Position numbers and translations under genes: made by a program
Source of the DNA: a virus
Length of the DNA stretch: 63,818 nt
IMG/VR virus record: IMGVR_UViG_3300050821_007542
Location: 1-63,818 of that record
Reading direction: 5' to 3' (one strand)
Notes under the pieces: model-generated
Told to the model about the DNA's origin: nothing
What the model saw: only the letters and a program-made list of their open reading frames with translations
The model's database searches: none
Shown here: positions 1 through 63,818 of the stretch, piece after piece
Numbering within the stretch: the stretch's first letter is position 1
Layout: every line of letters begins with the position of its first letter

Positions 1-98
1 CAAGGACTTCCGCAAGGCGCTGGACACGATATCGGGGATGGACACACAGCCGACCTACGCAGCGTCGTACCGGAGCCGCGTAAATCCCAATCGACTCA
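1..98. repeat. Terminal direct repeat, left copy
   Basis: These 98 bases are identical to 63721-63818. Both copies lie inside the portal reading frame, and joining them gives one continuous gene, so the contig is a circle of 63,720 bp. A position inside a coding sequence suggests an assembler overlap in a circular or circularly permuted genome rather than a physical terminal repeat. Confidence 0.95.
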
Positions 99-1945
99 AG
101 CGCAACATCCGCGAAGTGGTCAGCGTCATGTCGAAGCTCCGTCCGTTCTGGGGCTATCACTCCGACAATAGCGCGTATGCGTCGCAAGCGCTGATGATGA
201 ACAAGGTCACGCGGGCGTGGTATCTGGAATCATTCGCGGACAGAGCGGTCAAGGAGGCATTGCAATATGCAGCAGCCACAGGTCGTGGGTGGATCCATCC
301 AGTCTACCGCCGAGACATGTACGGAACCGGCCGTGGTGACATTAAACTACTCACTTACGGTGCGCCTTCTGTCCTGCCTACCCAACTCCCTTCGTCCAAC
401 AACTGGCAGGAAGCCTACGGAGTTACCATTCTGGATGAGATGCCTGTTGCTATGGCGCACGGCATGTTTCCTACTTTTCAAGACCGACTAGTCCCTTCGA
501 CCTCGAAGTATTGGTACCAGAACGACGCCGTCCACAAAGCAGCGCTTGGAAACGTCCTGCAGCGCATCTTCGGCAAGACGCCGCGCGCTGAGACTGCTGG
601 CCTCCCTGATCTACTCGTCCCGATCCGCAAGACCTGGGTCCTCGACCTCTCCATCAACACGACCGACCGACCGATCCCAATGGGTGAACCTGGCTCGACC
701 TGGTCCTATACGGTCCCGCATGTCGGTCAGGAGATTCAGGTCGGTCAGGATGCAGGTGGTCGACCACTCACACGTAAGGCAGATGAGAACGACGCCCGTC
801 TCTACCCATACCGTCGACTCCTGATTAGCTCCGACAAGTGCATCATGTACGACGGTCCCGGCTTCGACTGGCATGGGATGTTCCCTGGTGTCTCCTTCGC
901 GCCTGACTCGTGGCCGTGGGAGCCGCTCGGCTTCTCTCTCGTCCACGACGGCTACGACCTCAACGAGTCTATGAAGGAAATCATGCGCGGCAATATGGAC
1001 AAGATCCGGTCGCAGCTCGACCCGCCACTCAAGTTTGACACGAACGCGACCTCTATGAAGGAAATGAGGCGCTTCGACCCGATGCAACCTCGCGCGCGCA
1101 TCGGACTGGACGGGAACGCGGTAGATGGACTCGGTGTCGACCTCGCGGTCCCGATGGACGTACTGAAGGTCTATCCTGAATCCATGACCATGTACGAGTC
1201 GCTGGGCGCGTCGATGGACTCGCAGATGGCGATCAACGACGTCCAAGCTCTCGCGAAGGCGCGCACTGTCGGCTCGATGGACGAACTCGAGAAGATCATG
1301 GAGACCCAAGGTCCCATCGTCGAGGACATGTCCCGCTCGATGGAGCCGCCGATGCGCGATCTGGGAGTGATGGTCAAGTATCTCGTCCTGCAGTACTACA
1401 CGACGCCGCGGGTCATGCAACTAGTAGGTATGGATGGCGTCCGTCCTGAAGTGTTCGACTTCGATCCGGCCTCGCTAGTCCCGTCGCACATGCCGGGTGA
1501 GTCGACCGCTACTTCTAGCGCAGCCGACAAGATCACCCGCGCCCGGACCTTCGCCGACAACCTGCGCTTCTTCATCCTGCCCAACTCGCTTCATGAGATG
1601 ACGCAGATGGCGATGAAACTCGGGCTGGTCCAGCTCCGCAAGGCAGGTGTCAAGATCGACTCCCAGACGATCGCCGAGAGCTGGGAATTGCCGAACTACG
1701 GTCATCTGGACGGGAACACGATCATCGAGCGCTTCCAAGCGGAGCAGGAGATGGATCTAGAGTTCGCAGCGCGGATGCAACTGATCGCGGGCGCGGAAGG
1801 TCTCACCCCACCAGGTACGCCTCCCGGCGCTGCTGCCCCTCCCGCTAAGCCCAATCCGGAAGGCCGCCCGCCGTCCGGTCAAGCCGCGCCCAAGTTAGTA
1901 TCGAAGGATAACGGTGCTAGATCAACTATTACGGAGTCCAGATGA
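1..1945 (+). CDS. Portal protein, 3' part (gene crosses the contig junction)
   Basis: The window opens inside this gene. The true start is the ATG at 63593, and the joined protein is 690 residues. It is the likely head-vertex portal: it follows the large terminase by one gene, precedes the scaffold and major capsid, and has portal-like size. An early segment reads AATGRGWIHPVY, the kind of hydrophobic strand seen in portal wings. The first in-frame ATG in the window is at 38. The C-terminus (from about residue 640 of the joined protein) is rich in Pro and Ala and probably disordered. The stop overlaps the next start in an ATGA. Family assignment rests on gene order and general sequence character rather than a diagnostic motif. 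Confidence 0.8.
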   Translation, partial: KDFRKALDTISGMDTQPTYAASYRSRVNPNRLKRNIREVVSVMSKLRPFWGYHSDNSAYASQALMMNKVTRAWYLESFADRAVKEALQYAAATGRGWIHPVYRRDMYGTGRGDIKLLTYGAPSVLPTQLPSSNNWQEAYGVTILDEMPVAMAHGMFPTFQDRLVPSTSKYWYQNDAVHKAALGNVLQRIFGKTPRAETAGLPDLLVPIRKTWVLDLSINTTDRPIPMGEPGSTWSYTVPHVGQEIQVGQDAGGRPLTRKADENDARLYPYRRLLISSDKCIMYDGPGFDWHGMFPGVSFAPDSWPWEPLGFSLVHDGYDLNESMKEIMRGNMDKIRSQLDPPLKFDTNATSMKEMRRFDPMQPRARIGLDGNAVDGLGVDLAVPMDVLKVYPESMTMYESLGASMDSQMAINDVQALAKARTVGSMDELEKIMETQGPIVEDMSRSMEPPMRDLGVMVKYLVLQYYTTPRVMQLVGMDGVRPEVFDFDPASLVPSHMPGESTATSSAADKITRARTFADNLRFFILPNSLHEMTQMAMKLGLVQLRKAGVKIDSQTIAESWELPNYGHLDGNTIIERFQAEQEMDLEFAARMQLIAGAEGLTPPGTPPGAAAPPAKPNPEGRPPSGQAAPKLVSKDNGARSTITESR

Positions 1946-2145
1946 CGCCCGAAGAAGCACTGGAGTATAAGAAGAAGGGCGGCAAGCTGGCCGAGCCGAT
2001 CGACTTCAACTCGTCGCTAAAGTACGAAGGACCGCTGCGTGTCACCTATCTCCCTGCAATCGCTCAAGGCGGCCCCGGCGACGACTCCGCAGGTTCTGTC
2101 ACTCCTTCTCGTTACTATAAGGTGAAGTACGAATGGCAGCCTTAG
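1942..2145 (+). CDS. Small head-region protein, unknown
   Basis: This 67-residue protein starts in an ATGA overlap with the portal stop, so it is probably translated by coupling to portal. It begins with a helical, lysine-containing segment (EEALEYKKKGGK) followed by a mixed region. I do not recognise a family. Its place between portal and scaffold suggests a minor head component or morphogenesis helper. Confidence 0.6.
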   Translation: MTPEEALEYKKKGGKLAEPIDFNSSLKYEGPLRVTYLPAIAQGGPGDDSAGSVTPSRYYKVKYEWQP

Positions 2146-2378
2146 TCCGCTCAACGACCACGACGACCGAGTCCATGACCGCGACTCCTCTCCGCGACAC
2201 TTACCACCTCGTCCGAGAGCGCGTCTACCAAGGCTCTCTCGACTTCGTCCTGATCCTGACCGGACTCCGCACCGAGAAGGCCACCGGGACGCTCGAAGTG
2301 GCCCTCTCGCAGGGTGGGATATGCCGTGTCCGGTTCCGCGAGGAGCAGGATATTCGGTACGCTCCATCACGACCCTAA
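2133..2378 (+). CDS. Small hypothetical protein
   Basis: This 81-residue frame overlaps the end of the preceding gene by 13 bases and continues the portal-scaffold operon. The N-terminus is threonine-rich (five Thr in a row), followed by what look like helical and strand segments. No motif is recognised. Codon use resembles its neighbours, which supports a real gene, but the Thr tract and lack of recognisable domains keep confidence moderate. Confidence 0.5.
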   Translation: MAALVRSTTTTTESMTATPLRDTYHLVRERVYQGSLDFVLILTGLRTEKATGTLEVALSQGGICRVRFREEQDIRYAPSRP

Positions 2379-2387
2379 CGATTTTCC

Positions 2388-2416
2388 TTGACAAGCTGAC
2401 CTACTAGTACTGTAGA
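2388..2416 (+). promoter_or_regulatory. Possible sigma70-type promoter
   Basis: A perfect TTGACA (2388-2393) is followed after 17 bases by TGTAGA (2411-2416), a weak -10. It lies just after the 2133-2378 gene and upstream of a structured segment and terminator, so it could drive a short RNA. The -10 matches the consensus at only three positions. Confidence 0.35.
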
Positions 2417-2422
2417 CTCCCG

Positions 2423-2554
2423 CACAGTGGTATTCGATGTCCCCTGACTTTCCTCCCGGACTGTCAGGTATGACACGGCCCACCGTTTACGCAACCTCCG
2501 ACCTTGGATGCCTCCGAGATCCCCGTTGCATAGATGGTGGGCCTTTTCATTTTT
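2423..2554 (+). ncRNA. Candidate structured small RNA ending at a terminator
   Basis: This gene-free stretch has a 6-bp hairpin (CCTGAC 2443-2448 with GTCAGG 2463-2468) and then a long nested hairpin ending in a T-run. With the promoter-like sequence just upstream it forms a promoter-structure-terminator unit of about 130 bases inside the head operon. No known RNA family is recognised. It could equally be a leader or terminator without independent function. Confidence 0.3.
2477..2554 (+). terminator. Rho-independent terminator with an unusually large nested hairpin
   Basis: GGCCCACC (2477-2484) pairs perfectly with GGTGGGCC (2536-2543), followed directly by TTTTCATTTTT. Inside it, GCAAC (2491-2495) pairs with GTTGC (2525-2529) and GGAT (2506-2509) with ATCC (2519-2522). 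The 51-base apical region is far longer than a normal terminator loop. It would separate portal-side transcription from the scaffold and capsid genes, or partly attenuate it. Confidence 0.75.
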
Positions 2555-2588
2555 AGGCCCAACGACGGACGGTACGAAGGAGCCATCA

Positions 2589-2705
2589 ATGAAGCACCAT
2601 GGCAAAAAGGGCAAGCACGGTAAGCACGAGAAGATGGAGAAGATGGAGAAGATGGAGCACGAGAAGAAGCACGAGGGCAAGAAGCACGACGGTCACAAGA
2701 AGTAA
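2589..2705 (+). CDS. Tiny Lys/His/Glu-rich basic protein
   Basis: The ATG at 2589 has an AAGGAG ribosome binding site about nine bases upstream and encodes 38 residues, almost all Lys, His, Glu, Gly and Met. The centre is a KME tandem repeat, and the end is rich in KH pairs. Such a protein should be highly charged and unstructured; it may bind DNA or metal or act in capsid assembly. No family is recognised. It lies directly after the terminator and before another tiny basic protein. Confidence 0.6.
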   Translation: MKHHGKKGKHGKHEKMEKMEKMEHEKKHEGKKHDGHKK

Positions 2706-2739
2706 GTAGTCGGTCACAAGGTGACAGGGAGACATTAGA

Positions 2740-2895
2740 ATGCGCGGACATTCCAAGTCAGGTGGCTTTAGCGGTAACTTGTCGAAGATCGGCGGCTCCG
2801 GCTCCAAACTCAAGATGAAGTCAGACATGAAAGCCGAGTCGATGACCCTTCCCAAACTCGGCAAGGGTAAGAAACAGGCGCACAAGAAAGCGTAG
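2740..2895 (+). CDS. Tiny basic Gly/Ser/Lys-rich protein
   Basis: The ATG at 2740 follows a GGGAG site. The 51-residue product is rich in Gly, Ser, Lys and Met and ends in KKQAHKKA. It resembles the other tiny lysine-rich proteins of this genome (2589, 15411, 15628, 15816) in composition but not clearly in sequence. The stop is two bases from the next ATG, so the genes are probably co-translated. The role is unknown; a capsid-internal or DNA-binding role is possible. Confidence 0.55.
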   Translation: MRGHSKSGGFSGNLSKIGGSGSKLKMKSDMKAESMTLPKLGKGKKQAHKKA

Positions 2896-2897
2896 CG

Positions 2898-3218
2898 ATG
2901 GCAGCCGGTCCCCAACCCGGAATGACCCCTCCGCCCTCTCCTGGAGGTGGCGCTGCTGGTGGACCGCCCTCACCCGCTCAAGTCAATCCGACCTCCCCGC
3001 CTGCAGCCTCTCCCGCGCCGCCAGTTCCCTCTCCGCAGATGCAGCAAGGAACGGACCTCACGATCCGCATTGTCCGCGACCTGATCGCACTCGCGAAGAT
3101 GTTCCCGGCCGTCGCGCCCAAGGTCGCCCAGATCAACAACATCATGCGCGAGGTAGCCGGAGGGATTCAGGAATCATCACAGACCGGTGAGCCAGCAGCT
3201 CCCCCGAGTAACGCTTAA
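2898..3218 (+). CDS. Proline-rich small virion or assembly protein
   Basis: This 106-residue protein has a disordered Pro/Gly/Ala N-terminal half and a helical C-terminal half (about residues 50-95, LTIRIVRDLIALAKMF). The start contains GMTPPPSP, a peptide that recurs in the two large ejection-region proteins at 32632-36230. It sits directly before the scaffold gene. The recurring peptide hints at a common binding partner in the particle. The family is not recognised. Confidence 0.65.
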   Translation: MAAGPQPGMTPPPSPGGGAAGGPPSPAQVNPTSPPAASPAPPVPSPQMQQGTDLTIRIVRDLIALAKMFPAVAPKVAQINNIMREVAGGIQESSQTGEPAAPPSNA

Positions 3219-3229
3219 GGAGGCATGAA

Positions 3230-4078
3230 ATGAGCAAGTGGACTGAGTATCTGAAAGCGAATGGAGCGACCGACGAGGAGTTGAAGGTCCTCGACAATCC
3301 CGTCGCCGCGCGCGCATTTGACAAGCAACAGGCTGATCTAGAGGCCGCCCAGGCTGAGTTTACGAAGCTGGACCAGACGATGAAAAACTACGAGACCCGC
3401 GTCCAGTCCTGGTACACCGAGAATGACAACAAGTTGAAGCAGGTGCAGAACAAGGTCATCGCGGCGGAGTCCGAAGCTGCCCGCGCGAAGGCCGCCTTAC
3501 TGGAAGCGAATCGACTTGGATTGGTCGACGTTGCGAAGGATCTTGGCTATACCGTCGACCCGCCGAAGCCTCCCGTCACCCCCGGTGAGCCGGACGCCCG
3601 TTACCTGACGATGGACAAGTTCACCTCCGCGGTCGACCAGGTCGGTGCCAACCTCGCCGCTCTTGAAGATATGGTCATTGAGCACAAATTACTGTTCCCT
3701 GACATCCCGCTGCGCGTGAGCGACCTGCGCCGCGAGGCGATGTCGCAGAACAAGACCGTCACCCAGTTCTGGGAAGAGAAGTACAAGGTCCCGTCCGCGC
3801 GTGAACAGGCAGCGCAGAAGCAGCGCGACGCCGAGATCGCCAAATGGAAGGCCGAAGGTGCCAAGGAGAAAGAGACCGAACTCGTCTCAAAGTTCGGCAA
3901 TCCCGAGACCCGCGCTCTCGTCCCCTCGCGCTCGCCGTTCACGATCCGCAAAGAGGACCCTCTACGTGCGGATAACCAGCCTTGGAACAAGTCCGAGTCG
4001 CAGCTGGCGAATGATCGCGTATCGCGCGCGGCCCAGAGATTGGTGGAGCGTCAAGCAGGTGGAGAGTTCAAGAATTAG
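3230..4078 (+). CDS. Scaffolding protein (putative)
   Basis: This 282-residue protein directly precedes the major capsid gene and starts after a strong AAGGAGG site. Residues 30-105 form a long charged heptad-type coiled coil (QQADLEAAQAEFTKLDQTM and on), and residues 195-225 are again strongly helical and charged. Composition, length and position are typical of a capsid scaffold that is removed during maturation. No protease domain is seen here or next to it, so scaffold release without dedicated cleavage is possible. Confidence 0.75.
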   Translation: MSKWTEYLKANGATDEELKVLDNPVAARAFDKQQADLEAAQAEFTKLDQTMKNYETRVQSWYTENDNKLKQVQNKVIAAESEAARAKAALLEANRLGLVDVAKDLGYTVDPPKPPVTPGEPDARYLTMDKFTSAVDQVGANLAALEDMVIEHKLLFPDIPLRVSDLRREAMSQNKTVTQFWEEKYKVPSAREQAAQKQRDAEIAKWKAEGAKEKETELVSKFGNPETRALVPSRSPFTIRKEDPLRADNQPWNKSESQLANDRVSRAAQRLVERQAGGEFKN

Positions 4079-4106
4079 TCGTCGATAAGTTTACAGGAGA
4101 GCAACG

Positions 4107-5249
4107 ATGGCCGACCCAACATTTGATCAGATCTCAGCAACGACCCTCGCGGACCTTCGCGACGACGTTTTGGTGGACAACTTTTTCGTGGAAACGCCGT
4201 GGATGCGCAAGATGCGCGCCATGGGCGCTCTCGAGGACTTCGCGGGCGGCACCTTCATGCAGGATCCGTTCATGTACGATCGAGTGAACGGCGGCGCGAT
4301 CGCTCCCGGCTCCGATGTCACCGTCATCCAGAAGCAGATCATCGCGGCGACCGCCTTCGTCCCGAAGGAGTATGTGGAGCAGGTCCCGCTCAATCTCTGG
4401 CAGACCAACGTTATCCAAGGGTCCGGTCCCGCCGTCAAGGTCAAGCTGATCGATGCCTATATGCAGAACGCCGTCCAAGCGCTCAACACGGACATCGCGG
4501 TCGACTTCTACCGTCACGGGCAGAACATCTCAGGCAGCAACCGCCAGATCTTCATCAACGGCTTGTCGGAAGCGCTCAATGACGGCGTGAATCCAAGTTG
4601 GGACGGCAACGTCTTCACCACCTACGGCGGCCAGACCCGCAACGGTGCGGTCGGCAACGTCCTCAACTCGGTCCCGACATGGGTCGGCGACGGCGCAGGC
4701 AACACTGGCCAGATCTCCTACAAGACCCTCTTCGAGGCGTATCAGAACTGCGTCCAGCCTCCGGATATCGGTCTCTGCAACAAGGCTCTCTTCAGCTACC
4801 TCGCCGAGCGCCAGGAGCCGAAGCAACGCTTCGAGCAGATCACCGACATGTCCATCGGCGCGACCGGATTCAAGGTCCTAGACGGGACCATCTTCGTCGA
4901 CAAGCTCGCTCCGTCGACCAAGTACGGGACGATCTTGCCGAGCAACCTGTCGCAGACCACGTCGATCAAGCCTTCCGCGTTCACGACACCGACCTTGAGC
5001 GCGACCCAGAACGCGATCTCGAACTACCCGTCCGCGACCCTCTGCACCCCCGGCGAGCCTTTCTTCTGGCTCCGAGTAAAGGGCTGGAAGCTGCGCCCGT
5101 CGTCCGACCCCGAGTACAACTTTAACTTCACGCCGCCCATCCGGTCCCAGAACAACCCGGACCTTGTCGTTCTATTTCTGAAAGCAGGACTCAACCTGTA
5201 TACAGTGCAGCCGCGTGACAACTGGCAGCTGGTCGGCGCAGGATTCTAA
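4107..5249 (+). CDS. Major capsid protein
   Basis: This 380-residue protein follows the scaffold after a short gap with an AGGAG site. The order terminase-portal-scaffold-this gene is the standard head layout, and the size fits an HK97-fold capsid protein. The N-terminus is helical, followed by strand-rich domains, with a long beta-rich C-terminal part (KGWKLRPSSDPEYNFNF). No separate delta-domain peptide is obvious, which agrees with an external scaffold. Recognition rests on context and composition. Confidence 0.85.
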   Translation: MADPTFDQISATTLADLRDDVLVDNFFVETPWMRKMRAMGALEDFAGGTFMQDPFMYDRVNGGAIAPGSDVTVIQKQIIAATAFVPKEYVEQVPLNLWQTNVIQGSGPAVKVKLIDAYMQNAVQALNTDIAVDFYRHGQNISGSNRQIFINGLSEALNDGVNPSWDGNVFTTYGGQTRNGAVGNVLNSVPTWVGDGAGNTGQISYKTLFEAYQNCVQPPDIGLCNKALFSYLAERQEPKQRFEQITDMSIGATGFKVLDGTIFVDKLAPSTKYGTILPSNLSQTTSIKPSAFTTPTLSATQNAISNYPSATLCTPGEPFFWLRVKGWKLRPSSDPEYNFNFTPPIRSQNNPDLVVLFLKAGLNLYTVQPRDNWQLVGAGF

Positions 5250-5276
5250 GTGAGATTGGGATAAAGGAGACACATT

Positions 5277-5957
5277 ATGAGCCGTGGTGGAATGCTAACG
5301 AAGCAAGCTGACCAACTCACAGCGAAGTTCCTGAACGACGTCAATGACTCGACATCCGGTGGCGCGCTGGTATCGGTGCCGACCGGCGTCCAGTCGCCGC
5401 AGGTCAGCGCGACGCAGCCTGGGGATGTTATCGTCCTCGACGACGCGACCGCGCTCGCGCTCTCGGATACGACCGTCGGGACTCTATTCGGCGGATGCTA
5501 CATGTACGTCGGGACTCTCGCTACCGCAACCGCCTCACCCGCGCGCGGTACGGCCGCGTTCTGGCGTCAGTCCGAGCTACCTGGAGGCGCTACCCAAGGC
5601 TACACAGTCACCTCTGACGTCCAGCCGAATACGCTCCTCCCGGCTTACATCGCTGGTGTGTTCATCAATCCGACTACCTCGTCCGGCACGGGCGTCGCCC
5701 TCGTCAAGGGCAACTTCGGCTGGATCCAAGTCGCCGGCGTCGCCTCCTGTCTCTACGATACCTCGCTGAGCGCGACCGCTCTCGCCGCGACCGTCAGCAC
5801 CAAGATCTCCGCCACGACCGCCTCGACCTTTGATGCTGGTCAAGCTCTAACAACCGCGACCCTCGCCAACGTCCTCGGCGTTGCGATCGGCACCCCGGTC
5901 ATCTCGACCATCTCGTCCGTCATCATCACCCGCGGCAACTTCTGCGGCCGTATCTAA
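5277..5957 (+). CDS. Capsid-associated (decoration-like) protein
   Basis: This 226-residue protein begins after an AAAGGAG site. It is rich in Thr, Ala, Ser, Val and Gly with few charged residues, as expected of a beta-rich surface protein. Its place directly after the major capsid gene is the usual one for a decoration or head-stabilising protein. No signature motif is visible, so function is inferred from context alone. Confidence 0.6.
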   Translation: MSRGGMLTKQADQLTAKFLNDVNDSTSGGALVSVPTGVQSPQVSATQPGDVIVLDDATALALSDTTVGTLFGGCYMYVGTLATATASPARGTAAFWRQSELPGGATQGYTVTSDVQPNTLLPAYIAGVFINPTTSSGTGVALVKGNFGWIQVAGVASCLYDTSLSATALAATVSTKISATTASTFDAGQALTTATLANVLGVAIGTPVISTISSVIITRGNFCGRI

Positions 5958-5969
5958 GGGAGGGATTGA

Positions 5970-6365
5970 ATGGCATTCCCACTTGGCATCACCGTTCTCC
6001 CCGGCTACCCGAATCAGGTTGGGGTCAAGAACCAGATCGTCTTCGACCGCACCGGGCCGACCTCCTACGTCCAGTACGTCTCCGCGACCAAGGTCGGCGG
6101 CGATGTCATCAAGGCAACCGGTGGGGGACTTAATTTCGGCGGCTTCGACAACATGGACGACACCATCGACGACACTGGTCAGATCAACGCTCTTGTGGTG
6201 ATGGACCGGGCGGGATTCGGTAACGCGGTCCCGCAGGTGACCATCCGCTACATCTCACTCGTCACCGCGACTCTAGGCGGGGTCAGCCAGACCGCCAACT
6301 CCGAGATCGCTGCCGGGACCAATCTGTCCACATTCAGCTTCCGTTACGAAACGTATATGGTCTAA
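5970..6365 (+). CDS. Small virion protein, possibly capsid decoration or completion
   Basis: This 131-residue beta-rich protein starts after an AGGGAGG site, 12 bases past the previous stop. Short alternating strands (NQVGVKNQIVFDRTGPTSYV) suggest an immunoglobulin-like or jelly-roll decoration fold. It lies between the capsid and head-tail adaptor genes. The family is not recognised. Confidence 0.55.
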   Translation: MAFPLGITVLPGYPNQVGVKNQIVFDRTGPTSYVQYVSATKVGGDVIKATGGGLNFGGFDNMDDTIDDTGQINALVVMDRAGFGNAVPQVTIRYISLVTATLGGVSQTANSEIAAGTNLSTFSFRYETYMV

Positions 6366-6386
6366 TCTGGGCGCCGGGAGGCTACC

Positions 6387-7406
6387 GTGGCGCTACAGGA
6401 CATGCAGGCGGAACTAAGGGGCGCAGTCCCTAAGCTACCCTTCTCGTTCACCAAGACCCTCATTAACCGCGCCCGCAACGTCATCTACAACTCCGACCTC
6501 TGGAGCTTCAACCTCTACGAGGCTAGTTGGGTCAGCCCTGCCGTCGTCACGACAGGCACGGTGACCGTCCAGCTCGGCTCCGACACCGTCCAGTTCGACC
6601 CTGCTGCGGTCGCAGCCATCAACCAGTCCCAGCTCGATTGTCCGGTCTCGCTGATCACGCAGCGCCAGCTCCGTCCTGGTAATACCGCCGGCATCGCCCA
6701 GATCTACAACCTGATCCAGTACGATCAGATTACCGGCGCGGCGACCCTGGACCGTATCTATGCCGACACGCCCTCTACGGTCGGTGCCTCGTACCAGCTC
6801 TACCAGCTCTACTACCCTGCTCCGTTCCAAGACCACCTGACATGGGTAAGTGTCCGCAACATGCAGATGTTCCTCGACCTGCGTCTCGGGACGGAGCGGA
6901 ACGAGATCGACCAGCTCGACCCGCAACGGTCGATCTACCAGTTCCCGACCGACGTTATCCCGTACATGATCGACAACCGCGGCGCGGGGACCGATAACGC
7001 CTCCGCTACCCTTGGATTCCCTCTGTTCGAGCTATGGGGCCAGCCTGTCAACCCCTTCACCTACGCGCTCTACGGGATCCGCAAGGGGACCGACTTGGTC
7101 AACCCTACGGACACGCTCCCGGTCCAGATCGGCGAGGACTGCGTTCTCGCGCTGGCACGCTCCTACGCCTACGAGTGGGCCGAAGCGAACAAGGATATGT
7201 CGCCCCGGTCGTCGGGGCCGGACTTCAGGTTCCTGATTGGCAAGACATTGGACGAGTACAACAAGAGGCTGATCCTGTACCGTAAAAATGATAAAGAGTT
7301 TGTAAACTCATGGTTTAGTATACGTAATTTGCAGTGGAATGCAAGTCAGGTTGGAAGTTATAATACGTTAGCTGGAGTGTCAACGGTATACGGTGGTAAC
7401 TATTAG
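6387..7406 (+). CDS. Head-tail adaptor/connector protein (putative)
   Basis: The GTG start at 6387 follows a CGGGAG site. The 339-residue product opens with a helical segment (ADMQAEL-like, then LINRARNVIYNSDLWSF), the layout of connector proteins that dock under the portal. It follows the capsid genes, as connectors do. The last 120 bases (about 7285-7400) are markedly AT-rich compared with the rest of the gene, and the neighbouring gene on the other strand is an HNH endonuclease. This fits a co-conversion tract from homing. Confidence 0.6.
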   Translation: MALQDMQAELRGAVPKLPFSFTKTLINRARNVIYNSDLWSFNLYEASWVSPAVVTTGTVTVQLGSDTVQFDPAAVAAINQSQLDCPVSLITQRQLRPGNTAGIAQIYNLIQYDQITGAATLDRIYADTPSTVGASYQLYQLYYPAPFQDHLTWVSVRNMQMFLDLRLGTERNEIDQLDPQRSIYQFPTDVIPYMIDNRGAGTDNASATLGFPLFELWGQPVNPFTYALYGIRKGTDLVNPTDTLPVQIGEDCVLALARSYAYEWAEANKDMSPRSSGPDFRFLIGKTLDEYNKRLILYRKNDKEFVNSWFSIRNLQWNASQVGSYNTLAGVSTVYGGNY

Positions 7407-7855
7407 CGATGACACTTCTTGCAGATTCTATCCCCTCGTGGCGTAATCCGTGTATTCTTTGGATCATATCGATGACCCTGTGGGCAGTGCGTTCTGCTTG
7501 CGTTTATTGCTGCGATAGTCTCTCCAAGTAGCATGTTCTCTCGGTGCGAAACAAGTCGTAGGTGGGCCGGATTAACGCAGTCGCGGACGCGACAAATATG
7601 GTCAATCTCTTTGTCAGGTGGGATGTCTCCGACGAAAATCATATAACTAAATCGGTGCGCGTAGATACGAACAGACCTGTGTGTACCCTTGATTTTGTAA
7701 AGAAACAGGACCGCATATCCAAGTCCTCCATGACTTCCTATCCAGATCCAGCATCCGGTCTTTAGATCAACCTTCAACTTCTCCATAAAGCGGACGAAAG
7801 GAGACTTAATTTTCAACTTGCGCTTGTCCATGCTATATGGTCTAATCTTGCCCAT
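7403..7855 (-). CDS. HNH homing endonuclease
   Basis: This 150-residue protein carries the HNH core of free-standing phage homing enzymes: GCWIWIG near residue 35, HRFSY about 70, EIDHICRVRDCVNPAHLRLV around 85-104, and a C-terminal zinc pair (CPQGH ... CKKCHR). It should nick or cut DNA in phage lacking the insertion. It is on the minus strand, converging with the connector gene by a four-base overlap. Its base composition is clearly more AT-rich than its neighbours, a sign of recent transfer. A second copy of the family is at 40249-40695. Confidence 0.9.
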   Translation of the reverse strand: MGKIRPYSMDKRKLKIKSPFVRFMEKLKVDLKTGCWIWIGSHGGLGYAVLFLYKIKGTHRSVRIYAHRFSYMIFVGDIPPDKEIDHICRVRDCVNPAHLRLVSHRENMLLGETIAAINASRTHCPQGHRYDPKNTRITPRGDRICKKCHR

Positions 7856-7859
7856 TCTG

Positions 7860-7874
7860 GTGTTATACTAACAC
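7860..7874 (+). promoter_or_regulatory. Extended -10 promoter overlapping a palindrome
   Basis: TGTTATACT (7861-7869) is an extended -10 element and is centred in the palindrome GTGTTA-TAC-TAACAC (7860-7874). It lies 24 bases before the GTG that opens the glycan cassette. The arrangement suggests a promoter for the cassette whose -10 lies within an operator dyad. No convincing -35 is present, as expected for an extended -10. Confidence 0.45.
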
Positions 7875-7892
7875 ACCGAATAGGGATATCAA

Positions 7893-9023
7893 GTGATCCT
7901 CACCCTGAACCCATTTGCACGTCCACCTGAACCTGTCGATCCGGTCGGTCCAGAGACCTACTTCCAGAACGCCTCGTCAGACCTCTACAACCAAGGGATG
8001 TCGGAGCAGGCGCTGCCGATCGCCGAGAAGGCGCTCCAGATCGCCCGTACCATCCCGACCCTCTTGAACCTGTCGATCATCCTTGAGTCTCTCGGTCGGT
8101 TCGATGAGGCGCTCCCGTGCGCTGCCGAAGCCTTCTCGCTGAGTCCCGGTGACCGTCGCGCTGCCGGACACTACGGTCGCGCGCTGCTGCGTCAAGGTGA
8201 TCTGACGTATGGATGGCCGCTCTATCTACAGGACTGCAACCTGCGGTCCCAGCTACGAGACTTCATCCCGGAGTGGACCGGACAGGACCTGCGTGACAAG
8301 CGAGTGCTGGTCGTCGAAGGCGAAGGTTATGGTGACAATATCTACTTCATGCGCTGGCTTGACACGCTCCGGCGTGAAGGTGCTCAGGTTGACTATATCT
8401 GCCAGCCATCGCTGGCACCTCTGGTCCGTCACATGGAATTCGGTGCCATTGAGAACTGGGGCGGCAACTGTGACTTCAAGTTTACCGACTACGACTTCTA
8501 CACGTCGGTCCTGACGCTGCCGCACAAGTTGGGCGTGACGTATGAGAACTATCAGTGGACCGGACCTTACGTCGACGAAGTCATGCCATTACACTACGGG
8601 CAGCGTGTCGGCATCTGCGCCCTCGCTGGCGAAGGCATGTCCCCGACCAAATGTAGGTCGATGCACGCCTCGCAGCTCCAGCACGTCCTGAACGCGATGG
8701 ACCGACGACACAAGTGGGTCAATCTGAACTATAAGCACTCGCTGCCGCCGGAGTGCGATAATCCCGTCATCGAGGACTGGCTGGACACCGCCAAGATCAT
8801 CGCTACGTGCGACCTCGTCGTCTCGGTGGACACAGGCGTCGCTCACCTCTCGGCTGCAATGGGCGTCCCTACCTGGGTCGTCCTTCCCGGCAACTACGCA
8901 TGGCAGTACCCATCTAATCGTGACGTGCACCCGTTCTACCCGACGATGCGAATGTTCCGCAACTACGGCAAGGGGCTAGATAACGCAGTGGAGGCGGTCA
9001 GTGACAATCTATCGAGGCTCTAA
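7893..9023 (+). CDS. TPR-glycosyltransferase family 9-like protein
   Basis: The GTG start at 7893 follows AGGGAT. Residues 15-110 are tetratricopeptide repeats (EQALPIAEKALQIARTI, GRFDEALPCAAEAFSLSPGD). The rest has a GT-B fold: RVLVVEGEGYGDNIYFMRWL resembles the glycine-rich start of heptosyltransferases, and VVSVDTGVAHLSAAMGVPTW near residue 310 matches the conserved C-terminal GT9 motif. It should transfer a sugar from a nucleotide donor to a glycan or protein acceptor. It is the first of seven tightly overlapping genes. The acceptor is unknown. Confidence 0.8.
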   Translation: MILTLNPFARPPEPVDPVGPETYFQNASSDLYNQGMSEQALPIAEKALQIARTIPTLLNLSIILESLGRFDEALPCAAEAFSLSPGDRRAAGHYGRALLRQGDLTYGWPLYLQDCNLRSQLRDFIPEWTGQDLRDKRVLVVEGEGYGDNIYFMRWLDTLRREGAQVDYICQPSLAPLVRHMEFGAIENWGGNCDFKFTDYDFYTSVLTLPHKLGVTYENYQWTGPYVDEVMPLHYGQRVGICALAGEGMSPTKCRSMHASQLQHVLNAMDRRHKWVNLNYKHSLPPECDNPVIEDWLDTAKIIATCDLVVSVDTGVAHLSAAMGVPTWVVLPGNYAWQYPSNRDVHPFYPTMRMFRNYGKGLDNAVEAVSDNLSRL

Positions 9024-9528
9024 TCAGCGCGTCCCCGAGTACCACTCGTGGGTCAGCCTGTGCGTCGGCATGGGCATCCGGTCCTACGTCGAACTCGGTG
9101 TCGGCTCCAGTTGGGAGCACTCCCAAGTTGGTATCAACGTCATCACCGTCGACATCCTCCCGAACGGATTCCCGTCTATCCCACATGTCCAAGGGGACTC
9201 GCATGATCTTGGGACACTACACCAAGTACTGACCATCCTTGGCGGCCCACCTGACTGCGTATTCATAGATGCTGACCATTCCTACGATGCCTGCCGACAA
9301 GACTTCGATATGTGGTATCCAGCAGCCACTAAGTTGATCGGCTTCCACGACATCACGTTGCAGGAAGGCAGTGACAGGTTCTGGAACGAGGTCAAGCGTC
9401 AGTACCCTTCCGTGGAGATTATCGGTCGCGACCAAGCGTCGGGCGAAGCGTGGCAGAGAGGTTCGGGGACCAACGGAGACCTACACGCAGGTGGGATTGG
9501 CGTCATCTTCAAGGGGATGGATCTGTGA
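9001..9528 (+). CDS. SAM-dependent methyltransferase (Methyltransf_24-like)
   Basis: This 175-residue protein starts with GTG at 9001, overlapping the glycosyltransferase by 23 bases. SYVELGVGSS (about residues 28-37) is motif I for SAM binding, and CVFIDADHSYDACRQDF (about 87-103) is the acidic post-strand motif of the family. Small enzymes of this type often O-methylate sugars in glycan clusters. The next gene starts within its stop codon (GTGA), indicating coupled translation. Confidence 0.75.
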   Translation: MTIYRGSNQRVPEYHSWVSLCVGMGIRSYVELGVGSSWEHSQVGINVITVDILPNGFPSIPHVQGDSHDLGTLHQVLTILGGPPDCVFIDADHSYDACRQDFDMWYPAATKLIGFHDITLQEGSDRFWNEVKRQYPSVEIIGRDQASGEAWQRGSGTNGDLHAGGIGVIFKGMDL

Positions 9529-10418
9529 ACAAAGTCGGCGTCGTCATCGCCTCGACAGGCGGCAACAAGCTCCTCCGCTGCGTCCGCTCTCTACGCCGGA
9601 TGGAGCCTGACCTCGATATCTTCGTCCAAGTTGACCAATCAACCGTCACCTACCGTATGTTAGGGACTCCGTTCGACGAATTACAAAAGACTCCGGCAGT
9701 CTATACTTACTTCGTCAAGGATAACGAGGGCTACGTCAACGGTGGACTGAACAAAGCGATTGAGTTGATGCAACGGACAAGCCATGACTACGCCTGCCTC
9801 TTCCAAGACGACCTCATCTTCTCACCGCTCCCGGAGCACCGTCACTCCATCTCGCAGTGGTTCGACCACCCGCTCCTGACCCAGTCCTCCGGCCTGCGCT
9901 TCAGCCACTTCGAGGCGCTGACGCCTACGGTAGACCTGCGACGCTCTCCCTTGGAATGGGACAGAGAGGACATGGAAGGTGAGGACCTCTGGCGCTTCCT
10001 TGCGGAGCAGTATGTGACGGTAGCGTTCGACGGCCAAGATATCAACCCTCCCGGTCGCTCCTTCTGGTTCCGCTACGAAGGTCCGCGGCGCATCGAGAAG
10101 TGGAACCGTCTCGGCCCGACCGGACAGATCATCCCGATCGCGACCTGGGAGCAGGTCGGTCGCTTCAACGAACACGACGGGATCTTCTACGACAGCGAGT
10201 ACCCGACGGAGTGCTTTCTACGTCATCTCCCGCCCGTGTACGCCGTCACGAACTTCCCGTTCATCCACCTGCATAACCAATCAGTGAATCCGTGGGCTGA
10301 CCCAGCGCGCGGCGTCTGGAGCGACACCGAGGGCGCGTTCAAGAAGCGCTACGGCGGGACGCGGGAGGAGATCTGGTGGGGCGCGTGGCCGGAGAGATGG
10401 GAGGGAGTCGAGCCGTGA
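9525..10418 (+). CDS. Glycosyltransferase-like protein, GT-A type
   Basis: The GTG at 9525 overlaps the previous stop and gives 297 residues. The N-terminus VGVVIASTGGNKLLRCVRSL is the first strand and nucleotide-binding loop of GT2-type folds, and YACLFQDDLIF (about residues 88-98) supplies the DD-type metal-binding pair. The C-terminal half is aromatic-rich and not recognised. It is the third gene of the cassette. A sugar transferase role is likely; donor and acceptor are unknown. Confidence 0.6.
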   Translation: MNKVGVVIASTGGNKLLRCVRSLRRMEPDLDIFVQVDQSTVTYRMLGTPFDELQKTPAVYTYFVKDNEGYVNGGLNKAIELMQRTSHDYACLFQDDLIFSPLPEHRHSISQWFDHPLLTQSSGLRFSHFEALTPTVDLRRSPLEWDREDMEGEDLWRFLAEQYVTVAFDGQDINPPGRSFWFRYEGPRRIEKWNRLGPTGQIIPIATWEQVGRFNEHDGIFYDSEYPTECFLRHLPPVYAVTNFPFIHLHNQSVNPWADPARGVWSDTEGAFKKRYGGTREEIWWGAWPERWEGVEP

Positions 10419-11251
10419 AGGTCCTCTACATCTCAGGTGGGAAGGGCGCGGACTACCAATGTGACGTCGTATTCCATGGGCTGCGCTCGCTACTGGGGCC
10501 AGACTGTGTCGACGTGGCCAAGCTCTACTTCATGTACGACACCTCACCCGACTACATGTTCCACTCGCTCTATAAGCTCCTTCCCGACATCGAGGTGGAC
10601 CGTGAAGACATTGAAGGAAAGATTAGATCGAAGTATTTTGACGGTGTGGTATACGGCTCTGTTCATCGAAGTCGTGATCTTATGTCTCTTGTTGTCGATA
10701 ATTATCCACCCAACAAGATAGTGTTCATCGACGGCGAGGACGGTCCAGAACTCGCCCCCGCAGTCGGTCACGGCTGGTACTTCAAGCGCGAACTCTACGC
10801 GCCGCACCCTGACGTCCTCCCGATCCAGTTCGGCATCCCGAAGGAGAAGATCCGTCTCGGCCCGTATGCCAAGCAGCGCGTTATGTCCCCGCTCATTCCC
10901 GGTGACTATTCGACCTACACTTATTACGACAGTGAGACGCGCTACTATGACCAATACAGCGAGTCCTACTTTGGACGGACGCGAAAGAAGGGTGGATGGG
11001 ACTGCATGAGGCACTACGAGATTATGGCGGCAGGTGCGCTACCTTACTTTGAAGGGCTAGAGGACTGTCCTGACATGACGATGTTTTGGCTGCCGAAGCC
11101 TGCGCTGAAGGCAGCGCGTCGGCTACACGACAAAGGTCTTGACCCCGGCAGTTCAGAATGGAGCGACATCTTCAGGCGTGTGCAGGACGTGCTTCGTCGT
11201 GACCTAACCACCGAAGCCATCGCCACCCGCATCCTGGACCGTCTCCAATGA
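10415..11251 (+). CDS. Glycosyltransferase-like protein, GT-B type (putative)
   Basis: The GTG at 10415 overlaps the previous stop (GTGA), giving 278 residues. MKVLYISGGKGADYQ opens like a GT-B N-terminal domain, and the C-terminal part has CMRHYEIMAAGALPYFEG, resembling the E-x-x-A-x-G-x-x-P segment that binds the nucleotide sugar in many GT-B enzymes. The DNA from about 10612 to 10727 is much more AT-rich and uses rarer codons than the rest of the gene, though no endonuclease gene is adjacent. The enzyme class is inferred; no exact family is recognised. Confidence 0.5.
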   Translation: MKVLYISGGKGADYQCDVVFHGLRSLLGPDCVDVAKLYFMYDTSPDYMFHSLYKLLPDIEVDREDIEGKIRSKYFDGVVYGSVHRSRDLMSLVVDNYPPNKIVFIDGEDGPELAPAVGHGWYFKRELYAPHPDVLPIQFGIPKEKIRLGPYAKQRVMSPLIPGDYSTYTYYDSETRYYDQYSESYFGRTRKKGGWDCMRHYEIMAAGALPYFEGLEDCPDMTMFWLPKPALKAARRLHDKGLDPGSSEWSDIFRRVQDVLRRDLTTEAIATRILDRLQ

Positions 11252-11823
11252 CCGTTCCCGGCCTGCCTCCATGGGACGCCCATCATTCCCTCTGGGGAAT
11301 GGATGAGAAATACCGTCAGGGCTACGTCTCGTCGAAGCATATGCTCGCTCAGTCCTACCACCCGCGCCGCATCTGCGAGATCGGGGTCTACTCCGGCATC
11401 GCCGCGAAGTGCTTCCTCGCCGCGTCACCGTCCGCGACCTATCTCGGCATCGACAATCTGGAGGCGCAGTCCAATCAAGGACTCTCTCTAGTCGAACCTG
11501 CCATCCAGCAGCTCCGCGACCTCGGCTATGCTGCCTCTCTACTCGTGGTCGACTCCCAGCAGCTAACCGACCTCCCTGACCCGCCCTACGACTTCATCCA
11601 CGTCGACGGGAATCACGCTCCAGCCGCAGCCCAACACGACGTCGAGATGGCATGGCGCGCCCTGACCCCCGACGGCGTCCTCCTCGTCGACGACTGTCAC
11701 AACATGCAGGTTGTCGTCGGCGTCGCCGCAGCGCTTGACCCGATCACGGACCTGCTAGACTGGATCTACATCCCCGAAGGTGTGGGGACGATGGTTATCA
11801 AGAGAGCGCCGAGGGTGCGATGA
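11248..11823 (+). CDS. SAM-dependent methyltransferase (Methyltransf_24-like)
   Basis: This 191-residue protein overlaps the preceding gene by ATGA. ICEIGVYSGIAAKCFLAASP (about residues 42-61) is SAM motif I, YLGIDNLEA is motif II, and YDFIHVDGNHAPAAAQHDVE (about 114-133) is the family's acidic motif, followed by GVLLVDDCH. It is the second methyltransferase in the cassette and resembles the one at 9001 in layout, so the two may act at different sugar positions. Confidence 0.8.
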   Translation: MTVPGLPPWDAHHSLWGMDEKYRQGYVSSKHMLAQSYHPRRICEIGVYSGIAAKCFLAASPSATYLGIDNLEAQSNQGLSLVEPAIQQLRDLGYAASLLVVDSQQLTDLPDPPYDFIHVDGNHAPAAAQHDVEMAWRALTPDGVLLVDDCHNMQVVVGVAAALDPITDLLDWIYIPEGVGTMVIKRAPRVR

Positions 11824-12158
11824 CGACGGTCAAGAAGCTGTGGGGAGTAGAGCAGTGGGTGGTCAACGAGCCTGAATACTGCTTCAAGGTCCTTACTCTC
11901 CAACCCGGATTCGCCTGCTCCCTCCACTATCACAAGGTCAAGAAGGAGACCTTCATCGTCCAGTCCGGCTGCTGTGACCTGCAAATCAGCGACGGCAAGA
12001 CCCGCATGGTGCTGGGCGATCAGGCGACGATCGGGCCGGGGATATACCATCGCTTCAGCCTTGGGTCGTGGGAGACCGAGCCATGTGTGATCTACGAAGT
12101 CAGCACATTCCACTCGGACGACGACGTAGTGCGTCTGGAAGAAAGTAAGCGGCTATGA
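11820..12158 (+). CDS. Cupin-fold sugar-modifying enzyme (isomerase-like)
   Basis: This 112-residue single-domain cupin overlaps both neighbours by four bases. The metal ligands are visible: SLHYHKVKKETF (H, H and E of cupin motif 1) and GPGIYHRFSLG (H of motif 2). The sequence resembles the cupin of type II mannose-6-phosphate isomerases and the polysaccharide-cluster cupin WbuC. It probably isomerises or epimerises a sugar or sugar nucleotide for the neighbouring transferases. Confidence 0.7.
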   Translation: MTTVKKLWGVEQWVVNEPEYCFKVLTLQPGFACSLHYHKVKKETFIVQSGCCDLQISDGKTRMVLGDQATIGPGIYHRFSLGSWETEPCVIYEVSTFHSDDDVVRLEESKRL

Positions 12159-13141
12159 AGTTCCTCCTGCCAACTGGAATCGGCGACTCGGTCTGGGCGC
12201 TACACAAGGTCCAGTCCGTCCGCGACAAACTGGACCCGTATGGTCCCATCGACATCTCCCTGGTCGGCTCCCGCGACAAGGTCGACTCGCGCGCCCTCGA
12301 CTTCGTCCGGCGCTTCCGCTTCGTCAACTCCGTCGACATGCAACCGTTCTCCATTCAGGCGTACGGCCCGCGCGTCCATCCCGACGGCACCTACAACTAC
12401 ATCTTAGATGGCGACTACACCTTCAACGACGAGCATTACATTGTCCTCATCCCGAACCGGGCGCTGGAGCAGGGCCTCCGCCTCGAGGACTGGCTGCCGC
12501 ACTACCAGATTCGGTGGGATATATTCAAGGACTTCCAGATCGAAGTGGTCGAGAGAATCCACGCTGCCGACGTCCACGTCCAGATCGGCGACTACTGTGT
12601 CTTCTACCCCGGCCCACTCGCTGGTAACACGGTCGAGGGACATAATCGCGGCCCGATCTGGACGCCCCAAGAGTGGGTCGAGCTGGGCCGACGCATCCAC
12701 GACGAGTTCGGCCTGCATATCCTCGTGGTCGGCGCGTCCTACGACCACCCATACTGGGAGCAGGTCCTGTCGCCGCTTGTGAAGGGGAAGGATTACTGGA
12801 CAAGCGTTATCGGGATGACTAATCTCGGGGAGTTGTGGGCGCTGACCGATCTATCCAAGTTCGTCGTCTCGTATCAGGCCGGCGTCGGCATCATTAGCAC
12901 GTACCGAGAGACTCCGACCGCGATCTTCTGGCGCCCACACGGCAACTCAATCAGCTCCAGCCACTACCTGACCTTCGACGAGCGCATGGCCTCCGCGTGG
13001 GTCCCACCGAAAGTACTGGACTCCGGTACCCATCTTCCACTAATCTACGGACGCTCCAGTGTTGACAGCATCATGTCGGAGGTCCGCCAACGTCGGTGGC
13101 ATGAATCGCCCGCTCATTCTGCTGCTTCTACTGCTCGGTAG
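12155..13141 (+). CDS. Glycosyltransferase family 9-like protein
   Basis: This 328-residue protein overlaps the cupin gene by ATGA. KFLLPTGIGDSVWALHKVQS is the glycine-rich start of heptosyltransferase-type GT-B enzymes, and FYPGPLAGNTVEGHNRGPIW followed by WVELGRRI and HILVVGA marks the C-terminal nucleotide-sugar domain. The classical D-x-G motif near the end is replaced by VVSYQAGVGIIS. It is the last gene of the cassette, and the first fibre gene begins inside its 3' end (13101), linking the cassette to fibre expression. Confidence 0.65.
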   Translation: MKFLLPTGIGDSVWALHKVQSVRDKLDPYGPIDISLVGSRDKVDSRALDFVRRFRFVNSVDMQPFSIQAYGPRVHPDGTYNYILDGDYTFNDEHYIVLIPNRALEQGLRLEDWLPHYQIRWDIFKDFQIEVVERIHAADVHVQIGDYCVFYPGPLAGNTVEGHNRGPIWTPQEWVELGRRIHDEFGLHILVVGASYDHPYWEQVLSPLVKGKDYWTSVIGMTNLGELWALTDLSKFVVSYQAGVGIISTYRETPTAIFWRPHGNSISSSHYLTFDERMASAWVPPKVLDSGTHLPLIYGRSSVDSIMSEVRQRRWHESPAHSAASTAR

Positions 13142-14837
13142 CGCTGGCGTCGCGTCCGCGAATGATTCCGCGCGTGGCTGGTGCGAAGAAGGCAATCGAC
13201 CTGTCGTCACCTCAGGATTGAACTCGACGACTCGCGTCCAAGCATCGCATCCATCCTGCACCCTCACAATTTACGTCCATGGCGGCGGCCTCGCGACCAT
13301 CTACAGCGACAACAACCTGACCCCGCTCGCGAATCCCTTCACGTCGCAGACCGACGGGCAATGGCAGTTTTACGCCGCGAACGGGCGCTACGATGTCACG
13401 ATGTCCAGCGCTGGATTCAGCCAGACCATCACCTACTCGGATATCCTGCTCTGCGACCCCTTCGCCGTCGGCTCGACCTGCAACAACGGCGGCTCCGTCC
13501 AAGCACATAATCTCCTGTCGACGACGCACCTCGACACCATCCCCGCCTCCCCGCCCGTCCGCGGCGACGTCATCACCGCCCAGAACCAGACCTCCCCGTC
13601 CGGCGTCAACCCTTCCTGGGCGCGTCTCCCGCTCGGGTCGAACAACTTCGTCCTGACCTCGAACGGCGTCGACGCGATCTGGGCACCTGTCGCGTCCGGC
13701 TCCGGCTGCACTCTCCCCGGCAACGACACCGGCATCCTGACCGAGCATCCCATCGGTACCTGCTACAACTCGATCGACGCGACCTGGAACGACGCGACTC
13801 CGTCCAGCAGCGTCAATGGGCGCATCCTGCTGATCGGCGACGGCACCAACTCCGCTACCGCACCCTCGGCGGGGAACGCGGTCAAGGAAGTCTTCCTGTT
13901 CGGCGACCATAACGCATCTACCGGAGTCGGCGTCACGTCCGAGAACTTCGCCTTCGGCAGCACCAACGCCTTCACCGGATGCTTGAGCTGCACCGCGCTC
14001 GGTGACAACAATACCCTCGGCGCGGCTGGCGGTGTCTACACGCAGGTCGCTCTCGGCTACCAGAATACGATTGGCCTCAACACCGGCTACGTCTTCGGCG
14101 ACCAGAACGTGATGAGCGGTCAGGAAGTGTTCAACATCGGCGAGAGCAACTCTCTCAATACGTCCGCCGCCTCGGTCCACTTCGCGAACTCGATCATCGC
14201 CGAGTTCGACGCGACGATCACCCTCGGCGGCATCAACGCCGATGTTCTCGACACCCAGATGCTCGGCAGCTTCGACACCATCACCGTCGGTAATCCGTCC
14301 GGCGGCCATGTCAACCAAGCTAACTGTCTCCATGGCGTCGGCAACGGGAACAGCTTCACCATCACCGGCGGTCTCGCATCTAGCACCAACATCCAGTCGG
14401 TGAGTTGGGTCGGTAAGAACAACGCTTTCACCGCCACAGGGAACTCTATCCAGTCGGTCACCGTAGCAGGTATCGGGAACACGATCACAGGTCCCATCAC
14501 CAACGGCGCGATCCATGGTGACGTGAGCACTCTATCTAACTGCAGCAACTGTTATATCGTCGGCGAGAACGTCTCGAACTCGACCAACAGCAGCCTCGCG
14601 ATCGGCATGTCCGCGCTCCCTGGGCTGGTCATCACGACTGCGTCCAGCCACGACAATGTGCAGCGGTCGCCGCTTCCGTTCGCATCCCTTCCAGCCTGTG
14701 CTGCCGGCACGGAAGGCTCCTTCGCCGCAATCACCGATTCGACGACCAACGTCTGGGGTGCCACTATCACAGGCAGCAGCACCAATCATGTTCTTGGGTA
14801 TTGCGACGGGACCAACTGGACCGTCGCGGCTAAATAA
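13101..14837 (+). CDS. Tail fibre/spike protein with Sec signal peptide
   Basis: The start at 13101 gives 578 residues opening with MNRPLILLLLLLGSAGVASA, a textbook signal peptide with an A-x-A cleavage site. Residues 20-110 look like a fibre-base domain (TIYVHGGGLATIYSDNNLTP, WQFYAANGRYDVTMSSAGF). Residues about 260-480 contain repeats such as ALGYQNTIG and VFGDQNVMSG, resembling the beta-roll of trimeric adhesins. The end, NHVLGYCDGTNWTV, is a common phage fibre terminus. It overlaps the last glycosyltransferase by 41 bases. A signal peptide on a virion fibre is unusual. Confidence 0.75.
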   Translation: MNRPLILLLLLLGSAGVASANDSARGWCEEGNRPVVTSGLNSTTRVQASHPSCTLTIYVHGGGLATIYSDNNLTPLANPFTSQTDGQWQFYAANGRYDVTMSSAGFSQTITYSDILLCDPFAVGSTCNNGGSVQAHNLLSTTHLDTIPASPPVRGDVITAQNQTSPSGVNPSWARLPLGSNNFVLTSNGVDAIWAPVASGSGCTLPGNDTGILTEHPIGTCYNSIDATWNDATPSSSVNGRILLIGDGTNSATAPSAGNAVKEVFLFGDHNASTGVGVTSENFAFGSTNAFTGCLSCTALGDNNTLGAAGGVYTQVALGYQNTIGLNTGYVFGDQNVMSGQEVFNIGESNSLNTSAASVHFANSIIAEFDATITLGGINADVLDTQMLGSFDTITVGNPSGGHVNQANCLHGVGNGNSFTITGGLASSTNIQSVSWVGKNNAFTATGNSIQSVTVAGIGNTITGPITNGAIHGDVSTLSNCSNCYIVGENVSNSTNSSLAIGMSALPGLVITTASSHDNVQRSPLPFASLPACAAGTEGSFAAITDSTTNVWGATITGSSTNHVLGYCDGTNWTVAAK

Positions 14838-14848
14838 ATGGAGGAAGT

Positions 14849-15133
14849 ATGAAGCGCACTCTTATCATCCTCGCAACTCTGGTCGTCCTGCTCCTAGCGT
14901 ATCCGCTCCTATCGCAGCAGCTCGGCACGCACGCTCTACTTCGCCTGATGCCGCACACCTTCGCCGACCTCGCGATGGCGGACATGACCGGACGCGATGC
15001 CATGGCTATCACCGACGGTTACATCACCTATTGCACCGATTGCGCCGTCCCCGCTCACCCCGGCGACAAGTGCGCTGTGGGTGGAAGCGGTGCAGAGGCG
15101 CACCGTATCCGTGGTGCGTGGGTGTGCTACTAG
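14849..15133 (+). CDS. Small exported protein
   Basis: This 94-residue protein starts after a GGAGG site, 11 bases past the fibre stop. The first 24 residues (RTLIILATLVVLLLAYPLL) form a signal peptide or membrane anchor. The remainder has four cysteines (YCTDCAVP, KCAVGG, WVCY) that could form disulfides outside the cytoplasm, and the end AHRIRGAWVCY resembles fibre termini. The family is not recognised. It may accompany the fibre at the cell surface or on the particle. Confidence 0.6.
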   Translation: MKRTLIILATLVVLLLAYPLLSQQLGTHALLRLMPHTFADLAMADMTGRDAMAITDGYITYCTDCAVPAHPGDKCAVGGSGAEAHRIRGAWVCY

Positions 15134-15162
15134 TGGTATAGTTCGACACAAGGAGACTCAAT

Positions 15163-15408
15163 ATGCGCGACAAATCCTATGCCAGCGAAGCGGCGAACGC
15201 ACGCATCCTCGGCGCGACTCGTCTACATTGCGACTCGTACAAGGACGATCTCTACAGCGAGACCGACTACTACGAGACCGGCGGCGGGCTGACCGAGCGC
15301 GTCATGGGACGCGGGCATGTCACCGACTCGCAGTCGGAGCGCTTCAACCGCTGCCTTCGCACCGGTCAGGCAGGCGAGCGTATCCGGTTCCGCGTCGAGG
15401 AGGACTGA
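15163..15408 (+). CDS. Small hypothetical protein
   Basis: This 81-residue charged protein starts after an AAGGAG site. It contains many Asp, Glu, Arg and Tyr (SETDYYETGGG) and ends in a basic-acidic helix. It has no signal peptide. It is the first of four closely packed small genes between fibre and tail genes. The family is not recognised. Confidence 0.6.
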   Translation: MRDKSYASEAANARILGATRLHCDSYKDDLYSETDYYETGGGLTERVMGRGHVTDSQSERFNRCLRTGQAGERIRFRVEED

Positions 15409-15410
15409 CG

Positions 15411-15626
15411 ATGGCAATGTTGAAGGTCTATCGCGGCCCGTCCATCGAGTCGCAATCGAAGGACTTAGAGCCGAAGTCCGACCCTGCTGTGATGGGCGGG
15501 ACCGGCTCGTTCGGCTCCAACATCACCGCGTCCAAGGTCGGTGCGCCGCACAAGACGGGTGTCAAGACTCTCGGCCAGAAGGCGCTCAAGCCGAAGTCCG
15601 TGTCGTCGATGTCGAAGGGATACTGA
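15411..15626 (+). CDS. Small lysine-rich protein
   Basis: The ATG at 15411 is two bases after the previous stop, giving 71 residues. The C-terminal half is rich in Lys, Gly and Ser with regular spacing (TGVKTLGQKALKPKSVSSM). Net charge is strongly positive. It resembles other small basic virion-region proteins in this genome and may bind DNA or the inner capsid. The family is not recognised. Confidence 0.55.
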   Translation: MAMLKVYRGPSIESQSKDLEPKSDPAVMGGTGSFGSNITASKVGAPHKTGVKTLGQKALKPKSVSSMSKGY

Positions 15627-15627
15627 G

Positions 15628-15810
15628 ATGGCCGACGATCCTAAGTGGATGGAGCACGCCGCTGAACGGATGAAGGAGAAAGGTACCGTCGGCTCGTTTG
15701 GGAAGGCGACTCCGAAGAAGATCGCCGCCGCGCGCAAGAAGGGTGGTAAGGCTGCGAAGAAGGCCAACTTTGCCGCCAATGCCAAGAAGGCATCGCATGG
15801 GAAGAGGTAG
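15628..15810 (+). CDS. Histone-tail-like basic protein
   Basis: The ATG at 15628 gives 60 residues: a short N-terminal helix (WMEHAAERMKEKG) and an alanine-lysine-glycine tail (KKIAAARKKGGKAAKKANF) of the kind seen in bacterial histone H1-like proteins. It may bind DNA, for example in the capsid. It lies between two other small basic proteins, with only 1-5 bases between genes. Confidence 0.6.
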   Translation: MADDPKWMEHAAERMKEKGTVGSFGKATPKKIAAARKKGGKAAKKANFAANAKKASHGKR

Positions 15811-15815
15811 CTAGG

Positions 15816-15992
15816 ATGCCTGCTGAAGAGGTGATGCACAAGTTCAAGGAGGGCGAGCTTCATAGCGGGTCGAAATCCGGTCCCAAGGTCAGCAACCGCA
15901 AACAAGCAATCGCCATCATGTTGAGCGAGAAACGTGCCGCGAAGGCTGGCAAGAGCGAGTACAAGAAGAGTGGTAAGCGGAGCGGGAAGTGA
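15816..15992 (+). CDS. DUF6496-like small protein
   Basis: The ATG at 15816 follows the previous stop closely and gives 58 residues. MHKFKEGELHSGSKSG and KVSNRKQAIAIMLSEKR match the pattern of DUF6496 proteins (K-x-G-x-L-x-S-G then R-K-Q-A-I-A-I-x-L-S-E), which are common in bacteria and phages of soil. The tail is Lys/Ser/Gly-rich. The function of the family is unknown. The next gene's GTG overlaps its stop. Confidence 0.7.
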   Translation: MPAEEVMHKFKEGELHSGSKSGPKVSNRKQAIAIMLSEKRAAKAGKSEYKKSGKRSGK

Positions 15993-16192
15993 GTGTTGAG
16001 CAACAGAAGATGATCTTCGGCTTCCTTGCGCTGGTCGTTCTAGCGACTCTGGCAGCGGTCATCGCGCTCGGCAAGGTCAGCCAAGATTCAAGCTACGGCC
16101 TCGACTACATCCTCGGCGGCCTGACGATGATGACCGGGGGATTCGCGAACTGGGCGTTCGGTAGCACGACTAAGGTCGGAGAGAATAAGTGA
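15989..16192 (+). CDS. Small two-helix membrane protein (holin-like)
   Basis: This GTG-started 67-residue protein overlaps the previous stop (GTGA). Residues 8-28 (MIFGFLALVVLATLAAVIAL) and about 39-58 (DYILGGLTMMTGGFANWAF) are hydrophobic helices joined by a short polar loop. This is the size and topology of class II holins, but it lies among tail genes rather than next to the endolysin, so it may be a membrane component of genome entry instead. Confidence 0.55.
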   Translation: MSVEQQKMIFGFLALVVLATLAAVIALGKVSQDSSYGLDYILGGLTMMTGGFANWAFGSTTKVGENK

Positions 16193-17632
16193 ATGGCCAC
16201 TCAGGCGCTCCCGTATGCCTACATATCGTTCCTACAGTTCAGACAGGCGCTTTCGCGCCGCTTATACGACCCAAGTATGGTCTTCTGGACGGATGCGGAA
16301 CTCGGTATCTATGCTACAGAAGCGCTGCGGACCTGGAATGCACTCACTGGGTACTGGCGTGGCGATTTCACTTCCCCGTCGGCGATATTGACCACTTGGT
16401 ACGATATCCCGAGTCTGGCTAACACGCTCCGGCCCTACACCGTCCCCGACCAATCCCTCTACGCGACCATCCTCTACCATCTGCTGGAGCCGCCGACAGG
16501 CGTCGTCTCCGCCCAGTTCTCGAACGACGACATCGTCCAAGCCGTCCAACGGAGACGCGATGAACTCCTCTCGATCTCGAGCTGCACGCAGACTGTCCGC
16601 ACGGTTGGCGCTGTCGCCGGGAGAATTACGCTCCCTGACACGGTCATTGACGTCAGGCGGATGGCCTATCTCCCGACTCAGTCAGTGCTTACAGGCAAAG
16701 GTTATGGCACTGGCCGCTATGGATTCGGGATCTATGGGCGGTCAGCGGCTGCGCGGATCGACATCCCGAGGCCGTCCGTCCTCTGGCCCGAGGACACGTT
16801 CGCGGAACAGTCCTACGATGCGCTCTACACGCTGAATCCGGCCGGGACACCGGGACTCCCCTCAACGTACCTATTGACGACGCAGCCTCCCTTATCGTTC
16901 GATACGAACTGCCCGCCTGCCTTTGGAGGCAGCTACGAACTCCTGACCGTCGAGGCGGGCGTACCGCTTTCCTTCGCAGGTACAGCGACTCCATTCCTTA
17001 TCCCCGATGACTGGACCCCTGCTCTCAAGTGGGGCGCGCTGGCTGACCTGTTCGCACGAGAGTCGAACGCGCAGGATCCTTTACGCGCTGCCTACTGTGA
17101 GCAACGCTACCGACAGCTCGCTGCAATCCTGCGCGACTCCGCGCCTGCGTTGCTGGCGATGCGCGTGAACAATGTCCCAGCGCAGGTCAGCAGTGTCCGT
17201 GGGACCGACCTCTACAACACCTCATGGCAAGGCGCGGACCCAGGAGTCCCTCAGTCGGTCAGCTACGCCGGGATGAACCTATTCGCACTCAATCCGCCTG
17301 CGGATAGCGGCGTGAACGGCGTCCCTTACGACCTAACCGTGACGGTGGTGGAAAATGCGCCTGTACCTACTTTGGATGCTGACCTCGTTCAGGTTTCTCG
17401 CGAGGACCTTGACGCGCTCCTAGACTACTGCGTCCACATCGCGATGCTGAAGGCAGGCGGCGCGGACTTCATGGCGACGATGCCGCTCTACAAGCGGTTC
17501 ATGTCGCAGGCGACTCTCTACAATCGCAAGTTGAGCGAGGCGGGCGAGTACACCGACACACTCATGGGCATGGCCGTCCGTGAGCGCAACCTGAATCCGG
17601 TCCAGCAACCCGTCCCGGTCGAGGAACAGTAG
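16193..17632 (+). CDS. Tail tubular/adaptor-type protein (putative)
   Basis: This 479-residue protein begins one base after the small membrane gene's stop. The N-terminal helical domain (LQFRQALSRRLYD, FWTDAELGIYATEALRTWNA) resembles adaptor proteins of short-tailed phages, followed by strand-rich regions. It directly precedes the very large protein that looks like a nozzle, the usual order of tail tube genes in podoviruses. Assignment rests on position, size and fold impression. Confidence 0.55.
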   Translation: MATQALPYAYISFLQFRQALSRRLYDPSMVFWTDAELGIYATEALRTWNALTGYWRGDFTSPSAILTTWYDIPSLANTLRPYTVPDQSLYATILYHLLEPPTGVVSAQFSNDDIVQAVQRRRDELLSISSCTQTVRTVGAVAGRITLPDTVIDVRRMAYLPTQSVLTGKGYGTGRYGFGIYGRSAAARIDIPRPSVLWPEDTFAEQSYDALYTLNPAGTPGLPSTYLLTTQPPLSFDTNCPPAFGGSYELLTVEAGVPLSFAGTATPFLIPDDWTPALKWGALADLFARESNAQDPLRAAYCEQRYRQLAAILRDSAPALLAMRVNNVPAQVSSVRGTDLYNTSWQGADPGVPQSVSYAGMNLFALNPPADSGVNGVPYDLTVTVVENAPVPTLDADLVQVSREDLDALLDYCVHIAMLKAGGADFMATMPLYKRFMSQATLYNRKLSEAGEYTDTLMGMAVRERNLNPVQQPVPVEEQ

Positions 17633-17633
17633 G

Positions 17634-20600
17634 ATGCCGAACGAGACCTTTACACGCGACCGACAAGGCCACCGTGCAGCCTTCAAGGGCTGGTCACCGA
17701 ACAATCCACCCGATTCGCTGGCACCGGACCAGTACCCATACGCGCAGAATGTAAGGGTCATCAATGACCTGTCGATCGAGACCCGCGCGGGGCAGGTCCT
17801 CTCGTTCGCGACAGGAACCGCTCCCGTCACAGACATGCGCTCCTATGTCGAACTCGAAACGGATGGCGTCCCGCGCACTCTCGCCCGCGACTCGACCGAC
17901 GCGATCTGGCTCGACAACGGGACTCAGGTCGGGACACTTACTCCCGGCAGCCTCGGTGCTGTGTTCGTCCCGTTCCGCCCCAACCAGTCCCCGAACCCGT
18001 ACATGTATATCGCTAATGGGGACGACTACCAGAAGTTCAGTGCGCCTAACCCGACCGTCGTCGCGTCCAAGGTCGGTATAGCAGAGCCGCAACCAGCCTG
18101 CGAAGCCGCGCAGGTCGCGCAGTCCTTTTTCGAGATCCTCTCGCCGGGCGGCACATGGAACACAGGCGGGACGGCCTCGGCGTGGACCTCCGGTTCACGT
18201 TCCAGCGATATCATCGTCGCCTCCTTTGGAGACCCGGTATTCCCGACGCCCGAAGGCCATCTCCATCCTGTGACGCCGCCGCGGATCAGCATCCAGGTCT
18301 CGCCGACCGTCCAGTACCAGCGTGGCGAGATCCTCTACTTCAACGGAGCCTCACCCTTCATCGCCATCGTCGAAGAGGTCATCGCGCCCTTGTCGATCAG
18401 CATGACCGTCCAGGCAATCTACACGAAGCCTGACGGGCTGACCGTTGTCGCTCTGCAAGGGATCACCGCTCCGTCGAAGGCCAAGCTCCAGCAGACACAG
18501 TCCGGCGTGATCCTCGACAACTCCGAGGTGATCGCCCAGCTCGTCCGCGGCGCGATCATCCAGATCGGCTCCGAGTCCGCCTTCGTCAGGTCGGTCACGT
18601 CCGGCCCCGACAACCAGATATGCATCGAACTATTCCTGAACAATCCACACTCGGCGGGCGAGAACGTCGTCGGGCTGCCAACCATTATTGTGAATGGCGT
18701 CCCGCAGGGCGCGACGGTCACCGCCGGGACTCCCATCATCGGCGACATGGGCAACGTCGAGACCTTTTCTGTCGGGACCGGACTTGGGACCCTTACAACC
18801 GGACCTCCAGGCGGTGGACCGACTGGGACGATCATTGTCCGCGCGACCTCGACCCTGAATGGCTGGGGACCTAACGGTCATGTCGGCGCTTACGAGATGG
18901 GCGTCAATCAGGGATTCGGTTGGGGGCTGGATCCGTCCACTACGTCCGGATACAACAATCCAGGGAATGTCAGCGACGGCAGTACGACCACTTTCGCCGA
19001 CGCGACCGGCCAGCACACCCACACTTACTACGGCTCCATCTGGGCGTTCTTCGGCGGCGTCCCGCAATCCAGTATGGCTCTGAATATCAACTCCCGTGTC
19101 CTCGCGAATGGAGATGACGGACTGTCGGTTAATAGACGCTCTGCGGGAATCTGGTACTCGCTCGACAATGGCCTCACCTGGAACCAGATCTACAACATGG
19201 GGCCGCTACTCCCATCGGTCCAGCCGCTCTCACGCCCGCAGCAATGGGACTCCATCCCTCTCCCTGCAAACCAGGACCTTACCCAGGTCCAGGTAATGGC
19301 CTTCACAGACTCGCACGACGACATGGTCCACCGAGTATATGAGATCAATATCTCGGCAGGAGCGGCCTCGATCGGCGTCGGGACCGGAGCGTTCCAGGAA
19401 TCGGACTACCTGCACTTCTCGGTACTGGTCGACAATCCAGCCAATCTCGCCGAGATGCGCCTGCAGTTCGACGTCAGTGACGGGACCTTCCTGTCGAACT
19501 GGTTCATGACCGGAGTGCGACCGTCGGACCTTGTCAGCGCTACGACGGCGACGACGCCAATCACGCTCCTCGCAGCGACCCAAGCCATCGTGTCCGAAAC
19601 GAACACGTACCAGGGCGCCGGTCAGCTCAACCTGACGACGTCGACGCCCTCAGTCGCCGGCGAAGGCCAATGGACCGAGGTCTGGATCCCGATCAGCGCC
19701 CTCACGCGAATCGGCGGCGACCAGACCAAGACACTCGCCAACATAAACGCAGTGCAGGTCTATGTAAACGCGGTTGCGACTGTCCGGATCAGCATCTCCT
19801 CTATCGCGTTCGTCGGCGGCGGCCAGCCTGACGTCGGCGACATCGGCGAGCCTTATCGCTACCGGGTCCGGCCGCGCTCAAGCCTAACCGGCGCGATCGG
19901 GAATCCATCCCCGGATATGCGCTACGGCATCCCCGCGCGGCGCCAGCCTGTCCAGGTCGATCTCCCGTCAGCGGCCTACGACGCCCAAATAGATCGCTGG
20001 GACGTCTTCCGCTTCGGTGGCTCGGTCACCAGTTGGCGCTTCATCGGCTCCATCGTCTCCAGCGCGACCTCCTTCCAAGACAATTACCCTGACGAAGCCG
20101 CTCAGGCAGGCGAGGCGCTGGACTTCGATAACTTCGAGCCGTGGCCCTCTATCGACTTCCCGCTCAACGCGACGGCGTCGATCATCGTCGGTACGGAGGC
20201 GGTCGTCTCTATCCCGTCCCCGACCAATGCGCTCCGGTTCCTTCCCGGTAACCTTGTCAACCTTGGGGGCCAGTCCGTCTACACGCTCCGGAAGCGACCA
20301 GTCCTACTCAGTGGGACTAGCTACCTGTTCGAGTTCGTCGAATGCACTGCTGGATTCAACCAAGGTGCCATCTCGGATAACGGTCAGGTCACGATCTACG
20401 AGCCTGCTCTCGCGCGACAGTTCCTTCCCTACATGTGGGGACCAGACGTGAACGGGACCGTATTCGCGGTCGGGGACCTACTCCGTCCAGGGACGCTCTA
20501 CTTCGCCAAGGGGAATAATCCGGACAGTGCGCCGGACGCGTTCAACCAGGAGCTAGTCGCGCCGACAGAGCCGCTGATGGGTGGCCTAGTCCTCGATGGA

Positions 20601-21845
20601 CTCTCGTTCGTCGCCTCCACCGAGCGCTGGTGGGCACTCTATCCTCAACCAACCAACCCGTTGCAGCGCTATAATCCAGTCCAGCAGCCTCTCCCGCGCG
20701 GACTCGCCGCACCCTACGCTTGCACCACCGACGGCTCGCAGATCTTCTTCTGGGCGAAGGACGGGATCTGGTCATCCGGCAAAGGATCGCTGACCGACGC
20801 TGATCTCTATAACCTATTCCCGCATGACGGCGTCCCTGGAGAGGCGCAGACCTACGGGCCTCCAGGACTGGCGCACACGGTCCTTCCACCCGACTACGCT
20901 CAGGCTGGCACGTTCCGCTTAACCTACTGTAACTACTACCTCTACGCCACGTATCAGGACAACCTCGGTAATTACAACACTCTCGTCTACGACACGCGAC
21001 GCAACGCATGGGAGGTCGATCTCTACGCGTCGCAGGTCACGCGGTTCTATCATCCAGAGCAGCAGGCGGGGACGGTTCTATCGAGAGCGACCCGCTATCC
21101 AGAGCTACTGATGGCCGACATCAAGGGACGCGTCTCTATCCAAGCGCCCTTCAATAACGACTTGGACGGACCTATCCCGGTCCTGCTCGCCACGTTCGAG
21201 GACCCAGGCGGGGACTTGCGCGCACTGAAGCAGTGGGGCGACACGTTCGTCGACGCCATCTGCCCGTCTGGCATGACCATCAACATGATGTCACAGGCGG
21301 TGCAGGTCGGAGCGCCGCTCGCGGTCGCTGCCTCCGCCACCCGCGCCCGTCAACCAGTCAGTGTCGGCAACGCTCTCGTCGTCAGCGCCTTCATGGGACT
21401 CTATTTCAGTTGGACCGACGACTTCACCACGCAGACCGAGCCAACCACTCTGTTCCTGTGGCAGACCTCCTATGTAATTCAGCCAGCACAGACCATCCAG
21501 TGGCGGACGCTCGGGACCAGTTTTGGGATGCAAGGGTACGGGCATCTTCCACAAGTGTCCATCGCCTACATCTCGGCAGCCGACGTGACGCTGCAAATCA
21601 CTTCCTACGACGGTCAGTCTCCACTGCCTATCACGCTTCCATCGTCGGCGGGCACGTATGTCAAGAAGCTGTTTAGGGTCAGCGCGAATAAGGGACAGTT
21701 GTATGCGTTCGCCGCGACTTCATCAGCGCCTTTTCAGATATTTCTTGATGATAGCGAGGTTCTAGTCGGGGCTTGGTCTCGTCAGGATCCCTACGCCGTC
21801 ATCAAGTCCTTCCTGTCCGGACCCGTAGATGGAGCACCTTTATGA
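17634..21845 (+). CDS. Large tail nozzle/tail tubular B-like protein
   Basis: At 1,403 residues this is the largest protein in the genome. The N-terminus (PYAQNVRVINDLSIETRAGQ) resembles the start of podoviral nozzle proteins, which recognise a list of input coordinates and a repeated beta-propeller (YRYRVRPRSSLTGAIGNPSP, FVASTERWWALYP, ACTTDGSQIFFWAKDGIWSS). A long beta-rich insertion (about residues 180-730) is extra compared with simple nozzles. It follows the adaptor gene by one base. A short tail is inferred from this gene pair and the absence of a tape measure. Confidence 0.6.
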   Translation: MPNETFTRDRQGHRAAFKGWSPNNPPDSLAPDQYPYAQNVRVINDLSIETRAGQVLSFATGTAPVTDMRSYVELETDGVPRTLARDSTDAIWLDNGTQVGTLTPGSLGAVFVPFRPNQSPNPYMYIANGDDYQKFSAPNPTVVASKVGIAEPQPACEAAQVAQSFFEILSPGGTWNTGGTASAWTSGSRSSDIIVASFGDPVFPTPEGHLHPVTPPRISIQVSPTVQYQRGEILYFNGASPFIAIVEEVIAPLSISMTVQAIYTKPDGLTVVALQGITAPSKAKLQQTQSGVILDNSEVIAQLVRGAIIQIGSESAFVRSVTSGPDNQICIELFLNNPHSAGENVVGLPTIIVNGVPQGATVTAGTPIIGDMGNVETFSVGTGLGTLTTGPPGGGPTGTIIVRATSTLNGWGPNGHVGAYEMGVNQGFGWGLDPSTTSGYNNPGNVSDGSTTTFADATGQHTHTYYGSIWAFFGGVPQSSMALNINSRVLANGDDGLSVNRRSAGIWYSLDNGLTWNQIYNMGPLLPSVQPLSRPQQWDSIPLPANQDLTQVQVMAFTDSHDDMVHRVYEINISAGAASIGVGTGAFQESDYLHFSVLVDNPANLAEMRLQFDVSDGTFLSNWFMTGVRPSDLVSATTATTPITLLAATQAIVSETNTYQGAGQLNLTTSTPSVAGEGQWTEVWIPISALTRIGGDQTKTLANINAVQVYVNAVATVRISISSIAFVGGGQPDVGDIGEPYRYRVRPRSSLTGAIGNPSPDMRYGIPARRQPVQVDLPSAAYDAQIDRWDVFRFGGSVTSWRFIGSIVSSATSFQDNYPDEAAQAGEALDFDNFEPWPSIDFPLNATASIIVGTEAVVSIPSPTNALRFLPGNLVNLGGQSVYTLRKRPVLLSGTSYLFEFVECTAGFNQGAISDNGQVTIYEPALARQFLPYMWGPDVNGTVFAVGDLLRPGTLYFAKGNNPDSAPDAFNQELVAPTEPLMGGLVLDGLSFVASTERWWALYPQPTNPLQRYNPVQQPLPRGLAAPYACTTDGSQIFFWAKDGIWSSGKGSLTDADLYNLFPHDGVPGEAQTYGPPGLAHTVLPPDYAQAGTFRLTYCNYYLYATYQDNLGNYNTLVYDTRRNAWEVDLYASQVTRFYHPEQQAGTVLSRATRYPELLMADIKGRVSIQAPFNNDLDGPIPVLLATFEDPGGDLRALKQWGDTFVDAICPSGMTINMMSQAVQVGAPLAVAASATRARQPVSVGNALVVSAFMGLYFSWTDDFTTQTEPTTLFLWQTSYVIQPAQTIQWRTLGTSFGMQGYGHLPQVSIAYISAADVTLQITSYDGQSPLPITLPSSAGTYVKKLFRVSANKGQLYAFAATSSAPFQIFLDDSEVLVGAWSRQDPYAVIKSFLSGPVDGAPL

Positions 21846-22135
21846 CCACCCGCTGGTACCCAAGCCATGAGCAGTTGAAGGACCCGCAGTCCACCGAACG
21901 GTCCTTTCGAGAGACCCTCCGCATCCTATATGACCTACAGGACTCGCACGCTGCGTTACAGGCTCAGGTCAAGTCCTCTCAAGCGGCTTCGCCGCAGTCG
22001 TCGGCGTCGTCGACCAGCACTGCCTCCGTGTCGCGCCTCCTTGGTCTCCCGGTCGAACCGTCCGACACGACCCAGCTCGCCGACGGGACCACTCTTACGT
22101 ATGACAAAAATAACCGCAGGTTCGTGTTCAAATGA
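21842..22135 (+). CDS. Small tail-associated coiled-coil protein
   Basis: The ATG at 21842 overlaps the nozzle stop by ATGA, giving 97 residues. An N-terminal helix (TERSFRETLRILYDLQDSHA) is followed by a Ser/Ala linker and a short C-terminal module (TLTYDKNNRRFVFK). It may be a trimerising linker that joins fibres to the tail. The family is not recognised. Confidence 0.6.
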   Translation: MTTRWYPSHEQLKDPQSTERSFRETLRILYDLQDSHAALQAQVKSSQAASPQSSASSTSTASVSRLLGLPVEPSDTTQLADGTTLTYDKNNRRFVFK

Positions 22136-22139
22136 TAAG

Positions 22140-25100
22140 ATGCCCAGCATGAAGCGACACCTGGCCCTGCTGCCTCTGCTACTGCTGCTCTCTATCGCGA
22201 CGCGCGCACAGGTCGTCGCCTTCCCTGGCGCTCAGGGTGGCGGAGCGGCCAGCGTTGGCGGGCGCGGCGGCGTCGTCTTTGAGGTCACTAACCTGAACGA
22301 TAGCGGGGCTGGCTCCCTACGTGCCTGCGTCATCGCGTCAGGACCACGGACCTGCGTGTTCCGCACGGGCGGCACGATCACGCTGCTGTCAGCGCTGATC
22401 GTCACCAATCCCTTCCTCACCATCGCCGGACAGACCGCGCCGGGCGGAGGAATCCAAGTCATCGGGACTGGAATCACCATCTCCCCGACGCATACCTTAC
22501 AGATCAATACGCACGACGTTATCGTCCGCTATATGAAGTTCCGGCCGGGATTCAACTCCCTAGATGGGGCTGGTTCTGGTGACGGCAGCGCGGTCCTCGT
22601 CGGTAACTTCGGAGACGGCTACAACATCATGATCGACCATTGCTCGCTGGAACTCGCTCACGGCGAGTCCTATGTGACCTTCAGCAACGATCAATCAGGC
22701 AAGCATAACCAGACACTGTCATGGAGCATCGCTGGACTAATGCTGGGCGACCATCCGACCGCTATCCTATCCGGAGCGAATGACCTGACCGGTACGGCGT
22801 CCATGATCGATATCGACTTCCACCATAATCTGATCGGCGTCGCCACGCACCGCAACCCTCTACTGAAGGGTCAGAACTCGCGCTTCGTAAACAACCTAGT
22901 CTACGATTGGTTCTACTACTCGTCCCTCGGTGGCGGTGGCATCGCGCTCGACTACATCAACAACATTTACAAGGCTGGGCCGATGTTCACTGGAACGGGA
23001 TCAGCTAGCGGATGGGAGATCACCTCATACTGGAACCAGACCTGCAACTCCGACTGCGGGCCGAACTCGCAGCCTTCTGTCTACATGAGCGGCAACATAG
23101 GTCCGAACGATCCGACTGCAGCCAACAACGCCGCCAACATGTACCGCCAAGACAGCGCTGAAGGACCAGGAACGATAAGCCCCGCTCCGAGTGCGTGGGT
23201 GCGCGGGACTCCACAGTCCGCTCCTGCGACCGGGACTGCGATCACCGCAGGTCCAACCGCTACTCTGGCCAGCAGCGTAACGGGCGGCGTAGGCGCGTCG
23301 CAGAAGTTGAGTGATACGGCCTGCGATGGAACCTTCGTGAGTAACCGTGACTCGCTCGACACGCTTATGGTCGGGTACTTTAACAACGCGACAGGACCGA
23401 CAACCGGAACCGCTTATGGAGGCGGGCACGTTCCCACGACACAGGCTGACGTAGGAGGATTCCCGACACTAGTCGCAGGGACGGCTTGCGCCAGCACCTT
23501 GCACGACGGCATCGCCGACGCATGGAAGACCAAGTACGGGCTGAGCACGTCGGACCCGAATCTCTACAAGACAACCGCCCCGAACGGCTACACTTACCTA
23601 GAGAGCTATCTCGGCGGGCTGTCCCCGACCGGTTCGAATGTCTACTACGCGCAGACCGCAGCAGGCGCGGGTAATGGCGCGGACTGTGCTGATGCTAAGG
23701 CTCTCCCGATCCTGATCGGCGACCAGATACCAGGCATCACCATCCATCTGTGCGGGACGATCACAGGCGCTCTTAGCGCTACCGGAATCACCGTCGGGGC
23801 CAGCGGCACGACAGGGAATCCGATCACGTTTCTATTTGAGCCGGGGGCGGTGATGACTTCCGCTGCCTGGGGCGCAGCCTTCACGATGAGCAACAAGAGC
23901 AACATCGTCATCGACGGAGGAACGAACGGCGTCATCCAAAACACAGCCAACGGCTCTCTACTGGCGAACCAGCTCGGCACAGGCGGAGTCTCGGTAACTT
24001 GTGGCAGCAATATCGAAATCAAGAATCTCAGCTTCATCAACATGTACGTCCACGTTCCGTCTGGAGAGGACGGCGGCAGTTCAGGGGCGATCTCCGTAAA
24101 TTCGTGTGCATCGCCGCAGTCAGGGCTGCACTTCCACAACCTCACCATTCACGACGCGCACAGCGGTATCTTCGTGCAGTACGGGCCGGGATTCTCTAAT
24201 TCCGAGTTCGACCACAACACCATCTCCAACATTGTATGGGGCATCGCGCTGCTAGATAACAACAACGGATCGACCGCGACCGGAGTCCTAGTCCATGACA
24301 ACGACATCCACGACTTCGCAAACTGGTTCGACGGGGCGTTCAACTTCCACTTCGACGGGATCTTTTTCTCAGCGTTCGCGCCGAGTACGACCTTCACCAG
24401 CTCCAGCATCTGGAACAATCACGTCTGGGGTTCGACGAACGTAAACGGGACCGGGTATATCTTCCTCTCAGGCAGCGGCGGCGGCATGTTCGGTATCAAC
24501 GTATTCAACAATCTACTTGGCGCTCCGGTAAGCATCCTTAGCCCGCCAACCCCTGCCGGTTCTCCTGAAGCCCATATCGTCATGGGATTCGGGCCGCACA
24601 ACGTCAACTTCCTGAACAATACGATGGTCGGTATCGCGCAAGGAGCGCCGCAGAACTGTATCCGCATTAGAGACAGCGGCGCGTCTGGTATCGTCCTGCA
24701 GAACAACATTTGCAGCAACGCCGTCTCGGCCATCGACCTTTACGCAGGGAACACGGTCAGCGCAGCGAACTATAACCTCTACGATCTACCGTCCGCGTTC
24801 AAGAACCTGCAGTATTTCGTGCATCCTGACGGGACATTCCAGGCGACCTTCGCGGCATGGATCTCCGCTACCGGACTCGACACGCCGAACTCAGTCAGCG
24901 CCGCGCCTCTACTTAACTCCAGCACCTTCGTCCCACAATCCGGATCGCCTGCGCTCAACATGGGTTCCGGGACGAATTTGAGTAGCCAGTGTACCGGACA
25001 GCTCGTTCCACTCTGCTTCGATAAGCCGCAAGTAGTAGGTGCGGGAGCATCAGGCACGGGCAACGCGCGGCCTGCGACTGGACAATGGACTGTTGGGGCA

Positions 25101-26324
25101 TATCAAGTTGTCTCCGGTTCCGTGGCTCCCGCAGCACCGACCGGACTCACGGGAACGGTCTCAGGGTCGACAGTATCGCTATTGTGGACGGCATCGGCAG
25201 GCACACCCGCACCGACCGCTTACACTGAATATAGAGGGACGGTGCATGGCGGGCCTTATGTCGCCGTCAAGTCTGGGATCACATCTACTAGCGTGACCGA
25301 CACTCCCGTCAATGGGACCTACTTCTACGTCGTCACGGCCTTTGTTGGCGGCGTCGTCTCTAGTATCAATGGGAACGGATCGACGGCGACCGTGACCTGC
25401 GCCGCGGCGTGTACCTTCCCGAGCGGGACCGCCTTCACTATCGCGGGAGACTCGACCGTTGCGTTCAACGGGACCTTCACCTCGACAGGGCAGCCGACCT
25501 CTACTACCTTCACCTTCGCCTCATCGACAAGCGGATCCGGTACCGGCGGCGGCGCATGGCAGTCCGGTGCCGAGAGTGCGAAGTCGAACGAGATCACGGT
25601 GACGACGCCGGCGACTCTGACCGTCTCACTGCTACCCGCGAGTCGCGTCTTCGCATCCACTATAGTCGGGTCACCATCTGCGTCTCAGTCCGTCACCCTC
25701 ACCAACACGAGCGGCTCAGGCGGGACCGTCACCATCAGCAGCAAGTCCATCACAGGTCCGAACGCGGGAGACTTCAGCTTCACCGACAACTGTCCCTCTC
25801 TGCTGCTATCGACGGTTAGCTGCACCTTCAACATTACCTTCCTGCCAACCGCGCCGGGAGCGCGCTCCGCGAACCTGACCGTTGTAGATAACGCGACCGG
25901 GTCGCCGCAGACGGTAGCGCTCTCAGGTACCGGAGTCGCGCAGACACCTGTCGTCACGCTGAGTCCGACCTCACTGAACTTCGGTGACCAGTCCGTCTCA
26001 ACGACGTCGACTGTCCGGTCGATCATCCTGACCAACACAGGCTCGGGGACGCTGACCGTCTCGTCCGTCGCCGCCTCGGGAGACTTCGCTGTCACGACGG
26101 TCCCATCTACTAATTGTGGCGGGACGCTGGCACCGTTAGCGACCTGCTCCCTGAACGTCACCTTCACGCCGACAGCGACTGGAGGCAGGACAGGCGCGGT
26201 AACCGTCACAGATAACGCCGCTGGCTCTCCACACGTCGCTACCCTGACCGGCAACGGCATAACTATTAAGTGCGCGATGACCGGAAACGTGACATTATCC
26301 GGAGCGGGGAGTGTGTGCCAATGA
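22140..26324 (+). CDS. Giant secreted-type pectate-lyase-like fibre/depolymerase with FN3 and choice-of-anchor-D domains
   Basis: The start at 22140 (or ATG 22149) gives 1,394 residues with a signal peptide (KRHLALLPLLLLLSIATRAQ). Residues 20-480 resemble secreted pectate lyases (VVAFPGAQGGG, VTNLNDSGAGSLRACV, HDVIVRYMKFRPG). A second parallel beta-helix spans about 500-980. A fibronectin type III domain lies about 1000-1070, and two choice-of-anchor-D/ASH domains (TLSPTSLNFGDQSVSTTSTV) end the protein. It probably binds or cuts host surface polysaccharide. The domain mix is that of a secreted bacterial enzyme, suggesting acquisition from the host lineage. Active-site residues cannot be assigned with certainty. 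Confidence 0.7.
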   Translation: MPSMKRHLALLPLLLLLSIATRAQVVAFPGAQGGGAASVGGRGGVVFEVTNLNDSGAGSLRACVIASGPRTCVFRTGGTITLLSALIVTNPFLTIAGQTAPGGGIQVIGTGITISPTHTLQINTHDVIVRYMKFRPGFNSLDGAGSGDGSAVLVGNFGDGYNIMIDHCSLELAHGESYVTFSNDQSGKHNQTLSWSIAGLMLGDHPTAILSGANDLTGTASMIDIDFHHNLIGVATHRNPLLKGQNSRFVNNLVYDWFYYSSLGGGGIALDYINNIYKAGPMFTGTGSASGWEITSYWNQTCNSDCGPNSQPSVYMSGNIGPNDPTAANNAANMYRQDSAEGPGTISPAPSAWVRGTPQSAPATGTAITAGPTATLASSVTGGVGASQKLSDTACDGTFVSNRDSLDTLMVGYFNNATGPTTGTAYGGGHVPTTQADVGGFPTLVAGTACASTLHDGIADAWKTKYGLSTSDPNLYKTTAPNGYTYLESYLGGLSPTGSNVYYAQTAAGAGNGADCADAKALPILIGDQIPGITIHLCGTITGALSATGITVGASGTTGNPITFLFEPGAVMTSAAWGAAFTMSNKSNIVIDGGTNGVIQNTANGSLLANQLGTGGVSVTCGSNIEIKNLSFINMYVHVPSGEDGGSSGAISVNSCASPQSGLHFHNLTIHDAHSGIFVQYGPGFSNSEFDHNTISNIVWGIALLDNNNGSTATGVLVHDNDIHDFANWFDGAFNFHFDGIFFSAFAPSTTFTSSSIWNNHVWGSTNVNGTGYIFLSGSGGGMFGINVFNNLLGAPVSILSPPTPAGSPEAHIVMGFGPHNVNFLNNTMVGIAQGAPQNCIRIRDSGASGIVLQNNICSNAVSAIDLYAGNTVSAANYNLYDLPSAFKNLQYFVHPDGTFQATFAAWISATGLDTPNSVSAAPLLNSSTFVPQSGSPALNMGSGTNLSSQCTGQLVPLCFDKPQVVGAGASGTGNARPATGQWTVGAYQVVSGSVAPAAPTGLTGTVSGSTVSLLWTASAGTPAPTAYTEYRGTVHGGPYVAVKSGITSTSVTDTPVNGTYFYVVTAFVGGVVSSINGNGSTATVTCAAACTFPSGTAFTIAGDSTVAFNGTFTSTGQPTSTTFTFASSTSGSGTGGGAWQSGAESAKSNEITVTTPATLTVSLLPASRVFASTIVGSPSASQSVTLTNTSGSGGTVTISSKSITGPNAGDFSFTDNCPSLLLSTVSCTFNITFLPTAPGARSANLTVVDNATGSPQTVALSGTGVAQTPVVTLSPTSLNFGDQSVSTTSTVRSIILTNTGSGTLTVSSVAASGDFAVTTVPSTNCGGTLAPLATCSLNVTFTPTATGGRTGAVTVTDNAAGSPHVATLTGNGITIKCAMTGNVTLSGAGSVCQ

Positions 26325-26725
26325 CGACGACACTGAATCTAGTGCTGCCAACGGTTGGTGGATCGGCGAATCAATGGGGGACGATTCTGAACACGGCGTT
26401 CGGCATCGTCAACACTTTGGGCGGTGTCCAGGTCGTCAACGTCAACTCCGCCTACCTCGCGACCTTCACACCCTATCCGGAGATGGTCATCCGCGTCACG
26501 ACGTCCGGACTCAATATCCCGATCACCCTCCCCAACTCAGGCTCCGTCTCAGGGAAGATTTATCTGGTCAAGAAACTGGATGCAGGCGCGGGTGCGGCGC
26601 AGATTCTCACGCAGGGGACCGACACGATCGACAACCAGACCGAGTGGGATCTAACCAACCAGTATCAATATGTCCGTTTGTACGCCAACGGGACAAGTGG
26701 GTATGACGTGATCGGGAGTTCATGA
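26321..26725 (+). CDS. Tail fibre-associated protein
   Basis: The ATG at 26321 overlaps the giant protein's stop, giving 134 residues. The N-terminus [20 protein letters not shown] is a widespread fibre-linked module, followed by a small beta domain ([20 protein letters not shown]). It is the only fibre-type protein in this stretch without a signal peptide. It overlaps the next gene by ATGA. Confidence 0.6.
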
Positions 26726-29127
26726 TGAGACGACTCTACCTAGCCCTGCCATTCTTCGTACTCGTACTCTCCGGCTGTCCGCAAACGCAAGCTCAGGGTG
26801 GATCTGGTAAGTCCACCCTGGTCCAGTCCTCACCGGAGCCGCTCCCAGCCTGCACTCCAGCAACCGTCGGTCGCCAAGAGCCAATCATCTGGGACCTAAC
26901 GACAGGCCAGCTTATGGCTTGTGGACCATCAGCGAATCAATGGTCGCAGGCGAACAGCGGCGGCGGTGGTGGCGGAGTCTCCAGTTTCAGCGCAGCCGGT
27001 ACCCTCGGGCCATTCGCGACCTTCGCGGTCACGACATCTACCACGACTCCCTTACTAACCTTCACGGTTACCAGTCAGGCAGCGAATACCGTCCTCGCAG
27101 GACCGACCACTGGTGGTTCGGTGGCGCCGACCTTTCGCACGCTGGTCGCGGCCGACATCCCGCTCATCTCTCTCGCGACCGGGATCACCGGGAACCTGTC
27201 TACTAGTCACCTTAACAGTGGGACCAGCGCTGGAGCGACCACCTTCTGGCGCGGCGACGGTACGTGGGCGGTGCCTTCAGGTTCAGGTAGCGTCAGTCTT
27301 ATCTCGACCACGGGTCCTATCAGCGGCGGACCGATCGCGACTACTGGGACGATCTCGTGTGCGACCTGCGTGACCAGTGCGGCGTCGCTCACCCTCAACC
27401 AGCTTGTGATCGGTGGTGGCGGGCAGGCGACTTCGACTCTCGGGTCGCTCGGGTCGACCGTGACGGTCCTACATGGCAATGTCGGCGGCGCACCCTCGTT
27501 CGGTCCTGTAGCGCTCTCGACCGACATCACAGGGAACCTGCCCGTGACGAACCTGAACGGCGGCACGTCGGCATCCTCGACTACTTTCTGGCGCGGAGAT
27601 GGCACATGGGCAGCCCCACCCGGCACCGGCACCGTCACCAGCATAACCTTCAGCAGCCCGCTCACCGGTGGCACTGTCACTACGACGGGAACGGTCGGAT
27701 GCGCTACTTGTGTAACCTCCGCAGCCTCCTTGACTAGTAATTCTTTGATGGTAGGCAGCGGCAGCCAGGGGTCTCAGACCCTAGCATCTACTGGCACAAC
27801 TACGACCGTTCTCCACGGGAACGCTGCTGGCCTACCATCCTTTGGTGCCGTCAGCCTCACGACCGACGTGACAGGTAACCTTCCGGTAGCCAACCTGAAC
27901 TCAGGTACCTTGGCATCCAGCACGACCTTTTGGAGAGGTGACGGAACATGGGCGACGCCAGCAGGCAGCGGGAACGTAACAGCAGGCGGGACCTTGACTA
28001 TAAATCAACTGGTGATCGGCGGAAACACGACCGCTGTCTCGACCCTCGGTTCCCTTGGGACGACTACTACCGTCTTGCACGGCAATGCTGGTGGAGCGCC
28101 ATCGTTCGCTGCGGTCAGCCTGACGACCGACGTAAGCGGGAATCTGCCCGTCACAAATCTGAATAGCGGGACCAGCGCGTCCAGCTCGACGTTCTGGAGA
28201 GGGGATGGGACATGGAGCGCACCACCGGCGACGGGAATCACCTCTTTAAACGGACTTACTGGGACGACTCAGACCTTCGCAACCGGGACGGCTGGGACAG
28301 ATTTCGGAATCAGCTCGTCCGGAACAACTCACACGTTCAACATCCCATCGGCGTCGGCGGTCAATCGGGGGTTGGTCACTACTGGAGCGCAGACCATTGG
28401 CGGTCAGAAGACACTAGCCGCAGGGACCATCACCGCTAACCAGATTCTCGACATCACCGGGACTTACAACTCAGGCGGGACGACCTTCGACGGCATTCTA
28501 CTCGACGTGACGGATACCGCGTCAGCTGGCGGGAGCTTCCTTGAGCGTCTCCGCGTCGGCGGGACGGCGCAGTGGAGCGTTACCAAAGCTGGCGTCGGGA
28601 CGCTCCTAGGTGCGTTCACGGCGCTGAGTCTGACCAGTAATGGCGCTGGATCCGGAAAGCTCTCACTGACAGCCAGCGGCGGCGGAACCTTCGGCATCGT
28701 CGCGCCCGCATCCGTGTCCAGCTTCAACTGGACGGTACCCTCGGCGGATGCTGCTGGACTTGTTCAGGACGACGGCTCCGGCAACCTGACCTTCAACACC
28801 GCAGTCCGTCAGGGCGCGCCGACAGTCAGTAGCGGCTTCGGCACCGGACCTTCGATAGCAGCCAACAATGGTCCCTTGGCCTTCACCGTCAACGTCGGTA
28901 CTGGCGCATCTGCCTCCAGCGGCGTCATCGGCCTCCCGACCGCGCCGACCGGCTGGAACTGCTGGGTCAACGATATTACCGCCGCCGCGGCCAACGTAGC
29001 GTACAATACGCGCCAGACCGCCTCTACCGTGTCGACGGCGACCGTTCAGAACCAGACTACGAGTACGGGCGCGGCGATCGCATGGGGCGTGTCGGACATT
29101 CTTAGAGTAAGTTGTGTGGCGTACTAA
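26722..29127 (+). CDS. Repetitive tail fibre with lipoprotein-type signal
   Basis: This 801-residue protein opens with [20 protein letters not shown], a signal peptide ending in the lipobox LSGC, so it may be lipid-modified. Residues about 150-510 contain four imperfect tandem repeats with the shared block [11 protein letters not shown], typical of fibre shafts (see the repeat feature). After about residue 600 a more globular domain follows, ending [17 protein letters not shown]. It starts in the stop of the previous gene. A lipoprotein signal on a fibre is odd and could mean membrane display or a retained host domain. Confidence 0.7.
27190..28226 (+). repeat. Imperfect tandem repeats inside the tail fibre
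   Basis: Four coding repeats each end in a [11 protein letters not shown]-type block, at about 27240, 27583, 27925 and 28190. Units are roughly 270-345 bases and share [16 protein letters not shown]-type segments. DNA identity between units is partial, so slippage-based length change and assembly collapse are both possible here. Confidence 0.8.
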
Positions 29128-29128
29128 T

Positions 29129-31120
29129 ATGAGACGATATCTACTACTAACGATATTGATGCTGGCGGGACTCGCTCCTGTGTTCGCACAGTCCAACGTA
29201 AGCGGCGGTACCGCAGGCGGCAGCCCGACCGGACCCGCTGTCGGCTGCACCAGCGATGGTGTCAATCCGACGCGCTGCCCGAACGGAATCAACACCGCCG
29301 TTAATGGTGACTACGAGGAGTACACGGTTGACACGGGAGGCGTCACTGCAGGTCTAGCGCTTTGCGCGACCTCAAACGTGGATGCGGCTGGACGGCCCAA
29401 GGTCCTGCCCTGTTCACACGTCGCGGCGAATCCCGGCGCCGGATTCGTAGGTATAGCCAAAGCCAGCGTGGCTGCAGCAGGCACGGTAGTCGTATGTTGG
29501 ACGGTAAACTGTTCTGCTACCTTCGACAATGGATCAACCGCGCTTAATGAAGCGATTATGTCGGTTACTACCGACGGCCAGCTTCACGACACGGGAGCAC
29601 AGACGGCTACGGCGGGCCAGCCCAACTTCTCCATTCTCAACGCCAATGGTGGATCAGGAAACTCGCTTATCAGCCTGACAGGTATGCTGGCGCAGAATCC
29701 GAAGGGCGGAGGCAACAACGGTAAGGGTGGCGGCATCAACAGCGTCAACTCCGCCACGGGGCCAGCGGTGACGATTCAAGGCGTGGGTTCGACTGGGGTA
29801 TCTACCTCTGGAAATACCATCAGCATTTCAGGCAGCACGACCGGAACCATTGCAGGCACTTGGAGCAATTTCAGCGGCAATTATACCGTGGTAGATACCG
29901 ACAACGGGAATAGGCTGCGCTTTACCACCAGCGCTGCGGCTGTCACCCTGCCACAACCGGGCACGATCTCGTCAGATCCATTTGTGGCCATGCGGGCACA
30001 AGTGAATATGGGTGGAAGCCCACCATTTACATCTTCTTCATTCGCTACCACCGCCGGACATCAGATGTGGATCAGCATCAACGCCAACGGAACCTCTACG
30101 GTCAGTTCTCTAAGCCTGTCTACTGGAGATAGTTGTCCCCAGCAGAGCGCGACCACGGGCGCTAACGCGTCTTATGTCTACTTTTGCCCATCCTTGGTCG
30201 GCGGCGGATCGGTCACAATCACCGTCAACTATACGCTTGGATCAGCGAGTCAAATAGGCTTATTCGCAATGGAGCTGGTAGGAACAACCTTCGACAATGC
30301 GCAGACTGGGATTTCGCCAAGCGGGTTTAGCAACATCAGCTTGACTAATCCTATTCACTTTACCAACGCGGTTGCTATCATCAATCAACAGAATGGCACC
30401 AACCTGCCTCCCTCGGGATTCGTAGAAAAGGATTCGTTACTTAATGGCAATACCGGATCGGCTTCTAATCGGTTCTTGAGCAATTCCAACTCGATTTCTA
30501 CAACCAGTTTAGGTGCAATATCTTTTTCGCAAACAATCGCCTCCATCTCGAACCATCCAACCTTTGTCGCGGGCTGGCAGGTGGTGGTGGAGAACGCGTC
30601 GACTGGAACTCAGACGGTAACTTCGACCTCTTCGACAATCAACGGACAGACGACTCTGGTGTTAGCTCCTAACGAAATTTGCAACTTGCAAAGCAATGGC
30701 GCGAATTGGGATGCCGTTTGCGGATTCGCTCCCAACATCACCTTTAACGGAGCGGTCGGCAGCGCGATACAGATCGGCTACGCACAAAACCTCGCCCGCA
30801 ACTCCACTTTAGGCACAACTACCATAGTTACGACGGGGGCCAGCGATGCGTTCTATACAGTAGATGCTGATATCAACTGTACCGGGACGACTTCTACTGG
30901 CGTAGGCACGCTGACGATAACTTTTACCGATACAAGTAACACAGTGCAGACTGCCACTGCAAATGCCGCCTGCACAACTCTAGGTTCGGCCAGTCTTGGT
31001 TCTATTCGGCAAGCCTTTCGAGCTAAGGCTAGCACCAATATTCAGTACGGGATTTCATTTACTGGAACGCAGTCTACGGTAGATGTCAGCGTGGCAGTAA
31101 ATCAGTTAAGTACTAGGTGA
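29129..31120 (+). CDS. Tail fibre protein with Sec signal peptide
   Basis: The ATG at 29129 gives 663 residues, opening with MRRYLLLTILMLAGLAPVFA, a clear signal peptide. The rest is Ser/Thr/Asn/Gly-rich and beta-strand-rich, with a domain near residues 180-420 (FSGNYTVVDTDNGNRLRFTT, a fibre-tip-like block) and a C-terminal domain (TVDADINCTGTTSTGVGTLT). From about 29,880 the DNA is more AT-rich than the first 750 bases, suggesting that the receptor-binding part was exchanged by recombination. Receptor binding is inferred. Confidence 0.65.
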   Translation: MRRYLLLTILMLAGLAPVFAQSNVSGGTAGGSPTGPAVGCTSDGVNPTRCPNGINTAVNGDYEEYTVDTGGVTAGLALCATSNVDAAGRPKVLPCSHVAANPGAGFVGIAKASVAAAGTVVVCWTVNCSATFDNGSTALNEAIMSVTTDGQLHDTGAQTATAGQPNFSILNANGGSGNSLISLTGMLAQNPKGGGNNGKGGGINSVNSATGPAVTIQGVGSTGVSTSGNTISISGSTTGTIAGTWSNFSGNYTVVDTDNGNRLRFTTSAAAVTLPQPGTISSDPFVAMRAQVNMGGSPPFTSSSFATTAGHQMWISINANGTSTVSSLSLSTGDSCPQQSATTGANASYVYFCPSLVGGGSVTITVNYTLGSASQIGLFAMELVGTTFDNAQTGISPSGFSNISLTNPIHFTNAVAIINQQNGTNLPPSGFVEKDSLLNGNTGSASNRFLSNSNSISTTSLGAISFSQTIASISNHPTFVAGWQVVVENASTGTQTVTSTSSTINGQTTLVLAPNEICNLQSNGANWDAVCGFAPNITFNGAVGSAIQIGYAQNLARNSTLGTTTIVTTGASDAFYTVDADINCTGTTSTGVGTLTITFTDTSNTVQTATANAACTTLGSASLGSIRQAFRAKASTNIQYGISFTGTQSTVDVSVAVNQLSTR

Positions 31121-31130
31121 GGAGACATAG

Positions 31131-31565
31131 ATGGCAAACTCAGTATTACAAAGTAGGCAAGGTCCTCTTTGGCCACTGGGTTCACTCGCACCCACGCCGG
31201 GGACTCCGGTCAATATGATGTCGCTAGTCGACCCGACTCTTGTGAACGCGCCGGATAAAGTGACGCCGGGGACCGTCGGTGCGAACGAGTACACGGTGCG
31301 GGCGCAGCAAATAATCATCCAAGGGATGAAGTCCAATGGCGGCAACGGACTCACCAACAACACCGGGAATGTCTATGTCATCCTCAAGGGGAAGGGGTCG
31401 AATAACAGGACCGACACGGGATGTATTGTCCTGACGGTACCTGCTGGACAGACAGGAGTGATTGCGTCGGCGCCGATGGTCATGAACGTATTCAACCCGT
31501 ACCTGCTCTGGATCGACTGTGACACAGTAGGCGACGCAGCACAGGTCACGCTGATCATCCAATGA
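31131..31565 (+). CDS. Small virion protein
   Basis: This 144-residue beta-rich protein starts after a GGAG site. It has balanced strands (NVYVILKGKGSNNRTDTGC, LTVPAGQTGVI) that look like a small sandwich or decoration fold. It lies between the last fibre and an acetyltransferase-like gene, with which it overlaps by ATGA. The family is not recognised. Confidence 0.55.
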   Translation: MANSVLQSRQGPLWPLGSLAPTPGTPVNMMSLVDPTLVNAPDKVTPGTVGANEYTVRAQQIIIQGMKSNGGNGLTNNTGNVYVILKGKGSNNRTDTGCIVLTVPAGQTGVIASAPMVMNVFNPYLLWIDCDTVGDAAQVTLIIQ

Positions 31566-31981
31566 GCGCTCAGGTCACCTGCCGCTGGCTAGACGGTCCC
31601 TTCTGTAGCGATCAGGACTGGGCGCGCCTCGACAACCTGCTGGAGAAGCGAGGATGGTCACCTCTCAACCGGTCGATGTCGCGTGTCTATTTAGCGGAGC
31701 AGGGCGACGAGATAGTTGGGTTCAGCGTCTTGCAGATGCTTCCGTTCGCGGGACCGCTACACGTCAAGCGCGAGCTGCGCGGGTCAGGACTCGCAGATAA
31801 GCTCGCGACCGACACCGTCAACTATCTGGTCGAGTGCGAGGCCCGAGGATGGTTTGTCGTCGCTGACAGCCCACATGTCCCGAGGCTGTGCGAGCGACTC
31901 GGGATGCATAAGGTCGAGAGTCCTGTGTACATCACGCTGAGCGTCGGTGTCCCGACCGTGTCGAAGAAGGAGGTCGCCTGA
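31562..31981 (+). CDS. GNAT-type acetyltransferase
   Basis: This 139-residue protein overlaps the preceding gene by ATGA. EIVGFSVLQMLPFAGPLHVK corresponds to GNAT strands 4-5, and RELRGSGLADKLATDTV (about residues 72-88) to the acetyl-CoA pyrophosphate loop, here G-S-G-L-A in place of Q/R-x-x-G-x-G/A. Its position among fibre and ejection genes suggests that it modifies a virion protein or glycan. The substrate is unknown. Confidence 0.55.
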   Translation: MSAQVTCRWLDGPFCSDQDWARLDNLLEKRGWSPLNRSMSRVYLAEQGDEIVGFSVLQMLPFAGPLHVKRELRGSGLADKLATDTVNYLVECEARGWFVVADSPHVPRLCERLGMHKVESPVYITLSVGVPTVSKKEVA

Positions 31982-32628
31982 TGGGTGGATTACTATCCTC
32001 ACTGGTCTCAACTGGTTCCATCGGCGGCAGTAGTGCGAAGACCGACCGTTCCAACTTCCTGACAGGCATTGGTGACCAGTCCAACGTCTTCAACTGGGCG
32101 CTACCGTTCGGCAAGTCGCAAGCCGCGACCGGTCAGGCGACGACCGCCGCCGGCGTCGGCGACCTCGGCACCGCCGGTGGGTACTTCAAGAAGCTCGCCA
32201 CTGGTAACCGTGCAGACTTACTGTCAGCGACCGCTCCGGCGACCAACGCAGCGATCGCGCAGAACGACGCTGAGAAGCGGCAACTGTCATCTCTCGGGAC
32301 CGCGCGTGGTGGCGGTACTGCAGGAATCAACCAGCAGCGCGAGTCGGACCTGACGGCGAAGATCGACAATATGCTATTCGGTGCGCGGACAGCCGGCGCG
32401 TCCGGACTAGCAGGCGTCGGTGGGACCGAAGCGGGGGTTGGTCTAGGTGAGACTGGTCAAGGGATTCAGGCAGGAGGTCTGGCATCTGCCACCGCCAACA
32501 ATATCACGCGGGACTCTCTCGCCTCTCGTGGACAGTCCTACGATATCCACAAGGCTACGAGCGGTGCGATCGCGTCTGGACTTGAGGACTCACTCACAGG
32601 GATATTCAAGACATTGGGGATTGGATAG
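31981..32628 (+). CDS. Gly/Ala-rich internal virion or ejection protein
   Basis: This 215-residue protein starts on the last base of the previous stop. It opens with GGLLSSLVSTGSIGG and is rich in Gly, Ala and Thr with helical central parts (EKRQLSSLGTARGG). This resembles DNA-transfer (ejection) proteins of short-tailed phages in composition. It precedes two larger proline-rich proteins of the same likely module. Confidence 0.5.
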   Translation: MGGLLSSLVSTGSIGGSSAKTDRSNFLTGIGDQSNVFNWALPFGKSQAATGQATTAAGVGDLGTAGGYFKKLATGNRADLLSATAPATNAAIAQNDAEKRQLSSLGTARGGGTAGINQQRESDLTAKIDNMLFGARTAGASGLAGVGGTEAGVGLGETGQGIQAGGLASATANNITRDSLASRGQSYDIHKATSGAIASGLEDSLTGIFKTLGIG

Positions 32629-32631
32629 ACG

Positions 32632-34743
32632 ATGCCGCCACAGAATCCAGCCGTACCCGGCGCAGCAGGACCGGACGAAGCCGTACCGGGCGGGAATCCA
32701 GTCAGCAATATCCCTGCAGATCGCGCCGAGGGTGTCTTCTCGCTGCTAAAGCTGACCCCGCATGACCAGCCGTCGTCGATGTCCGACCTGATCACGCAGC
32801 ATCACCAGACGCGACTTGCGAACGCGCAGATGTACTCGAACGCGGCGAAGACGGCGCTGCACGCGCAGTTAATGATTCAACACGGCGTCGACCCTGATTC
32901 AGGAATGCGGTTTGACGACAAGGACTATCAGGGTCCTTCATTGGAAGACCAGAAGGCTCGCTACGCCGCCAACTATAACGAAGCCTGGACCAACTATAAG
33001 AAGCTCGCAGGTGTCGACCAGAACACGAAGGGCGCGCTGGCGAAGGCCGAGCAGATACTGAATCATGTCCTGGGCGGCGGGGCGATGCAGTCCGCACCAG
33101 GAGCGCCTTCTGATCAGGGTCGACCGGGCGGGATGACGCCACCTCCGTCTGCTGGTGGAGCAGGTGGGCCGTATGCAGGCGGCGATGCGGGAGTGGTCTC
33201 GAAGGGATCACCGCTAGGTGGTGGTGGTGGACAATCTACCACGCAAGGGATGACTCCTCCACCTTCCCCGTCCGCTCAAGCAGATCCGAACTTCGCCCTC
33301 TCCGCACCGATGGTCGAAGCGAATACGGACTTCCAGCAGAACTTGAATCGTGGCCTCGAAGGTAACAAGCGTCAGTATCAGCAAGGTATCGAACTCCGCA
33401 CGGACCAAGTCAAGCGAATGGGCATGGATCCGCAGTCCCCGACCGCGATGCGCTATATCGCGACCGGACAGTTCCCGCCAGTGGCGCGGCTGCAGAAGAT
33501 GCTCTATAAGGATCCCAAGACGGGCGAGGTCAAGGAAGGCAGCTACGACCCCATCCAGGGGACGATACTCGACCAGCAGCAGCAGGTCGTCGAAGGCGCA
33601 GAGCCTGCCACGTCAGGCATGATCACCCCGAAGCCATTCAAGTACATGTCACCGGACGGGAAGTCCGAACTCCCTGGATTCCAGGTCGGTCAGCAATACA
33701 TGGACATGGAAGGGAAGCCTCTCCCTGAAGGGACCACCTTGTACGCCCGCGGACTAGTCCCCTCGGAGACATTGCACCAGCAGATCACCTACGGTCCTGA
33801 TGGAAGGTCGCAGATCAACACGCTCGAGACTATCCATCGACCGTTAGGGATGCCGACTCAGGGAGCCAAGTCAGCCGGACCCGCGCCAAAGACAGGTGGA
33901 GGGGCTGCAGCATCGGCTCCTTCTGCGGGGACTGGAGGAGGCGGTCGCATGACTCCTCCACCTGTCCCTAGACCAGCAGCTCCCGGTCCAGCTGCCGCCG
34001 CTCAAGGCGCACAAGCAGTCGATGCATTGGGGAAGCCTCTAGGCACCTCGTCTGGTGCATGGCAGAACGCACGCAAAGCCATTGTCCCGGTGCGCGGCGC
34101 TGCGACCCAGCTATTCGGCGACCCGACTCAGCCTGAGCTTAAGGGATACCAGGACTACGCTAGCCTGTCCGACAATACGCCTGAGCGTAAGGATCTAGCC
34201 AATGCGCTCCAGCTCGCGTTCAATAGTCTGGAGCAGCAGGAGAAAGCATCAGGTGGTCTACGCGCTCTACTAGGTAACTACGCTGGAGAGCCTCAAGCAT
34301 TGGTAGACAGTCAGACCAGCGTGATGCAGGACGTGATCGGGAAGCTCTCGCCGCAGAATCAGGAAGCCTTCAACGCGGCAATGGCGGTCTACGGGACTGT
34401 CATGGGGCTGAGGTCGCTGACCGGCGCTGGAGCGTATCAGTTCAGCGTGAAGGCGATGGAGCGTGAAGTCCCGCTCCCCGGACTGAACACGTTCTCCCGT
34501 CCGCAGTTCTACGACAAGATGTCGCGGCTTGCGGAGGAGGTCTATAACGGCAGCAAGAACCTCCCGATGCCACAATCGGAGCGCGACTACTACGCCGGGA
34601 AGGTCAAGGAGTACCGACAGTTGGCGACGGGTCGAAAGGGCGGGACGACTGCTGCGCCGACTGTTGAAGGTAGCGCGGTCGCTCCGAAGACCGCCTCCGA
34701 GTATCTATCCAAGTTTGGAATCAAACCAGCCGGACAGCCCTGA
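32632..34743 (+). CDS. Large internal virion/ejection protein
   Basis: This 703-residue protein has an N-terminal helical domain (about 45-150), disordered Pro/Gly-rich linkers and a helical C-terminal domain (about 480-680). The linkers hold three variants of one peptide: GGMTPPPSAGG, QGMTPPPSPSAQ and GRMTPPPVPRP. The same peptide occurs at 2898 and in the next protein. Size, helical content and position match ejection proteins. Its stop and the next start overlap (TGATG). Confidence 0.5.
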   Translation: MPPQNPAVPGAAGPDEAVPGGNPVSNIPADRAEGVFSLLKLTPHDQPSSMSDLITQHHQTRLANAQMYSNAAKTALHAQLMIQHGVDPDSGMRFDDKDYQGPSLEDQKARYAANYNEAWTNYKKLAGVDQNTKGALAKAEQILNHVLGGGAMQSAPGAPSDQGRPGGMTPPPSAGGAGGPYAGGDAGVVSKGSPLGGGGGQSTTQGMTPPPSPSAQADPNFALSAPMVEANTDFQQNLNRGLEGNKRQYQQGIELRTDQVKRMGMDPQSPTAMRYIATGQFPPVARLQKMLYKDPKTGEVKEGSYDPIQGTILDQQQQVVEGAEPATSGMITPKPFKYMSPDGKSELPGFQVGQQYMDMEGKPLPEGTTLYARGLVPSETLHQQITYGPDGRSQINTLETIHRPLGMPTQGAKSAGPAPKTGGGAAASAPSAGTGGGGRMTPPPVPRPAAPGPAAAAQGAQAVDALGKPLGTSSGAWQNARKAIVPVRGAATQLFGDPTQPELKGYQDYASLSDNTPERKDLANALQLAFNSLEQQEKASGGLRALLGNYAGEPQALVDSQTSVMQDVIGKLSPQNQEAFNAAMAVYGTVMGLRSLTGAGAYQFSVKAMEREVPLPGLNTFSRPQFYDKMSRLAEEVYNGSKNLPMPQSERDYYAGKVKEYRQLATGRKGGTTAAPTVEGSAVAPKTASEYLSKFGIKPAGQP

Positions 34744-36230
34744 TGCCCGACGGTAACGACAACACGACCTCGACCTCGACCTCGACGCCATCAATAAACT
34801 GGCAGACCGACCCGGACTTCCACGCCCTCCCGCTCGCTGAGAAGCATAAGGTCCTGCTACAAGTCGACCCCGACTATAAGGGATTGCCGCCGAAGGAGCA
34901 GGCGAAGGCACTCGACACGATCCACTACGGGACCCTTGGACAGAGCGAGCAGACCGGCGTGACCGGAGCGTTGAAGGGGATGATACCCCCGCCTCCAGGT
35001 GGCGGTGCGCCGTTCCTTAGTAAGGAGTTCTGGCTGGGGAAGGAAGCGCCGAGTATAGATCCAACAAGACCGGGAACTATTTACAGTGACCTTACCAGAC
35101 CGCTTCCCGCTAACCTACCCACAGCAGCGCTGACCAATGCCCCCAACCCGTCAGGTCCGGTCCAGACACCAGTCGGCAACGCCATCTACCGCGTGGCGTC
35201 CATCTTCTCTCCAATGGGTGCTGAGTCGGCTGAGGAGGCATCAGCGCGCGGCGATACGTCCAACGTGGCCACTCAAGCAGCGGTGCCGGCTGCGCTGACC
35301 CTAGCGGGACCGATACTCGGTAAAGCGATTCCTGGTAAGGGTGCTCCAGCCGCCGCCGAAGCCGGAGGACTCAGCTCCAAGACTACCGGTGCCATCGGCA
35401 GAACTATCGGCCACGCCACGCGCATACCTGGAGGCGGCGCCATTGGCGAGTTCCTGGGTAAGAAGTTCGGCACGGAGGCTCCGCCTCCAGTCGCTGCACC
35501 TGAGGCTGAGTCCCCCGCCAGTATCCTAGCGGAGCGCCAGAAACGAATGGCCGCCTACGCCGAGATGCAGGAGGACTTCGCTAACCGGGCGAGGCAGCAG
35601 CAGAAGGATCTCGCGAATCGCGTAGCCGAGGCTGAGAAGGCCCGCCAGAAGGAGATCACCGACTGGGCCAAACTGGACAAAGTGAGCGAGGCCGACCATC
35701 AAGCGTTCGCTGACCGGATGAGCGAGATCGAAGGAGAGCGGCAGAGCGCGCTCGCGGATATGGAGCGATTTAAGGAGCAACACGCGGCGTCGCTGAACGC
35801 ACGTAAAGGGGCAAAGCCGCCGCCTACACCACCGCCGCCATCACCATTCGCGGGAATGACCAGCAGCGCACCCGGTGCGGTACCGACAACAGCGACGCTT
35901 CCAGGTGTGCCACAAGGTTCGCCAACGCCGTTCTCACTTGGTCGTCCTGGAGGACTGACACCGCCGCCTTCACCTTCACCCGAGCCTGCAGCCATACCTG
36001 TAAGCGCCCAGCCCACGATTGGCAGCCAGATCGCGGAACGCAACAAGTCGAGCATCCTCTCTCGTGGTCGTACCCTCTACCAACCCGGCGAGGAACCTGA
36101 CATGAACAATCCCGTCCATGTCAAGATCATCAACGACCTGCAGACACGGTCAGGTCCCGCGCTGCGGACGATGGCTTCCGCAGGGGATAGATTCGCTGCG
36201 TTCGTGCTCAGGAACATGCCCAGACCATGA
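34743..36230 (+). CDS. Internal virion/ejection protein with coiled coil
   Basis: This 495-residue protein has two tandem copies of a short motif near residues 22-58 (DPDFHALPLAEKHKVLLQ and DPDYKGLPPKEQAKALDT). Further peptides GMIPPPPGGG and GLTPPPSPSPEP match the repeated motif of other virion proteins. Residues about 255-350 form a long charged coiled coil (QQQKDLANRVAEAEKARQKE). It overlaps the downstream Cas4-like gene by ATGA. A role in genome ejection is inferred. Confidence 0.5.
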   Translation: MPDGNDNTTSTSTSTPSINWQTDPDFHALPLAEKHKVLLQVDPDYKGLPPKEQAKALDTIHYGTLGQSEQTGVTGALKGMIPPPPGGGAPFLSKEFWLGKEAPSIDPTRPGTIYSDLTRPLPANLPTAALTNAPNPSGPVQTPVGNAIYRVASIFSPMGAESAEEASARGDTSNVATQAAVPAALTLAGPILGKAIPGKGAPAAAEAGGLSSKTTGAIGRTIGHATRIPGGGAIGEFLGKKFGTEAPPPVAAPEAESPASILAERQKRMAAYAEMQEDFANRARQQQKDLANRVAEAEKARQKEITDWAKLDKVSEADHQAFADRMSEIEGERQSALADMERFKEQHAASLNARKGAKPPPTPPPPSPFAGMTSSAPGAVPTTATLPGVPQGSPTPFSLGRPGGLTPPPSPSPEPAAIPVSAQPTIGSQIAERNKSSILSRGRTLYQPGEEPDMNNPVHVKIINDLQTRSGPALRTMASAGDRFAAFVLRNMPRP

Positions 36231-37240
36231 GATTCCAAGTAGACGCGGCCTCTCTTATAGATAAGCAGACCTGCGTTCGACGCTTCTTGTTGAACCACGA
36301 ATATCGACTAGCGCGTTGGAGGCCAAAGTTGCTCTTTGATACCCTCCTGCGCCGCGGCATCCTCCAGCTCACCAAGCAGATCGACGTCACCCAAGTCGCA
36401 TCCGAAGCGAAGTCAACCTTCCTCCTGCGCGCTGCCGATCCTGGACTGGACATCATCGGGAAGGACCCTTACCAAGCATCGAAGGGATGGACGTCGCTAC
36501 TTGAGTCGGTCCTGCATGGCATCTCACGGACGGTCCTACCAGTGCTGCATGACCCGCCGCCGGCGCGGCTCACGTCGTCGATCGACTGGCGCTTTCTGAG
36601 CTGGGCCGACGACTCCGGCACGCTCCATCGGTGGGTCACGGTCGAGAGCTTCGATGCCGACACCCTCTCGCGGGAGCTGCACTCATGGCGCACCTTCGGC
36701 GATCTGGTCATGTCCGGATGCCCACTAGTCCTCCACGTAATCGTCCTCGGGCAGCATCGCAACGGGCGGTTCCTCTCCCCTTGGACACGGGCGTATGTCC
36801 ACCCAGCCATGACCAACCTGCGCTGGCGCTGGGTCAAGCCAGACGATACGACCTGGAAGCCGATACAGCTAGTCGACCAGAATCTGCTGGATCCGGACGA
36901 GTGGGTTGAGCAGGCGTGGGGGCAGCGCGCCATCCAGCCTCTCCTGCAGGACCAGCTCGTAGACCTGCCCGCAGAGTCGGTCTGCCGGGACACCAGATAC
37001 CAGCTGGCGCGCGAGGCGTCCGAGATGGCGCGGCTGGTCGAGGAGCGTGTCAGCTACCGTACAGAGCCGATGTCGCGGTCGGCGTGCGATCTATATTCGC
37101 CCTGCCACTTCCAGCCTGCGTGCCACGCCGTTGAGGCGGTTGATCTTACACAAATAGGTCTGTACGTCCCGAGAAAGTCCGTATACAGTAACTTGACAGT
37201 GGAGGTTCCGGATGCCGCCAGCACCCAGCCTGTTCGGTAA
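36227..37240 (+). CDS. Cas4/RecB-like four-cysteine protein, probably inactive nuclease
   Basis: This 337-residue protein has one N-terminal cysteine (DKQTCVRRFLLNHEY, C16) and three near the C-terminus (SACDLYSPCHFQPAC), the iron-sulfur arrangement of Cas4/AddB-type PD-(D/E)XK nucleases. A second protein of this type is at 50866-52392. In the likely catalytic region (SIDWRF about 118-123, then WVTVESFDAD) an acidic residue is present but the expected lysine is not, so nuclease activity is doubtful. It lies at the end of the ejection module, far from replication genes, suggesting a structural or DNA-end-binding use. Alignment of the catalytic strands is by eye. Confidence 0.55.
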   Translation: MRFQVDAASLIDKQTCVRRFLLNHEYRLARWRPKLLFDTLLRRGILQLTKQIDVTQVASEAKSTFLLRAADPGLDIIGKDPYQASKGWTSLLESVLHGISRTVLPVLHDPPPARLTSSIDWRFLSWADDSGTLHRWVTVESFDADTLSRELHSWRTFGDLVMSGCPLVLHVIVLGQHRNGRFLSPWTRAYVHPAMTNLRWRWVKPDDTTWKPIQLVDQNLLDPDEWVEQAWGQRAIQPLLQDQLVDLPAESVCRDTRYQLAREASEMARLVEERVSYRTEPMSRSACDLYSPCHFQPACHAVEAVDLTQIGLYVPRKSVYSNLTVEVPDAASTQPVR

Positions 37241-37727
37241 TATCAACACGCGGGACCTCGTCGTCCTGCTGATCCTGTTCACGACCTTCGTTGTGCTGGC
37301 AGTGATGCGTAGGCTTCCCGAGCCATGGATGGTCAAGCATTACTTCAGCGCCCTCAACGACAGGGGCGGGAACATCCTCGTCCTAGTGCTGATGTCGGCG
37401 TGGTTCTTCTCGGTCTCCGTCCGCATCTTCTACTATGCGTTCGAGTTACTAGGTCAGAAGAAACTGGACCCGGATAACGCTATCCTGCTCATGGCCGTCC
37501 AGTTCGTTACGTCGAGCGCGTTCGGCGGGTCGTTCGGCGCGCTGCTGAAGACGATGACCGGGTCGGACTCGAATGCGCGCGGTACGGATGGGACTCCTGG
37601 CAGCAGGTCGACCACGACTACTGTCACCAGCGCCTCTACACCTCCCAGTCCGACTACGCCATTACCCGCTATTGTGGTGGTTCCAGCGAAGCCCGACGAA
37701 CCGGCACCGGAGCCTACAAAGCCTTGA
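37212..37727 (+). CDS. Multi-pass membrane protein with proline-rich tail
   Basis: This 171-residue protein overlaps the preceding gene by 29 bases. Hydrophobic helices lie at about residues 15-33 (LVVLLILFTTFVVLAVM), 52-75 (ILVLVLMSAWFFSVSVRIFY) and 88-112. The last 55 residues are Ser/Thr/Pro-rich and cytoplasmic or periplasmic. It begins the lysis-type region and is a holin candidate. Family not recognised. Confidence 0.55.
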   Translation: MPPAPSLFGNINTRDLVVLLILFTTFVVLAVMRRLPEPWMVKHYFSALNDRGGNILVLVLMSAWFFSVSVRIFYYAFELLGQKKLDPDNAILLMAVQFVTSSAFGGSFGALLKTMTGSDSNARGTDGTPGSRSTTTTVTSASTPPSPTTPLPAIVVVPAKPDEPAPEPTKP

Positions 37728-37737
37728 TAACTATCCC

Positions 37738-38118
37738 ATGGGAACCCGAGACGAGAACAACGTGCCATTTCGGGAGTACATTGACAATCGCCTTAAGGCT
37801 CTTGAGCAGCGATTCGAGGAGCGCTGGAAGGCACATGAAGAGATTCATGCCATGGGACAGAGGGCGCTTGATACGGCATTACTTAGGTCGGATGACAAGT
37901 TTGAGAGCGTGAACAATTTTCGCGAACAGGTCTTGCAGGAGCGTGTGGATTTCCTTAGGAACGATGTCTATGAACGCGAGCACAAGGCACTGGAACTTAA
38001 GGTTGATGGGCACAGCAAGTGGATCGATAACATGACAGGGCGGCTGTGGGCTGCCGGCGCGATTATCACCGCCATCTGTACCGGAATAGGATTGTTACTA
38101 AAGTACTGGGGACGGTAG
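37738..38118 (+). CDS. Coiled-coil protein with C-terminal membrane anchor
   Basis: The ATG at 37738 gives 126 residues. Residues 12-90 are helical and charged (NRLKALEQRFEERWKAHEEI), and residues 100-122 form one membrane helix (LWAAGAIITAICTGIGLLLK) ending in a short basic tail. This topology is seen in several phage lysis-region proteins. It could regulate or form the holin. The DNA is somewhat more AT-rich than the surroundings. Confidence 0.6.
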   Translation: MGTRDENNVPFREYIDNRLKALEQRFEERWKAHEEIHAMGQRALDTALLRSDDKFESVNNFREQVLQERVDFLRNDVYEREHKALELKVDGHSKWIDNMTGRLWAAGAIITAICTGIGLLLKYWGR

Positions 38119-38128
38119 GGCCTAGAGG

Positions 38129-38368
38129 ATGAATACCAATTATCTCGCCATTGTCCTCTGGATAGGGTCGATGATTGTTCAGTTCGTAGCGTATATGGTG
38201 CTGGCAGCGAGGCAGCGCGGCCGGGATGAGATCAAGATTGCCGAGATTGCGGTACAGAAGGAGACGATCAAGCAGCTCCGAGACGACGCCGAGGACCATC
38301 GATTAATGACTGAGAGTATCATGACATATTTGGAGACCAAGAACGGTATACAGTTCAGAAGGAGGTAG
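38129..38368 (+). CDS. Membrane-anchored coiled-coil protein (i-spanin-like topology)
   Basis: This 79-residue protein has an N-terminal membrane helix (YLAIVLWIGSMIVQFVAYMV) followed by a charged helix (VQKETIKQLRDDAEDH). This is the layout of inner-membrane spanins, and it sits in the lysis region. It lacks an obvious overlapping outer-membrane partner here; the exported proteins at 40656 and 41898 are possible partners. Assignment is tentative. Confidence 0.45.
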   Translation: MNTNYLAIVLWIGSMIVQFVAYMVLAARQRGRDEIKIAEIAVQKETIKQLRDDAEDHRLMTESIMTYLETKNGIQFRRR

Positions 38369-38370
38369 GT

Positions 38371-38568
38371 ATGAGCGGTTCAGGAAAGCCCGGTAAGATA
38401 TTCAAGATCAGAGTAGTCTCCACAGGTGTAACGAGCGCAACCATTCAAGCCGAAAGTGAGGACATCGCTTATCTTGTCCCCGGAAACGATTATATGGTGC
38501 AAGTCACTCCTGTTGGTGGCGGCAGCGGGATTGGCAGCGGCAAGCCCTCTGCCCAATCAAGTAGTTAG
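38371..38568 (+). CDS. Small beta-rich protein
   Basis: This 65-residue protein starts two bases after the previous stop, with an AGGAGG site inside the end of that gene. A single beta-type domain (KIRVVSTGVTSATIQAESED, DYMVQVTPVGG) ends in a Gly/Ser tail. The family is not recognised. It is overlapped at its 3' end by the next membrane protein frame. Confidence 0.55.
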   Translation: MSGSGKPGKIFKIRVVSTGVTSATIQAESEDIAYLVPGNDYMVQVTPVGGGSGIGSGKPSAQSSS

Positions 38569-39094
38569 AGCGTACTTTGTCGCGGAACTGGCCGGGACGA
38601 TAGTCCTTGAGACGGCGGCACTGTGTCTGGTCCCGCTGACGGAGGACTTCTATCGGATCCTCTACTGTTGCGTTCTGTTACCGATCCGGCTACTCGCCTG
38701 TGTCGTCGCGGCGCGCGCATCGAGTTGGGCAGCCCTTACCGCAGTCCCGTTCGCGGCCATCCTACTATGGATGGGACTTGCAGGAATAGCAGGTCAGCCT
38801 TCTACTGACCAGTGGATCTGCCTCCTTGACGGAGTTATCGTCACCGGGGCCGGACTGGCAGCCGCGTTCATGGCGCCCTTCGGGTACCATCGCAACCTCT
38901 ACGCTACCCTCGCTATCCTATGGATGCTTCTCGGCGTGTTCGACTTCGGCTACGCGCTCCAGCCTTACGGCAAGTGGCGCGAGCTGAATGACTCGCTACT
39001 TCCTGCCATGGTCATAGGGGCGTTCGGGTGGATTGCTATGTCTGGATGGTCGGCGCGGTTGCGACGAGCGGCGGGTAGACGGTCCCTTTCCTGA
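38456..39094 (+). CDS. Multi-pass membrane protein, start uncertain
   Basis: The longest frame opens with GTG at 38456, deep inside the previous gene; a TTG at 38531 is an alternative that shortens the overlap. The protein has about six hydrophobic helices (AGTIVLETAALCLVPL, FAAILLWMGLAGIAG, ATLAILWMLLGVFDFGYAL). It ends 58 bases inside the converging endolysin gene. Function is unknown; a membrane role in lysis or superinfection exclusion would fit. Confidence 0.5.
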   Translation: MRTSLILSPETIIWCKSLLLVAAAGLAAASPLPNQVVRAYFVAELAGTIVLETAALCLVPLTEDFYRILYCCVLLPIRLLACVVAARASSWAALTAVPFAAILLWMGLAGIAGQPSTDQWICLLDGVIVTGAGLAAAFMAPFGYHRNLYATLAILWMLLGVFDFGYALQPYGKWRELNDSLLPAMVIGAFGWIAMSGWSARLRRAAGRRSLS

Positions 39095-39404
39095 CTTGGC
39101 AGTGGATGTGCTCGTTATCCGTGCCAGCGTCCTCCAGGAACGCAAAGAATAGCGGTCCCAGTTGGACTATCAGGGTCTCAACGGCGTGCTCGGGATTTGG
39201 TAGGTCGTGCGTCCTGACGTCGTAAGCCTCGCCGCGATGGTGCGGGTCGTCGGGGCCGCTATGGAGACCATCACACGCGCTCGTGATCGTCAGGTCGTGC
39301 TCAATCTGCTTCGCCGTCAGGTCCAGCGCACCTAGCAGGACGAATCCCCCCGGCGCTATCGTCGTGAACTGGACTCCAGGCTTGACCCGCACGCAATAGA
39401 TCAT
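39036..39404 (-). CDS. Endolysin, M15-type peptidase
   Basis: This 122-residue protein carries the zinc-binding motifs of M15/VanY-like peptidases: DPHHRGEAYDVRT (H-x-x-G-x-A-x-D, about residues 53-65) and EHIHCQV (H-x-H, near residue 100). Such enzymes cut peptide cross-links of peptidoglycan and serve as endolysins. There is no signal peptide, so export should depend on a holin. It is the last gene of the minus-strand block and converges with the membrane protein gene. Confidence 0.75.
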   Translation of the reverse strand: MIYCVRVKPGVQFTTIAPGGFVLLGALDLTAKQIEHDLTITSACDGLHSGPDDPHHRGEAYDVRTHDLPNPEHAVETLIVQLGPLFFAFLEDAGTDNEHIHCQVRKGTVYPPLVATAPTIQT

Positions 39405-39420
39405 CGGTCGCCTTTATTGA

Positions 39421-39556
39421 GACGGTCCCGGCGCCAACCAGAACCGTCCCCGAGGAGCACATCGCACTAAAATCCGCTAGAAGGTAACCTGCTCCTGTCC
39501 TCGGGCGAGGACAAAGGTAGGTACATCGTTTGCGGACATTACCCAGCGAGGCTGGG
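39421..39556 (-). other. Three hairpins upstream of the endolysin gene
   Basis: The 160-base gap before the endolysin holds three perfect stems: CCCAGC/GCTGGG (39542-39547 with 39551-39556, 3-base loop), GTCCTC/GAGGAC (39497-39502 with 39507-39512, extendable by one T-A pair), and GACGGT/ACCGTC (39421-39426 with 39443-39448). They could terminate the upstream gene's transcript or control endolysin translation. No U-run follows any of them. Confidence 0.45.
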
Positions 39557-39564
39557 CAATCTTA

Positions 39565-40032
39565 TTAGGACAACTGATTCAGCGTGACATCAGTGACCGA
39601 AGTCGGAGGCGGAGGCGGCGTCGGGAGAATTGGTACAGCGAACGCGTGCGTCCCTGACACTCCCTTGTCGTTGGTCCACGCGACGGTTAGGTTGTAGACC
39701 GTCCCGGTGTCCGTACTTGCGACGGTCGCCGTGAAGTTGAACGACGTTGGGTCCACCGGACCCAGCGTGACATTCGTGTCGTCCACCGTGACGGTCGGCG
39801 GCGTCGGCAACGGGATGAAATTGGTCGCCGGGACCATACCGATATTGAAAGTGCTGGTAGCTCCTACAACTGTTCCTGAAATAGGCATGAAAGCGTCTCC
39901 TCTTAGTTGGGTAAGCGTGACCCCGATAACGTGCTCGCGAAGTTCCTCACGTTCAAGGAATACAAGCTCCTCAAGTGCGGCTGCAATACGCTTGAGTTGC
40001 TTGACTTCTTCTTTGTCGCTGAAGATTCCCAC
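39565..40032 (-). CDS. Small protein with N-terminal helix and Ig-like domain
   Basis: The GTG at 40032 is chosen because a GGAGG site lies six bases upstream; the frame extends further to 40065 without one. The 155-residue product has a charged helix (DKEEVKQLKRIAAALEELVF) and then a beta-rich, Ig-like region (TVTVDDTNVTLGPVD, YNLTVAWTNDKGVSG). It ends in a Pro-rich segment. It may be a minor surface protein. Family not recognised. Confidence 0.55.
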   Translation of the reverse strand: MGIFSDKEEVKQLKRIAAALEELVFLEREELREHVIGVTLTQLRGDAFMPISGTVVGATSTFNIGMVPATNFIPLPTPPTVTVDDTNVTLGPVDPTSFNFTATVASTDTGTVYNLTVAWTNDKGVSGTHAFAVPILPTPPPPPTSVTDVTLNQLS

Positions 40033-40069
40033 GATACGCCTCCACAAGCAAGTCCAAAATTGCACATCT

Positions 40070-40264
40070 CTACTTCGTCGTCGAGGGCGGCGTTACACCA
40101 GAAATAAGCTGTTTCAACTGAGCCGCGTTGGTTGCGTCCTGCTGGTCTGCCAAGGTAGCAAGCTGGTCCCCTGTGAGACCGCCAGCCGCCTTGAGTCCAT
40201 TGATGATATTCAGAGCCGCATTAATAGCTGCGAGTGCGAGTTGAGCGATCAGGACTGGGTCGAT
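40070..40264 (-). CDS. Small Ala/Leu-rich helical protein with possible ATC start
   Basis: This frame encodes 64 residues with strongly protein-like content (LIAQLALAAINAALNIINGL, then QLATLADQQDATNAAQ). There is no ATG, GTG or TTG in frame after the upstream stop. An AGAAGGAGA site lies seven bases before an ATC codon, so either ATC is used as a rare start or the original start was lost when the HNH gene inserted. The frame overlaps the last 16 bases of that HNH gene. Confidence 0.5.
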   Translation of the reverse strand: MDPVLIAQLALAAINAALNIINGLKAAGGLTGDQLATLADQQDATNAAQLKQLISGVTPPSTTK

Positions 40265-40695
40265 GGCAGTTCTCCTTCTGTCTTAGACCTAAATTTTCTA
40301 CTGGCTGCAAGTCTACATTGTTTGCAGGACCTATAGCCATTTGTTCTAGGAATCAGATACAAATTCTTTCCGCTCAGCGGATGGCCTTCAGGACAATACG
40401 ATTTAACTAAATTACGTGCGGCGAATGTATCTCCTGCTAGTGTATTCTCCCTAGCAGTGACCATGCGAAGATGAGTGGGATTCACGCAATTCCGGACCCG
40501 GCAAACGTGATCTAGTTGTAGTCCCAAGGGGACTGGTTGATAGAACGATTCGTAAGAGAACTTGTGCGCTCTACGCCATTTTCTCATAAACGCGAATCTA
40601 GCATATCCATTCGGAAGTATGGATTTATTCCAGATCCAACAGCCCGTTTCAGGTTCTACGCTGAAACTAGCTCTAAATCGTTCGACAGGATCCAC
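40249..40695 (-). CDS. HNH homing endonuclease
   Basis: This 148-residue protein is of the same family as the one at 7403-7855: GCWIWNKSILPNGYARF, LDHVCRVRNCVNPTHLRMV, then a C-terminal zinc pair (CPEGH ... CKQC). Its DNA is AT-rich compared with the neighbours. It overlaps the 3' end of a lipoprotein gene (40 bases) and the start of a small helical-protein gene (16 bases), so it appears to have inserted at their boundary. Confidence 0.9.
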   Translation of the reverse strand: MDPVERFRASFSVEPETGCWIWNKSILPNGYARFAFMRKWRRAHKFSYESFYQPVPLGLQLDHVCRVRNCVNPTHLRMVTARENTLAGDTFAARNLVKSYCPEGHPLSGKNLYLIPRTNGYRSCKQCRLAASRKFRSKTEGELPSTQS

Positions 40696-41198
40696 TGTAG
40701 ACCTCCTAGAGATGTCGTCGATACGGGTGCTGGTGCCGGATTAGGTGCGGTCGAGTTATTGTTGATGACGGTCTGGATTCCATTCAGCACGGTGCTGATC
40801 GCCTGCAGGTAGAGCATGACCTTCTCCTGCGACTGCGGGTTGGTAATATGGATAGCCGCGAGAGCTTGTGCGCTGTTGATACCCTGAACGAAGGTGGAAG
40901 CAGCAGCTAGGTAAGGCGCGGCGGTGCTCTGGCCAGCGGTATGCGCGGCACGTACAGCCCCACGGAAGGAGACGTTCCCTGTCGTGACGGTGTTCAGGTA
41001 GCCGTAAACCTGCCTAGCTTCATCGGCAGTGATCAGGTTATTCGACTGGAGCTGCTGGATGATGGGAATGGCTTGCGCTACCGCATCACTCACCTGCAGC
41101 GAAGCCTGCATCGCCGAGGTGTAAGGATCCTTGGGACAACCACTCAGGAACGGGATGAGTAGCAGTAGCAGGGCCGGGAGTACACGTTTGCGTGTCAT
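40656..41198 (-). CDS. Lipoprotein
   Basis: This 180-residue protein opens with TRKRVLPALLLLLIPFLSGC, a lipoprotein signal with lipobox LSGC. The mature part is helical (SLQVSDAVAQAIPIIQQLQS) with a Pro/Ala-rich linker near the end. It is overlapped at the 3' end by the HNH gene, so its C-terminus may have been changed by that insertion. Lysis (outer-membrane spanin) or superinfection exclusion are possible roles; it is longer than typical outer-membrane spanins. Confidence 0.65.
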   Translation of the reverse strand: MTRKRVLPALLLLLIPFLSGCPKDPYTSAMQASLQVSDAVAQAIPIIQQLQSNNLITADEARQVYGYLNTVTTGNVSFRGAVRAAHTAGQSTAAPYLAAASTFVQGINSAQALAAIHITNPQSQEKVMLYLQAISTVLNGIQTVINNNSTAPNPAPAPVSTTSLGGLQWILSNDLELVSA

Positions 41199-41404
41199 CG
41201 CGTTCCCCTCTTAACCAGCAGTTCCTTCGGTGGGAACATCCCCACTCCGGTCGAGATCATCTCAGCGATGTCCTTATGGAAGCCTGCATGGCACTTCCAG
41301 CAGTTCACAGTCGCGGGGATAGACTCGTCCGGGAACAGCTTGAGCGTGTCATCCGCGCCACACTTGTTGCAGGTAAACTTCACTTCGATCAGCCTGTTAC
41401 TCAT
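41195..41404 (-). CDS. Small zinc-ribbon protein
   Basis: This 69-residue protein has two CxxC knuckles: FTCNKCGADD (about residues 10-19) and VNCWKCHAGF (about 33-42). This is a typical zinc ribbon that could bind nucleic acid. It overlaps the lipoprotein start by ATGA. It belongs to a chain of small genes transcribed together leftward from the polymerase. Family not recognised. Confidence 0.65.
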   Translation of the reverse strand: MSNRLIEVKFTCNKCGADDTLKLFPDESIPATVNCWKCHAGFHKDIAEMISTGVGMFPPKELLVKRGTR

Positions 41405-41416
41405 TCCATTTCTCCT

Positions 41417-41695
41417 TTAGGATACGACTTGGCCTTCGGTTAACATCTGGTCGAGAATCTTCTCCGAGCGCGGGTCCACGACGCGGTATATGTCGGCGAG
41501 TTGCGGCTCCTCACCGCTCTTGATATTGGAGCGGTCGACGGGGACGACCATCTCCAGTACGAGCTTGGAGGGATCCTTCGGTCCCCAGTCCTTATCGGTT
41601 GGTAGCTCGACGCGCAGGACCTTGAAGATGAATCCATGTGAGCGCATCAGCACGACATCGCCGACCTTGATGGTATTCCCGATCGCGTCTCTCAT
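41417..41695 (-). CDS. Small hypothetical protein
   Basis: This 92-residue protein begins DAIGNTIKVGDVVLMRSHG, resembling SH3-like or KOW-type barrels (G-D-x-V then F-K-V). It ends in a helix. The upstream gene overlaps its start by ATGA. No close family is recognised. It lies 13 bases from the zinc-ribbon gene downstream. Confidence 0.6.
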   Translation of the reverse strand: MRDAIGNTIKVGDVVLMRSHGFIFKVLRVELPTDKDWGPKDPSKLVLEMVVPVDRSNIKSGEEPQLADIYRVVDPRSEKILDQMLTEGQVVS

Positions 41696-41901
41696 ACATC
41701 TCCATCCTCTTCAAAGAGTTCAGGATAGCGTCTACGGAACTCAATCTCCCCCTTGGCGACACTCCCGAGTTGCTGACACAGCAGCTCTAGCACTTGCTGG
41801 CGCTTAGTCGGGTCCAGCTTCATGTTGACGACGGCTTGTTGGCGCGACGATTCGGTCGTGTAGCCCCACTCAGTTTGGATACGTGGCGGTGCGGTGCTCA
41901 T
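41692..41901 (-). CDS. Small helical protein
   Basis: This 69-residue protein is mostly helical and charged in its second half (KRQQVLELLCQQLGSVAKGE, then IEFRRRYPELFEED). It overlaps neighbours on both sides by four bases. No motif is recognised. Coupled gene order suggests co-expression with the replication block. Confidence 0.6.
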   Translation of the reverse strand: MSTAPPRIQTEWGYTTESSRQQAVVNMKLDPTKRQQVLELLCQQLGSVAKGEIEFRRRYPELFEEDGDV

Positions 41902-42272
41902 TGCTTCTTGTCCTCCTTCGGCGGCGGTGCCGAGAATACCAACGTGTCAGGCGAGAACTGCGTCTCCGGCGGCCATCCATTCTCCAGCTTAACCTTCTGC
42001 GCCGACGACATCAGCTCCGACACTTTCTCGTTGAACTGGCGCTGGATGGACTGGAGCTGGGCCTGTAAGAGTTGCGCGTCCTTCTGCTGGACCTGGAGCC
42101 GGAGGAGTTGGACCTCGGTCGGCTTGTAGTCCTTCACAGGCTTATCATTGGGAACCATCCCGTTCCCGTGAGCCAAGTCCTTGTTGACAGGCATGTTCTG
42201 CCCATAGACCGCGCAACTCAGTATTACAACGAGTGCAACTTCGATACCGATGATAAACCGATGGATACTCAT
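41898..42272 (-). CDS. Exported or membrane-anchored coiled-coil protein
   Basis: The ATG at 42272 gives 124 residues. The first 26 form a signal or anchor (HRFIIGIEVALVVILSCAVY). Residues 50-100 make a coiled coil (VQLLRLQVQQKDAQLLQAQL, QRQFNEKVSELMSS). This is a spanin-like layout, and the lipoprotein at 40656 could be the partner, but the pair is separated by three genes. It overlaps both neighbours by ATGA. Confidence 0.55.
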   Translation of the reverse strand: MSIHRFIIGIEVALVVILSCAVYGQNMPVNKDLAHGNGMVPNDKPVKDYKPTEVQLLRLQVQQKDAQLLQAQLQSIQRQFNEKVSELMSSAQKVKLENGWPPETQFSPDTLVFSAPPPKEDKKQ

Positions 42273-42496
42273 ACCACACTCCTTCGATTCCTTGCTATCG
42301 CCTGACACGTCTCCTGATGGCGCAGCAGCGACGCCCAATCCAGAAACTCTTCATGACAGAAGTGGCAGACCTCGTTCCACGTCGGCAGGCTGGTTTCCAG
42401 CATCTGCACCTCGTTGAGCGCCTTCTTCACCTTCTTCTCCAGCAGCAGTCTCTCCACTTCCTGTACTGAGTCCCGGAACCGGGCCAGATTTAACAT
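42269..42496 (-). CDS. Small C2HC zinc-finger protein overlapping the polymerase end
   Basis: This 75-residue protein has an N-terminal coiled helix and then VCHFCHEEF ... LLRHQETC, a C-x2-C-x12-H-x4-C finger of classical spacing. An AGAGGA site lies seven bases before the ATG. It overlaps the last 146 bases of the polymerase gene in another frame, a long overlap for this compact genome. The finger suggests DNA or RNA binding, perhaps with the polymerase. Family not recognised. Confidence 0.6.
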   Translation of the reverse strand: MLNLARFRDSVQEVERLLLEKKVKKALNEVQMLETSLPTWNEVCHFCHEEFLDWASLLRHQETCQAIARNRRSVV

Positions 42497-45131
42497 TGAT
42501 TTCCTCTCTACCGTTAGGATTCGACGCCGACTTCGCGCCTAAGTTCTTGCCCACCGTCACGCTGACAGCGCACCAGAGTCCATTCATTGTCGGAGAGGGC
42601 GCTTCCATGAGGGACTTTACTGTATGTATACATTCTTCGACAAGGTTATTCTTGCAGCAGAATCTATAAGAATCGTGGATGGTGTTGACCAGCCCATATC
42701 GCTCGTCCAGTCCCTGCTCCGACATCCTGAGCGCCTCGTCCCGCATCATCCCGAACGCGCACGTCGCAGGCAGGTACGCGATCGCCTGCTCCGCCTGGTC
42801 GCCGTTCCGAGGCTGACCTGTACGTGGGTCGAAGTGCATGACGTCCCAGAACCATCTGATCCCGCCGAAAGGTGAGAGCAGGAACGTGTCGTAGTGCGCC
42901 TTCGACACGATCTGCTTGCGGAACCGGACGGTCTTGGGAAAGGACGCCTCCAGCAGCTGGATCATCTGCTTCGCTTCCTTCTCCCCGCTAAAAGACTCCA
43001 TGTACGTGTTATAAAGAGTCCGATAGCCCATGCCAAATCCCCAGCCCAGGATAGTCCGCTTGGCCTTACTGTCCCTAACAGCGCGGTGGTTGCGTTTGAC
43101 CGTGGATAGAAACTCGCGTAGATCGTCGTCCGGCATCGCAAGCAGCTTATCCGGCGATGCGAGCTTGAGAAATTGCGCGGCAAGGAATGAGTGAATATCA
43201 AGCCGCACGACACGCATATAATCGTTATCGTTCGCGAGGTGGGCCAAGGTAAGCGCGTGAAAGGACTTGTGGTCGAACGATACGAATCTGTATCCATCGG
43301 GAGCCTCCATAATCCGCTGGAACTTGTCCGCGAGTCCGGTATCTCTACCCTCTTTCTCATGTTCAGGTGCGTTCTGGACGTTCGGGTCGCGACTCCCTAG
43401 CTGCCACGTCGCGGGGCCGTAGGTGAAGGTCGAGTGGACGCGACCGTCCGGACCCGGTGCCCACCCATCGACGAACGTAGACTTCATCAACCTTACTTCG
43501 CGGTACCAGATCACCTTGCGGTACAGGGGGTCATGGGTCTTGCGCGCCAGCCGTTCTAGTTCCTTCGCCTCCGAGGTCTCTCTACCCTTCTTTAGGTTGA
43601 TGGGGACAGGATGTCCTCGGTGCTTCATGTAGCGGATAAGTTGCTGCGACGACGGTTTGAAGGGTTCGATGCGGCAGTAGCGCACGACATCGACGCCGTT
43701 CACGGTATCGATACCGAACGTGCGCTGTACTAGACCGTCCAGCACCTTCGGCTCCCGCTTATACCCCTGCTTCGGGTGGACGTTCTTAATCTCGTCCGGC
43801 ACCAGCAGTTGCATCTCCGCATCCGTGACCGCCGCAGCAGCGTCCAGCTCCGACCCGAACGCTATCCTCCGCTCGTCATTAACCGGTATCCCTCTCCGCT
43901 CCATCCGCTCTAGGATCGGTCGCAGGTGGTAGACGTACCTCTCGTAACCATCCCACACTCCCCTGCGTCGCATCTGCTCCGGCAGAGCAGCCAGAATCCG
44001 ATGACAGGCATCCACGTCAGCGCAGCCATACTCGGCCAGATCGACTCCTGCCAAGTGCTTCCAAGGGCGATCCATGCCGTAAAAGCTCGCCACGAACTGT
44101 AGATTGGCAGGCAGATCAGGCTGCATGTGATGCCACATTGCCATTGTGTCGTGCGACTGACCACGGATAGGTAGGCCGTTGTGGACCAGGCGTGGGTCGT
44201 CGAATAGCCAGACGTTATGACCGGCCTTCGGGTTGGGGAGCTGGAGCAGGGCACGGGCGACCTCCATATACTCAGGTGTCGGTGGCAGCGCGATACCATC
44301 TAGCTGTGCGATGCTGAATTGGATCTGAGTCAGGTCGAAGGACTTCTCCTCGTCGCGCTCGTCCTCGTCCATCTCCGCGCTGCTAGGTGTCTCGATGTCG
44401 TAGGTCAGCCACTTGTTGGGCATGTCCTTCGCGAGTCGATAGTAGGACCATGCTGCGTCGAGCGAAGGTCGGGTCAGATAGCTTGTGTTGAGAGGACGGA
44501 AGTCGCGGTCCTTCTCAGTAGCGATCGTCACCGCGCGCTTGATATCATGCGCCAATACGCCGAAGTAGGCGGGCTTCCCCTGACGCAGGAACGACGGATG
44601 AAAGGTCCCGATGACAGGGACGTGCTCGAATCCTGCGATGACACAAGGTAGTACGTACCCGCGGCAGTAACTAATCCCCTGCTTCGCGCCCTCGTAGCCG
44701 GTCAGCTCCCTGAACGCCGTCCCGCCGAGCGCGAGGATACAGCGCCAGTCCTTCTCACGGAGCGTGTCCAGCAGATAAGGTCTGCAATGTTGTATAACTT
44801 CAAATTCATATGACGTATTCGATAGAATATCATGCGGGGGTCTGCACCGAACTATATTAGTCAGCCGAAACATACTTCTATCATAACCACAGCGTTTTAG
44901 GGCACGCTCGAATAGGCTACCCGCTTGGGCTTGAGGTCTTAGAGGTAATCCATCTGCGTCTTCATTCTGGCCCAGAGCTTCTGCACAAACTAATACACCC
45001 GACGTTCCTGCTCCTTCGTTCCTAGACCAACCTGTTTGCGGGTCAGTAATACGAGAAGATTGTCCAATACGGTGTCTCCAATTATCACCCGTACACCCCC
45101 TACACCCTCCCGGTTTATCTAGTCGGCTCAT
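42351..45131 (-). CDS. Uracil-DNA glycosylase-exonuclease-DNA polymerase I fusion
   Basis: The ATG at 45131 (GGAAAGG upstream) gives 926 residues. Residues 1-200 resemble family 4 UDG: C10/C13, EALGQNEDADGLPL, LTNIVRCRPP (91-99) and GTFHPSFLRQ (175-184), with further cysteines C116, C131, C156 and C163. Residues 235-400 are a 3'-5' exonuclease (D245, E247). Polymerase motifs follow: motif A FVSFDHKSFHALTLAH (D620; His625 where E. coli Pol I has Glu710), motif B KAKRTILGWGFGMGY (K691; Leu695 at the Phe762 position; Phe699 at Tyr766), motif C HDS (819-821). The last ~50 residues overlap the zinc-finger gene and look non-conserved. The fusion would read DNA for uracil and replicate it. Confidence 0.85.
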   Translation of the reverse strand: MSRLDKPGGCRGCTGDNWRHRIGQSSRITDPQTGWSRNEGAGTSGVLVCAEALGQNEDADGLPLRPQAQAGSLFERALKRCGYDRSMFRLTNIVRCRPPHDILSNTSYEFEVIQHCRPYLLDTLREKDWRCILALGGTAFRELTGYEGAKQGISYCRGYVLPCVIAGFEHVPVIGTFHPSFLRQGKPAYFGVLAHDIKRAVTIATEKDRDFRPLNTSYLTRPSLDAAWSYYRLAKDMPNKWLTYDIETPSSAEMDEDERDEEKSFDLTQIQFSIAQLDGIALPPTPEYMEVARALLQLPNPKAGHNVWLFDDPRLVHNGLPIRGQSHDTMAMWHHMQPDLPANLQFVASFYGMDRPWKHLAGVDLAEYGCADVDACHRILAALPEQMRRRGVWDGYERYVYHLRPILERMERRGIPVNDERRIAFGSELDAAAAVTDAEMQLLVPDEIKNVHPKQGYKREPKVLDGLVQRTFGIDTVNGVDVVRYCRIEPFKPSSQQLIRYMKHRGHPVPINLKKGRETSEAKELERLARKTHDPLYRKVIWYREVRLMKSTFVDGWAPGPDGRVHSTFTYGPATWQLGSRDPNVQNAPEHEKEGRDTGLADKFQRIMEAPDGYRFVSFDHKSFHALTLAHLANDNDYMRVVRLDIHSFLAAQFLKLASPDKLLAMPDDDLREFLSTVKRNHRAVRDSKAKRTILGWGFGMGYRTLYNTYMESFSGEKEAKQMIQLLEASFPKTVRFRKQIVSKAHYDTFLLSPFGGIRWFWDVMHFDPRTGQPRNGDQAEQAIAYLPATCAFGMMRDEALRMSEQGLDERYGLVNTIHDSYRFCCKNNLVEECIHTVKSLMEAPSPTMNGLWCAVSVTVGKNLGAKSASNPNGREEINVKSGPVPGLSTGSGETAAGEEGEEGAQRGADAGNQPADVERGLPLLS

Positions 45132-45646
45132 ACAACCTTTCCGTTTCGACGACGAAGAGAAACCAAATCCAGATAGCACTTCCTACTACATGTTTGTCTT
45201 CTTGCAGTTCTGTCCCTAAACGGAGTGCCACATATATTGCATGTCTTTTGTCTGCGAACTTCCATCATGGCCGGAGTCGTTTTTCTGTAGTAGGCAACTC
45301 CCAGCTTCGGGTACATCTTCATATATCTGAGTGCATCTTGGGCCTCTAGACGCTTTATATGCAGGTGCGGAAATACGCACGACAGAAATTTCCGCACCTC
45401 ACTCCATCGCATAATCAGTAGAAGATGACAGGTCTTTCTAACTCCCCCTCTATTCACGAAAGATTGGTTAGAATGGATACCCTCTTTAGCCAAGAACTCC
45501 ACGATTATTTCTAGTAACTTTCTACCGCGCTCTCCTGTCTGATAAAGCCCTATTCTAGGAGTAAACGCGCTTTTTCCGAAGGCAACAATCGTCCCTTCAC
45601 CATCAAAGAAACCAGCTAGATAAGCCCAGTTCATTCCTATAGCCAT
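45128..45646 (-). CDS. LAGLIDADG homing endonuclease with C-terminal zinc finger
   Basis: This 172-residue protein has one LAGLIDADG motif, AYLAGFFDGEGTIVAF (residues 9-24), so it should act as a dimer. The C-terminus holds CNICGTPFRDRTARRQTC followed by C in RKCYLD, a four-cysteine finger. Its DNA is AT-rich. It lies between helicase and polymerase genes, overlapping each (10 bases and ATGA). The adjoining 350 bases of the polymerase gene are also AT-rich, as expected from co-conversion. Confidence 0.9.
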   Translation of the reverse strand: MAIGMNWAYLAGFFDGEGTIVAFGKSAFTPRIGLYQTGERGRKLLEIIVEFLAKEGIHSNQSFVNRGGVRKTCHLLLIMRWSEVRKFLSCVFPHLHIKRLEAQDALRYMKMYPKLGVAYYRKTTPAMMEVRRQKTCNICGTPFRDRTARRQTCSRKCYLDLVSLRRRNGKVV

Positions 45647-46977
45647 CGTTGCACCTTCGGCTCAACCTTGCACCGCTTGATCATCATCGCCTTGTCTCCA
45701 ACCAGCGATAGTCCTTGTGCGGTTCGCGCTCTCGAACATGCGACGTAGAGCTGACCCGGACTTCCCATGAACGCATGGCGCATATCAACCTGCACCTTAT
45801 CGAGTGAGAGTCCTTGTGACTTGAACGTAGTCGAAGCGTAGCCGAGTCGCAACGGCATGTACGTTACCGCGCCACGCACCCACCGCCGCATGACCTTGTC
45901 GTAGAACGACCCATCTGGAAGGCGTGTTCCTGGTGCTGCGTGTGCATTCGAGATCGCTACTTCGTCGAACTCTTCCGGCGCGTGGCGCTGCTCTGTCCGG
46001 CGCTCTAGTAGACCGATATGTACGACCGCGCCGTTTCGCTCCAGCTTGACCGATACTGTGTCTTGGTCTAGTTGCTCGACGTGGCCAAGGTCGCCATTCA
46101 CGTAGGTAAACGCAGGCGAGTCATTCGTCAGAATCATCACCAGCGCCCCGACCTTCAGCTTGAGTGCGTCCGGTATTAGCTTCGACGTATCCGACTTGCC
46201 CCATCGAGTGGTCAAGTAGGCGCGCTCGTCGCCCTTCAGCTTCGTGTAGCGTAGCCAGTTATACCTGTCGGCTTGGTCGTTCGTTGCGACGATTGTAGTC
46301 CCGTCGAAGTTCTGGTCAGCCTCGCGCTTGAACTGGACGATACCTGAGAGTAGCTCGGCCGCTGCAGGACCGTCACCGCGTCGCAGCGCATTTAGTCCAT
46401 CAAGGAATGGTCCCTCACCTTGACGCCAGCACTTCGTCAACCGTTCAGTATTGGCCTCGAACCTTGGCCAGCATTCCGCCTCGAAAGCCATCGCCGCATT
46501 AACTGCGGGCAGCTGACAGAAGTCCCCCACAGCTACAATCCCCATCGCTGACTGGACATCCTTGAACTCATTTACCTGACGCAACGCCTCGTGGATCATG
46601 TCCAGCTGGCGCGCGTCCATCATCGAGACCTCGTCGATCACTAGATTGCGATAGACCTTCGCGAGCTGATGTAGCTTCGTCCGCAGATAGCCAGACATGA
46701 ACTTGTCTTCGAGGGAGGCGGTGTCGAAGAATCCGAGTGCGCTGTTCAGCGTTATCGTTCCGAGGTTGACCGCACTTACACCTGTCGTGCTGCAAATTAA
46801 TCCCCACTTCGGGTCGTCCGCGACGCGCTGCTTTACTGAGAAGGTCTTCCCGCTGCCAGCGATACCTGTTATGAATGAGACTGGCGGCAGGCACTCCTCA
46901 TCCGTCCTCTCAGTCAGCTCCACCTCTAGATCGGGGAGGTCGGTGCGGGTTAGGTCGATCTGGTTGGAGTCGGTCAT
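45637..46977 (-). CDS. SF1B helicase (RecD/Dda-like)
   Basis: This 446-residue protein has Walker A FITGIAGSGKTFSV (about residues 34-47), Walker B LVIDEVSMMDARQ (about 111-123), motif III GDFCQLPAV, and C-terminal motifs GYASTTFKSQGLSLDKVQ and YVACSRARTAQG (motif VI). It should unwind DNA 5'-3' in replication or recombination. It overlaps the downstream endonuclease and upstream small gene, forming one operon with polymerase. Confidence 0.9.
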   Translation of the reverse strand: MTDSNQIDLTRTDLPDLEVELTERTDEECLPPVSFITGIAGSGKTFSVKQRVADDPKWGLICSTTGVSAVNLGTITLNSALGFFDTASLEDKFMSGYLRTKLHQLAKVYRNLVIDEVSMMDARQLDMIHEALRQVNEFKDVQSAMGIVAVGDFCQLPAVNAAMAFEAECWPRFEANTERLTKCWRQGEGPFLDGLNALRRGDGPAAAELLSGIVQFKREADQNFDGTTIVATNDQADRYNWLRYTKLKGDERAYLTTRWGKSDTSKLIPDALKLKVGALVMILTNDSPAFTYVNGDLGHVEQLDQDTVSVKLERNGAVVHIGLLERRTEQRHAPEEFDEVAISNAHAAPGTRLPDGSFYDKVMRRWVRGAVTYMPLRLGYASTTFKSQGLSLDKVQVDMRHAFMGSPGQLYVACSRARTAQGLSLVGDKAMMIKRCKVEPKVQRWL

Positions 46978-47408
46978 GCTAGTGTCTCCACTACAAGTAC
47001 GCGCTTATTGGGCCGGATGTATATCCTACAGGGACGACCAGTCCGGTCGTTAATGCCTTCCAGCAGCGGCATCGTCCTCAGCACCGACGGCACCCACACC
47101 TGCTCCTGCTCGAAGTGATGCCGCACGGCCATGTAGAACAGCGAGTCCCACTCCGCATCCGTCAGATCCAGTAAGTGAGGAGAGAGCGGCGCCGGCCGGG
47201 TCACATGGGGTATGGGAGGCGCAGGCTGAGGGTCCTGCACCTTTACCTTCGGCTCCGAAGCCGCTCTCTCGTCGACAAGGACTCCCTTTTCATCGACGCA
47301 CTTCGTAGAGGTCGACTTGATCGCACCCACCGTCGTCCTCTTGTCGGAGGTGACCAGAGGCTTAGACTTCGTCGGCGGCTTAGAGCGGCGTCGGGCCGGG
47401 TGTCCCAT
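46974..47408 (-). CDS. Small hypothetical protein, translated from a structured leader
   Basis: The ATG at 47408 follows a GAGGGAGAAGAG site and gives 144 residues. The N-terminal half is basic and disordered (GHPARRRSKPPTKSKPL). The C-terminal half is a compact domain (LTDAEWDSLFYMAVRHHFEQ, RIYIRPNKRVLVVE). It overlaps the helicase start by ATGA. Its 5' side is the 181-base gap with two branched RNA folds, so its expression may be controlled by them. Family not recognised. Confidence 0.6.
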   Translation of the reverse strand: MGHPARRRSKPPTKSKPLVTSDKRTTVGAIKSTSTKCVDEKGVLVDERAASEPKVKVQDPQPAPPIPHVTRPAPLSPHLLDLTDAEWDSLFYMAVRHHFEQEQVWVPSVLRTMPLLEGINDRTGRPCRIYIRPNKRVLVVETLA

Positions 47409-47430
47409 CTCTTCTCCCTCTACAAAATTC

Positions 47431-47514
47431 GCGTGGCGTCGGCATCTCAGCCGAGGGCTGTTTGGTTTACACTGACATCCCAGTGCTCCAACCGTTCTAC
47501 ACGGCGCGCCACGC
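47431..47514 (-). ncRNA. Candidate cloverleaf-like RNA fold
   Basis: On the minus strand an 8-bp closing stem (47507-47514 with 47431-47438) encloses three hairpins: 4 bp (47502-47505 with 47491-47494, 7-base loop), 5-6 bp (47481-47486 with 47469-47474, 6-base loop) and 5 bp (47450-47454 with 47439-47443, 6-base loop). The last stacks on the closing stem with no linker, as a T-arm does in tRNA. Two pairs are G-U on the minus strand and A-C mismatches on the plus strand, so the minus transcript is favoured. It lacks the T-loop consensus and is not a normal tRNA. Confidence 0.4.
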
Positions 47515-47522
47515 AGTCTATA

Positions 47523-47580
47523 CAGGAGCATCCCATCCAACTCGAAGTTGGAACTCACCGGATACGGCAGGATGCTCCTG
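47523..47580 (-). ncRNA. Candidate three-way-junction RNA fold
   Basis: A perfect 11-bp stem (CAGGAGCATCC 47523-47533 with GGATGCTCCTG 47570-47580) encloses two hairpins: 7 bp (47536-47542 with 47546-47552, 3-base loop) and 4 bp (47557-47560 with 47565-47568, 4-base loop). One closing pair is G-U only on the minus strand. It precedes the cloverleaf-like fold in the minus transcript. No known ribozyme or riboswitch core was recognised. Confidence 0.45.
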
Positions 47581-47589
47581 CGGAAACTA

Positions 47590-48234
47590 TTACACCGAGG
47601 GCGCAGCCTTATAGCTAACCACTTCCGCTCTCGCATTCACCAAGCTCCCGCATCCAGGACACTCAACCTGATGGTTATGCTTCCCGTTACCGTTCTGAGG
47701 GAATCGAGACTGACCACGCAGGACTATCCCGCCCTTCTTCCCACGCTTGCCCCCTGAATGGTCGAACTCCTGGTTGCAGTCTGAACAGAAGGCCGCCCAT
47801 TGAGTCTTCTGGATGACTTCAGGTTCCCCGTCCAGACGGGCCTTAAGGCGCCTGAGCAGGTCTAGCACACTCTCGCGTGCCGTTACAGGCTCCCCGAGAG
47901 CCTTCAAGACTCCGACGACCTCGGAGGTCCCATTAAATACCATGGTCCCGACCCGGTTGAACGTCATCCGACCCTCGAATGGATCCGGAGGCTGAATCTT
48001 CCCTTGGATGTCAACCTGATACCAAGGCTTCCCCTTCGATTCACCTTTGCTGACGGTCCCGGTCGTTACTCCACCTTTGCCAAGGGAAATCTTCACGCGA
48101 TGTTCACCGTCATCTGGAGGCGGAGGACCCGCGAAAGCATCCGCATCCGGGTTAATCGTTACCGCTTCGTCCACCAACGACAGGTCATTCAAATCAACCT
48201 GCTGCGGCGGCTTCTTCTCAACTTCGTCCGACAT
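47590..48234 (-). CDS. Putative ssDNA-binding-type protein with zinc ribbon
   Basis: The ATG at 48234 has an AAGGAGG site. The 214-residue protein has an acidic, disordered N-terminus and a beta-rich middle (KPWYQVDIQGKIQPPDP, TFNRVGTMVFNG) that could be an OB-like fold. Two cysteine pairs follow (FCSDCNQEF about residue 155, ECPGCGSL about 195) forming a zinc ribbon. Its place next to helicase, Sak4-like ATPase and polymerase genes fits a single-strand binding role, but no family match is certain. Confidence 0.5.
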   Translation of the reverse strand: MSDEVEKKPPQQVDLNDLSLVDEAVTINPDADAFAGPPPPDDGEHRVKISLGKGGVTTGTVSKGESKGKPWYQVDIQGKIQPPDPFEGRMTFNRVGTMVFNGTSEVVGVLKALGEPVTARESVLDLLRRLKARLDGEPEVIQKTQWAAFCSDCNQEFDHSGGKRGKKGGIVLRGQSRFPQNGNGKHNHQVECPGCGSLVNARAEVVSYKAAPSV

Positions 48235-48281
48235 TGTTGCCTCCTTAGATTTATCTACCGTGTAAGCTGCCTGCCCGTCCC

Positions 48282-48497
48282 CTAAGAGGCGGCGCGGGCA
48301 ATCTCTTTCAACTCATCCAGCTCGACCAACTCGACCTGCACCGACACCTCATCGTTCAACTTGTAGCCGAAGTTCGGGACGCGGAACGTGTTGTAGAGCG
48401 AGTCTCCGCCCTCTATCAGCTTGACGTAGATGCGCTCCTGCTTGTCCGTGAACTCGCTGCCGGACTCGACCTTGATGACCTTGCCTGTCAGTTTCAT
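48282..48497 (-). CDS. Small beta-barrel-like protein
   Basis: This 71-residue protein starts after GAGGAGGCATCCAC, the extended binding site common to this module. It is built from short strands (KLTGKVIKVESGSEF, RIYVKLIEGG, EVSVQVELVEL), suggesting a small OB or SH3 barrel. It lies between the putative single-strand binding protein and the Sak4-like ATPase. Family not recognised. Confidence 0.6.
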   Translation of the reverse strand: MKLTGKVIKVESGSEFTDKQERIYVKLIEGGDSLYNTFRVPNFGYKLNDEVSVQVELVELDELKEIARAAS

Positions 48498-48541
48498 GTG
48501 GATGCCTCCTCAGCCCGCGACCTTGGCCGCAGGTGCTACTA

Positions 48542-49645
48542 CTACTTCACCGAACCCGTCATCGTCGCCTTCACCAAACTTGGATCCGCCTTCGGCGCGT
48601 CGGTCCCGCCGACCTTACTCGCAGCCTCACGCGCCAGATCCTGCTGCTTCATCCATTCCTTAAGGTCCCCTCCAGCGGCAGCCTGAAGCCGGTCGACCAC
48701 TTCCAGGTACGCATCAATCCCTGCCTTGGGAGTCGGCTCGAAGTACCCTCCAGGGTAGATCTTGAGCAGCTCGGGAATCATGTTCGGCGCAACGCGAGGC
48801 TTCGCAGGGAACAGCATCCCTGTGCGCGTGTCCGGATGTCTGATGAACCAGTACCTTGCCTTGGTCTGCTGCATCATGCGCTGCTTCGCGCCGGCCTTGA
48901 TCTCATCCGGAGTCAGTTTATGAGACGGGTCCGGGACCTCGATAAAGTAATCCTCGGCGTGGATCTGGTCGCCGACCCAGCTCCCGACCTGAGACGTGAC
49001 GGCCTTACCGATCACCGCAGGTCCGAGGATGGTCTTCCCTGTGTCCTCTTCCTCGCCGCGGGACTCGAGCGCACTAAAGTAGACGAGCGGAACAGGTAGC
49101 GACCGATAGTTGGTGCAGATATCGTAGACCGCGCGCTGGGCGTCGTTATAGTTCCCGCGCGCAGCGAACGAATACTTTTCGGCCTGAGTCATCGGCTGAC
49201 CGTTCACCAGCAGGTTGACATTCTCCTCGAACTTGGCTTGGACCTCATCGCCAGCGACCTTCAGCTGCTTGTTGAGGGCGTCGCGCATGATCACATTGGC
49301 TGTGCTGGTCAGACCTTCCAGTGCCACGACCCCGATCTTGTCCCGCAACTCCTGCTGGTCCAGCGCCAGTACGAGCGACTTCTTGCCGTCCTTCTCGAAG
49401 GGCTTGGGCCAGTAACCCTGACTCAGCTTCCGCAGGACCGACCGGGGATTCTCGATCGCTGACACGCTCCAGGGACTGATGAGCTGGGCGTCTACGGCAG
49501 GCTCGAGCGGCTTCCACCCGCCACCGTCGCAGCTAGCGAGCCGCGTTGTCTTCCCCCAGCGCTTGTAGGCGTACTTGGCGAGGAAGAGAAGCTGAGCCGT
49601 CTTGAAGGAACCGGTCCCGCCATAAGTAAGTATCAACTCCGCCAT
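48542..49645 (-). CDS. Sak4/RecA-like ATPase
   Basis: The ATG at 49645 (an in-frame GTG at 49648 is possible) gives 367 residues. LILTYGGTGSFKTAQLLFLA (about residues 4-23) is a P-loop with the G-x-x-G-x-x-K-T pattern, and KIGVVALEGLTS may be the second nucleotide motif. Size and context match phage ATPases of the Sak4 type that promote strand annealing with an SSB. The C-terminus is helical and variable. It overlaps the zinc-ribbon gene by one base. Confidence 0.6.
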   Translation of the reverse strand: MAELILTYGGTGSFKTAQLLFLAKYAYKRWGKTTRLASCDGGGWKPLEPAVDAQLISPWSVSAIENPRSVLRKLSQGYWPKPFEKDGKKSLVLALDQQELRDKIGVVALEGLTSTANVIMRDALNKQLKVAGDEVQAKFEENVNLLVNGQPMTQAEKYSFAARGNYNDAQRAVYDICTNYRSLPVPLVYFSALESRGEEEDTGKTILGPAVIGKAVTSQVGSWVGDQIHAEDYFIEVPDPSHKLTPDEIKAGAKQRMMQQTKARYWFIRHPDTRTGMLFPAKPRVAPNMIPELLKIYPGGYFEPTPKAGIDAYLEVVDRLQAAAGGDLKEWMKQQDLAREAASKVGGTDAPKADPSLVKATMTGSVK

Positions 49646-49911
49646 CACACACCTTCCTTGATCGGCTCGACCGTCTCTACCGCCAGCCCCTCGTTCTCCG
49701 CCGCCTCGACCTGCTGCCTCTCCGTCTCGACTACTTTCTCCCGTTCCCGATCCCAGTACGGACTCTTACACTTCGCGCACCGGACAGGCCGACGATTGGT
49801 CTTCGGATGCCACTCATGGCCGCATCGGCGGCACTTTAAGGTCGGGAGCCGAAAGGGTTGGGCACCTGCTACCACCCCATCGACCTTTTTACGTTTACGG
49901 TGTAACCTCAT
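49645..49911 (-). CDS. Small zinc-ribbon protein
   Basis: The ATG at 49911 has an AAAGGA site five bases upstream; a TTG at 49950 overlapping the previous stop is the alternative. The 88-residue protein has TLKCRRCGHEW (about residues 25-35) and VRCAKCKSPYWDRE (about 42-55), a zinc ribbon with the spacing and trailing Trp-Asp also seen at 58381-58992. The basic N-terminus would favour nucleic acid binding. Family not recognised. Confidence 0.6.
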   Translation of the reverse strand: MRLHRKRKKVDGVVAGAQPFRLPTLKCRRCGHEWHPKTNRRPVRCAKCKSPYWDREREKVVETERQQVEAAENEGLAVETVEPIKEGV

Positions 49912-49923
49912 GGTGTCCTTTAC

Positions 49924-49934
49924 AGTGTCACACT
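49924..49934. promoter_or_regulatory. Short palindrome, possible operator
   Basis: AGTGT-C-ACACT (49924-49934) lies just upstream of the preferred start at 49911 and 10-20 bases downstream of a TTGACA on the minus strand. No convincing -10 box completes that promoter. The dyad could be a repressor site or chance. Confidence 0.25.
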
Positions 49935-49946
49935 TCAAGTAAGTTG

Positions 49947-50141
49947 TCAAGGGTTATTTTGCGTGTCCTGCACTTCATATGCATCGAATGTCCCGTTCTC
50001 GACCAGCGTGACCAGCAGTTCCTTACAGTCAGGTCGCTTCCGCAGTTTCCGCAGCGCCGACTCCTCCGCCCACTGGACCTCTTTCACGCTCAGTACGAGC
50101 TTTTCCGCAATCTGGCGGCAGGTCATTTCAAACTGAGCCAT
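49947..50141 (-). CDS. Sigma-70 region 4-like HTH protein
   Basis: The ATG at 50141 gives 64 residues, overlapping the DpdA gene by 19 bases. MTCRQIAEKLVLSVKEVQWA and EESALRKLRKRP follow the pattern of sigma-70 region 4 (I-A-x-x-L-x-x-S-x-x-x-V then A-L-x-K-L-R). No other sigma regions are present. It could bind -35 elements or redirect host RNA polymerase, like other phage region-4-only regulators. The role is inferred from the motif. Confidence 0.6.
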   Translation of the reverse strand: MAQFEMTCRQIAEKLVLSVKEVQWAEESALRKLRKRPDCKELLVTLVENGTFDAYEVQDTQNNP

Positions 50142-50845
50142 ATTCTCGCCTCGATCCGCTGTATGAAGGCAGCTGCCTCGCGCCAGTCGTTCGCGTTCCG
50201 GCCTTCGCGACGCGCGGCGAAGGACCATGCCATTGAGTCGGCTGTGTAGAGCAGACTGCGGATGGACTCGTCGGAAAGGCTAGTCGTCTTTAGCCCGAAT
50301 CCATGTAGGCGCAGGTCCGGACGCGACTGCTTGATAGCGCCAAGTACTTCCGCAACCGCCTTCGGGTTCCCGTTGCGCTTACAGATACTCCCCACGCCGA
50401 CCCACATTCCTGACTTGAGTCGCTCTCCGTACATACTTAAGTGTTTCAAGTAGTCACCGACCGCATATCCTTGCAGGACCGGCAGAACGTAGACGCCGTC
50501 GGTCCCGCACTTCAGCAGCGCATCGTACCGCTCAACCGTCAACTGTTGGTGCTCGTCTACCGTCTTACCTGTGATCTCGAGCACGAACGGCTCGCACATA
50601 TAGTCCTGCGCGACTGCGGCGAGTAGGTTGCCGTTCCCATTCCAGCGACGAATCTGTGCCGCGTACTCGTCGACACTGTGACGGTACCCGCCATGCCGTG
50701 CGACTTCACTAAACGCGCTGGAATCCATAATCCAGTCCTTCACTTTGAATCCCGACTTGCGTCGACGCAGCCGACTTACCGACACGAATACACCGTCGAA
50801 GTGTCGTGCGTCGCTTGGCTGGTGCAATCCGACGAAAAAGCGCAT
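50123..50845 (-). CDS. dpdA: DpdA-like 7-deazaguanine DNA transglycosylase
   Basis: This 240-residue protein matches phage DpdA-type (TGT superfamily) proteins: MRFFVGLHQPSDARHFDGVF at the start, WIMDSSAFSEVARHGGY with the Asp of the active site (about residues 38-54), DYMCEP, YVLPVLQGY and WVGVGSICKRNGNP (about 145-158). DpdA swaps guanine in DNA for a 7-deazaguanine base, which protects against restriction. No queC, queD, queE or folE gene is seen, so preQ0 would have to come from the host. It overlaps the sigma-4-like gene. Confidence 0.8.
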   Translation of the reverse strand: MRFFVGLHQPSDARHFDGVFVSVSRLRRRKSGFKVKDWIMDSSAFSEVARHGGYRHSVDEYAAQIRRWNGNGNLLAAVAQDYMCEPFVLEITGKTVDEHQQLTVERYDALLKCGTDGVYVLPVLQGYAVGDYLKHLSMYGERLKSGMWVGVGSICKRNGNPKAVAEVLGAIKQSRPDLRLHGFGLKTTSLSDESIRSLLYTADSMAWSFAARREGRNANDWREAAAFIQRIEARIWLSLK

Positions 50846-50865
50846 GTGAGAATGTATACCATCTT

Positions 50866-52392
50866 CTACTTCGCCGCCGCCGCCTCTGCCTCATGATGCG
50901 GGACCCTTTTAGTAAATATCCCCGTCCCAAAAGGGTTAATAAGCATGGACGTATCTGAGAAGCATACTTCCTGAAATTGACACTTCGACGGATAGTCGCA
51001 TGACCGACGGTTCTGCACCGTCTCCAGGTGCGTGTCGAGAAAGTCCAGCAACTTGTCCGCATCGCCCTGCTCCCTCACCTGTTCGGCCTCCGACATGACC
51101 TCGAACACTCTCCGTTCCTGCGTCTGCGCCTGCTTCACGAAGGACTGTAGGTCCCTATCCTGCCTGAAGTACGGTAAGGGCATTTGGTACGTACTCGCCA
51201 GCGGGTCCATCTCGACCTCAGGTTGGACCAGCCCCTGCGTAAGCATCTCTATCCATGCCTTCACTCCGCCATTCGCGCTCCAGGCGTCGAACTTACTCCA
51301 GCCCTTACCGAGCGTGTGTCCGCGCAACCGTCCCGTATCCGGCCAGGTGTCCGGACCCTCCCACTTATACCTCCACGCATACTCGCGATCGGTGACGCCT
51401 TCGCGCTGCCATCCACGGATCAGATGGGACTGGGTCAGGTAGGGTCCACCGTCGCCCTGTTGCTCGCGCCGGCCCTTGATTAGAAAGACCATCTGGATGC
51501 CCATGATGCGGGGACGGTCGGGCATCTCTAGCAGCAGCTTAACTTTCGGATGGTCTATATCCACCAAGTCCAGCAGGTCTTTGCGTTCCTGCTCTGACCC
51601 ATTCTGATCCGGACGCTGCTGATGTAAGCAGTCCCACCATTGAACCAGCCGGCGCTCTATCACGGCCGCCTCACTCAGTCCCTGCACGTCATGCCTATTC
51701 TCCCCATCCTTCCGGTAATCCCATCCCGCTGCGGTCTTGAACGAGAGCAGATAGAGGTCACCTGTCGAGCGTTCACGCAGGAGAGCGTCGGCGCAGGCCT
51801 GCAGGTTGACCCTGTCCTTCGCTTTCAGGTCGTCGATAAATTTGCGCGTCTCGGCAACCTCAGCGTCGGTCTGACGCGCACATATAGAGCAGTTACCGTC
51901 GCCGTCCGTATCATTACCAAGACGACAACGCGGACACGTTCCAGTAGACGGATGCGTTATCCATTCTGCGAATCCATTCCAGACATCCTCCCTCTCGACC
52001 TCCAGCACCTCATACTTCTCAACCAGCTCTCCCAGCCCCTTCGCCGCGTACGCTCGCAGCATCCCTTCTACCAGCGCCAGTTGCTCCTCGGCGACGTAAG
52101 CGCCGTCCTCGCCCAGCTCGATATCCAGCCCTCGTGCGGCGAGTTCGGTGCGGTAGCCATCCAGGGCGACCTGCACGGCCCCGTCCACATGGCTCTCTAG
52201 AACGCATCCTAGCGCCTGATATGTCTTCAACAGGAAGGCCAGCCCCTCGTGGGTCCAGCTCCCCGTCGCCAGCGGAATGGTCGCGCGGACCTTCGACAGT
52301 CCGGTCCCGCCCCAGATGTAACCGATATACCTAGCGCGCGGACATCTTTGCGATTCCAGAATTGCCGATCGGGACGTGTAGTAAGTAGTCAA
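50866..52392 (-). CDS. RecB/Cas4-like nuclease with iron-sulfur cysteines and inserted zinc ribbon
   Basis: The start is a TTG at 52392, six bases after GGAGG in GGAGGCATCCC; the frame extends to 52449 without a good site. The 508-residue protein has C17 in LESQRCPRARYIGY, THEGL (about 47-51), D202 and K219 in ADALLRE ... LYLLSFKTA, and C-terminal cysteines in SCDYPSKCQFQEVC. This is the four-cysteine PD-(D/E)XK layout of AddB/Cas4. The second acidic residue before K219 is serine (S217), so the active site may be altered. A zinc ribbon (TCPRCRLGN ... CSIC, about 152-171) is inserted. It probably acts in recombination or DNA end processing. Confidence 0.7.
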   Translation of the reverse strand: MTTYYTSRSAILESQRCPRARYIGYIWGGTGLSKVRATIPLATGSWTHEGLAFLLKTYQALGCVLESHVDGAVQVALDGYRTELAARGLDIELGEDGAYVAEEQLALVEGMLRAYAAKGLGELVEKYEVLEVEREDVWNGFAEWITHPSTGTCPRCRLGNDTDGDGNCSICARQTDAEVAETRKFIDDLKAKDRVNLQACADALLRERSTGDLYLLSFKTAAGWDYRKDGENRHDVQGLSEAAVIERRLVQWWDCLHQQRPDQNGSEQERKDLLDLVDIDHPKVKLLLEMPDRPRIMGIQMVFLIKGRREQQGDGGPYLTQSHLIRGWQREGVTDREYAWRYKWEGPDTWPDTGRLRGHTLGKGWSKFDAWSANGGVKAWIEMLTQGLVQPEVEMDPLASTYQMPLPYFRQDRDLQSFVKQAQTQERRVFEVMSEAEQVREQGDADKLLDFLDTHLETVQNRRSCDYPSKCQFQEVCFSDTSMLINPFGTGIFTKRVPHHEAEAAAAK

Positions 52393-52464
52393 GGGATGCC
52401 TCCAGAGTGTGCCACCGTAGCACTCCTCTCGCTGAAACACAAGACACAAGATGTAGACGGTAGT

Positions 52465-52479
52465 ACCACTATTAGTGGT
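52465..52479. promoter_or_regulatory. Perfect palindrome, probable operator
   Basis: ACCACTA-T-TAGTGGT is a 15-base perfect dyad in the 146-base gap between the divergent nuclease (minus) and ATPase leader (plus). It lies upstream of the likely plus-strand promoter and could bind a dimeric repressor that acts on either gene. No repressor gene was identified. Confidence 0.45.
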
Positions 52480-52513
52480 GTCGTTTCAGATTAATTTACG
52501 GACTTGACAACCG

Positions 52514-52522
52514 TGTTATCCT
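52514..52522 (+). promoter_or_regulatory. Possible extended -10 promoter
   Basis: TGTTATCCT fits an extended -10 (TG-n-TATCCT) and resembles the one before the glycan cassette. A TTGACA at 52504-52509 is too close to serve as its -35. The predicted start of transcription (about 52529) is ten bases before the leader ATG. Confidence 0.35.
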
Positions 52523-52538
52523 GCATATGGAAGGAGTC

Positions 52539-52628
52539 ATGACCTTCCCCGTTGCCGAAACGGACTTACTGGCGGGAGGGTCGATCCTCAAGGCGACCCT
52601 CCTAGACCAGTCCTTGAGGACTAAATGA
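52539..52628 (+). CDS. Leader peptide, 29 residues, coupled to the ATPase gene
   Basis: ATG 52539 opens a 29-residue frame (FPVAETDLLAGGSILK, then LLDQSLRTK) whose TGA overlaps the ATPase start as ATGA. An upstream in-frame ATG at 52527 would add four residues. An AAGGAG lies close to the ATG. The frame runs through the entire pseudoknot that covers the ATPase ribosome binding site, so translating it should open that structure. The peptide itself may have no function. Confidence 0.55.
   Translation: MTFPVAETDLLAGGSILKATLLDQSLRTK
52575..52620 (+). promoter_or_regulatory. H-type pseudoknot covering the ATPase ribosome binding site
   Basis: Stem 1 pairs GGAGGGTCG (52575-52583) with CGACCCTCC (52594-52602). 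The loop TCCTCAAGG (52585-52593) pairs with CCTTGAGGA (52612-52620). Both stems are perfect 9-mers, with connecting loops of 1, 0 and 9 bases. The second stem takes up GAGGA, the binding site of the ATPase gene at 52625. If the full pseudoknot cannot form sterically, the two stems still compete as alternative hairpins. Confidence 0.7.
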
Positions 52629-53803
52629 CTGAAGCTGTTCCAGCCACCAGCTCTACCAATGCAATCAAACTATGGACTTCCCTCACCGACTTCATCAACC
52701 AGTGGTTTCACCAAGCTGACCTAGAAGCCTTCGAGTGCTGTCTTACCGCTGTCGCATCCCACCACGTCAAGACGGCCGAACCGATCTGGCCTATCGTGGT
52801 CGGTCCCTCCGGAAGCGGCAAGACCGTCATCTGTGTTATGTCCTTTAAGACGATCGAGGATCCGAAGTCCCACCTCGTCGGTGATCTAACCCCCAACACT
52901 TTCATCTCTGGACGCAACGGTAACAAGTACTCTCTCCTACACCGATTCGGCTCCGGCGTCATCCTCATGAAGGACATGACCACGATCATGTCGAAGCGCG
53001 ACAATGACCGGAACGAAATAGTCAGTCAGCTCCGCGAGATCTACGACGGCGCCTTCAGTCGCCAGACAGGCAACGGACCCTCTACTCCATGGGCCGGCAA
53101 GCTCACCTTAGTCGGTGCCGCTACCCCTGCCATCTACCGCGCCTGGTCGGTTCTACGAGAACTCGGCGAGCGGTTCTGTTTCATAAACTGGCCGCGGGCC
53201 GACGACGACGGCGTAGCGACTACGGTAGACCGCCAGATCGGACACGAGCAAGAGATCTCAGCTACGATGCAAGGTCTAACCCGCTCTCTAATCGCCACCT
53301 TCTCTCCCAAGACCATCCTTCCTATCCTCTCTGACGCTCAAGCCGAATCCCTCCGCTCCCTCGCCGTCATCGCCGCTCGCGCCCGTACTACCGTGACCCG
53401 CGACAGCAATGGCAAGCGCGACATCATCGAAATCAACTCTCCTGAAGGTATCGGTCGACTTTATAAGTCGCTCGCCGTCGCGGTCAGAGTCCATGCAGCG
53501 CTGTTCAACAAATCTGTGGTTGATGATGATGATGTCAGGATTGGTAAGAGAATTGCTATAGACGCGATTCCGGTCGCAAAATGGCGCTTCCTTTCGTGTC
53601 TAATCGGCAAGAGCGACGTCAGTCAACCCGAGATTCACGCATGGTCTAAGATCCCCCTCGGCTCAATGGATTGGCACGCGGATGAGCTTATAGCTACAGG
53701 ACTTATCGACAAAGCACCGATTGACTACGAGAACCGGTTCTCGCTTGCTCCAGACATCGCTGAGCGCTTCATGAAGGCTGGACTCTGGAAGCAACCTAAG
53801 TAA
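52625..53803 (+). CDS. AAA+ ATPase, possible replication protein
   Basis: This 392-residue protein has Walker A PIVVGPSGSGKTVICVM (about residues 56-72) and a likely Walker B GSGVILMKDMTTIM (about 108-121). The C-terminal third (about 280-390) looks like a winged-helix domain (LSCLIGKSDVSQPEIHAWSK). It is the only plus-strand gene in a 17-kb minus-strand region and is preceded by a leader ORF, pseudoknot and operator dyad, so its dose seems tightly controlled. An initiator or helicase-loader role is possible, as no primase or initiator was otherwise found. Confidence 0.6.
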   Translation: MTEAVPATSSTNAIKLWTSLTDFINQWFHQADLEAFECCLTAVASHHVKTAEPIWPIVVGPSGSGKTVICVMSFKTIEDPKSHLVGDLTPNTFISGRNGNKYSLLHRFGSGVILMKDMTTIMSKRDNDRNEIVSQLREIYDGAFSRQTGNGPSTPWAGKLTLVGAATPAIYRAWSVLRELGERFCFINWPRADDDGVATTVDRQIGHEQEISATMQGLTRSLIATFSPKTILPILSDAQAESLRSLAVIAARARTTVTRDSNGKRDIIEINSPEGIGRLYKSLAVAVRVHAALFNKSVVDDDDVRIGKRIAIDAIPVAKWRFLSCLIGKSDVSQPEIHAWSKIPLGSMDWHADELIATGLIDKAPIDYENRFSLAPDIAERFMKAGLWKQPK

Positions 53804-53908
53804 CAGTACTACATCACTAGCAGAGTACGTAGGGACCGCTTATCCGCCCTTAACCCCCTTTTCAGAATTCCCACTTATGTGTAACTTGCTATAAGGGTAG
53901 TAATGGTA

Positions 53909-54127
53909 CTAGGTAGAGTGACAGACGGTGTCGACAGGTTCTCCGTCTCTCTCCCAGACAAGCTGTCCCGAGTCGACATACTTGTCCTGCGGGATGTTCC
54001 ATCCGTGACCTTCCGGCGGGATCTTCTTCTTCACAGCGCGATTCCCGCAATGGCAGCATACGACGCCGTCGCCTACCAACGATCCGAAGTGCTCGCGCTC
54101 GTCGTCATGCCAGCAGTGGTCGGTCAT
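53909..54127 (-). CDS. Small zinc-binding protein
   Basis: This 72-residue protein begins MTDHCWHDDEREHF and has VVCCHCGNRAV (about residues 22-32), giving Cys and His enough for one zinc site. It starts within the stop of the upstream gene (ATGA). It ends a four-gene overlapping chain. The 105-base gap to the converging ATPase gene holds no clear terminator. Family not recognised. Confidence 0.6.
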   Translation of the reverse strand: MTDHCWHDDEREHFGSLVGDGVVCCHCGNRAVKKKIPPEGHGWNIPQDKYVDSGQLVWERDGEPVDTVCHST

Positions 54128-54255
54128 TGTTCAGGAGGCTCACTCGCTGGGAGCAGGCGCAAGGCCCGCTTCCTGGCTACAATGGCTTTGCTAATCCTCC
54201 GCTTGCACTCATCGCAAAGTGCGCGAAACTTCGGCCCCTTAGCCTGCTTTTTCAT
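54124..54255 (-). CDS. Tiny basic protein with CxxC
   Basis: The ATG at 54255 overlaps the upstream stop (ATGA), and its own stop overlaps the next ATG. The 43-residue product is Lys/Arg-rich with FRALCDECKRRI. The double coupling to neighbours supports a real gene despite its size. It may bind nucleic acid. Family not recognised. Confidence 0.55.
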   Translation of the reverse strand: MKKQAKGPKFRALCDECKRRISKAIVARKRALRLLPASEPPEQ

Positions 54256-54542
54256 GGCCGTAGCCTCACCTTCGTAGCTTTACCGACTGTGCGCTGCACC
54301 TGCTCAACGCTCTCGTACACGATAAACTTTCTATACTTCTCATCGTCTTTGTGGAAGTAAACAGTTGATCCATTGAAAAAGAATTGCCCGCTGCGTTTCG
54401 GCTCGTCAGGCATCGCCATCATGCGCTCCGCGATACCCATCTGATGTGGGTCGCGATAAAGCAACACAGTTTGTAACTGACCCACTTGGCGACGCGTGCG
54501 AAGTTCACCAACTTTCCCAAACGCATTAATTCGCTTGCTCAC
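54252..54542 (-). CDS. Small hypothetical protein
   Basis: The GTG at 54542 overlaps the upstream stop (GTGA) and gives 96 residues: MSKRINAFGKVGELRTRRQV at the start, then a mixed domain (GQFFFNGSTVYFHKDDEKY). It is basic overall. Its overlaps with both neighbours place it in the same translational chain. Family not recognised. Confidence 0.55.
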   Translation of the reverse strand: MSKRINAFGKVGELRTRRQVGQLQTVLLYRDPHQMGIAERMMAMPDEPKRSGQFFFNGSTVYFHKDDEKYRKFIVYESVEQVQRTVGKATKVRLRP

Positions 54543-54883
54543 TTTTCCCTCTCCAGTGCCGCCAGCGCAGCGTCCCATGCCTCCAGAACACCACGAATGA
54601 ACTCTGACCTGTCCTGCCATTCATCGAGAATCTTCAGCGTGTCGCCGTTCGTGACGGCGCGGTCATCCACGCCTAGAATTGCGCTCAACTGACTCTGCAT
54701 CGCCTGCCCCGCTCTCAGCAGTGGCCCTAAGCGTTCTTCTAGAATCCCGCGCAATATGTCGTAAGCAGCCTGATTCGTGTTGCTGTCAGGCCGAACGAAC
54801 GCTCGTGCTGTGCGCTCCAGCACCTTACCCACCCGCTCCCCGCTCACGAGGCTCGCTCCCCGCGCCCACACTTCGTTGTTCAT
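54539..54883 (-). CDS. Small helical protein
   Basis: The ATG at 54883 follows GGGAG; a TTG six bases upstream is an alternative. The 114-residue product is almost entirely helical (AAYDILRGILEERLGPLLRA, then EWQDRSEFIRGVLEAWDAAL). It overlaps the next gene upstream by ATGA. Family not recognised. Confidence 0.55.
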   Translation of the reverse strand: MNNEVWARGASLVSGERVGKVLERTARAFVRPDSNTNQAAYDILRGILEERLGPLLRAGQAMQSQLSAILGVDDRAVTNGDTLKILDEWQDRSEFIRGVLEAWDAALAALEREK

Positions 54884-55086
54884 TTCCAACTCCCTTGTGC
54901 CAAATGCTCCAATTCCTTGACGCGCTTAGTAAGCTGAATAATCATCCGCATCTGCGAGTCACTATGGTCTCTCACAAACGCAACACATCGCTCCACATCG
55001 CCCACGAACTCGCTCCCGCTAGGCGTCAATGATTCCAACGCCCGCATTGCTTTCAATTCCCGCGCCTGACATTTCTCACAGAGCAT
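54880..55086 (-). CDS. Small CxxC helical protein
   Basis: The ATG at 55086 follows AAAGGAGGAGCG. The 68-residue product starts MLCEKCQARELKAMRAL, with a single CxxC, and is helical (MIIQLTKRVKELEHLAQG). It may dimerise through zinc or the coiled region. Family not recognised. Confidence 0.55.
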   Translation of the reverse strand: MLCEKCQARELKAMRALESLTPSGSEFVGDVERCVAFVRDHSDSQMRMIIQLTKRVKELEHLAQGSWK

Positions 55087-55168
55087 CGCTCCTCCTTTTG
55101 TGTAGCCCAGCCCACGGTGCTTCAGCGCCCCCAACGATCAGTAATTCCGCGTGGCACATCCATCCCTT

Positions 55169-55750
55169 TCATGGTCGCACCGCCCGATACGACTGCAGGC
55201 GCATCCTCATCCTGTCAGCCATCGTCCTGCGCGTCCCCCACCACACCATTAGGAGTCCCAGCCCCAGACACAGCAGAGCCCCCGGCTCCGGCGTTCCTAC
55301 CACGTCGCGCGTGCCGAACTCAATCGAGTCCGTACTAGTCCCCACGCTCAGGTTCACATCAATCGCAATCATGGACTGTTCCCAGACGATATCTTCGCTA
55401 CCGAAGGTGATACTGGACGGTCCGCCCGGCCACAAGTAGAGCGATATCGCCTTCAGGACGGCATCCTCGCTCGCTTGTAGACTCCCCTTCTCCCAATGTT
55501 TCCCCCATGCCAGCGCTTGCGCGTCCAGCAGATTCTCCGCCAGGGATGTATCCACGCCTGCAGCCAGCGGTATAACCGTCCCCGTGTCTAAATACGCTGC
55601 CACTTTCAACACTGGAACGCTATCTGCCCGCGCGTCCGGCGCCAGCACAATCATCGCAATTAAGAGTAGTACTAGACCTACCAGCCATACCGCTGCCTTG
55701 GCGATTTCGGATGCCCATTCCTTGCCTGAAACTTCGCGTGTGAGTGTCAT
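55169..55750 (-). CDS. PEP-CTERM exported protein
   Basis: The ATG at 55750 follows AGGAGG. The 193-residue protein has a hydrophobic signal region (AAVWLVGLVLLLIAMIVL) with a likely cleavage at DARADS, and near the end GTPEPGALLCLGLGLLMVWW followed by GTRRTM, the Pro-Glu-Pro motif, membrane helix and Arg cluster of PEP-CTERM proteins. A further 16 basic residues follow. Host exosortase would be needed to sort it to the surface or matrix. It overlaps the upstream gene by ATGA. No exosortase is encoded here. Confidence 0.75.
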   Translation of the reverse strand: MTLTREVSGKEWASEIAKAAVWLVGLVLLLIAMIVLAPDARADSVPVLKVAAYLDTGTVIPLAAGVDTSLAENLLDAQALAWGKHWEKGSLQASEDAVLKAISLYLWPGGPSSITFGSEDIVWEQSMIAIDVNLSVGTSTDSIEFGTRDVVGTPEPGALLCLGLGLLMVWWGTRRTMADRMRMRLQSYRAVRP

Positions 55751-56136
55751 GCTGCCTCCTTGACCAACTCGACGTAATCCACCTGCTTCCATGAATCCTG
55801 ATACTTGGCCGCCCAACCTGCCAGCTCCTTGTGAAACTTCTTGGCCCATGCTTGCGCGTACAGTACCTCGTTGCGAATCGAAATGATATCGTCAACCGAG
55901 TACCGATCTGGCTCCTTGAATCCGTCCAGCAGATGCGACACCACGAACAGTCGCGCCGCATCATGCACGCTCAATCTCTCCCGACCTAATCCCGCCGGCC
56001 GATGCCGTCTATGTCCGCGTTCGCTCTCGACGTTCATCGCGTGCAACCTGTCCTTCACGTCTGTCCAGCCATCGTGCATGTCTGGTAGCGCGTCGAATGC
56101 CTCACGAATCAACTTAACTTGCTGTGTGTATGTCAT
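55747..56136 (-). CDS. Small hypothetical protein
   Basis: The ATG at 56136 follows GGAGGAGGCATCCGTC. The 129-residue product is helical and charged (TQQVKLIREAFDALPDMHDG, then AQAWAKKFHKELAGWAAKYQ). It overlaps the PEP-CTERM gene by ATGA, so the two are co-expressed. No family is recognised. Confidence 0.55.
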   Translation of the reverse strand: MTYTQQVKLIREAFDALPDMHDGWTDVKDRLHAMNVESERGHRRHRPAGLGRERLSVHDAARLFVVSHLLDGFKEPDRYSVDDIISIRNEVLYAQAWAKKFHKELAGWAAKYQDSWKQVDYVELVKEAA

Positions 56137-56200
56137 GACGGATGCCTCCTCCAGTTCGCCCGCAATTCCCCGCTGCGTGCTTGCGACGGTGCTGCTACTG

Positions 56201-56422
56201 CTACTGCTTAAACTCGTTATCGCGCTTCCACGCCAGCACAACACTCGCGCCCATTCGCAGCGCGCTATCATTTACAAGATAGTGCGAGTGTTCGCGCCAA
56301 TCGAGAATCGCGCACACGTCCTCAACATCTTGCGCGTCCGGCATCTTACGGTCGCGTGACACTCTCACGCGCGTCTTATCGGTAAGCCATTCCTGTACAA
56401 TCGTGCGTTGTGCGTCTGTCAT
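56201..56422 (-). CDS. Small hypothetical protein
   Basis: This 73-residue protein starts after AGAGGCATAT, a variant of the module's common binding site. It has a basic helix (TIVQEWLTDKTRVRVSRDRK) and an acidic centre (DAQDVEDVCAILDW). Family not recognised. The upstream neighbour ends nine bases before it. Confidence 0.55.
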   Translation of the reverse strand: MTDAQRTIVQEWLTDKTRVRVSRDRKMPDAQDVEDVCAILDWREHSHYLVNDSALRMGASVVLAWKRDNEFKQ

Positions 56423-56431
56423 ATATGCCTC

Positions 56432-56605
56432 TTATGCGTTCGCAACCGCCCACACCCGCGCGTCATGCGACAGATACGCGAGCGTCTCCTCTGGCGCTTC
56501 TGCAAAGTTATCGAAGTCAATGATCTCGACTTCAACGCCAGCTGGAACTGTACTCTCTACGACTTCCGCGACTCCTCCACGTACTACCACGAATATGCGC
56601 TGCAT
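56432..56605 (-). CDS. Tiny conserved-type protein
   Basis: The ATG at 56605 follows GAGGAGGCATCT and gives 57 residues: MQRIFVVVRGGVAEVVEST, then VEVEIIDFDNFAEAPEETLA. The alternating strand pattern and acidic end look like a folded small domain. It is too short for standard gene lists but has the module's strongest binding site. Confidence 0.6.
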   Translation of the reverse strand: MQRIFVVVRGGVAEVVESTVPAGVEVEIIDFDNFAEAPEETLAYLSHDARVWAVANA

Positions 56606-56688
56606 AGATGCCTCCTCAGGGTATCGAATATGCCCTAGTCCACCCTCTCCTCCAGCTCGCGTCCAAGAGAGGGCAGGAAGGGGATACT

Positions 56689-56922
56689 CTACCAGCGTGC
56701 TAGTTTGCGCTCCGTATCAGACGCGCCCAGTTGCGCTACGCGGTCCACCTGCCCGTTGATGCGGTCCACAATTCCCAAGTGACGTGTTACGTGTCCGTCC
56801 GGCCATTGGACCGTATCAATCGTGTAATCGGTCCATCGGGTAACGTTATGCGTGCCCACTGCCCAATGGTAGCTACGCTCCGTCCGTTTCAGCGTGCTAA
56901 AGAATGGTTGTGAAGTGTACAT
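56689..56922 (-). CDS. Small hypothetical protein, first gene of the leftward block
   Basis: The ATG at 56922 follows AGGAGGCATCCA and gives 77 residues with many aromatic and His residues (RSYHWAVGTHNVTRWTDYTI). It is the gene closest to the intergenic region, so it is likely transcribed very early. Family not recognised. Confidence 0.55.
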   Translation of the reverse strand: MYTSQPFFSTLKRTERSYHWAVGTHNVTRWTDYTIDTVQWPDGHVTRHLGIVDRINGQVDRVAQLGASDTERKLARW

Positions 56923-57553
56923 TGGATGCCTCCTGATAAGTGAGCACTGGTGTGTGCCCTTCAATACTCGCACTCTGACAGGCAACACAAGCTGTGTCAA
57001 GTACCAATTTAGTACCAGACACCGAATGTCACTTGGTCAAGCTGGACGTGGTGAAAAATTAACCAAAAGGTTAAAAATTGACCATAATGTATAAAATAGT
57101 GCATAAATTGGATTGGATGGATAATTGCAGGGAGGCGTGCGCCGCGCTGACCGTGTAGAACATACACGACTTGGCCAGCGCGAGCGTGTGCGAGCTGGCC
57201 ATCTATAGGACCAGCGCGACCAGCTGGCGCGACCTGGCAGCGCGTCCGCCTAGTCCGTCACCTAGTCCGCCTGTCTGTCCGGCTTGTCGCGCCAGTCACG
57301 CTACCACGACGACACGCTACCACTACCCGCTCGCCCCTCCGCGTCGCTCGCCCGCCCGCCGGCCGCACCGCGACCAGGTGGACCTATAGGTGTTGGTCGA
57401 GTTGGTCTGAGTTGTCCGGCATGAGCGAGGGGAGCGGCGGGGACATGTCTCCGACAGGGTCCGCGTTCATTTTTATTTTTACGTTTACCGTCACTGGGGG
57501 ATGGACTTCCAGGTCTAGGGATGCTACCGTCCTCGACCAACTGGAGGATCTAC
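56923..57553. other. Gene-free divergent region with AT-rich island and inverted repeats
   Basis: This 630-base gap separates the leftward and rightward blocks. Bases 57050-57125 are AT-rich, with TTAACC-AAAA-GGTTAA (57059-57074) and -10-like TATAAA (57090-57095). To the right are CGTGTA/TACACG (57152-57168), GGCCAGC/GCTGGCC (57173-57200), a CCAGCTGG core with flanking GCGC (57210-57230), two CCTAGTCCG copies near 57249-57270, two ACGCTACCAC copies near 57298-57323, and ACCTATAGGT near 57384. A T-rich run (57467-57481) ends it. No convincing gene is seen; early promoters and/or a replication origin are likely. Confidence 0.5.
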
Positions 57554-57802
57554 ATGCTCACTCTATTCTCGTCCCTAGTCCTGCTACAGCACCAGATCGG
57601 CTTCTTCGGTCATGAAGGTGCGGTCTGGGCGTTCATCGGCTTCCTGGTCACGGTCGTCATCATCGCCATCCTATTCAAGATCATGAACCTCGCTCTACCG
57701 GCCCTGGGTGTCACAGAGCCGTGGGTGTCGATCATATTCTGGTTCGCGGTCCTGCTGTGTGTGCTGGTATTCGTCAACTACTCGTTCGGCGGGTGGTTCT
57801 AG
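57554..57802 (+). CDS. Small multi-pass membrane protein
   Basis: The ATG at 57554 follows GGAGGA and gives 82 residues. Hydrophobic helices lie at about 2-12, 20-41 (AVWAFIGFLVTVVIIAILF) and 55-75 (VSIIFWFAVLLCVLVFVNY). It is the first gene of the rightward operon. A holin-like or host membrane-modifying role is possible. Family not recognised. Confidence 0.6.
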   Translation: MLTLFSSLVLLQHQIGFFGHEGAVWAFIGFLVTVVIIAILFKIMNLALPALGVTEPWVSIIFWFAVLLCVLVFVNYSFGGWF

Positions 57803-57806
57803 CGGG

Positions 57807-57851
57807 ACGGTCACATAGTCGAATCGCAGCCACTGTGGCTGTTACAACCGT
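57807..57851 (+). other. Nested hairpin after the membrane gene
   Basis: ACGGT (57807-57811) pairs with ACCGT (57847-57851), enclosing CAGCC (57827-57831) with GGCTG (57837-57841). No U-run follows, so it is not a simple terminator. It may stabilise the 3' end of the membrane gene's transcript or attenuate read-through before the next promoter. Confidence 0.35.
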
Positions 57852-57899
57852 GTCACGTCCGGAGTCACCTACTCTAGGCCGTCCATCCTCACTATCCAC

Positions 57900-57929
57900 T
57901 TGACCTACAAGTGTCGGGTGTGCTACATA
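57900..57929 (+). promoter_or_regulatory. Probable promoter for the packaging-head operon
   Basis: TTGACC (57900-57905) is followed after 18 bases by TACATA (57924-57929), preceded by TGC to form an extended -10. It lies about 50 bases before the ATG at 57978, from which genes run to the portal and beyond. It is the best-formed promoter in the window apart from those near 7.86 and 52.5 kb. Confidence 0.5.
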
Positions 57930-57977
57930 CGCTACCTATCTCTGCCGATGACTGGCAGACTTAGGAGGATAGCCTAC

Positions 57978-58370
57978 ATGTTCCAGCGCAGCGACAATCC
58001 AACCAGTATTCCAGGTGGTGGTGGTCTTATGGGAGCACCGGGTCTGGCACCAGATGTTCGCGAGGAAGCTCTCATGAAGGCCCACTATGCCGCGCAGAAT
58101 GAGGCTCAGGCGCAGCGACCATCTCAGCTTCAATCCGTCTCGTCACGTCATGGCGAGTCTATGGCGCACCTTGCGAAGCGACTGGACATACTCGCGCAAA
58201 GGTTGCAGCCCTTGCTGCGACCGTCGTCCCCTGTCGGCGCGGGAACACAAGCCGGACGACCACCTGAATCACCAATGGCCCCTCTCGCCGCCGCACTCAG
58301 TCAGGTCGTCGACGAAGTAGACCGCATGAACATGCTGGTCGAGGACCTTCTCGGGCGCATTGAAATCTAG
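57978..58370 (+). CDS. Small helical protein
   Basis: The ATG at 57978 has AGGAGGA upstream. The 130-residue product has a Gly-rich start (NPTSIPGGGGLMGAPGL), a charged central helix (GESMAHLAKRLDILAQRLQP) and a C-terminal helix (LSQVVDEVDRMNMLVEDLLG). It is the first gene after the proposed promoter. Family not recognised. Confidence 0.55.
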   Translation: MFQRSDNPTSIPGGGGLMGAPGLAPDVREEALMKAHYAAQNEAQAQRPSQLQSVSSRHGESMAHLAKRLDILAQRLQPLLRPSSPVGAGTQAGRPPESPMAPLAAALSQVVDEVDRMNMLVEDLLGRIEI

Positions 58371-58380
58371 CGGTCTAGAG

Positions 58381-58992
58381 ATGCCGACCTTCACATTCCA
58401 AACGCGCCGACCCTTACCTGATACAGCGCAGGAGATGCAGGACCGTATCAAGCACCTGTTCGCGATCCGGGACGAGCTTGATAAGGAGCTGGAGTCGCTG
58501 ATGGGCCGACGGGACACCTTCGAGGCTGCGCGACCGTGGCATTGTGTGCGCTGTAGCTACGAATGGCGCTCCCGGCTCCCGCATCGCCCGCGTCAGTGCC
58601 CGAAGTGTAAGTCCAAGAGATTCGACACGCCGCCACTCTACACGTACCAGGAGCTGGTGGCGAGGAAGGCGGCGAAGGGGAAGTTACCACTGGTCGAGAC
58701 CGTCGTCCAGCCGGCGCCGCTCGCGCACTCTGTCCTCTCGCGTCAGGTCCCTCAGATAACTGCGCCCTTGGAGGAGGAACCGGTCACGTCTATCGCGCTT
58801 ACGCCGCCTCCGGTCCTACCACAGACGACGATGACCTTGCGTGAGCGGCTGGCGCAGATTCGCAGCAGCGCACCTACTCCCAAACAAGAGCAGTCGGCGT
58901 CGGCGGCGACTCAGGAGGAGCCTGTCGTTCTGGACTCCGTATCCGAAGATGAGCTGGTCGAAGCGATCAATGGAGATCTCGATGCTACTTAA
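58381..58992 (+). CDS. Zinc-ribbon protein
   Basis: The ATG at 58381 gives 203 residues. After a helix (about 25-45), WHCVRCSYEWRSR (about 58-70) and CPKCKSKRFDTP (about 79-90) make a zinc ribbon of the same spacing as at 49645. The C-terminal half is Pro/Gln-rich with a final acidic helix. It overlaps the next gene by 11 bases. DNA binding near packaging is possible. Family not recognised. Confidence 0.6.
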   Translation: MPTFTFQTRRPLPDTAQEMQDRIKHLFAIRDELDKELESLMGRRDTFEAARPWHCVRCSYEWRSRLPHRPRQCPKCKSKRFDTPPLYTYQELVARKAAKGKLPLVETVVQPAPLAHSVLSRQVPQITAPLEEEPVTSIALTPPPVLPQTTMTLRERLAQIRSSAPTPKQEQSASAATQEEPVVLDSVSEDELVEAINGDLDAT

Positions 58993-59341
58993 AGTGACGC
59001 CCCGCCTCGAGGAGCGTATCAACGCACGCTGGCAGGTCTGGCATCCATGGGTCCTCATAGCAGCGCGAAAGCGACTCCCGTTCGTCGCCCTCGATCTATC
59101 ACTCGGCTCGGCGCGGCAACTGCACCGGGTCCGGTACCTCGACGCGCTGCAGCATCGTCTACCGGAGCGTGTCCTGCTGCGACGGTCCCTCGATGACCCG
59201 CGGCTCCATCAAGACGAATACCGCATCAAGTTGGAGGAGGCGCTCCGACGCTCTACCCTCCACCGCGGCAAGCAAAAAGGTGTGCGACGGACGCACAAGG
59301 AAATCCTGAAAGGACTATCGAATGTCACCCACGACGTCTGA
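58982..59341 (+). CDS. Small basic protein
   Basis: The ATG at 58982 gives 119 residues, very rich in Arg, Leu and His (TPRLEERINARWQVWHPW, RLPERVLLRRSLDDPRLHQ). The ending is strongly basic (KQKGVRRTHKEIL). It overlaps both neighbours (11 and 20 bases). A nucleic-acid-binding role in packaging is possible. Family not recognised. Confidence 0.5.
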   Translation: MLLKVTPRLEERINARWQVWHPWVLIAARKRLPFVALDLSLGSARQLHRVRYLDALQHRLPERVLLRRSLDDPRLHQDEYRIKLEEALRRSTLHRGKQKGVRRTHKEILKGLSNVTHDV

Positions 59342-59789
59342 GAAAGTGGTCAACAAGCCCCTCACGGGAAGCGAGCTGAAGGGATACCTGCTGTCGATCT
59401 GCCAGCGACTTCTGGACGCGGAAGGTCTCCTGTCCGAGCATATCGCCTTCGGGAAGGTCTCGGGGACGGTCAAGCTCACCCTCAAACTTGAGAACGCCTA
59501 CTTCCCCGAGTCGGTCACCTCCATCGAGTTCGCGAAGGAGGACCCAAACGCGCCCGTCACAGGCGAGAATGAGTTCGGTCAACAAACGGCGTCGTGGACG
59601 ATGGACAATCCCAATGCGGAGCGCGTCCGGCTGGGCCTTCCAGTCCCGGTCGAAACGAAGCAGCTCGACGGCACGAAGCAGATCGAGCATATCCTCTATC
59701 CGGCGGACGCGATCCAGGACCTGCCAGAGCAGCAGGTCGAGGTGAAGGACACGACGGTCGAGGGGAAGCGGGAGCTGGGCCTGCCATGA
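59322..59789 (+). CDS. Small hypothetical protein
   Basis: This 155-residue protein has a helical start (LTGSELKGYLLSICQRLLDA) and then beta-rich content (VSGTVKLTLKLENAYFPESV). It ends acidic. It overlaps the preceding gene and, by ATGA, the next. Family not recognised; it lies in the packaging region. Confidence 0.55.
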   Translation: MSPTTSEKVVNKPLTGSELKGYLLSICQRLLDAEGLLSEHIAFGKVSGTVKLTLKLENAYFPESVTSIEFAKEDPNAPVTGENEFGQQTASWTMDNPNAERVRLGLPVPVETKQLDGTKQIEHILYPADAIQDLPEQQVEVKDTTVEGKRELGLP

Positions 59790-59995
59790 CCCCGCATCCA
59801 ATCTCGTTGGTGGACATCATCCTCGGAGTCCTGATCGCGGACGGTCTCCTCTACGCGCTCCGCGCTGGACTCCATCTCGTGTCACGCCGAAGGAACAACA
59901 AGGTGGTGGCGCAGCGGGTAGAGTCGATGCGCCCCGCCGCTCTCGACTCGTACCGCGTCCGTCAGGAGCGCGACCCTCATGCGCCTCTTGGATGA
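59786..59995 (+). CDS. Small membrane protein
   Basis: The ATG at 59786 overlaps the previous stop and gives 69 residues with one membrane helix (ISLVDIILGVLIADGLLYAL) and a basic C-terminal half. It overlaps the next gene by 17 bases. Family not recognised. Confidence 0.5.
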   Translation: MTPHPISLVDIILGVLIADGLLYALRAGLHLVSRRRNNKVVAQRVESMRPAALDSYRVRQERDPHAPLG

Positions 59996-60212
59996 AGCGA
60001 AGACATTCTTCTGGCTGCGACGGCTTACACTCGCAGTCGAGCGCCAAGCCGACTCACTCGACCGACTCGTCAAGTTGGCTGAAGCGGACGCGCAGCATCC
60101 GCGCCCTCTAGTCAAGAAGGCCGAAGTGGGTCTGATGGACCCGGATGAGGTCACCAAGCAATGGCTGCGGCACATGGAAGCGGATAGGGACGGGATTGAG
60201 CTAGACGACTGA
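59979..60212 (+). CDS. Small helical protein
   Basis: This 77-residue protein starts MRLLDEAKTFFWLRRLTLAV and is helical with mixed charge (ERQADSLDRLVKLAEADAQH). Its stop is one base from the next ATG. Family not recognised; operon position suggests a packaging helper. Confidence 0.5.
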   Translation: MRLLDEAKTFFWLRRLTLAVERQADSLDRLVKLAEADAQHPRPLVKKAEVGLMDPDEVTKQWLRHMEADRDGIELDD

Positions 60213-60213
60213 C

Positions 60214-60888
60214 ATGATAACGAAACGGCTGGCCTGCAAGAAGCTTGGCATCGTCTACAACTCCTACCTGTCGGTCCCGCAGATCACCCCGCTCCTCTCG
60301 GACATCCTCTCAGGGCTGGCTGAACGGTCCCTTCCCGTCGACCCTTACTATTACCTGAACGCATCAGGCGACCCGGACGCGCGCGCTCTCCTGAAGGTCT
60401 ACCACGCAGCGTGGAAGCAGGTCCGGGACATCCTCCCCTTGGAAGCGTTCTGCGTCGCGGCCGGAGTCGAGCCATCCTCCATCCTCGACTCCATCGTCAA
60501 CTCCATCGCGCGCCTGAACGCACTGAATGCAGCGGTCAAACTGAGCGCGTCGCAGCCAGAGGTAGTCCAGACAACGATTGAGGCAGCGCGTGACGTGACC
60601 AATGGCCACAAGGACCGCCGCCTCCACATGCAGGTCTCGGGGCTGATGCCGATGCCCAAAGGTAGCAAGACCGTCATCCAGGTCAACACGAACGCATCCG
60701 CTACCTCGGCGCCGGTCCAGCAGGCTATCGTCGTCCCCGCGCCGGCCCCCGAGCAGACTGTGCGACGGTTGTCAGAGCGACTCCATTCGGTGAAGGGAGC
60801 GCTCCCTGCGACGGCGGAGTCCTTACCTGTGGGACCGTCCATGACGCAGCAGCGTGTCGAGGATGCCGTGCTTGTGGAAGAGGACTGA
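60214..60888 (+). CDS. Terminase small subunit (putative)
   Basis: This 224-residue protein lies three bases before the large terminase, the usual place of the small subunit. Residues about 70-135 are helical (DARALLKVYHAAWKQVRDIL, then SILDSIVNSIARLNALNAAV). The C-terminal third is Pro/Ala-rich. An HTH cannot be confirmed by eye. The assignment is mainly positional. Confidence 0.5.
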   Translation: MITKRLACKKLGIVYNSYLSVPQITPLLSDILSGLAERSLPVDPYYYLNASGDPDARALLKVYHAAWKQVRDILPLEAFCVAAGVEPSSILDSIVNSIARLNALNAAVKLSASQPEVVQTTIEAARDVTNGHKDRRLHMQVSGLMPMPKGSKTVIQVNTNASATSAPVQQAIVVPAPAPEQTVRRLSERLHSVKGALPATAESLPVGPSMTQQRVEDAVLVEED

Positions 60889-60891
60889 CCC

Positions 60892-63138
60892 GTGTATGCC
60901 CCCTCCCGCGTCGCCCAGCGCATCGACGAAGCCCAACGAGAGTTCGGGATCACCCTTGAGTATCACTCCATCGCGGACGTCGAAGCCTTCGAGGACCATC
61001 TCAAGCGCCACAACATGTACACGCTCGACCAGAACGGTGCACCGTCCGGCACCCAACAGTTGACGCAGTTCGAGCATGACTGGATCCTGAACGAGCAATT
61101 ACTGGTCAGCTGCGACGCTCGCTACGCCCTGACCCGCTACTGCTACCTCAAGGACGACGACAACTTCATCCATCGGTTCGACTTCCGGGTCCCGCAGCGG
61201 ATCTTCTTCGACATCATCTCGGACCTGGAGGCGTCCGGTCGCACCCTAGAGTTCATCATCCTCAAGGCGCGCCAGCTCGGCATGTCCACCCTCGTCGAAC
61301 TCCTCATCGGACTCCGGATCATCTTCGGCTACGGTGTCAACGCCGTCATCGGCTCCGCCGACCAGACCAAGACCGCCGAGATGGCGCGGATGATATTCCT
61401 CCTCTACTCCTACCTCCCTATATGGCTCCGTCCTCAACATACCCGCAAGGTGGAGTCCGACCGCGGACTCCTCGCCTTCGGTCACTCTCAGACCTCGGTA
61501 TCGTTCCAGCACGGTGCGCAGATGTCGGGAATCGCGCGCGGCACCACGCCCACGATCTACCATCTCAGCGAGGTCGCGACCTACACCGACGCGGAGAACC
61601 AGATCGAATCCTCCCTCCTCCGCGCCGTCCACGCCTCCCCGAACGTCTTCGGCGCACTTGAATCCTCCGGCGAAGGTGACAAGGGCTGGTGGCCTGATCG
61701 CTGGCGCTCCTCTCGGGACTTCTGGGCGAAGCGCGCTGCCCGACACTGCCCGCTATTCCTCCCGTGGTTCTGCGGGGTCGAAATGTACCCGAAGCGGCAA
61801 TGGATTGACTACGACTTCCCGATGCCTTCGGACTGGCGGCCCAACCAAGACACCCGCCAGCACGTCGCCAAGTGCGAACTCTACGTCGAATCTACGCCTG
61901 CGTTGAAGAAGCACCTGTTGGAGGACCAGCGCCGACGCAACGTCTACCTCGGCCCGACCTGGCGAATGCCGATCGAGCAACAATGGTTCTGGGAGTTCGG
62001 CCACGAAGAAGCCAAGCGCGGCGGGACAACCGGTAAGTGGTACCAAGAGATGTGCGCCGACGATGAAGAAGCGCTGCAACGGTCGATAACGTCAGTGTTT
62101 GGTCATCAGGTCATCCAAGAGATCGAATCTAGGCGCGAGAAGGTAGTGGACATGTTCTGCATCGTCGGACAGTCGATCGAAGCAGACCACGAGCCGCCCT
62201 CGGAGTATATCGACTACGCCCGCGAACGTATCCCTGTCCGCTATACCAATATCCGCGAAGAGTCCTACAGGTGGGAGCTGGTCCCGCTCCTCGAACGTCA
62301 GATCCAGCCGAATGTGAAGGACCCAGGGACGGCGACCGGGATCCTATTCATCTGGGCGCATCCACAGCCTGGTGTCCGGTACAGTATCGGCGTCGACACA
62401 GCAGCGGGTCAGGGTGAGGACTCGACCGCAATCAGCGTCTGGGCCATCGGTCGCAGCGACGACGACCCGGATACACAGGTGGCAGAGTTTGCGAGTGCCT
62501 ACGTCAACCACGTCGAAGCCTTCGCCTTCGTCCTCGCCATCGCCGCCTACTACAAGACCTATATGGATCCTCTAGCCACCCGCTGGAAGGAACCCTACGT
62601 CTCCATCGAACAATTAGCGTCGGTCGGCGACGTGGCCCAGCTCCAGATGGCCAAGATGGGCTACTCCAACTTCCACATGATGAGTCGCTACGACGACAAG
62701 AACCCGCAACGGTCGAAGAAGATGGCCCGCAAGCGCGGATGGTTCACCAACACCTGGTCCCGCCAGATCCTGACGACCTACTTCGTCAACTGCGCCCGGA
62801 ATCTCTGGCTGACGGTCAACTCTCCGTGGCTACTTGAGGAGATGAAGACCTTCGAGGCCAAGGTGACGGCGACCGGTCGTCCTAAGTTGGAGCACGAAGA
62901 GGGCAAGCATGACGACCGTGTCTTCGCCGCGGCGATGGCGTGCTTCTGCCCGCATGACCTTGAAGCGATGGCGGGACGGTCGAAGAAGCGTCCAGTGAAC
63001 CCGTCGGTCCTGCCGCCCCTGAACCTCCAGCCCAGCCGTCCCAGCAACGTGTTCTCCCCGCGCGACCTCCGACAAACAGAGATTGCAACCGTCGACGATT
63101 TAGCGTATGAAATGGACCAGATGGAAAGGTACCGCTAA
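60892..63138 (+). CDS. terL: Terminase large subunit
   Basis: The GTG at 60892 gives 748 residues. EFIILKARQLGMSTLVELLI (about 120-139) is the terminase Walker A variant, and IYHLSEVATYTDAEN the likely Walker B. The nuclease half holds YSIGVDTAAGQGEDSTAISV (about 495-514) with the catalytic Asp and KHDDRVFAAAMACF (about 664-677) with a second acidic site. It cuts and pumps DNA into the head through the portal. It is followed by a small gene and the portal. Confidence 0.9.
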   Translation: MYAPSRVAQRIDEAQREFGITLEYHSIADVEAFEDHLKRHNMYTLDQNGAPSGTQQLTQFEHDWILNEQLLVSCDARYALTRYCYLKDDDNFIHRFDFRVPQRIFFDIISDLEASGRTLEFIILKARQLGMSTLVELLIGLRIIFGYGVNAVIGSADQTKTAEMARMIFLLYSYLPIWLRPQHTRKVESDRGLLAFGHSQTSVSFQHGAQMSGIARGTTPTIYHLSEVATYTDAENQIESSLLRAVHASPNVFGALESSGEGDKGWWPDRWRSSRDFWAKRAARHCPLFLPWFCGVEMYPKRQWIDYDFPMPSDWRPNQDTRQHVAKCELYVESTPALKKHLLEDQRRRNVYLGPTWRMPIEQQWFWEFGHEEAKRGGTTGKWYQEMCADDEEALQRSITSVFGHQVIQEIESRREKVVDMFCIVGQSIEADHEPPSEYIDYARERIPVRYTNIREESYRWELVPLLERQIQPNVKDPGTATGILFIWAHPQPGVRYSIGVDTAAGQGEDSTAISVWAIGRSDDDPDTQVAEFASAYVNHVEAFAFVLAIAAYYKTYMDPLATRWKEPYVSIEQLASVGDVAQLQMAKMGYSNFHMMSRYDDKNPQRSKKMARKRGWFTNTWSRQILTTYFVNCARNLWLTVNSPWLLEEMKTFEAKVTATGRPKLEHEEGKHDDRVFAAAMACFCPHDLEAMAGRSKKRPVNPSVLPPLNLQPSRPSNVFSPRDLRQTEIATVDDLAYEMDQMERYR

Positions 63139-63142
63139 TACT

Positions 63143-63592
63143 ATGCGCAAGCCTGGAACCGTAGCGCCACTCGTGTACTTTCGTTACCCGAACGGTCATC
63201 TGACTCTCGCCCCCTTCACCGACTGTCCTACCCCCGACGGTGCCATTCGCGAAGAGGTCGACACGCTCATCTCCATCGACAAGGTAGTCGACATCCTCCG
63301 GCGACAGGAAGCCGATGCCGCGCAGCGCGAGATGCGCTACGACATGGCGCTGACGAAGCAGCGCGAGCAGGAGATACGGGACAGGATCTACCAACGTATA
63401 AGTTCGAGCGCGACGACTGAGTACGAGCGGGAGTTTCTGCGACTGTATGTCCAGCTACGGGACGAACGGAAGCGGGAGCTGTACCGTCAGCGATTCATGG
63501 AAGCGCAGTGGTACCTGCACGCGCGCGAGAATGACCTCGGTGACCGAGAAGCGGACAAGGAAATGGTCAACCTTGACAAGGTGAATTTCTAG
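63143..63592 (+). CDS. Small charged helical protein between terminase and portal
   Basis: The ATG at 63143 gives 149 residues. After a short N-terminal beta region, residues 55-145 are a highly charged helix (DVILRR-type start, then QREMRYDMALTKQREQEIRD and RFMEAQWYLHARENDL). Its stop abuts the portal ATG. It may be a portal-associated or packaging accessory protein. Family not recognised. Confidence 0.55.
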   Translation: MRKPGTVAPLVYFRYPNGHLTLAPFTDCPTPDGAIREEVDTLISIDKVVDILRRQEADAAQREMRYDMALTKQREQEIRDRIYQRISSSATTEYEREFLRLYVQLRDERKRELYRQRFMEAQWYLHARENDLGDREADKEMVNLDKVNF

Positions 63593-63818
63593 ATGGCTGA
63601 AAAGCTCTCCTTCAAGTCATGGCAACTTCCGCCGCAGGCCGTCCCTGAATCCGACCGCATCGGCTGGCTCGACGACGCCACCGGCGACGGACTCGCATGG
63701 CTCAAGTCGCAGCGCGGGTTCAAGGACTTCCGCAAGGCGCTGGACACGATATCGGGGATGGACACACAGCCGACCTACGCAGCGTCGTACCGGAGCCGCG
63801 TAAATCCCAATCGACTCA
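63593..63818 (+). CDS. Portal protein, 5' part
   Basis: The ATG at 63593 follows the previous stop directly (TAGATG). The first 75 codons are here (AEKLSFKSWQLPPQAVPESD, then WLDDATGDGLAWLKSQRGF); the frame continues at base 2 of the window to the stop at 1945. The overlap with the left end is exact, with no frameshift at the junction. Confidence 0.85.
   Translation, partial: MAEKLSFKSWQLPPQAVPESDRIGWLDDATGDGLAWLKSQRGFKDFRKALDTISGMDTQPTYAASYRSRVNPNRL
63721..63818. repeat. Terminal direct repeat, right copy
   Basis: Identical to bases 1-98. Removing one copy restores an intact 690-codon portal gene. Confidence 0.95.

Follow-up and report, generated by a model that had tools for sequence, protein, structure and literature searches.

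The DNA analysed here, referred to as the window, is the 63,818-base sequence of a tailed phage (IMG/VR virus record IMGVR_UViG_3300050821_007542). The plus strand carries the terminase, portal and structural genes, and the minus strand a PolA-type polymerase/helicase/exonuclease-like block. In this block, positions 42351–45179 (minus strand) were found to encode an unusual fusion of a PolA-family DNA polymerase with an N-terminal uracil-DNA-glycosylase-superfamily domain (PF03167, residues 57–205). PADLOC gave no convincing match in the survey. One plus-strand gene stands alone in the window: 52625–53803, encoding a P-loop (AAA+-like) ATPase of 392 aa with the Walker A motif GPSGSGKT. No family was matched by this protein, the similarity to Pfam AAA being weak and below the cut-off (E 0.008), and no homologues were found in phages, plasmids, IMG/VR, GTDB genomes or 59 related records. 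An AlphaFold model made from the single sequence had a pLDDT of 34.

Just upstream of the ATPase start, the plus strand contains two perfect 9-bp stems that can form an H-type pseudoknot. The 5′ strand of stem S1, GGAGGGTCG (52575–52583), pairs with CGACCCTCC (52594–52602), and a G–T pair between 52574 and 52603 makes the stem one pair longer (52574–52583 with 52594–52603, 10 bp). Inside the S1 loop lies the 5′ (anti-SD) strand of stem S2, TCCTCAAGG (52585–52593), which pairs perfectly with CCTTGAGGA (52612–52620). The latter strand includes the SD sequence GAGGA (52616–52620), located 4 nt upstream of the ATPase ATG at 52625. The 3′ strand of S1 abuts S2 with no linker, and loop 3 (52604–52611) includes the sequence CCAGT (52607–52611). 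Loop 1 consists of 1 nt, which is short for a 9-bp S2, and the end pairs of S2 may therefore fray. The earlier note had described two perfect 9-bp stems with the SD in the second; both were recovered exactly at these positions, and they form the only perfect 9+9 H-type pseudoknot in the window. Ten Markov simulations gave no perfect knots at 8+8 or 9+9, and none of 1000 dinucleotide-preserving shuffles of the 90 bases upstream of the window ATPase was equally strong. A plain fold of 52527–52640 had a z of −2.7. A programmed −1 frameshift was rejected as an explanation, since a TAA (52622–52624) closes the ATPase frame immediately 5′ of the ATG and the overlap is found only 3′ of the knot.

Because the window ATPase has no homologues, related phages were reached via the terminase and capsid genes of the window. 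All sequences are environmental contigs, and no cultured member of the phage group was found. The two nearest relatives, G001 (IMGVR_UViG_3300046723_000060) and G002 (IMGVR_UViG_3300024283_000173), have the structural half in common with the window, with up to about 90% amino-acid identity; the polymerase, helicase and ATPase genes of the window are not common to them. Both also keep the phage protein encoded at 55169–55849 (minus strand) of the window, which ends in a PEP-CTERM-like tail (TPEPGALLCLGLGLLMVWWGTRR) that suggests a host with exosortase sorting. The place of the window ATPase is taken in G001 and G002 by a lone plus-strand gene for a non-homologous ATPase that belongs to another family, AAA_25 (PF13481). 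Further AAA_25 genes were found in G042, G060, G043 (with its near-copy G036), G045 and G035, the ATPase of the last being 27% identical to that of G001. In phage primase-helicases it is the helicase part that these AAA_25/RecA-type ATPases resemble. By this analogy, and as two tentative instances of the knot stand before O-like initiators (see below), it is plausible that the gene behind the knot serves replication. As the window ATPase has no homologues, its presumed work in replication rests on its position and on the analogy with the relatives.

Other features of these relatives were recorded. In G034 (60246–61172) and G037 (62316–63188; L076 and L096 contigs, terminase orientation) a lone plus-strand cysteine-rich protein replaces the ATPase, and the window-like polymerase/helicase/exonuclease block is present; this protein has the look of a replication protein but matched no Pfam family above the cut-off. 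In G060 the large terminase subunit was matched as two pieces about 1.9 kb apart (L185/L186; G060:C1:44285–48013), which suggests an intron, intein or insertion.

Six of the seven phages with a lone AAA_25 gene (G001, G002, G042, G060, G043 and G045) were shown to contain an H-type pseudoknot of the same layout just before the start, with different stem sequences. The knot of G001 consists of S1 GAAGGGTCGGCT/GGCTGGCCCTTC and S2 TTCTCCA/TGGAGAA, and that of G002 of S1 GAAGGGCTGGT/GCTGGCCCTTC and S2 CTCCAAG/CTTGGAG. The leaders of both keep the CCGTT...AACGG hairpin, and between these close relatives S2 pairs have been lost at one end and gained at the other. S2 is CCTCTGA/TCAGAGG in G042 and CCTCATAG/CTATGAGG in G060. 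The SD lies within S2 in the window, G001, G002, G042 and G060; in G043 (and its near-copy G036) and G045, S2 reaches up to the SD core or ends a little short of it, without covering it. Stem lengths at the ATPase loci are 9–12 bp and 7–9 bp, and the S2/S1 junction is of zero length in all nine instances. As the stems were not aligned by MAFFT, covarying pairs were counted by structural position: among the AAA_25 loci of G001, G002, G042 and G060, double changes that preserve pairing were found at 7/7 S2 positions and 6/9 S1 positions. No such knot precedes the G035 ATPase, so that the element, though common, is not obligatory, and none was found in relatives with a zinc-ribbon protein at this place.

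The pseudoknot taking in the ATPase ribosome-binding site, proposed earlier for the window, has thus been kept by compensatory change in the AAA_25 loci of related phages. The element joins this conserved complementarity to a position at or beside the SD, and it persists before different ATPases in the same group. With its S1/S2 topology, the SD in S2 and compensatory change, it belongs to the SD-sequestering H-type pseudoknots, a structural class and not a homology family. Pairing that is kept despite changes in both the sequence and the kind of ATPase speaks for a genuine RNA switch acting on the replication of these phages.

An energy-ranked search for H-type knots at the start codons of 42 related genomes (16 + 15 + 11) was used to estimate how rare such elements are. 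In 16 genomes with 24,218 start codons, the nine strongest knots comprised seven at these ATPases and two at ORFs of 60–61 codons. A further 8,954 and 8,482 starts gave only two that were equally strong, those of G036 (the same sequence as G043) and of an O-like initiator in G058; both came from the 15 further genomes, and the 11 more genomes yielded none. At the ATPase loci, 0–1 of 1000 dinucleotide shuffles were as strong. GC-rich stems do occur elsewhere, as in the L043/L047 match, a terminator-like hairpin between structural genes with chance SD pairing that was rejected as a candidate, and the knot could likewise reflect accidental pairing within a GC-rich leader or be the hairpin of a transcription terminator. 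Against this, seven phages have the knot at the same place relative to the gene although its sequence differs, the background is about 3 or fewer strong knots in 41,000 start codons, and there is no U-run after S1. Chance complementarity is contradicted by the comparative data, and we regard this explanation as most improbable.

The G058 element lies at contig position 38555 (minus strand), within L218, where the loop of a 15-bp hairpin pairs with the AGGAG of the O-like replication initiator; control of this kind may have arisen here independently. The gene of an O-like protein in G053 also has a knot before it, but a weaker one. No such knot was found at the O-like initiators of nine known phages or at the homologues of the G058 initiator in G014, G022, G050 and G007, and the G058 and G053 instances are therefore tentative.

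A leader frame of 29 codons, from ATG 52539 to TGA 52626–52628 (52539–52628, plus strand), runs through the structure and overlaps the ATPase ATG by ATGA, as the earlier note had observed. Most members also have a frame through the knot, but start codons, frames and ends differ and the peptide is not conserved. In G001 and G002 the frame starts with TTG, ends in ATGA and has no evident SD; in G042 it stops 14 nt inside the gene and in G060 8 nt before it. In the window the leader SD is located only 2 nt from the leader ATG. About 63% of random sequences of the same composition contain an ATG, GTG or TTG frame through such an element. Because the frames differ and arise this often by chance, the leader peptide was not counted in the conserved element, and the control by leader peptide suggested earlier is not supported.

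The same suggestion had drawn on the rep leaders of IncI and IncB plasmids, in which a pseudoknot 5′ of the SD promotes translation, translation of the leader is required and an antisense RNA exerts control (PMC10286972, PMC9977716). Applied to the phage, leader translation would open the structure, and pseudoknot, coupling and antisense RNA would together set the ATPase level. The ATGA-overlapping frame in the window, G001 and G002 fits such a scheme, as does a pseudoknot before a probable replication gene; in the IncI-alpha, IncB and IncL/M leaders (repZ/repY, Rfam PK-repZ), too, a pseudoknot and a short frame lie upstream of a replication gene, and the level of the replication protein is the likely target. 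However, the poor conservation and chance level of the frame and the leader SD, only 2 nt from its ATG in the window and not evident in G001 and G002, speak against it. In IncI plasmids the pseudoknot is required for translation and is disrupted by the antisense Inc RNA (PMC9977716), whereas the phage knot contains the SD. No minus-strand promoter with at least 8/12 matches was found in eight of nine loci, and the window has one weak site, judged by a consensus that may not be that of the host. Searches against Rfam, including PK-repZ, preQ1 and SAM-II, gave no match for the window at the gathering threshold or, in the leader, at E up to 5, and none in the loci of the relatives. Copy control of the IncI/IncB type is accordingly unlikely, and of the earlier reading the knot over the ATPase ribosome-binding site stands, without leader-peptide control or a close IncI/IncB analogy.

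Upstream of the knot, a putative promoter, TTTACG-N16-TATCCT (52495–52522, plus strand), shows 8/12 consensus matches and would place the transcription start near 52529. Promoter-like sites that end 82–102 nt before the gene were found in G001, G002, G043, G045, G053 and G060; the site is weak in the window and stronger in G001 and G043. With these spacings the whole leader would essentially be the knot structure. Further upstream, a 15-nt palindrome, ACCACTATTAGTGGT (ACCACTA...TAGTGGT; 52465–52479), is possibly an operator, and it is kept in shortened form, ACCACTAATGGT, in G001 and G002. The divergent control region 52380–52540, with the palindrome and a ACAAGATG box, can be recognised in both of these phages, where the flanking genes have been replaced on both sides; the regulatory DNA thus predates the genes under its control. 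Searches with DNA patterns taken from this region found only G001 and G002.

An outer stem that the earlier note had overlooked offers a second fold. In the window ACTGG (52568–52572, plus strand) pairs with CCAGT (52607–52611) of loop 3 and lengthens S1 into a hairpin that is incompatible with S2. The outer stem was found in the same place in five of five core members (window, G001, G002, G042 and G060), pairing loop 3 with the bases just 5′ of S1 (CTGG/CCAG, AGGTG/CACTT, AACTGG/CCAGTT and CTGGGC/GCTCAG). Once the hairpin is extended, no loop remains that could span S1; S2 would thereby be excluded and the SD freed, which suggests that the core members have two conformations, with the SD either free or blocked. 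The energy gap between the two folds is about 0.4–6 kcal/mol, a rough value because the pseudoknot term is approximate.

The best reading of these data is that a cis-acting, SD-sequestering pseudoknot limits the translation of a phage replication ATPase. As the SD lies inside the knot, repression of ATPase translation is predicted, and the 5′-terminal ~95 nt of the mRNA probably act as a cis-acting translational switch that meters synthesis of the replication ATPase. In one state, S1 and S2 would form the H-type pseudoknot, bury the SD and lower initiation; in the other, the outer stem would lengthen S1 and use up loop 3, barring S2 and leaving the SD free. The two folds are expected to exchange, and since transcription reaches loop 3 earlier than the SD, the open fold would be the first to arise. 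The trigger may be the ATPase itself, another protein, the folding order during transcription or the passage of ribosomes.

A protein trigger would make the knot an autogenous operator: the ATPase, or else a different replication protein of the phage, would bind the knot in its own mRNA and stop translation, as T4 gp32 does. The arrangement of one gene with one knot agrees with this, and so does the free variation of the stem sequences, as expected if shape is read. A precedent is the 5′ pseudoknot of T4 and RB69 gene 32, likewise a phage replication gene, which is recognised by its product; this knot of ~28 nt precedes an unstructured stretch of UUAAA repeats in which the SD is located, and does not cover the SD (PMC535899), in contrast to the phage ATPase, whose SD lies inside the knot. 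In addition, the knot persists before non-homologous ATPases, so that autogenous control would require ATPase and knot to have co-evolved several times, or some other binder common to all. We therefore consider this a possible but not a favoured explanation.

A small molecule could also set the state of the RNA. In preQ1-I type III riboswitches, an H-type fold pairs the SD in S2 and translation is controlled by SD burial (PMC11625349), and the phage knot has the same topology and SD placement. On the other hand, its stems are much longer than those of H-type riboswitches, the members have no conserved ligand core, with no invariant core nucleotides in loops or stems, there was no Rfam match, and the gene concerned is a probable replication gene and no metabolic gene, where riboswitches of this kind (preQ1-I or SAM-II-like) serve queuosine or methionine genes. 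A riboswitch is thus very unlikely. The phage knot is not assigned to any of these systems, be it the IncI/IncB rep leaders, the H-type riboswitches or the gene 32 operator.

To our knowledge, very few cases of a conserved RNA knot controlling the translation of a phage replication gene are known (T4-type gene 32). The cis-acting switch preferred here yields precise stem-swap predictions, and in this uncultured phage group the RNA element has outlasted its target gene. More tentatively, the two-state switch may be a fixed replication control module of a large uncultivated phage group in which the ATPases are exchanged, serving as a folding timer or a sensor of replication protein. If the two-state reading is true, these phages would possess a compact natural switch of translation, which arose independently as their counterpart of the plasmid rep pseudoknots.
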